Below, one piece after another: positions 1 to 20,743 of a stretch of 20,743 bases of DNA. The DNA is from a virus. Location of the stretch: positions 1 through 20,743 of the IMG/VR virus record IMGVR_UViG_3300033388_005192. One strand, given 5' to 3'. The first letter of the stretch is position 1. The number at the start of each line of letters is the position of its first letter. The translations under genes and the position numbers were made by a program. A model generated the notes under the pieces. The model saw only the letters and a list, made by a program, of their open reading frames with translations, did not search any database and was not told where the DNA came from.

Positions 1-570
1 CAGGTTTATGAAATGCGTCCCGCAGATCAACTCGATTTGGCCGCATTGATGTCCATAGATAATCTATTGGGGTTATCAAGAATGGGCGTTCATTATGTCG
101 GCGATTATCCGGATGGCGAATGGTGGCTGAATGAATACTTGAAAGTAATACACGGAAGGATCGCTCGAGCTGTGCCCGGCGCAACAGCTGGCAAACTAGT
201 TCAGGGATCAACCGTTAATCAGGTTTTCAATCATATTCATAAACAAGAAGTAGCTTCGGGGCGAGTTGTCGGAAAAACGGAGGATCGTCCTATTTGGGCG
301 GCCAGCGGCGGTTGTTTATGTCACATTGATGGGAGAGTTCCCGGATCAACGAAAGATAGACTTTGGCAAAAAGGTGCCATCGTCGTTCAATACGATGATG
401 CTGGTTTCGTAGGGTTTCCTGAATTTGCAAGAGTTATCGGTGGCTGCGCCATATTTAGAGGACAGATCTATAGAGGTGAAGATAAATTTGAAGAACTTGT
501 AAGAAGTACTAAAGGCTCATTTGATTGGGCCTCTTACAAACCTACGGCTTTTTTAAAAAGTCATAACTAA
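1..570 (+). CDS. unrecognised phage protein, 5' end probably outside the window
   Basis: The reading frame is open from the first base to a TAA at 568-570. An ATG at 13 gives 185 residues, but the frame continues upstream of it (Q-V-Y-E) and no convincing ribosome binding site is visible in the 12 bases available, so the true start may lie before the window. The protein looks soluble, with no membrane segment. It has a Trp/Asn-containing segment near residues 36-41 (GEWWLN), a His-rich stretch near 74-78 (NHIHK) and a Gly/Cys/His stretch near 98-107 (SGGCLCHIDG). I recognise no family. It lies 15 bases before a head-fibre-like gene and upstream of the portal, where packaging or head genes are common. 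An enzyme or toxin-like domain is possible, but nothing in the sequence proves it. Confidence 0.7.
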   Translation, partial: QVYEMRPADQLDLAALMSIDNLLGLSRMGVHYVGDYPDGEWWLNEYLKVIHGRIARAVPGATAGKLVQGSTVNQVFNHIHKQEVASGRVVGKTEDRPIWAASGGCLCHIDGRVPGSTKDRLWQKGAIVVQYDDAGFVGFPEFARVIGGCAIFRGQIYRGEDKFEELVRSTKGSFDWASYKPTAFLKSHN

Positions 571-585
571 AAAGGAGCTTGAAAA

Positions 586-1548
586 ATGGACGTTTTGACT
601 GCTGATGAACTTGAAGTACTGAATAATGCTTCACGGGTCCTGCTCAGCACAGTTAGTTTGGGCGATTTGGTTGAAGAACTCGCTTCGCGCGCGGGCGAGG
701 CCGCCACTCCAGTGAATGCTGTGGCTGCGGGAATTGATTTGACTTTTGCTGGTGTTGTGGAAGATGGTGAAACGGTTACTATTGGTAGCGTTGATGTTTA
801 TGAATTTTGTGCCGACGCAGTGCAGTCAGTGGCTGCTCCGAGCAATATTGCCATGGATATTACCGGCTACACAACGCCTTCTGTTGTGACGCTGACCATT
901 GACACTCAACCGTTGAGTGGCGACACGATGCTTATTGGGAGCAAAACCTTTACGTTCGTTCCCAACACCACAGCTAATGCTGATGGTGAAGTGTCTGTTG
1001 GAACTGACTTGGCAACAGCCCAGGTTAATATTGTTGACGCGATTAACGGCACTGATGGTCACAACGACCCCCATCCTTTGTGCACTGCCGCAGCTTTTGG
1101 TGCAGATGATAGCGTTATAACGGCGCTCATCGGTGGAACCCTTGGAGATGCCTACGTTTCCACGGAAACCTTCGACGAAGTTACGAACGTATTCAGTACG
1201 GACGTCTTCGCTTCTGGCGCTGATTGCGTGCAAGCAGATGCAGTCACCGCGGTTGCTGCTGCCGTAACGGCCTCAGACACTCAGGGTGTTGGCGCCGTTG
1301 ATGGTGCAGGCGATGTTGTTGAATTTACCGCTGATGTTGCCGGAGTGTTGGGCAATGCGATTACGTGCACCGAAGCTTGTGCTAACGGTTCCTTTGCCGG
1401 CGCGGCCGTCTTGTTCGTTGGTGGAATTGATGGTACAGTGGCCCCCGCCGGTTCAGTTAGGGCGGATGCCAGCTATATCTATGTTCCCTCGGCCGACAAC
1501 ACCGTTGCTGATGCGAACTGGTGTCGAGCCTCTATCGCTTCATTCTAA
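586..1548 (+). CDS. head-fibre or capsid-decoration-like structural protein
   Basis: 320 residues, with AAAGGAG ahead of the ATG. After a helical N-terminus (1-45) the protein is built of beta-rich, Gly/Ala/Val/Thr-rich modules. Residues about 49-75 and 101-150 each contain a Gly-Asp/Glu-Thr-x-x-Ile-Gly-Ser core followed by an aromatic strand, and a third, weaker module covers about 216-290. The C-terminus (about 289-320) resembles a tail often found in phage surface proteins, with FVGGIDGTV, then YIYVPSADNT and ADANW. Such modules are known from phage head fibres and other virion surface proteins. The gene sits 33 bases before the portal, which fits a virion head role. It is odd in having six cysteines (75, 156, 204, 251, 255, 313). 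The family resemblance is from memory, so the assignment to head rather than tail surface is inferred from position. Confidence 0.6.
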   Translation: MDVLTADELEVLNNASRVLLSTVSLGDLVEELASRAGEAATPVNAVAAGIDLTFAGVVEDGETVTIGSVDVYEFCADAVQSVAAPSNIAMDITGYTTPSVVTLTIDTQPLSGDTMLIGSKTFTFVPNTTANADGEVSVGTDLATAQVNIVDAINGTDGHNDPHPLCTAAAFGADDSVITALIGGTLGDAYVSTETFDEVTNVFSTDVFASGADCVQADAVTAVAAAVTASDTQGVGAVDGAGDVVEFTADVAGVLGNAITCTEACANGSFAGAAVLFVGGIDGTVAPAGSVRADASYIYVPSADNTVADANWCRASIASF

Positions 1549-1581
1549 CGAGGCTTAATCAGAAAAAAGGAGGTGCGTAGA

Positions 1582-2850
1582 GTGCCAGATAACTTTATAA
1601 CAAGACTGTCACGGGCTTGGAATGTGTTTCGGGGCAACGCTCTGTATGTGCCATATTCTACTGACCTGGGCTCCGGCTCTGGCTACAGGCCCGACATGCA
1701 CCAATTCTCACTCGGAAACGAGCAATCTACTGTAGCTCCTCTTTATAATCGTATCGGTATAGATGTTGCAGCTATGCGGATGAATCATGTCCGCGTTAAT
1801 GAGAACGGGCAGTTTCAAGAAGTTATTCCCTCTGGTCTAAATAACTGTTTAACCGTAGAGGCGAATATTGATCAGTCTGCGCGTTCTTTTATACAAGATG
1901 CTGCCATGTCTATGTGCGATGAAGGAGTCGTTGCTCTCGTTCCAGTTGATACGACAGTTAATCCCCGTTTCTCTGGTTCTTACGATATTCATTCGATGAG
2001 AACGGGATCAATAATTCAATGGTATCCAAAGCATGTCATCGTTCGCTTATACAACGATCAGACAGGTTTGTTCGAGGAGCTTACCTTACTAAAAAGAACA
2101 GTGGCGATTGTAGAGAATCCACTGTATGCGACTATGAACGAGCCCAATGGGACGTTGAGACGTCTTATTGAAAAGTTAAATCTCTTAGATGCGGTTGATA
2201 GACAAAGTGGTTCGGGGAAGTTGGATCTGATTATTCAGCTTCCTTTTGTCATTAAAACCGAAAAGCGCCAGCAGCAGGCCGAGAATCGTAGACAAGCTAT
2301 AACGGAACAACTTCGTGATAGCCAATACGGTATCGCCTATACTGACGCCACAGAACACATCACACAACTGAATCGACCTGCCGAAAACCAATTAATGGCT
2401 CAAGTTGAATACTTGACGAGAATGCTATATAGCCAGTTAGGGTTAACGGAAGCCATCTTTGATGGAACGGCAAGCGAGGAAGAAAGTCTGAATTACTATA
2501 ACCGAACTATCGAACCGCTAACGGCAGCCATCACGGATGCAATGCGCAGAACCTTTCTTACAAAGACCGGAAGAACACAAGGTCAAACCATTATGTCTAT
2601 CCGGTCAGCATTCAGGTACATCTCACCGAAAGATCTTCCCGACTTTGCTGATAAGTTCACGAGGAATGAGATCTTTTCCTCAAATGAAATTCGTGGTATT
2701 GTCGGTTGGTATCCTAGTGATGATCCCGGTGCTGAGGAGTTGCGTAACAAAAACCTGAATCAGAAGGAAGAAGAGTCTCCAGAGGATCCGGCTGTCGCTG
2801 AGGAGCAAAACCGTCAAAATGGTACCAATAAAAAAGAAGGAGTTTCCTAA
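1582..2850 (+). CDS. portal protein (HK97-like family)
   Basis: Forms the dodecameric ring at the capsid vertex through which DNA is packaged and ejected. I place the start at GTG 1582 (422 residues, beginning MPDNF). An earlier in-frame GTG at 1573 lies inside the ribosome binding site (AGGAGGTG, 1569-1575) and cannot use it. Portal-like features include the N-terminal NVFRGNALY segment, the IGIDVAAMRM region, a WYPKHVIVRLYN beta segment near residue 150, the long helical part with EYLTRMLYSQLGLTEAIFDGTASEE (about 275-300), and a charged disordered C-terminus rich in Glu, Asn and Gln. It is 2 bases from the protease-capsid gene, the usual order portal, protease, capsid. No terminase is seen; it presumably lies to the left of the window. 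Confidence 0.9.
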   Translation: MPDNFITRLSRAWNVFRGNALYVPYSTDLGSGSGYRPDMHQFSLGNEQSTVAPLYNRIGIDVAAMRMNHVRVNENGQFQEVIPSGLNNCLTVEANIDQSARSFIQDAAMSMCDEGVVALVPVDTTVNPRFSGSYDIHSMRTGSIIQWYPKHVIVRLYNDQTGLFEELTLLKRTVAIVENPLYATMNEPNGTLRRLIEKLNLLDAVDRQSGSGKLDLIIQLPFVIKTEKRQQQAENRRQAITEQLRDSQYGIAYTDATEHITQLNRPAENQLMAQVEYLTRMLYSQLGLTEAIFDGTASEEESLNYYNRTIEPLTAAITDAMRRTFLTKTGRTQGQTIMSIRSAFRYISPKDLPDFADKFTRNEIFSSNEIRGIVGWYPSDDPGAEELRNKNLNQKEEESPEDPAVAEEQNRQNGTNKKEGVS

Positions 2851-2852
2851 CC

Positions 2853-4631
2853 ATGTCAAAACTGAAACACGACTTTAGTGGCTGGGCCACTAAATACAAC
2901 ATCAAATGCACCGATGGGCGGACTATTCTGCCCGGCGCCTTTGAACACATGGACGGGGAGATAGTGCCACTAGTTTGGCAACACGGTCATAACGCAGTTT
3001 CAAATCTTCTTGGTCATGCTCTCTTTGAGCATCGTCCTGCCGGGCTGTATCTGTATGGTTTCTTGAACGATTCCGAGCCCGCCAAGCACGCCAAGTCTGC
3101 ATTGGAACACGGCGACCTCAAGTCTCTATCGATCTGGGCAAACAGCCTAGTCGAAAAGGCAAAGAAAGTCGCTCACGGCATGATCAAGGAAGCCAGCCTA
3201 GTTCTTTCTGGCGCTAATCCCGGTGCTATGATTGATTTTGTAGCGATTCAACACGACGATGGAAGCGTGATGGAATCGGCAGATGAAGCCATTATTCATA
3301 GTGGCGAAGAACTTGAACTCCCTGCTGTGTCAGACGATGAGGACGAAGAGGTAGTTCTTGAGCTCGACGGCGTTATGGTACATGCCAGCAGAACTGTTGG
3401 AGAGGTCTTTGCGACCCTCAACGCAGAGCAAAGGACGGTCTTTTATGCTATGGCTGCCCAGTTGATGCCCGGCGGTGATGACGAATCCGACATTAAACAG
3501 TCCGGCATGACCGGCATGACCGGCAACGAACCCCCAGATCAAGAAGGAGTAATTATGAAGAGCAATGTGTTTGACAAGAAGAAAAAGAAAGATGCGGATC
3601 CCGAAGAAGGGCTTCTGGCTCATGTCAGCTTCGCTGAAATTCAGAAGACGGCCGTCAAACTTGGATCATTGAGGGCTGCGATCCTGCAACATGCCACCAC
3701 CTACGGTATTGGCAGCGACCGGGCGAACTTGGAACTGTTGTTCCCCGATGCTCGCAATGTAACAAAGGAACCGACTTGGATTTCTCGCCGGATGGAGTGG
3801 GTATCAAAGGTTATGGGTGGAACCAAACACACGCCTTTTTCCCGCATCAAGTCGCTCCACGCCGATATTACCGCTGACGAAGCACGTGCCCGCGGTTACG
3901 TCGTCGGCAATCTGAAAATCGAAGAAGTGTTCTCCATCTTGCGGCGCATCACGACCCCAACTACTGTCTACAAAAAGCAGAAGCTTGACCGTGACGACAT
4001 CATCGATATCACCGATTTCAATGTTGTGGCCTGGCTGAAGGGCGAAATGCGCGTCATGTTGGACGAGGAAATCAGTCGCGCTGTTCTGGTTAGCGATGGG
4101 CGTGATCCCATTGAAGACGCCGACGACCATATCAACACCGATAATATTCGCCCGATCTGGGGCGATGAGGCTGTGTACGTTCATTACGCCCAGGTCGTTG
4201 TTGGTCGCACGGACGACCAGTTGATCGACGATATGATCACCGCACGCATCGACTATCGTGGGAGTGGTAATCCGACCTGCTTTGTTTCTCCGAGCCAGCT
4301 GAACGCCTGGTTGCTTCTCAAGGATAACGACGGCCGGCGGATGTATCGCAGTCTGGCAGAGTTGGCTTCCGAGCTTCGCGTGAAGGAGATTGTAGAAGTT
4401 CCAGTGATGGAAGGACTGAATCGGACCCCCAACGGCACCCAGTATAACCTGCGTGCAATTGTGGTCAACCTGCAGGACTACGTCATCGGTGCTGACAAGG
4501 GTGGAGAGATCAATTTCTTTGATGATTTCGATATCGACTACAACCAGTACAAGTACTTGCTGGAAACTCGAATGTCCGGCGCCTTGACTGTTCCGAAGAG
4601 CGCTATCATCCTCGAGCAGGCGAACGCCTAA
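2853..4631 (+). CDS. prohead protease fused to HK97-fold major capsid protein
   Basis: 592 residues in one open frame. Residues about 1-135 are an HK97-type prohead protease (S78-like serine protease): His44 in VWQHG, Ser93 in SLSIW, and the ending KEASLVLSGANPGA (112-125) match the conserved His, Ser and downstream motifs of that family. Residues about 140-230 are an acidic linker with a scaffold-like helix (VGEVFATLNAEQRTVFYAM). From about 235 the major capsid protein follows, with an HK97-like body ending TVPKSAIILEQANA. The protease normally cuts the scaffold part from the capsid during head maturation, so a fusion would need self-processing near the junction. An internal ribosome binding site and ATG lie at that junction (described separately). 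No stop or frameshift separates the two parts in this sequence. Confidence 0.88.
   Translation: MSKLKHDFSGWATKYNIKCTDGRTILPGAFEHMDGEIVPLVWQHGHNAVSNLLGHALFEHRPAGLYLYGFLNDSEPAKHAKSALEHGDLKSLSIWANSLVEKAKKVAHGMIKEASLVLSGANPGAMIDFVAIQHDDGSVMESADEAIIHSGEELELPAVSDDEDEEVVLELDGVMVHASRTVGEVFATLNAEQRTVFYAMAAQLMPGGDDESDIKQSGMTGMTGNEPPDQEGVIMKSNVFDKKKKKDADPEEGLLAHVSFAEIQKTAVKLGSLRAAILQHATTYGIGSDRANLELLFPDARNVTKEPTWISRRMEWVSKVMGGTKHTPFSRIKSLHADITADEARARGYVVGNLKIEEVFSILRRITTPTTVYKKQKLDRDDIIDITDFNVVAWLKGEMRVMLDEEISRAVLVSDGRDPIEDADDHINTDNIRPIWGDEAVYVHYAQVVVGRTDDQLIDDMITARIDYRGSGNPTCFVSPSQLNAWLLLKDNDGRRMYRSLAELASELRVKEIVEVPVMEGLNRTPNGTQYNLRAIVVNLQDYVIGADKGGEINFFDDFDIDYNQYKYLLETRMSGALTVPKSAIILEQANA
3541..3549 (+). 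promoter_or_regulatory. internal ribosome binding site at the protease-capsid junction
   Basis: AAGAAGGAG followed after five bases (TAATT) by an in-frame ATG at 3555. This is as good as the strongest ribosome binding sites between separate genes in this window, and its spacing is ideal. It lies inside the protease-capsid open frame, exactly between the acidic linker and the capsid part. It looks like the former intergenic ribosome binding site of a stand-alone capsid gene. Confidence 0.7.
3555..4631 (+). CDS. candidate internally initiated major capsid protein
   Basis: Starting at ATG 3555 (codon 235 of the fusion) the product would be 358 residues, beginning MKSNVFDKKKKK. Its length is typical of an HK97-fold major capsid protein. 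Evidence for independent initiation is the ribosome binding site at 3541-3549. If used, the virion would be made mainly of this short form while the long fusion would supply protease and scaffold in smaller amounts, as with nested scaffold or capsid genes in other phages (lambda C/Nu3 is the classic nested pair). This is an inference: the sequence shows the site, not its use. Confidence 0.55.
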   Translation: MKSNVFDKKKKKDADPEEGLLAHVSFAEIQKTAVKLGSLRAAILQHATTYGIGSDRANLELLFPDARNVTKEPTWISRRMEWVSKVMGGTKHTPFSRIKSLHADITADEARARGYVVGNLKIEEVFSILRRITTPTTVYKKQKLDRDDIIDITDFNVVAWLKGEMRVMLDEEISRAVLVSDGRDPIEDADDHINTDNIRPIWGDEAVYVHYAQVVVGRTDDQLIDDMITARIDYRGSGNPTCFVSPSQLNAWLLLKDNDGRRMYRSLAELASELRVKEIVEVPVMEGLNRTPNGTQYNLRAIVVNLQDYVIGADKGGEINFFDDFDIDYNQYKYLLETRMSGALTVPKSAIILEQANA

Positions 4632-4667
4632 TCATATTTGATACCGCTTAAACAGTAGGAGGACTAA

Positions 4668-4982
4668 ATGGCTAAGTTTCACGGTAGTATAGGCTTTGTA
4701 CGGACAGAGGAGACTTCGCCAGGCATACACGAAGAAGTTAAGACCGAAAGGCCTTATATTGGGGATCTGATACGAGATATTAAGCAGTTGCGCGAGGGCG
4801 ATCAAGTCAATCCGAACGTAAACGTTAATAATCGTATCAGCATCCTTGCTGACGCGTATGCTGAAGAAAATCTCGCCCATATCCGGTATGTGGTATGGAA
4901 TGGCGCTTCCTGGTCCGTAAGCTCCTTTGAGATTAACCGCCCTCGCATTATATTGTCGATTCGGGGGGTCTATAATGGGTAG
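4668..4982 (+). CDS. head-closure / head-tail connector-like protein
   Basis: 104 residues with AGGAGG at 4657-4662. It begins MAKFHGSIGF and ends RIILSIRGVYNG, a pattern I recognise from a small, widespread phage family found just after the capsid gene (DUF7253-like by memory). Members are short all-beta proteins thought to act in head closure or head-tail joining. Visible features are the N-terminal beta strand with an Arg-Thr-Glu-Glu-Thr-Ser-Pro turn, an NVNNRISILADAYA core near 51-64 and the C-terminal beta segments. Its stop overlaps the next start by 8 bases, so the two are probably translationally coupled. The family match is fairly sure; the exact role in the neck is inferred from gene order. 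Confidence 0.7.
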   Translation: MAKFHGSIGFVRTEETSPGIHEEVKTERPYIGDLIRDIKQLREGDQVNPNVNVNNRISILADAYAEENLAHIRYVVWNGASWSVSSFEINRPRIILSIRGVYNG

Positions 4983-5287
4983 CAGACTAGATCTTCATAC
5001 ACTTTTAACAAGTTTATTGGGAACGTCTCCTGCTTATTATCAGCCTCCCGAATCGGTAAAGGGTAAAGCTGACCTATCCATGCATCGTTTATCGACGTAG
5101 CGATATTCGCGTTGATTATGCAAACAATAAGCCTTACGCTATGCGAAAAGAGTATACTTTAACCGTCATAACTCAAAATCCGGATAGTACTTTGCCGGAG
5201 GAAATTATGATGTTAGAGTCTGCTCGTCATGAACGGGCTTTTGTTGTGGACGGTCTTAACCACACAACCATCACGATTTTCTACTAA
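4975..5287 (+). pseudogene. tail-terminator/completion-like gene interrupted by a one-base frameshift
   Basis: The frame from ATG 4975 encodes 41 residues (MGSRLDLHTLL...YYQPPESVKG) and stops at TAG 5098-5100. The rest of the family pattern continues in the next frame without its own start: KLTYPCIVYRRSDIRVDYANN from 5066 to TAA 5285-5287. Joining the two by removing one A from the AAA at 5065-5067 gives 103 residues, a normal size for this small phage family (typical features PPES, YPCIVY, Arg-Tyr-Ala, late Leu-Asn-His). The position, after head closure and before the major tail protein, is that of a tail-terminator or completion protein. The upstream frame is closed by TAA at 5057-5059, so the shift must fall between about 5060 and 5097. 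It could be a sequencing error, a real mutation, or less likely a programmed frameshift. Confidence 0.75.
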
Positions 5288-5302
5288 TAAGGAGTAAAAA
5301 CA

Positions 5303-5953
5303 ATGACAGCTTTGACCTGGGATGGTACAGGTGTACGATTCTTTGAAACTGGTATCGATAAAGGGGTTATCTATCCTATGGATGGCTCCGGCGACTATCC
5401 TCTGGGCGTAGCCTGGAACGGTCTGATTTCGGTATCAGAATCCCCGTCTGGGGCAGAACCGAGTGCGTTGTATGCGGACAACATCAAATATCTGACCCTT
5501 ATGTCCGTTGAGGAATTTGCCGCAACGATCGAAGCATTCACGTATCCGCCGGAATTTGGCTTGCTTGATGGCTCTGTTGAAGCGATCGCGGGTATGCTGC
5601 TTGGTCAACAGCCCCGCGGCAAGTTCGGTATGGTTTATCGGACTCGCTTGGGTAATGATGTTGCCGGCGATGCCCTCGGCTACAAACTTCACCTTCTATA
5701 CGGCCTTCTGGCTGCGCCCTCTGAGAAGGGTTATCAGACGGTCAGTGACTCCCCCGAAGCGATCACATTCAGTTGGGAAGTGAACTCGACTCCGGCGGCA
5801 GTTTCGGGCGAACAACCGGTTTCCGTTATCACGATCGACTCGACGCTTGCTACTGCTCCCGAGTTGGCCCTTTTGGAGCTCCAGCTCTTTGGTGACAGTG
5901 GCGATCCCAACTTGCCCTCCCCCGATGAAGTGCTCGTTTTGATGACCCCGTAG
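5303..5953 (+). CDS. major tail (tail tube) protein
   Basis: 216 residues, ribosome binding site AAGGAG at 5290-5295. It polymerises into the tail tube. It belongs to a clearly recognisable family of siphovirus major tail proteins: starts with ALTWDGTG and FFETGIDKGVIYP, then VAWNGLISVSESPSGAEPSALYADNIKYL (about 37-65), EFAATIEAFTYPPEF, GMVYRTRLGNDV and the ending SPDEVLVLMTP. Regular alternation of strands and a length near 200 fit a tail-tube beta-sandwich. It lies between the terminator-like gene and the tail assembly genes, the classic order. The transcript just after its stop carries two strong hairpins (5963-6041) that could help set a high expression level relative to the following gene. 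Confidence 0.92.
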   Translation: MTALTWDGTGVRFFETGIDKGVIYPMDGSGDYPLGVAWNGLISVSESPSGAEPSALYADNIKYLTLMSVEEFAATIEAFTYPPEFGLLDGSVEAIAGMLLGQQPRGKFGMVYRTRLGNDVAGDALGYKLHLLYGLLAAPSEKGYQTVSDSPEAITFSWEVNSTPAAVSGEQPVSVITIDSTLATAPELALLELQLFGDSGDPNLPSPDEVLVLMTP

Positions 5954-5962
5954 TTTAAAGGC

Positions 5963-5987
5963 TTTAGAGTCGCCAAGCGTCTCTGAG
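5963..5987 (+). other. RNA hairpin, first of a duplicated pair
   Basis: Stem GAG-T-CGC / GCG-T-CTC with a CAA loop at 5967-5983, extended by A-T, T-G, T-A and T-G pairs to 5963-5987. It lies 9 bases after the major tail stop. No run of T follows, so it is not a standard terminator. Confidence 0.6.
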
Positions 5988-6004
5988 TTAACCATATAGT
6001 TTTC

Positions 6005-6041
6005 AAAGGCCCTGGAGTCGCTAAGCGTCTCTGGGGCCTTT
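6005..6041 (+). other. RNA hairpin, second of a duplicated pair
   Basis: Outer stem AAAGGCCC / GGGCCTTT, then two wobble pairs, GAG/CTC, a T-T mismatch, CGC/GCG and a TAA loop. The central part is the same as in the hairpin at 5963-5987 (GAGTCGC-nAA-GCGTCTC), with only the first loop base changed. It ends only a few bases before the ribosome binding site of the gene at 6060. The T run is too short for an ordinary terminator. A processing, stability or attenuation element is the best guess. Confidence 0.65.
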
Positions 6042-6059
6042 CAAAAAAGGAGAAAAACA

Positions 6060-6437
6060 ATGGCTGATATTCTTGCCGATGAGGTTTTCGATGATGGTTT
6101 GAACGCTTTGCTTACTGCCGAAAATCTGTACATTTGCGACACCCAACCCACGACCTTCACCGAGGCCTCTGTTACCTATATGCTCGGTTATAAGGCGTCG
6201 CCCGGCCTAACTGGTCCAGGCGAGGGTGGAGCTGGTGGCGGTCGTCAGATGGAAATTGATGCGATCACGGATGGCGTTGTTGACGCTGCTGGAGATGCTG
6301 CTTGGTTCGCGTTGTGCGACGACAGCGAGAGTCTACTGCTTGTCAGCGGTAACCTGGGTGCGGTCCTGTCGATCGCCTTGGGAAGTCCCTGGACGCTTGA
6401 CGCGGTTGTCATTCAGTTGCCCGATCCCACCGCATAA
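6060..6437 (+). CDS. small phage structural protein, probably tail or surface associated
   Basis: 125 residues, with AAAAGGAG ahead of the ATG. It resembles a group of small phage virion proteins that begin MA-x-x-x-x-(D/E)VFD-x-x-LN and share a LYICDTQPTTFTEA segment, a central Gly-rich stretch (residues about 50-62), DAAWFALCDD, LLLVSGNL and an ending DAVVIQLPDPTA. Members are generally found among structural genes and are thought to be tail or fibre-associated, but I know of no firm function. The protein is acidic and beta-rich, with no membrane segment. It lies between the major tail protein and a repeat protein and probably joins them in the same virion substructure. Confidence 0.6.
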   Translation: MADILADEVFDDGLNALLTAENLYICDTQPTTFTEASVTYMLGYKASPGLTGPGEGGAGGGRQMEIDAITDGVVDAAGDAAWFALCDDSESLLLVSGNLGAVLSIALGSPWTLDAVVIQLPDPTA

Positions 6438-6456
6438 GTAAGACAGGAGTGATATT

Positions 6457-8163
6457 ATGACCCAGTATGTGCGACCAATACAAACGGTAAGTTCTTCTGG
6501 TTTCGATACAACCGAGTATACATTGGTTAACGAAACACCATTTGATGACGGAGACTATGTCGTTGGTGCGGATGCTTTAAACGGTAACATAGAATTCCTT
6601 TTGGATGAGTTTGATCCACCGGACGCATATACTGGGCATATACTAACAGTTAGAGTAAGACAAGACGATAACGTCCATCAGCGTACCGTTCAATTAGAAT
6701 TGCTACAAGGATCAACACAAATAGCAATAGGAACGGCAACCAACTGTAACAAAACAGGGTTTGTAGAAGTTACGTTAACTCTTTCCGAGGTTGAGGCGGA
6801 AGAGATTACAGATCCATCTGATGTTAGAGCGGAAATTCACACCGGCGGTGACGTGGGTGCTCCAGCTAAGAATAGATCTAATGTGTGGATTTCTCATGTT
6901 GAATTTGAGGCTCCAGACGGGTCGTCGACATACGACCTTACAGCTGATCCTGTCGTGGCCGGCATACCAACAGTTTCTAACCCGACTATTGCAACGGAAT
7001 TCGATCTTACAGGCGATCCTGTCTCCGGCGGTATTCCGGCGGTTTCAAATCCTAGCATTAGCCAACCGTTTATCCTAACCGCAGACCCTGTCGTAGCCGG
7101 TATACCAACAATCTCTAATCCGACTATAACTACTGAGTTCGGTCTTACCGGAGACGACGTTATATCTTGTATTCCAACAGTCTCAGATCCGAGCATAAGT
7201 ACTGAGTTCGGACTTACTGGTGATTCGGTTGTAGCTGGTATTCCAACAGTCTCTGACCCGAGTATAAGTACCGAGTTCGGTCTTACCGGTAATTCAATTG
7301 TAAGCGGTGTGCCCACAGTATCAGACCCAACCATCTCTACCCAGTTTGATCTTACTGGTGATGGGGTTGTTGGCGGTGTGCCTGTTGTATCAGATCCCGA
7401 CATCTCGCAAGAGACTACGTACGATCTCACAGCAGACCCCGTTGTTGGCGGTGTTCCCGCTATATCTGACCCGACTATAAGTACCGAATTCGGGCTTACC
7501 GGGGATGACGTCGTAAGCGGTGTACCTACCGTCTCTGATCCGAGCATATCTCAAGATTATGGACTAACAGCAGACCCAGTGGTTGCTGGGATACCAACCG
7601 TATCTAATCCGACCATTACAACGGAATTCGGCCTCACAGCCAATCCAGTTGTGGGTAGTGTGCCCACAGTATCAGATCCCACCATTTACCAAGGGATCAC
7701 ATACGATCTTACTGCAGACCCAGTGGTTGCTGGCATTCCAACAGTCTCTGATCCAAGCATAAGTACTGAGTTTGGGCTTACTGGAGATGACGTTATATTT
7801 GGTGTACCTACGGTTTCTGACCCGACTATAAGTACGGAATTCGGTCTTACCGGAGATTCCGTTGTAGCTGGTATACCAACAGTCTCTGATCCGTCAATAG
7901 CTGTCCCGTATTACCCATTAACCACAGATCCCATTGTGGGCGGTGTGCCTGTTGTGTCGGACCCATATCTGGCGACGCTATTCGCTCTTACTGGAGACGA
8001 TGTTGTTGCGGGTGTGCCTACGGTTTCCGATCCCACTATTCATTTGGGATTTCCAGAGACCCCACCACAGCGTAGATATCATATCTATGGTAAAAGAACG
8101 TTGGGAATCGTTCAGGAAGACAGAACAGTTGTGATAGGTAGTCGGGAGAATGCAACAACATGA
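6457..8163 (+). CDS. repeat-rich phage fibre or surface protein with 16 tandem 23-residue repeats
   Basis: 568 residues, ribosome binding site ACAGGAG. Residues 1 to about 155 form a beta-rich domain (VRVRQDD, VQLELLQGS, TLTLSEVEAEE, WISHVEFEAPDG), perhaps a jelly-roll-like or carbohydrate-binding-like fold. Residues 161-532 are a tandem array of 16 imperfect units of about 23 residues with consensus LTADPVVAGIPTVSDPTI plus a short variable link (two units are 25 long). Similar short Leu-Thr-Ala repeats are known in phage tail and fibre proteins. The last about 35 residues (RRYHIYGKRTLGIVQEDRTVVIG) look like a separate attachment segment. Its TGA overlaps the next ATG (ATGA), suggesting coupling with the adaptor-like protein. 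A fibre shaft with an N-terminal head is the likely shape; its target is unknown. Confidence 0.65.
   Translation: MTQYVRPIQTVSSSGFDTTEYTLVNETPFDDGDYVVGADALNGNIEFLLDEFDPPDAYTGHILTVRVRQDDNVHQRTVQLELLQGSTQIAIGTATNCNKTGFVEVTLTLSEVEAEEITDPSDVRAEIHTGGDVGAPAKNRSNVWISHVEFEAPDGSSTYDLTADPVVAGIPTVSNPTIATEFDLTGDPVSGGIPAVSNPSISQPFILTADPVVAGIPTISNPTITTEFGLTGDDVISCIPTVSDPSISTEFGLTGDSVVAGIPTVSDPSISTEFGLTGNSIVSGVPTVSDPTISTQFDLTGDGVVGGVPVVSDPDISQETTYDLTADPVVGGVPAISDPTISTEFGLTGDDVVSGVPTVSDPSISQDYGLTADPVVAGIPTVSNPTITTEFGLTANPVVGSVPTVSDPTIYQGITYDLTADPVVAGIPTVSDPSISTEFGLTGDDVIFGVPTVSDPTISTEFGLTGDSVVAGIPTVSDPSIAVPYYPLTTDPIVGGVPVVSDPYLATLFALTGDDVVAGVPTVSDPTIHLGFPETPPQRRYHIYGKRTLGIVQEDRTVVIGSRENATT
6937..8052 (+). 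repeat. 16 tandem 69-75 bp repeats coding 23-25-residue units
   Basis: Units begin with Leu-Thr-(Ala/Gly)-(Asp/Asn) and contain (I/V)P-x-(V/I)S-(D/N)P-x-(I/L). Most are 69 bp; units 7 and 11 are 75 bp with an added Thr-Tyr. DNA copies are diverged at synonymous positions but units such as 4-5 and 12-14 are close to each other, indicating several rounds of duplication. Confidence 0.9.
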
Positions 8164-8438
8164 AAACGTTTATAAAAAATCCACTTCTTGAAGATAAATT
8201 AGATTATCTCTGGGAGTGGGAAGACTGGTTAGATGGCGACACAATCGCTTCCGTTGAGATGACCGTTCCTGAGGGATTAACACTTGTCGGTGATGCCGTA
8301 ATTGTCGATAGCATTACGGTTTTGACTTGGATTTCAGGCGGCACTCTTACTCGAAGCTATGTGGTTGCTTGTAAGATTACGACCGACGAGGGAAGGACTA
8401 AGACTCGACGGGCTCGTTTCGACATTAAAGAACATTAG
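8160..8438 (+). CDS. fibre-tail adaptor-like protein
   Basis: 92 residues. The ATG at 8160 overlaps the TGA of the repeat protein by four bases. It matches a common small phage protein pattern: LDYLWEWEDWLDGDTIASVEMTVPEGL near 14-40, then TWISGGTLTRSYVVACKITTDEGR (55-78) and a final strand. Proteins of this pattern are often annotated as fibre-tail adaptors and look like a single immunoglobulin-like beta domain. Its position directly after a fibre-like repeat protein fits a role in joining that protein to the tail. Family assignment is from memory of the pattern. Confidence 0.65.
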   Translation: MKTFIKNPLLEDKLDYLWEWEDWLDGDTIASVEMTVPEGLTLVGDAVIVDSITVLTWISGGTLTRSYVVACKITTDEGRTKTRRARFDIKEH

Positions 8439-8467
8439 TCCAATAGTATTTTGAAGGGAGAAAAACC

Positions 8468-8833
8468 ATGTTGAAGAAAACGATTAAATTCGTAGATTAC
8501 AACGGCGTTGAGCGAGAAGAGGACTTTCATTTCAATCTCACTCGGGCGGAATTGACGGAGATGGAACTCTCAATGGACGGCGGGATGACGGAATACATCG
8601 AGAAGATTGTTTCCGAACAAGACGGCCCAAAGATGGTTCAGCTCTGGAAGGATTTGATGCTTAAATCCTATGGGGAGAAATCTCTTGACGGCAAGTATTT
8701 TGTTAAGAACGACAAGGTACGGGATCTGTTTTCACAAACAGAAGCCTACAGTGTTCTTTTCATGGAGCTAGCTACTGATGCAGATCTCGCAGCAGACTTT
8801 GTGAATGGCATCATTCCGGTAGTTCAATCATAA
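8468..8833 (+). CDS. tail assembly chaperone-like protein
   Basis: 121 residues with GAAGGGAG ahead of the ATG. The N-terminal part (KKTIKFVDYNGVEREEDFHFNLTRAELTEMEL) is the typical strand-strand-helix start of the gpG-like tail assembly chaperones of Gram-positive phages. A helical and acidic remainder ends in DLAADFVNGIIPVV. It lies two genes before a gp10-like protein and three before the tape measure gene, where chaperones are found. They coat the tape measure protein during tail assembly and are not part of the mature virion. In many phages a frameshift joins two chaperone frames; I see no slippery sequence near this 3' end, and the next frame is closed by TAG at 8845, so no classic G-GT frameshift is supported here. 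Confidence 0.7.
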   Translation: MLKKTIKFVDYNGVEREEDFHFNLTRAELTEMELSMDGGMTEYIEKIVSEQDGPKMVQLWKDLMLKSYGEKSLDGKYFVKNDKVRDLFSQTEAYSVLFMELATDADLAADFVNGIIPVVQS

Positions 8834-8838
8834 TCTTG

Positions 8839-8855
8839 CTTGGCTAGGAGGAGAC
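8839..8855 (+). promoter_or_regulatory. ribosome-binding-site arm of a long-range inverted repeat
   Basis: CTTGGCTAGGAGGAGAC contains the AGGAGG ribosome binding site for the gene at 8863. Its complement (GTCTCCCTAGCCAAG) is at 8962-8976 within that gene. All 15 bases of the downstream arm pair; only two bases of this arm bulge out. Pairing would hide the ribosome binding site. Confidence 0.5.
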
Positions 8856-8862
8856 AGAGGGT

Positions 8863-9408
8863 ATGCTTGAAATCAGAGTTCCTAAGGTCGAACTTTATGA
8901 CGAAAGCTTGGAAGAGTTTACGTACATTCGCGGCCAGATACTAAAACTAGAGCATTCCCTCGTCTCCCTAGCCAAGTGGGAGTCGATATGGTCCAAGGCG
9001 TTTTTATCTCCGAAACTAAAAATGTCTCCGGCGGAAACGATGAGCTACATTCGTTGCATGACGATCACACAGAATGTAAATCCTGTGATATTTGATCAGA
9101 TTTATAGGACTAAGTTGCAGGCGGTTTATGCTTACATTGAGCGCCCGATGTCTGCTACTGTATTCCGTAAAACTGAAACTCCACGGGTACATCGTGAGTC
9201 GATTACTGCGGAGCTTATATATTACTGGATGACTGTCTTTGCTATACCTTTCACATGCGAAAAATGGCATCTTAACCGGCTATTAACCCTAATCAATGTG
9301 TGCAACATAAAGCAACAACCCAAAAAGAAAATGTCGATGGCTGCGTTGCATAGAAGAAACCACGACCTTAATCGGCAACGTTTAGACGCATTGAAAACAA
9401 CGGGATAA
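8863..9408 (+). CDS. conserved chaperone-region protein preceding the tape measure genes
   Basis: 181 residues. Recognisable family features are the N-terminal VPKVELYDE segment, LEHSLVSLAKWESIWSKAF (about 30-48), ETMSYIRCMTITQNV, a helix-rich middle and WHLNRLLTLINVCN (136-149), ending in a basic tail with MSMAALHRRNHDLNRQR. It belongs to a widespread phage family always seen between the tail chaperone and the tape measure gene, and is probably the second tail-assembly component (partner chaperone). AGGAGG lies 11 bases before the ATG and a weaker GAGGG nearer. The AGGAGG can pair with codons 34-38 of this gene (see the inverted repeat). Confidence 0.7.
   Translation: MLEIRVPKVELYDESLEEFTYIRGQILKLEHSLVSLAKWESIWSKAFLSPKLKMSPAETMSYIRCMTITQNVNPVIFDQIYRTKLQAVYAYIERPMSATVFRKTETPRVHRESITAELIYYWMTVFAIPFTCEKWHLNRLLTLINVCNIKQQPKKKMSMAALHRRNHDLNRQRLDALKTTG
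8962..8976 (+). other. downstream arm of the inverted repeat, inside the 8863 gene
   Basis: GTCTCCCTAGCCAAG encodes part of the segment LVSLAKW and is complementary to 8839-8855. The intervening loop is about 106 bases. It could act as a translational switch or be chance; the Leu-Ala-Lys-Trp residues themselves are conserved in the protein family, so the protein alone may explain part of the sequence. Confidence 0.45.
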
Positions 9409-9412
9409 GATC

Positions 9413-9796
9413 ATGTTCAAAGTAACGGTAAAACAAAAAGGCAATTGGAATCGTACTGCCAGGTTTCTAAAAAATGCTCAAAGAATGAAGGCTCAAACAC
9501 TTTTAAGAAGATACGGACAGATGGGAGTAACCGCACTCTCCTCCGCAACACCGAAAGATTCGAGTTTAACAGCATCATCCTGGGATTTTTCTATCAGTTA
9601 CAAACGTGGACGATACACGATAGAATGGTTTAACACCAATGTGAACCGGGGTGTTGTTATCGCTATATTGATTCAATATGGTCACGCTACTGGTACTGGC
9701 GGTTATGTTCGTCCGACGGACTACATCAACCCCGCAATGAGACCTATATTTGAAAAATTAGCGGATGATTTGTGGAAGGAGGTAAAGAGGTTATGA
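9413..9796 (+). CDS. HK97 gp10-like phage protein
   Basis: 127 residues, beginning MFKVTVKQKGNWNRTARFLK, four bases after the preceding stop. The basic N-terminal helix, the LLRRYGQMGVTALSSATPKDSSLTASSWDFSI segment and the aromatic IEWFNTN / QYGHATGTGGYV loop are typical of the HK97 gp10-like or neck/tail-component family. Such proteins usually sit between the capsid and major tail genes; here the gene is directly ahead of the tape measure gene. It overlaps that gene by four bases (ATGA), so the two are probably coupled. Its role in this position may be at the neck or the tail tip. Confidence 0.7.
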   Translation: MFKVTVKQKGNWNRTARFLKNAQRMKAQTLLRRYGQMGVTALSSATPKDSSLTASSWDFSISYKRGRYTIEWFNTNVNRGVVIAILIQYGHATGTGGYVRPTDYINPAMRPIFEKLADDLWKEVKRL

Positions 9797-12700
9797 GTCG
9801 ATCTGTTGATAGTCGAGTTGTTGAGCTTGATTTTGACAACAAGAAGTTCGAAGAGGGAACCAAAGAGTCAATAAAATCTCTTGACGCCATGAAAAAAGGT
9901 CTCAATTTCGATGAGTCTACGAGGAGTATTGGCGAGTTATCTCGTGCAAGCAGTGGCTTTTCGTTGGGGGAGATGGGGAAAGGGATTCAAGGCATTTCCA
10001 GTCGTTTTTCGGCAATGGGAGTTGTTGGGTTTACCATCATTCAGAATCTTACGAACGCCGCAATAAACTTCGGCAGAAAGATGGTCACTCGGATTATGGG
10101 ACCCATGAGAGAGGGTTTCATGGAATATGAGACCCAAATGAATGCCATCCAAACCGTGCTGGCAAACACTTCAAAAGAAGGTACTACTCTAGCAGATGTT
10201 AGTGCAGCTCTCGATGAGCTAAACACCTATGCAGACTTGACAATTTATAATTTTACTGAAATGACCAGGAACATCGGTACTTTCACAGCTGCGGGTGTAT
10301 CTCTAGAAACCTCGACTCAAGCAATTAAAGGTATTGCTAACTTAGCTGCTGTGTCCGGTTCAAACTCTCAACAAGCTAGTACAGCAATGTACCAGTTGTC
10401 CCAGGCATTATCGTCTGGTACGGTAAAACTTATGGACTGGAACTCAGTGGTAAACGCCGGCATGGGTGGACAGGTCTTCCAAGATGCTTTAATGGAGACC
10501 GCCCGTGTTAGTGGTGTTGCCATCGATAGTCTGATCGACCAACATGGTAGTTTCCGAGAAACTCTCCAGACCGGATGGTTATCAAGTGAAGTTCTTTTGG
10601 AAACCTTGAAAAAGTTTACGGGCGACCTCACCGCGGAACAACTCGAGACAATGGGTTATACTGAAGAACAAATTGCAGGCATTGTAGAGCTTGGTAGAAT
10701 GGCTAATGATGCCGCCACAAAGGTTAAAACGTTCTCACAGCTGAAAGAGACTCTAGCGGAAGCTGTTGGATCAGGATGGACTAAAACTTGGGAAATTATT
10801 CTTGGCGATTTTGAAGAAGCTAAAGAGTTATTTACTCGTATTAGTGATACTCTAGGTACGATGATCGGCGAAGGTGCCGATGCTCGTAATGCACTTCTTG
10901 AAAATTGGAAGGGTTTGGGCGGAAGAGATAATCTTATCAATTCATTATTTAATAGTTTTGATGCGTTGTTAGGAATTATGAACCCAATCAAAGCTGCCTT
11001 TGCTGACGTTTTCCCCGGTGTCGGGGATGCTAAATTAGCGTTCCTGATCGGATTCACAAGGGCGTTAGAGGCTATTAGCGAAGTTGTATCCTCCGGCATT
11101 ATTGATAATGCTGATAATATTCAAAGGGTCTTTGCTGGTATCTTCTCCGTCTTTAAGATAGGCATAGAGATAGTGTCAAATCTAGCTCGTGTTATATCCA
11201 CCCTACTTGGTGAAAACGTTAGCGTTAAGGTGGACGCTTCTCCGATAGTAACGGCCCTAGTTCAAATTGGCGATTTTCTTGTCAATTTTGCAAAGAACGT
11301 TGATATTGAGGGTACTTTTACGAACACCCTTGAGTACTTGAGGGCCGCTATCGCTCGAATTAAAGAAGAAGTTGCTCTGATGATAGGGATAGTGAAGGTT
11401 GAATTTGAAAAAACAAAGGAGGCACTCTCTGCCATATTTGAAGGCATCGACCTTTCGCCGATTAAAGACTTCCTCACTGGTTTCAAGGTTCATTTTAGGC
11501 CTTTTGAAGCTCTGGTTAAAGCGACCGGTTTCATAATAACTTCTATCTTGAAAGCGGCGAGAGCTGTTATTCCCAGCATGTTTAAAGCTAGCACAGCGAT
11601 ATATGAATTTGTAAGTGGGATTGGCTCTATGATCACTGACGCCTTGGCGAATTTCGATTTCTCCGAGATGTTCAGCACAATCAACGCTGGCCTAGTTGGT
11701 GGGATTTTACTGGCTATCAAAAGTTTCATTGTTGATGGAACCGGTGTCATCGGTGAGCTTGAAGGGGTTTTCGGCGGTATAGCCGGAATTCTGGACGGTG
11801 TTCGAGAGTCTTTAGAGGCCTGGCAACAAAATCTCAGATCGAAGACGTTGTTAAATATTGCTATTGCTGTTGGTATTCTAGCTATAGCACTGATCGCTTT
11901 GACCTTTATCCCAACAAAGAAACTTGTAGATGTTATGGGTATCTTGACCGGTATGTTCGTACAACTCATTGCTGCACAGGCCGCCTACGCTAAAATTGGA
12001 GGAATCGGTCTGAGTAGTGGTGGTGGGCTTATAGCTATGGCCGCGGCATTACTCGTCATGGCCGGTGTCATATCTACGTTGGCTCGTATAGATCCAAAGG
12101 CCACGACACAGGCTTTGGGGACTATATATGCTCTACAAGTCGGCATGGTTCTATTCGCGAAGTTTATCGGAAAGAATGCCGCCGGATTAGCGAGTGCAAG
12201 TTTGGGTATGATTGGTGTCGCTGCGGCGATGCTGGTCTTATCTTTGGTTGTTAAGAAACTAGGTGCCATGAATCCTGAGGTCCTTAAACAGGGCCTGATC
12301 AGTGTCGGTGTTATGTTGGCTGAGATTGCTTTGTTTATGCGATTTATTGACGGAAAGGGTGTCGGTAAGTCGGTTGGACTACTGGCAATTGCTGCCGCTA
12401 TCGGAATACTCAGCTTCGTCGTAGAGAAGATGGGTAAGATGAATATTGAGGTATTACAACAAGGTTTGATTGCTGTTGGTGCCGTGCTTGGTGGTCTTGC
12501 GATATTCTCACAAGTAAGTGGAAATGGTGCAAACCTTATAGCCACGGCTGCCGGCGTTGTCATCCTTGGGCTTGCCTTAGAGATATTCGTCGACGTCCTT
12601 CAGAAGCTTGGAAGTATGAATCCTACAGAGCTTGCGAGAGGTTTGGGTGGTATGGCCCTAGCACTGTTGATAATTGCAGCTGCTATGCGTGCTTTACCGA

Positions 12701-14313
12701 AAAACATGATCGCACAGGCTGCCGGTTTAGCTATAGTCGGCGTTGCCATGTACTTAATCGCTGAGGCGGTAAAGAACATGAGCGGTATGAGTTGGGAAGA
12801 AATAGGGAGGGGTTTGGTGGCAATGGCAGGCGCTTTAGGGATATTGGCCATAGCTCTGTATGCAATGAGTGGGACAATACTTGGTAGCGTTGCGCTGTTA
12901 ATTGCCGCTGGGGCTCTTATGGTTCTTGTCCCTGTGCTGGCTCAACTTGGCGCTATGCCTTTAAGTGAAATCGGTATAGCCTTACTTGCGCTTGCTGGTA
13001 TATTCTTGGTTCTAGGCCTTGCTGGGCTGATCTTAACCCCAGTGGTACCGACGCTGCTCGGTTTAGGCCTCGCAATGTTTTTAATCGGAGCAGGTGCGGC
13101 CCTTGTCGGTGTAGGTTTGATGCTCTTTGCAACGGGCTTGATGACCTTAGCCGCTGGTGGGGCTGTCGCTGCTGTGGGTATCGCTGCGTTTATTACAACT
13201 TTGTTGGGACTGCTTCCCGTTATCATTGATACGCTTATCGATACTCTTATCGTGTTTGCTAAGGGTATTGCGCGTGCAGCGCCTGAAGTGGCTAAGGCCA
13301 TCTCGGCACTGTTCCTTGGGTTCCTACAAATTATAATTGACGTGGCACCAAAGTTGTTTGAAGCACTCGGCATTTTGCTCACCGGTTTGATTCGATTAAT
13401 CGCTGAGCATGTTCCGCCTTTCATCGCGGTTGTCGCTCTTGTCCTGATATCAATGCTTGAGGAAATAGCACTCAACATGCCCGCGTTTGTACAAGCAGGT
13501 TTCGATATTCTGATAGCCTTCTTAACTGGCGTCAGAGATAATATCGAAGAGGTTGTTACGTTAGTTGCCGAGATCATTGTCGAGTTTATGGGTGCCATCG
13601 CACTGGCCTTACCGGATATTATTGATTCGGGTATGGGTCTTATGGTTGCGTTCATCGATGGAGTGGCGGCGGGTGTTGAAGAGAATATGGAATCCCTGTT
13701 AGAGGCTATTGGTCGCTTGGCTGCTGCAATCATTGACGGTCTTGCGACTGGCATTACGGCAGGACTTGGCCAGATAACTGGAGCCATATTGAGTTTAGCA
13801 TCATCCGCATGGGAATCGGTGAAAGAGTTTTTCGACGCAAAGTCCCCATCAAGAAAGTTTATCTGGCTTGGTGAGATGCTTATGCTTGGTTTCACCAAAG
13901 GGATTCAACAGAATAAAGACGGCGCAGTTAGAAGTGTCGAAGACTTTGGTAGAGAGGGTGTGGGTGTTATGTCCGACACCATGCGGCTCATAGCTGGGCT
14001 GTTAGGTGAAGATATGTCCTTACGACCGACCATCACACCAGTTGTAGATCTGACTGACATTCGCTCTGCCGGTAGTTTGGTAGACGAGTTGTTCGGAGGT
14101 ACTGCACTGAATCTTACCCCAACACTAGCTACGGCTTCGAATATCTCAAGGGGTGTTTTAATGCCCCGTAGTATCGACGAAGGACGTGCGATCATTCATG
14201 AGGGCGCGCAAATCACCTTCGAACAAACAAACAACTCACCAACACCCCTGTCACGGGTTGAAATCTATCGTCAAACAAGGAATCAACTACTACAAGTGAA
14301 GGGGTTAGTTTAA
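9793..14313 (+). CDS. tape measure protein
   Basis: 1506 residues from ATG 9793; an earlier in-frame GTG at 9772 overlaps the ribosome binding site (AAGGAGG, 9777-9783) and is rejected. It sets tail length and is ejected with DNA. Residues 1 to about 60 are a charged start, followed by the tape measure N-terminal domain (about 70-290) with TIYNFTEMTRNIGTF and the NSVVNAGMGGQ region. Residues about 350-680 are helical and hydrophobic-rich. From 686 to about 1165 there is a long series of membrane-like helices, including seven tandem units of about 57-61 residues (707 to about 1115). The C-terminus has the AKSPSRKFIWLGEMLMLGFTKGI motif common in tape measure proteins and in tail-tip regions, then an extended tail. 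At about 0.15 nm per residue the tail would be roughly 220 nm. Confidence 0.93.
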   Translation: MSRSVDSRVVELDFDNKKFEEGTKESIKSLDAMKKGLNFDESTRSIGELSRASSGFSLGEMGKGIQGISSRFSAMGVVGFTIIQNLTNAAINFGRKMVTRIMGPMREGFMEYETQMNAIQTVLANTSKEGTTLADVSAALDELNTYADLTIYNFTEMTRNIGTFTAAGVSLETSTQAIKGIANLAAVSGSNSQQASTAMYQLSQALSSGTVKLMDWNSVVNAGMGGQVFQDALMETARVSGVAIDSLIDQHGSFRETLQTGWLSSEVLLETLKKFTGDLTAEQLETMGYTEEQIAGIVELGRMANDAATKVKTFSQLKETLAEAVGSGWTKTWEIILGDFEEAKELFTRISDTLGTMIGEGADARNALLENWKGLGGRDNLINSLFNSFDALLGIMNPIKAAFADVFPGVGDAKLAFLIGFTRALEAISEVVSSGIIDNADNIQRVFAGIFSVFKIGIEIVSNLARVISTLLGENVSVKVDASPIVTALVQIGDFLVNFAKNVDIEGTFTNTLEYLRAAIARIKEEVALMIGIVKVEFEKTKEALSAIFEGIDLSPIKDFLTGFKVHFRPFEALVKATGFIITSILKAARAVIPSMFKASTAIYEFVSGIGSMITDALANFDFSEMFSTINAGLVGGILLAIKSFIVDGTGVIGELEGVFGGIAGILDGVRESLEAWQQNLRSKTLLNIAIAVGILAIALIALTFIPTKKLVDVMGILTGMFVQLIAAQAAYAKIGGIGLSSGGGLIAMAAALLVMAGVISTLARIDPKATTQALGTIYALQVGMVLFAKFIGKNAAGLASASLGMIGVAAAMLVLSLVVKKLGAMNPEVLKQGLISVGVMLAEIALFMRFIDGKGVGKSVGLLAIAAAIGILSFVVEKMGKMNIEVLQQGLIAVGAVLGGLAIFSQVSGNGANLIATAAGVVILGLALEIFVDVLQKLGSMNPTELARGLGGMALALLIIAAAMRALPKNMIAQAAGLAIVGVAMYLIAEAVKNMSGMSWEEIGRGLVAMAGALGILAIALYAMSGTILGSVALLIAAGALMVLVPVLAQLGAMPLSEIGIALLALAGIFLVLGLAGLILTPVVPTLLGLGLAMFLIGAGAALVGVGLMLFATGLMTLAAGGAVAAVGIAAFITTLLGLLPVIIDTLIDTLIVFAKGIARAAPEVAKAISALFLGFLQIIIDVAPKLFEALGILLTGLIRLIAEHVPPFIAVVALVLISMLEEIALNMPAFVQAGFDILIAFLTGVRDNIEEVVTLVAEIIVEFMGAIALALPDIIDSGMGLMVAFIDGVAAGVEENMESLLEAIGRLAAAIIDGLATGITAGLGQITGAILSLASSAWESVKEFFDAKSPSRKFIWLGEMLMLGFTKGIQQNKDGAVRSVEDFGREGVGVMSDTMRLIAGLLGEDMSLRPTITPVVDLTDIRSAGSLVDELFGGTALNLTPTLATASNISRGVLMPRSIDEGRAIIHEGAQITFEQTNNSPTPLSRVEIYRQTRNQLLQVKGLV
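11911..13140 (+). repeat. seven degenerate 57-61-residue hydrophobic repeats in the tape measure protein
   Basis: Each unit starts with a polar turn (PTKKL, DPKAT, NPEVL, NIEVL, NPTEL, SWEEI, PLSEI) followed by two hydrophobic helices, and most end in a short Lys/Gly-Ala-Met-like motif (KKLGAM, EKMGKM, QKLGSM, NMSGM, AQLGAM). Residues 707 to about 1115. DNA copies have diverged, so this is a protein-level repeat. Confidence 0.75.
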
Positions 14314-15215
14314 TGAACTCGATAAAGATAACGAATGATCTAGGTGAGAGCATAACTATAGAACTCGCGAGGCCTGAGCAATCAGGCTTCGCAGTTTTAT
14401 ACGTCGAGGGGTTAGGCCCCACAAAAGCTAATATTGCGTTAACGGAAAGATCCGGCATCGACGGATCAAGCTATAACACCGCTAAAGCGGAGCATCGCAA
14501 TATTCTATTTGGGTTTCAGTTTCACAGCAGTCACGACATAGCGACAACTCGTCGAAATTCATACAAGTATTTTCCGTTGAAGCGGCGGATAAAGATCGAG
14601 GCGTTTGCTGGAGATCGAGAGGCCTATGCGTATGGTTACGTTGAATCGAACGAGCCTACGATATTCTCTAAAGACTCTGGTTGTATAGTCTCTGTTTTAT
14701 GTCCCGAATCATACTTGTATGATCTCGACGAAGCGCTCACTGTGTTTTCCTCGGTTACGTCAAAATTCGAATTTCCATTTTCAAACGAATCTTTAGTGTC
14801 CCCCTTGCTCGAGATGAGTGAATTACTTTTGGAAACCGAAAAGACCGTATTATATGAGGGCGAGGCCCCAATCGGTCTCCTCCTACATATTCATGCGAAT
14901 GGAAGTGCTAGTGGAGTAGTTTTCACAAACTCCCGGACCCTTGAGGAATTAGCTATAGATAGTACAAAGTTAATAGCAACTGTGGGTGCGGACATCACGG
15001 AAGGGGACAACTTTTATATTTCCACGGTAAACGGAAACAAGTATGCTATTCTCATACGAGGTGGCACAGAGTACAACATTCTGAATTGCCTTGGAGATGA
15101 CCCAACCTGGTTCCAGTTACAAAAAGGAGATAACATATTCGCATATACCGCAGCGTCCGGCCTTGTGAATTTGGAATTCAGGATAACAAACGCTGTCGCA
15201 TATGAGGGGATTTAG
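14313..15215 (+). CDS. dit: distal tail protein (Dit-like, siphovirus tail component)
   Basis: 300 residues. ATG overlaps the tape measure stop by one base (TAATG), with GAAGGGG upstream. The N-terminal domain (about 1-140) is of the siphovirus tail-component type: IKITNDLGESI, then VEGLGPTKANIALTERSGIDGS, GFQFHSSHD, RRNSYKYFPLKRRIKIEA and CPESYLYD. It forms a hexameric ring joining the tail tube to the tail tip or baseplate. Residues about 150-300 look like a beta-rich C-terminal domain, possibly a galectin-like or carbohydrate-binding domain as in some Dit proteins. Followed three bases later by the hub protein gene, the expected order Tmp, Dit, hub. The gene symbol is given by function; I cannot check orthology. 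Confidence 0.85.
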   Translation: MNSIKITNDLGESITIELARPEQSGFAVLYVEGLGPTKANIALTERSGIDGSSYNTAKAEHRNILFGFQFHSSHDIATTRRNSYKYFPLKRRIKIEAFAGDREAYAYGYVESNEPTIFSKDSGCIVSVLCPESYLYDLDEALTVFSSVTSKFEFPFSNESLVSPLLEMSELLLETEKTVLYEGEAPIGLLLHIHANGSASGVVFTNSRTLEELAIDSTKLIATVGADITEGDNFYISTVNGNKYAILIRGGTEYNILNCLGDDPTWFQLQKGDNIFAYTAASGLVNLEFRITNAVAYEGI

Positions 15216-15218
15216 ATT

Positions 15219-16289
15219 ATGGATATTGTCTTTTTAGATGAAGATTTTGAAGAGATCTATCTACTCGACAGTTTTAAATCCCTCATATGGACAGAGCGAT
15301 ATTGGAAAACTGGCGACTTTGATCTGGCCTGTGCTCCAAGTGTCGAGATTCTTGAAGCGTTGACCGACACAAAATACTTCGAGTTGACTGGCGTTGTGCG
15401 GGATTGGAAACGGAAAATGCGTCTAGAGACAATCAACATTAAGACTGATACTGAAGATGGAGATCTTCTCATAATACAAGGTAGAGATCTTTCTTCTATT
15501 CTTGGTGGTCGCATTATCTGGAACCCAACGATTATTGATGGAAACTTACAGATCGGTATTCAGGGTCTTATAAACGACGCAATAATCAGCCCGACCGATA
15601 CAGATAGGGAAATTGACAATTTCAATTTTGTGTCATCCACAGATCCACTAATAACCGCACTAACGGCCGAAACGCAGTTTCAAGGGGAATTTGTCCTGGA
15701 TGCGATCAGTCAACTTTGTATTGCTAATGGTATCGGCTTTCGTGTGATCTGGAACCAGACACTTTCAGCATTTCGTTTTGCTTTGATTGTGGGTGTTAAT
15801 CGGAGTTTTGATCAAACAGCCAACGCCACAGTCGCCTTCACTTCCGCACTAGACAATCTGATCAATGCGGATTATGTTGCAAGCGGTCGACCAGAAAAGA
15901 ATGTCTGTTTGGTCGCTGGCGAGGCCGGTGTAGGAAATGTACGAACGACAGTCGAAGTTGGGAGCGGTTCAGGTTTAGATCGAAAAGAAGTATATCTCGA
16001 AGCTAATATCACTCGAAATACCCCAGCCGGAGAGATGACTGATGAAGAATACGAAGATGCCTTAGCCGGTAAGGGTTTAGAAGAACTTGCAAAGAGGCCA
16101 TATTTAGTGGCCTTTGATGGGGAAGTTGATACCGTCATGTATGCCTACGGAACGGAGTTTAGTATGGGTGATCTTTTACAAATTGCCGACGACTACGGTC
16201 ACGCAGGTAAAGCTCGAGTTACTGAGATGATATATTCTCAAGACTCTGAGGGTATCAAATTGTATCCAACTTTTGAAACTGTAGAATAA
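15219..16289 (+). CDS. tail hub protein, ReqiPepy6 Gp37-like
   Basis: 356 residues, GAGGGG 9 bases before the ATG. It has the typical start MDIVFLDEDFEEIYLLDSFKSLIWTERYWKTGDFDL, in which a baseplate-hub-like beta domain begins, and later RDLSSILGGRIIW, a central helix-rich domain, AGEAGVGN and DLLQIADDYGHAGKARVTEMIYS. This is the Gp37-like siphovirus family, which fills the tail-tip hub or tail-associated position in phages of Gram-positive hosts. It follows Dit and precedes a receptor-binding protein. No lytic (peptidase or muramidase) domain is visible in it. Confidence 0.85.
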   Translation: MDIVFLDEDFEEIYLLDSFKSLIWTERYWKTGDFDLACAPSVEILEALTDTKYFELTGVVRDWKRKMRLETINIKTDTEDGDLLIIQGRDLSSILGGRIIWNPTIIDGNLQIGIQGLINDAIISPTDTDREIDNFNFVSSTDPLITALTAETQFQGEFVLDAISQLCIANGIGFRVIWNQTLSAFRFALIVGVNRSFDQTANATVAFTSALDNLINADYVASGRPEKNVCLVAGEAGVGNVRTTVEVGSGSGLDRKEVYLEANITRNTPAGEMTDEEYEDALAGKGLEELAKRPYLVAFDGEVDTVMYAYGTEFSMGDLLQIADDYGHAGKARVTEMIYSQDSEGIKLYPTFETVE

Positions 16290-16301
16290 AGGAGATAGAG
16301 T

Positions 16302-17774
16302 ATGACCCTACAATTTGGATTTTACAATTCCGTTGGTGAGGACCGTCTTTACGATGCGGTTGACATGTCTCGTATATTTGACGGTATGATCCTTGACGGC
16401 GTGTACGCGGCTATCGGTGACAACTTGATGGTCGTCGAGAATGCGAACATGAATGTTGCTGTTGGCACAGGTCGCGCTTGGTTCGATCATTCTTGGAGCT
16501 ATAATGACGCTGAGGTGGTAGTTGCTGTTCCCACGGCTGACGCCCTTTTGCCTCGAATCGATGTGGTCTATATCGAAATCAACCAAGATTCCGGAGTTCG
16601 GGCAAACGAGTTCGATATTCTAGAAGGAACCCCCGCAACCGAGCCCGTCGCTCCAACTCTGACAAATACGTCAACCGTCCACCAGTACCCTTTGGCCCAC
16701 ATTGAAGTTGCAGCTACTGTAACCGAAATTACTCAGGCCAATATCGTCAATAAGGTTGGTACGGAAGAGTGTCCATTCGTAATTTGCCCCCTGGAATACG
16801 TTACCACAAATGCCATAGTCGCACAGTGGGAGGCCGAATGGGAAGAGTGGTTCGACAGCATCAAAGATCAACTCTCATCCGAGGCCGAAACAAACCTGCA
16901 GGCCCAGATCTGGGATCTTGCTGGTGTTGAATCCGGGGCACCCCCGTATGCCGATGATATGGTTAGCTTGGCAGCCCACGATCACTCAGGAGCTCATGAT
17001 CAAATCCCTCCGGGTGGACTTGAAACGGGCGCCGTAACAGAGGCTAAGATTGCTACCGGCGCAGTTACTAACACCAAGCTTGGGGCACTTGCCGTTACCG
17101 CACCAAAAATAGACGGCCTTGCTGTTACGGAAGGAAAGTTGGGCCCGAAGTCTGTCGTCGCATCAAAGTTAGGTAATAATATTGCCGGTGACGGGTTAGG
17201 TGGCGGAGATGGTTTAGCCCTCTCCGTGAACGTGGATGCCTCGACCATAGTGGTTGCTAGTGATATTCTCAAGGTACCAACTGAGGGAATCACCGATAAC
17301 GAGATTGAAAATTTGACCCGATATATTTTCCTTCCTGCGGTGGGCTTTCTCCCGGTTGTTGGCGCAATTAAGACCCCCGACTCTGACTACCTTACGTATC
17401 TTGAATATGTCGATAGTGTCATGAACCACGCTGTTTCTCAGTTTATGTTGCCGCCCGGACTTGTGGACGAGGAATTAGATGTCTATCTAGTCCATTGGAA
17501 TGACGTTACTGGAAATATGGATTGGGAAGTCACTTTCTTTGAGTTTGCTATCGATAAGATCTGGGATCTTCCGCTCGATACGTGGGATGAGGTTATCGAA
17601 AAAACCTTTAACGTAGAGAACCTTAAAATCAAACACTCTCTTTTGGGAACTTACACACCAACAGGGTCCTTGCTTCCCGTTGAGGTAGATTTGATTCGTC
17701 ACGGTGAATCAGATGCGAATGGGGGTGACGAGCTTGTATATGGCCTGCTCCTCGCATATACTGCCAGTCGGTAA
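16302..17774 (+). CDS. tail fibre / receptor-binding or baseplate protein
   Basis: 490 residues, ribosome binding site AAAGGAGAT. The N-terminus (MTLQFGFYNSV...YDAVDMSRIFDGMILDGVY) is that of phage baseplate/receptor-binding proteins, and about 50-170 is a beta-rich anchor domain (GTGRAWFDHSWSY, DVVYIEINQD). WEEWFDSIKDQL near 184-195 is a coiled connector. At about 225 there is a histidine cluster (AAHDHSGAHD), a known marker of phage fibre segments, followed by imperfect repeats of about ten residues (GAVTEAKIATGAVTNTKLGA..., 245-290) that resemble a fibre shaft. A C-terminal domain (about 320-490) lacks the repeat and is the best candidate for a receptor-binding tip; I cannot name its fold. 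Its role in host adsorption is inferred from position, after the hub. Confidence 0.75.
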   Translation: MTLQFGFYNSVGEDRLYDAVDMSRIFDGMILDGVYAAIGDNLMVVENANMNVAVGTGRAWFDHSWSYNDAEVVVAVPTADALLPRIDVVYIEINQDSGVRANEFDILEGTPATEPVAPTLTNTSTVHQYPLAHIEVAATVTEITQANIVNKVGTEECPFVICPLEYVTTNAIVAQWEAEWEEWFDSIKDQLSSEAETNLQAQIWDLAGVESGAPPYADDMVSLAAHDHSGAHDQIPPGGLETGAVTEAKIATGAVTNTKLGALAVTAPKIDGLAVTEGKLGPKSVVASKLGNNIAGDGLGGGDGLALSVNVDASTIVVASDILKVPTEGITDNEIENLTRYIFLPAVGFLPVVGAIKTPDSDYLTYLEYVDSVMNHAVSQFMLPPGLVDEELDVYLVHWNDVTGNMDWEVTFFEFAIDKIWDLPLDTWDEVIEKTFNVENLKIKHSLLGTYTPTGSLLPVEVDLIRHGESDANGGDELVYGLLLAYTASR

Positions 17775-17779
17775 GTCTA

Positions 17780-18130
17780 ATGGATAACACTATATTAACA
17801 ATAGTTCAATGCGTTGTCACAGCTTTAGCTGCAGTCGGCGCTTCTTCCGGATTCTGGGTATACATGGACAGTAAACGAAAAACTCGCAACCTCACGAGTA
17901 AACTTCTCATTGGACTCGCTCATGATAGAATTCTCTCTCTGTCCTTGGTCTATATCGATAGGGGGTTCATTACCCCAGATGAGTTCGAGAACCTGCACGA
18001 TTTCTTGTACGTACCCTATGTGGCGCTTGGTGGTAACGGATCAGCTATACGCCTAATGAATAAAATCAAAAAGCTCCCATTGGGGGAGCCGGAAGATCGA
18101 TTAAAAGGAGATGTACCTCATGGTTTTTAG
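17780..18130 (+). CDS. small membrane protein of the lysis region
   Basis: 116 residues. The ATG is five bases after the preceding stop and has only a weak ribosome binding site, so coupling to the fibre gene is likely. One membrane segment is seen at residues about 5-29, followed by a cytoplasmic-type basic stretch (SKRKTRN), SKLLIGLAHDRILSLSLVYIDRG and NLHDFLYVPYVALGGNGSAIRLMNKIKKL. This pattern is common in small phage proteins found next to holins; I recall no proven function. Its end overlaps the holin start by 11 bases. It could be a holin partner or antiholin, but nothing proves it. Confidence 0.7.
   Translation: MDNTILTIVQCVVTALAAVGASSGFWVYMDSKRKTRNLTSKLLIGLAHDRILSLSLVYIDRGFITPDEFENLHDFLYVPYVALGGNGSAIRLMNKIKKLPLGEPEDRLKGDVPHGF
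18073..18089 (+). other. small hairpin ahead of the holin ribosome binding site
   Basis: GCTCCC / GGGAGC with a five-base loop (ATTGG), within the 17780 gene and 14 bases before AAAAGGAG of the holin. It has no T run, so it is not a terminator. A modest influence on holin translation is possible. Confidence 0.4.
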
Positions 18131-18320
18131 TAATAAGACGTACGACATTCTCAAATGGGTCGGCATGATCGCATTGCCGGCACTCGGAACGCTATATTTT
18201 GCGCTTGCCGGGATTTGGGGTTTCCCATACGGCGAACAAGTTGTCGGCACCATTATGGCCCTTAACGTTTGTTTGGGTGCCATGTTGGGTATTAGTTCTA
18301 GGAACTATCAAAAGCAATAA
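18120..18320 (+). CDS. phage holin, r1t-like
   Basis: 66 residues from ATG 18120, preceded by AAAAGGAG with nine bases spacing. An in-frame ATG at 18111 (adds MYL) touches the ribosome binding site and is not used, unless as a rare alternative. The sequence NKTYDILKWVGMIALPALGTLYFALAGIWGFPYGEQVVGTIMALNVCLGAMLGISS is characteristic of the r1t-like holin family, with membrane segments about 10-30 and 41-58 and a short polar end (RNYQKQ). Holins make the membrane holes that let the endolysin reach the cell wall. No endolysin gene is adjacent. Confidence 0.85.
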   Translation: MVFSNKTYDILKWVGMIALPALGTLYFALAGIWGFPYGEQVVGTIMALNVCLGAMLGISSRNYQKQ

Positions 18321-18330
18321 GTCCGTTTAG

Positions 18331-18359
18331 TCTCTCGCATTAGAAACATCTGTTATAAT
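18331..18359 (+). promoter_or_regulatory. promoter P1 of the shared ACA-TATAATG family
   Basis: -10 TATAAT at 18354-18359 with upstream TGT (extended -10). ACA at 18346-18348 and TCGC at 18335-18338 match the spacing of the other three promoters. The -10 box is followed directly by the ribosome binding site AAAGGAG (18361-18367), so the start would fall near 18366 and the resulting RNA would have only about 8 bases before the ATG. Confidence 0.6.
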
Positions 18360-18373
18360 GAAAGGAGACAAAA

Positions 18374-18640
18374 ATGGAAAACCGACAAAAGTTGTTTGAT
18401 GCGGAGGTTGACCGTGTACTTGATCTCATGTCCAATATGAAGCCATCCACGGATGACTACAAGAAAACTGTAGAATCACTAAAGACTTTATGCGAGGCGC
18501 GATCCAAAAAAAGCGCGCTGCTCATAGAGCCTGAAACGATTATTACAGCTCTAAGTAGTATCCTCGGGATTGTGCTCATATTGCAACATGAGCGCTTGAA
18601 CGTGGTTACCTCCCGCGCAATTAGTTTTGTGCGGAAATAA
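18374..18640 (+). CDS. conserved small phage membrane protein
   Basis: 88 residues, AAAGGAG at 18361-18367. The N-terminal 45 residues are a charged helix (FDAEVDRVLDLMSNMKPSTDDYKKTVESLKTLCEARSKKSALL), followed by a hydrophobic helix (about 51-70, IITALSSILGIVLILQHE) and a basic end (RAISFVRK). This arrangement is common in small phage proteins close to the holin; I know of no function. It is the last gene before the strong terminator at 18655-18694 and may be read both from the late transcript and from P1. Confidence 0.7.
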   Translation: MENRQKLFDAEVDRVLDLMSNMKPSTDDYKKTVESLKTLCEARSKKSALLIEPETIITALSSILGIVLILQHERLNVVTSRAISFVRK

Positions 18641-18654
18641 TTAGTTGCTCCTCC

Positions 18655-18694
18655 AAAAGAGAAGTTATGTAGAAATACATAGCTTTTCTTTTTT
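18655..18694 (+). terminator. rho-independent terminator T1
   Basis: A 17-bp stem (18655-18671 with 18676-18692), only two of its pairs wobble, capped by a GAAA loop (18672-18675) and ending in a C/T-rich tract (CTTTTCTTTTTT). It lies 15 bases after the 88-residue gene and just before promoter P2, and so separates the structural transcript from the downstream unit. Confidence 0.85.
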
Positions 18695-18695
18695 C

Positions 18696-18724
18696 TTCCT
18701 CGCGTGAAATACAGTCCCTATAAT
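18696..18724 (+). promoter_or_regulatory. promoter P2 of the shared ACA-TATAATG family
   Basis: TATAAT at 18719-18724 with GAAA behind it, ACA at 18711-18713, CTCGC at 18699-18703. CAGT (18712-18715) and ACTG (18728-18731) flank the -10 region. Start expected near 18731, on the first base of the hairpin at 18731-18748. Confidence 0.65.
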
Positions 18725-18730
18725 GAAACT

Positions 18731-18826
18731 GGAATCTTATACGATTCCGACAGAGCCAAATCAGGATCTTTTTTATTTCTTCAAATTTTCCCGGGTGGGA
18801 TTTTTGGACCAACCAAAAGGAGGTGC
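18731..18826 (+). promoter_or_regulatory. structured 5' leader of the small peptide gene
   Basis: Three hairpins follow each other. GGAATC/GATTCC (18731-18748) lies at the expected RNA 5' end, TCCC/GGGA (18789-18800) follows, and TTTTGG/CCAAAA (18802-18818) runs into the ribosome binding site AAAGGAGG (18816-18823). GGATC at 18764-18768, ahead of a T run at 18769-18774, could pair with GATTCC instead of the first arm, giving a weak alternative structure. I see no known riboswitch class. Confidence 0.45.
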
Positions 18827-18913
18827 ATGGTTAAAACGTTCAAAACAGTATGGCGGTATAGGGGTTTTAAGGCTGCCGTAAAGTGGTTGATAAGTGATAT
18901 TCTAAAATCTTGA
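18827..18913 (+). CDS. 28-residue cationic peptide
   Basis: ATG 18827 with AAAGGAGG three bases before it (a short spacing) and TGA at 18911-18913. The peptide MVKTFKTVWRYRGFKAAVKW plus LISDILKS has seven Lys or Arg and one Asp (net about +6) and three hydrophobic patches that can form an amphipathic helix. It is the first gene behind P2. It resembles membrane-active peptides in composition, but I know no homologue; an antiholin-like or membrane-associated role is a guess. Codons downstream in the frame belong to nothing else. A chance open frame is possible, but the ribosome binding site and the next gene's tight fit argue for a real gene. Confidence 0.5.
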   Translation: MVKTFKTVWRYRGFKAAVKWLISDILKS

Positions 18914-18925
18914 AAGGAGAAAAGG

Positions 18926-19240
18926 GTGAAAATCAACGTTAAGCAAAGCAGAAAAGATGACTGGACAATAGCGGCATGGTGTGAAGGTAGTCCTACGAAG
19001 CCATCGGAGAACACGCATGAAATACGCGAATTCTGGTACTGGTCGGCTATTAGGGGGTGGCAGCCACGATATTTCTCAAACAACGCCCTTGCGGTGCGCA
19101 GAGTCTTCGCGCTCATTAAGAGCCGGGGGCTGACGGAACTATTAGGTGTGCCTTCGTTTTTGACTATCCCGCTAGACCAACAAATTGTCGCGATATTACA
19201 GATGATTGAAAAGGAGGGCCATGAATCCGCGAATTCATAG
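18926..19240 (+). CDS. hypothetical protein of the accessory region
   Basis: 104 residues from GTG 18926, with GAAAGGAG seven bases before it. It has no membrane segment. Features are a Lys/Arg-rich start (NVKQSRKDDW), a Trp-rich middle (WYWSAIRGWQPRYFS, residues about 37-51), and an acidic C-terminal part (IEKEGHESANS). I do not recognise a family. It overlaps the next gene by 20 bases and shares its transcript, so the two may act together. Confidence 0.6.
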   Translation: MKINVKQSRKDDWTIAAWCEGSPTKPSENTHEIREFWYWSAIRGWQPRYFSNNALAVRRVFALIKSRGLTELLGVPSFLTIPLDQQIVAILQMIEKEGHESANS

Positions 19241-19997
19241 GCTTCGGGAAGGGGTCGTTCGGGAAGCTCCGACAATTTTGACCGTTTTCGGAGTAACGGG
19301 GCTCGTCACAACGACGATATTTACTATCCGGGGTACAATTGAGGCTGTGGCTATTCTTGCCAAGGAGCGTGAAGCTGCAGAAGAATTGTTCGATGGTGGT
19401 GTCAGAGAATTAGAATTCAAAGAAAAGATGGGAATCACCTGGAAGTGTTATATTCCAACCGCCATTTGTGGTACCTTCACGGCGGCATGCATTTTAGGTG
19501 CGAACAGCATCAACCTCAAACGAAACGCAGCGTTAGCCGGCGTTTACGCAGTTGCTGTAGAGGGCCTTCGTGAGTATCAAGGTAAAGTGATCGAAACCCT
19601 CGGAAAGAAGAAGCACGATAAGATCCTGGAGGGTATATCTGAAGATCGCATTGGTGAAAACCCCCCGGAAGATCGACTCATAGTCGTTGACGGTGGGGGC
19701 GTGTTGTTCTACGATAGCTTCTCCGGACGATATTTCGAGGCCACGATGGAGAGGGTAAAACGAGCAATCAATGACTTCAACTATGAGTTGCTTGACGAGA
19801 TGTGGAAGGAGGTGAATGAGTTCTACGACTTTATAGGCCTTGAGCATATCGAGGCGGGAAGGCGGGTTGGTTGGCGGATCGAGGAGGGAAAATTGGAGGT
19901 GCGCTTTGACGCGAAGATTGTAAATGCCCCGGATTCCAGGTGGCATGATGAACCCTGCATCGTTATGTCATATCCTGCCGAACCGAGATTTCTGTAA
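19221..19997 (+). CDS. DUF6353-like phage membrane protein
   Basis: 258 residues. ATG 19221 is preceded by AAAAGGAGG (19209-19217); an earlier in-frame TTG at 19206 is inside that site and is rejected. A membrane segment (APTILTVFGVTGLVTTTIFTI) lies at about 15-35 and another (CYIPTAICGTFTAACILGANSI) at about 75-95, with a coiled or charged linker between. Residues 100-258 are a soluble domain with GGGVLFYDSFSGRYFEATMERVKRAINDFNYEL and a C-terminal EAGRRVGWRIEEGKLEVRFD. This layout is that of DUF6353-like phage proteins, a family often found in phages of Gram-positive bacteria; its function is unknown. Confidence 0.75.
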   Translation: MNPRIHRLREGVVREAPTILTVFGVTGLVTTTIFTIRGTIEAVAILAKEREAAEELFDGGVRELEFKEKMGITWKCYIPTAICGTFTAACILGANSINLKRNAALAGVYAVAVEGLREYQGKVIETLGKKKHDKILEGISEDRIGENPPEDRLIVVDGGGVLFYDSFSGRYFEATMERVKRAINDFNYELLDEMWKEVNEFYDFIGLEHIEAGRRVGWRIEEGKLEVRFDAKIVNAPDSRWHDEPCIVMSYPAEPRFL

Positions 19998-20025
19998 TAG
20001 AAAAAAGAAAAACATGGTGTATAAT
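19997..20025 (+). promoter_or_regulatory. promoter P3 of the shared ACA-TATAATG family
   Basis: TATAAT at 20020-20025 with GAAA behind it and ACAT at 20012-20015, exactly as in the other three. This one lacks the TCGC block and has an A-rich stretch instead. Start expected near 20032, which leaves a 27-base leader with a normal ribosome binding site for the gene at 20059. Confidence 0.6.
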
Positions 20026-20041
20026 GAAACCCTATTATCTA

Positions 20042-20061
20042 TTTGAAAGGAGAAAACGATG
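20042..20061 (+). repeat. ribosome-binding-site leader repeat, copy 1
   Basis: TTTGAAAGGAGAAAACGATG, identical to 20281-20300. It includes the SD sequence and the ATG of the 58-residue gene. Confidence 0.85.
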
Positions 20062-20235
20062 TTTGAAAACTTGAAGAATAAGGTGAAGGAAAACCCCGTC
20101 CGCGCAAAGCAGATTGGTGTTGCTGTTGGTGCACTCGTTGGAGTGACCGTCATAGCGGCGGCCATCTACTTTTACAGTGATGGGGCAACTCTCCCCCTTA
20201 TTGTTGAAGACACGCTCGAAGCTCTCGCCGAGTAG
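20059..20235 (+). CDS. 58-residue single-span membrane protein
   Basis: ATG 20059 follows GAAAGGAG. The basic amphipathic N-terminus (FENLKNKVKENPVRAKQ) is followed by one membrane helix (about 18-41, GVAVGALVGVTVIAAAIYFYS) and an acidic end (VEDTLEALAE), giving an inside-N-terminus orientation by the positive-inside rule. It has its own promoter (P3) and terminator (T2) and so is a small separate unit. Function unknown. Confidence 0.65.
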   Translation: MFENLKNKVKENPVRAKQIGVAVGALVGVTVIAAAIYFYSDGATLPLIVEDTLEALAE

Positions 20236-20249
20236 TATATTTGGACCTT

Positions 20250-20284
20250 AGGCGTCATTAACATGGCGCCTTTTATTTCTTTTG
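20250..20284 (+). terminator. rho-independent terminator T2
   Basis: A nine-bp stem AGGCGTCAT / ATGGCGCCT (one G-T pair), loop TAAC, followed by TTTATTTCTTTT. It lies 14 bases after the 58-residue gene. The next ribosome binding site starts directly in its T tract. Confidence 0.75.
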
Positions 20285-20300
20285 AAAGGAGAAAACGATG
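20281..20300 (+). repeat. ribosome-binding-site leader repeat, copy 2
   Basis: TTTGAAAGGAGAAAACGATG, identical to 20042-20061. It serves the ATG at 20298. Confidence 0.85.
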
Positions 20301-20492
20301 GATAAGTCTAAAGCCTACAAACTTGGAGTGATTGTTGGAGAGATTATTGTCATTCTCTTCGCTGTGGTGGTATTGTCGTTTATTATCGCCAACTGGCGCT
20401 GGGCCCTGGGGCTTGTGGGTATCATAGTTCTACTGCTTTTTATCATTGAGATGGCGAAACCGAAGAAAGGAGAAGATGATGGCAGCACCTAA
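20298..20492 (+). CDS. 64-residue two-span membrane protein
   Basis: ATG 20298 with GAAAGGAG. Two membrane segments are seen, about 9-31 (LGVIVGEIIVILFAVVVLSFI) and 36-53 (WALGLVGIIVLLLFIIEM), joined by a short turn (ANWR), with a charged end (KPKKGEDDGST). There is no promoter between terminator T2 and this gene, so it depends on readthrough of T2 or on an unseen signal. Its end overlaps the next gene by 14 bases. Function unknown; a small membrane component or superinfection-type protein is possible. Confidence 0.65.
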   Translation: MDKSKAYKLGVIVGEIIVILFAVVVLSFIIANWRWALGLVGIIVLLLFIIEMAKPKKGEDDGST

Positions 20493-20688
20493 GAAACAAA
20501 GCCTGTGGAACCGGGCAAAAGAAAGTATCACCGAGGTCAAAAACACGCAGATAGCCGTTCAAAGTGCGATATTGGTTGGATCGGTTGTATGTTTGGGCGG
20601 TTTCATGGTCCTCACCGCAGTAGCTATTAGCCATACAAATATCAACATAACGGTGGTTGTTGATCCGGGGAGGAAGAACTTCCGTTAA
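20479..20688 (+). CDS. 69-residue small membrane protein
   Basis: Two adjacent ATGs (20476, 20479) follow AAAGGAG at 20466-20472; 20479 has the better spacing (six bases) and is chosen. One membrane helix (about 27-47, ILVGSVVCLGGFMVLTAVAIS) follows a basic N-terminus (KKQSLWNRAKESITEVKN); the end is extended (NINITVVVDPGRKNFR). It is translationally coupled to the 64-residue gene. Function unknown. Confidence 0.6.
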   Translation: MAAPKKQSLWNRAKESITEVKNTQIAVQSAILVGSVVCLGGFMVLTAVAISHTNINITVVVDPGRKNFR

Positions 20689-20713
20689 TCGCAGGGATTA
20701 CATAGGGTATAAT
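20685..20713 (+). promoter_or_regulatory. promoter P4 of the shared ACA-TATAATG family
   Basis: TATAAT at 20708-20713 with GAAC behind it, ACAT at 20700-20703, TCGC at 20689-20692. CATAGGG (20701-20707) and CCCTATG (20726-20732) form a perfect inverted repeat around it. It precedes a gene that starts beyond the window; its ribosome binding site (AAAAGGAG) is at 20733-20740. Confidence 0.6.
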
Positions 20714-20743
20714 GAACCCACTAACCCCTATGAAAAGGAGATA

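Follow-up and report, generated by a model that had tools for sequence, protein, structure and literature searches.

Motif sites at the end of the window

The window, by which we mean the whole 20,743-nt stretch of phage DNA analyzed here, carries near its right end a series of genes and terminator-like hairpins on the plus strand, among which lie four copies of a spaced motif. The first copy (18335..18362, +; 29.1 bits) is composed of TCGC at 18335-18338, ACA at 18346-18348, TATAAT at 18354-18359 and GAA at 18360-18362, and the Shine-Dalgarno sequence (AAAGGAG) begins only one base past its TATAAT. Directly following it is an 88-aa gene (18374..18640, +) belonging to phrog_5818, a family of unknown function that also includes gp28 of phage Circum, which is located directly behind Circum's first motif site. 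A terminator-like hairpin of 17 pairs with a T-rich tail (18655..18692, +), recognized solely by a consensus scan, ends 8 bases before site 2 (18700..18727, +; 32.8 bits), in which TCGC starts at 18700, ACA at 18711 and TATAAT occupies 18719-18724. Further downstream are a 104-aa ORF of unknown function with a GTG start (18926..19240, +) and the gene for a phrog_2152 protein (19222..19997, +; DUF6353 in Circum), which is a core protein of the phage clade. The ORF list starts the latter gene at a TTG at 19206, and the ATG at 19222 is preceded by a Shine-Dalgarno sequence. Site 3 (20012..20028, +; 18.6 bits) has ACA at 20012 and TATAAT at 20020-20025 followed by GAA, with AAAAAAG replacing TCGC. 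Behind it lies a 58-aa ORF (20059..20235, +) with a hydrophobic stretch predicted by eye, and a second terminator-like hairpin (20250..20271, +) closes the unit that begins at this site. Site 4 (20689..20716, +; 32.4 bits) has TCGC at 20689, ACA at 20700 and TATAAT at 20708-20713, and the gene downstream of it falls past the window end. For the tape-measure protein there is a relative of 91% identity, encoded on a 7.4-kb contig that stops short of the sites.

The original prediction held that ACA precedes TATAAT by exactly 8 bases, with GAA behind it, at all four sites, and that TCGC precedes TATAAT by 19 bases at three of them. Exact searches bore this out: ACAN5TATAATGAA starts at 18346, 18711, 20012 and 20700, always on the plus strand, TCGC starts at 18335, 18700 and 20689, and ACA-N5-TATAATGAA is found at these four places and nowhere else in the window. 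Also as described, TATAATG occurs in the window outside this context, at 4946 (-), 4971 (+) and 16500 (+), and no TTGACA-like hexamer is present at 16-18 bp from the four sites, although a weak TAGAAA precedes site 3. In nulls generated from the window by a third-order Markov model, ACAN5TATAATGAA averaged 0.0033 copies per sequence (maximum 1) versus the four observed, and the form with TCGC, observed three times, was absent from all 300 nulls.

Spread and placement of the motif

Comparison with other phages, which had been proposed as a check, yielded at least 120 matches to TCGC-N7-ACA-N5-TATAATGAA in IMG/VR, with up to seven copies per stretch among the matches listed; lengthening the spacer by a single base as a control reduced this to 10 single matches. 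The consensus is TCGCRNRWWWWACA-N5-TATAATGARA, positions outside the search pattern are strongly constrained (R at -15, W at -12 to -9 and R at +9), and the full conserved element is TCGCRNRWWWWACAnnBnnTATAATGARA, 29 bp in length. The predicted elements and their spacing stand, whereas the element is wider than had been supposed. The motif or a lineage variant of it was present in all 14 known relatives tested, whose hosts include Arthrobacter, Gordonia, Streptomyces and Lactococcus, among others, and a weight-matrix scan of these genomes gave 142 matches, whereas 40 column-permuted matrices averaged 0.17. Across 85,000 prokaryote genomes, only 21 stretches contain the strict motif. Although TATAAT by itself is common, a chance likeness of ordinary host promoters that happen to lie in AT-rich DNA between genes is refuted by the Markov nulls, the shifted spacer, the permuted matrices and 120 loci selected for a consensus sigma-70 promoter (TTGACA-N17-TATAATGAA), all of which gave almost nothing, and we give this explanation practically no weight. 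We also rejected an N4-type hairpin promoter, as the two halves of the motif do not covary. No conserved inverted repeat was found in the element, the complementarity of no pair of positions exceeding that of column shuffles by more than ~5 percentage points; local palindromes occur in a few phages (PherryCruz and BitterVaud1).

The sites are intergenic, lie on the coding strand and occur in multiple copies between the tail and replication genes, while the structural half of the genomes is without them. In Tanis and Circum, for example, all 22 sites are intergenic even though intergenic DNA makes up only 11% and 6% of these genomes, respectively. Terminator-like hairpins often precede the sites, and the distance from TATAATGARA to the Shine-Dalgarno sequence downstream has its mode at 10-12 bases. 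The original prediction suggested that the motif might serve small accessory genes; small genes do indeed follow it, but in relatives it also lies upstream of a tRNA gene (Poco6) and of a nuclease/exonuclease/RNA polymerase (RNAP) operon.

Repeated intergenic sites in a single orientation have also been described as stoperators, which in Cluster A actinobacteriophages are bound by a phage repressor or a factor resembling a terminator (PMC13313380). We regard this reading as very improbable for the present motif. Cluster A stoperators are of 13-14 bp and distributed genome-wide, whereas the motif here is 29 bp long and absent from the structural half; moreover, the core TATAATGARA immediately precedes ribosome-binding sites, one site precedes the Poco6 tRNA gene, and the frequent position behind terminator-like hairpins is that of promoters. 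In the literature searched we found no description of the motif or of transcription in these phages, and a prior one may exist in the papers on 1706, ReqiPoco6 and phi14:2.

A phage RNA polymerase that accompanies the motif

Phages of the clade encode a single-chain two-barrel RNAP of ~900 residues, family phrog_4291, whose gene is located near the right end of their genomes; most copies carry the annotation RNA-dependent RNA polymerase, HTH protein or hypothetical. Its catalytic LSGADFDGD, a DxDGD-type active site, is invariant in the clade. Because a PDB sequence search with the enzyme gave HTH-like and chance matches only, fold comparison was required to place it. The AlphaFold core (residues 228-728) matches QDE-1 (Z 14.6) and Thermus phage RNAPs (Z 12.5), with the modelled fold matching P23-45 gp64 and P74-26 gp62, and the virion RNAP of phi14:2 (PDB 6vr4) is a weak fold match (E 4e-3). 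By its modelled fold, phrog_4291 is remotely related to QDE-1 as well as to the enzymes of P23-45 and crAss-like phages. The protein has two HTH domains near its N terminus and one at its C terminus, and is the sole core clade protein in which we found such domains.

The motif and this polymerase co-occur. In records of 50 kb or more the RNAP is encoded by 22 of 23 motif-positive records versus none of 15 controls, and in records of all sizes, many of them fragments, by 45 of 68 versus none of 31. The RNAP was likewise present in all relatives examined at that gene, and 12 of the 20 prokaryote genomes with the strict motif encode it. A search centred on the polymerase returned 51 sites in the loci around it, all on the RNAP strand; the motif was absent from the reversed sequence of these loci and from the 120 loci with a consensus sigma-70 promoter. 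The capsid protein, however, is also found in 32 of 34 motif-positive records, and of the two without it one (G029) is partial and the other (G070) has a single chance-like match within a coding sequence and no RNAP. As motif, RNAP and capsid protein are co-inherited, the association amounts effectively to one phylogenetic event and therefore does not, taken alone, point to the RNAP in particular. Any RNAP gene of the phage studied here would lie outside the 20.7-kb fragment (the record ends at 20743), so that the polymerase evidence comes from clade relatives, and for both these reasons recognition of the motif by the RNAP is inferred.

The comparative evidence supports the predicted class of promoters, specific to phages, in which the upstream element is composite and the host -35/-10 architecture is absent. 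Since the motif crosses host phyla and two phages of Lactococcus lactis carry different versions of it, the recognizing factor must be phage-borne. In place of the regulator or modified polymerase of the original prediction, it is likely to be the phage-encoded two-barrel RNAP, present in every complete relative tested. A correlation between an HTH helix and TCGC offers only a lead to the reader. Lactococcus phage P118 is the only aligned phage whose promoters lack TCGC, and its second HTH is aberrant (SPGSVT in place of ESSVR), whereas Streptomyces phage Bing, with a changed helix (PDTTVG), keeps TCGC.

The principal competing explanation is that the sites are host sigma-A promoters, with TATAAT as the -10 element and a phage activator on TCGC and ACA replacing the -35, as MotA acts at the middle promoters of T4, which combine a MotA box at about -30 with a sigma-70-like -10. 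TATAAT is a perfect sigma-A -10 hexamer, which is a point against the polymerase reading, and the upstream element, between -35 and -18, occupies the zone of MotA-like factors. In Camille and Qui the variation is mostly at hexamer positions 4-5, as is possible for sigma-70 -10 elements, and most sites could accommodate a start 7 bases downstream, the Shine-Dalgarno sequence being at least 9 bases away in 295 of 313. In 15 of the 313, on the other hand, it begins 1-3 bases past TATAAT and a sigma-70 start would cut it off. Among 490 sites neither a -35 nor a TG before TATAAT is conserved, and the elements are spaced identically in phages of hosts from Lactococcus to Streptomyces, although the host polymerases differ. 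The element also differs from that of T4, and no universally conserved small DNA-binding protein of the MotA kind was found among the core genes. A small phage activator was sought among the other core early proteins and rejected, as these match no DNA-binding family. On this evidence we judge activated sigma-A promoters to be unlikely.

Predicted promoter function and known systems

We consider it probable from the sequence comparisons that the four sites are promoters of the phage-encoded single-chain two-barrel DNA-dependent RNAP, phrog_4291. The polymerase's own HTH domains would read TCGC and ACA, which are spaced by about one helical turn, with about one further turn to TATAAT. TATAAT would be the point of strand opening, and the first base of the RNA would fall at this hexamer or immediately behind it, on the conserved GARA purines. 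The sites would thereby switch on the small genes between the tail and replication modules, and a conserved site ~880 bp upstream would drive the nuclease-exonuclease-RNAP operon itself. The enzyme may also be carried in the virion and begin early transcription, because orf75 of phage 1706, an RNAP homologue, has the product name "structural protein" in its original deposit (EU081845), a database product name that is the basis of this suggestion; the Poco6 record cites the 1706 homologue as a structural protein. In its fullest form, which we put forward tentatively, this would constitute a previously undescribed promoter class served by a virion-carried, sigma-independent single-chain RNAP whose HTH domains read TCGC/ACA and which starts RNA directly behind TATAAT; the clade concerned comprises at least 250 sequenced phages of Actinobacteria and Firmicutes.

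To our knowledge, very few phages have known promoters for a single-chain two-barrel RNAP, and the motif provides a precise candidate sequence for a separate lineage of these enzymes. Phages of the clade can be grown in the laboratory (on Arthrobacter, Gordonia, Streptomyces and Lactococcus), which makes recognition directly testable in vitro. If correct, the polymerase reading would supply a transcription programme for a large group of phages to which none has been assigned, account for a conserved gene that bears the label "RNA-dependent RNA polymerase" or "HTH protein", and add a second orthogonal polymerase-promoter pair beside that of T7. It would also be of evolutionary interest as a case in which a TATAAT box was arrived at without sigma factors.

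The layout is analogous to that of the T7 RNAP promoter, which is contacted specifically in its upstream part, melts at a TATA element that ends beside the start and has a purine-rich initial transcript, although the start here is predicted and the T7 polymerase is unrelated in fold and sequence. The crAss-like phage phi14:2 carries its two-barrel RNAP in the virion; that enzyme has 2,166 residues versus ~900 for the clade RNAP, for which the 1706 annotation is what suggests virion carriage. Also close by description is Thermus phage P23-45, a siphovirus with two single-chain two-barrel RNAPs and a conserved intergenic motif before the genes of each, and its relatives that lack the virion RNAP also lack the virion-RNAP motif (PMC10770324). 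TSS and ChIP data served to map the P23-45 motifs, for which the description is AT-rich and GC-rich (PMC10770324), whereas TCGC/ACA/TATAATGARA is known from sequence and is set beside them by description; in addition, the clade RNAP shows no fusion to the tape measure protein. YonO of Bacillus phage SPbeta is likewise a single-chain phage RNAP, a distant relative of the multisubunit enzymes that transcribes a set of phage genes, although its likeness to phrog_4291 is one of description rather than direct sequence comparison. A single start site serves the late structural and lysis genes that YonO transcribes, and its promoter sequence was stated to be open in 2017 (PMC5467207), whereas the sites here avoid structural genes.

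Motif architecture and spread

Exact pattern search of the window recovered four copies of ACAN5TATAATGAA, all in plus-strand orientation within 18346-20716 (TATAAT at 18354, 18719, 20020 and 20708; sites 1-4) and none elsewhere in the window, versus a mean of 0.0033 copies in third-order Markov sequences. TCGC lies exactly 19 bases 5' of TATAAT in three of the four copies and none has a standard -35, in agreement with the original prediction of four rigidly spaced putative promoters. This 20.7-kb virus record, whose closest named phages are siphoviruses of Arthrobacter, Gordonia, Streptomyces, Rhodococcus and Lactococcus, carries portal, protease-capsid fusion and tape-measure genes, a holin immediately 5' of the four-site stretch, and then small genes. 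A phrog_5818 gene follows site 1, as at the first site of Arthrobacter phage Circum.

A perfect short inverted repeat (GGAATC-TTATAC-GATTCC, 18731-18748) sits immediately 3' of site 2, so RNA from site 2 may carry a stem-loop at its 5' end; between this site and the gene at 18926 there is just one 28-aa frame (18827-18913). Terminator-like hairpins close units just before one site (18655-18692) and just after another (20250-20271), and the gene at 20298 lies behind a terminator without its own motif. Positions 19222-19997 encode DUF6353/phrog_2152, a core clade protein of unknown function present in two copies in Circum (gp44, gp59).

The spacing also holds in other phages: TCGCN7ACAN5TATAATGAA had at least 120 matches in IMG/VR (up to seven per stretch among the matches listed), as against ten single matches when one spacer was lengthened by one base. 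In an alignment of 143 unique sites, gathered from IMG/VR motif loci by the ACAN5TATAATGAA core alone, positions outside the search pattern were strongly constrained (a purine at -15, -13 and +9; A or T from -12 to -9). The consensus TCGCRNRWWWWACAnnBnnTATAATGARA was confirmed with a weight-matrix set of 490 sites, in which A is nearly excluded three bases ahead of TATAAT and there is no -35 conservation.

Genes behind the sites and proposed RNA start

Scanning 14 named relatives with the weight matrix gave 142 matches, compared with 0.17 for a column-permuted control. With the score cut-off applied, the first 38% (the structural-gene part) of the 13 complete or near-complete genomes held no site, the partial record contig89 being an exception by map position. 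All 22 sites in Circum and Gordonia phage Tanis are intergenic, mostly 9-41 bases ahead of a start codon. The proposal of a promoter class for small genes is partly supported but too narrow: one site recurs some 880 bp 5' of the polymerase gene described below, in front of the nuclease-exonuclease-polymerase genes, and another lies 8 bases upstream of a tRNA-Ala gene of Rhodococcus phage Poco6 (2687-2775 in the fetched locus L405; about 42687-42775 in Poco6), indicating that these putative promoters are not limited to protein genes.

Among 313 sites that combine a strong Shine-Dalgarno sequence with an open frame, 295 are compatible with a start either directly behind TATAAT or in sigma-70 geometry. 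In 15, including window site 1, the Shine-Dalgarno sequence begins one to three bases past TATAAT, so close that a sigma-70 start would remove it. From this geometry we infer that RNA starts at the conserved purines directly behind TATAAT.

A phage polymerase as candidate reader

These phages encode a ~900-residue protein, phrog_4291, variously labelled 'RNA-dependent RNA polymerase', 'HTH protein', 'structural protein', 'tail fiber protein' or 'hypothetical' in public records (named phage records include L204 42586-45300 and L428 8083-11172). Two HTH-like repeats lie close to its N terminus and a third at the C terminus. Because the two-barrel RNAP catalytic signature LSGADFDGD is invariant, and because residues 228-728 of an AlphaFold2 model (pLDDT 78.7) match QDE-1 (Z 14.6, 390 residues, 6.2 A) and Thermus phage RNAPs (Z 12.5) in fold comparison, well clear of unrelated rows (Z about 9.7), phrog_4291 is a two-barrel RNAP. 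'RNA-dependent' is probably a misnomer. The enzyme's phage relatives suggest that it copies DNA.

The phrog_4291 gene was present in 45 of 68 motif-positive IMG/VR records (22 of 23 at 50 kb or longer) and in none of 31 control records (0/15 at 50 kb or longer). Loci selected by the polymerase contained 51 motif sites, each on the polymerase's strand; the reversed sequence contained none. The motif or a recognisable variant of it is present in every one of the 14 named relatives tested. The capsid protein travels with both, and since the three form one inherited package, the association is no proof that the polymerase is the reader. The same element occurs in phages of Actinobacteria and Firmicutes, yet differs between two L. 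lactis phages, CHPC971 (TCACA...ACA...TATAGT) and P118 (TTTTA...ACA...TATAATGA), which argues that the reader is phage-borne. Among proteins conserved in all genomes examined, HTH domains were found in the polymerase only.

The strict motif was found in 21 stretches, mostly arrays, among 85,000 prokaryote genomes (approximately one expected, by our estimate from base counts), and 12 of the 20 genomes that hold it encode the polymerase, pointing to prophages or co-binned phage contigs. Both motif and polymerase gene are present in the cultured gut isolate Ruminococcus torques ATCC 27756 (L191, L513), so a cultivable host may harbour a prophage belonging to the clade.

Proposed mechanism and precedents

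The analysis establishes the motif, its distribution and orientation, its co-occurrence with the polymerase and the fold of that enzyme. We propose that the polymerase would contact TCGC and ACA, which are spaced by one helical turn, through its HTH domains, open TATAAT and initiate at GARA; the small genes would then be expressed in the early or middle phase, and further polymerase would be made. Carriage of the enzyme in the virion is possible, given the product name of phage 1706 orf75 ('structural protein') and the analogy with phi14:2 and P23-45 (PMC10770324 for P23-45).

The YonO promoter was left open (PMC5467207), and the P23-45 study described two motifs for that phage's two RNAPs (PMC10770324). 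We class the present motif as the probable promoter class of a phage-encoded RNAP; no prior description of it was found in the literature searched, a search that key subscription papers lay outside.

Separate small frames resemble the N-terminal HTH region of the RNAP in three fetched records (G015:C1:6284-6520, G010:C1:24234-24413, G032:C1:27202-27375), and one in L375 resembles the part behind the catalytic motif; such frames could be regulators or decoys at these promoters.
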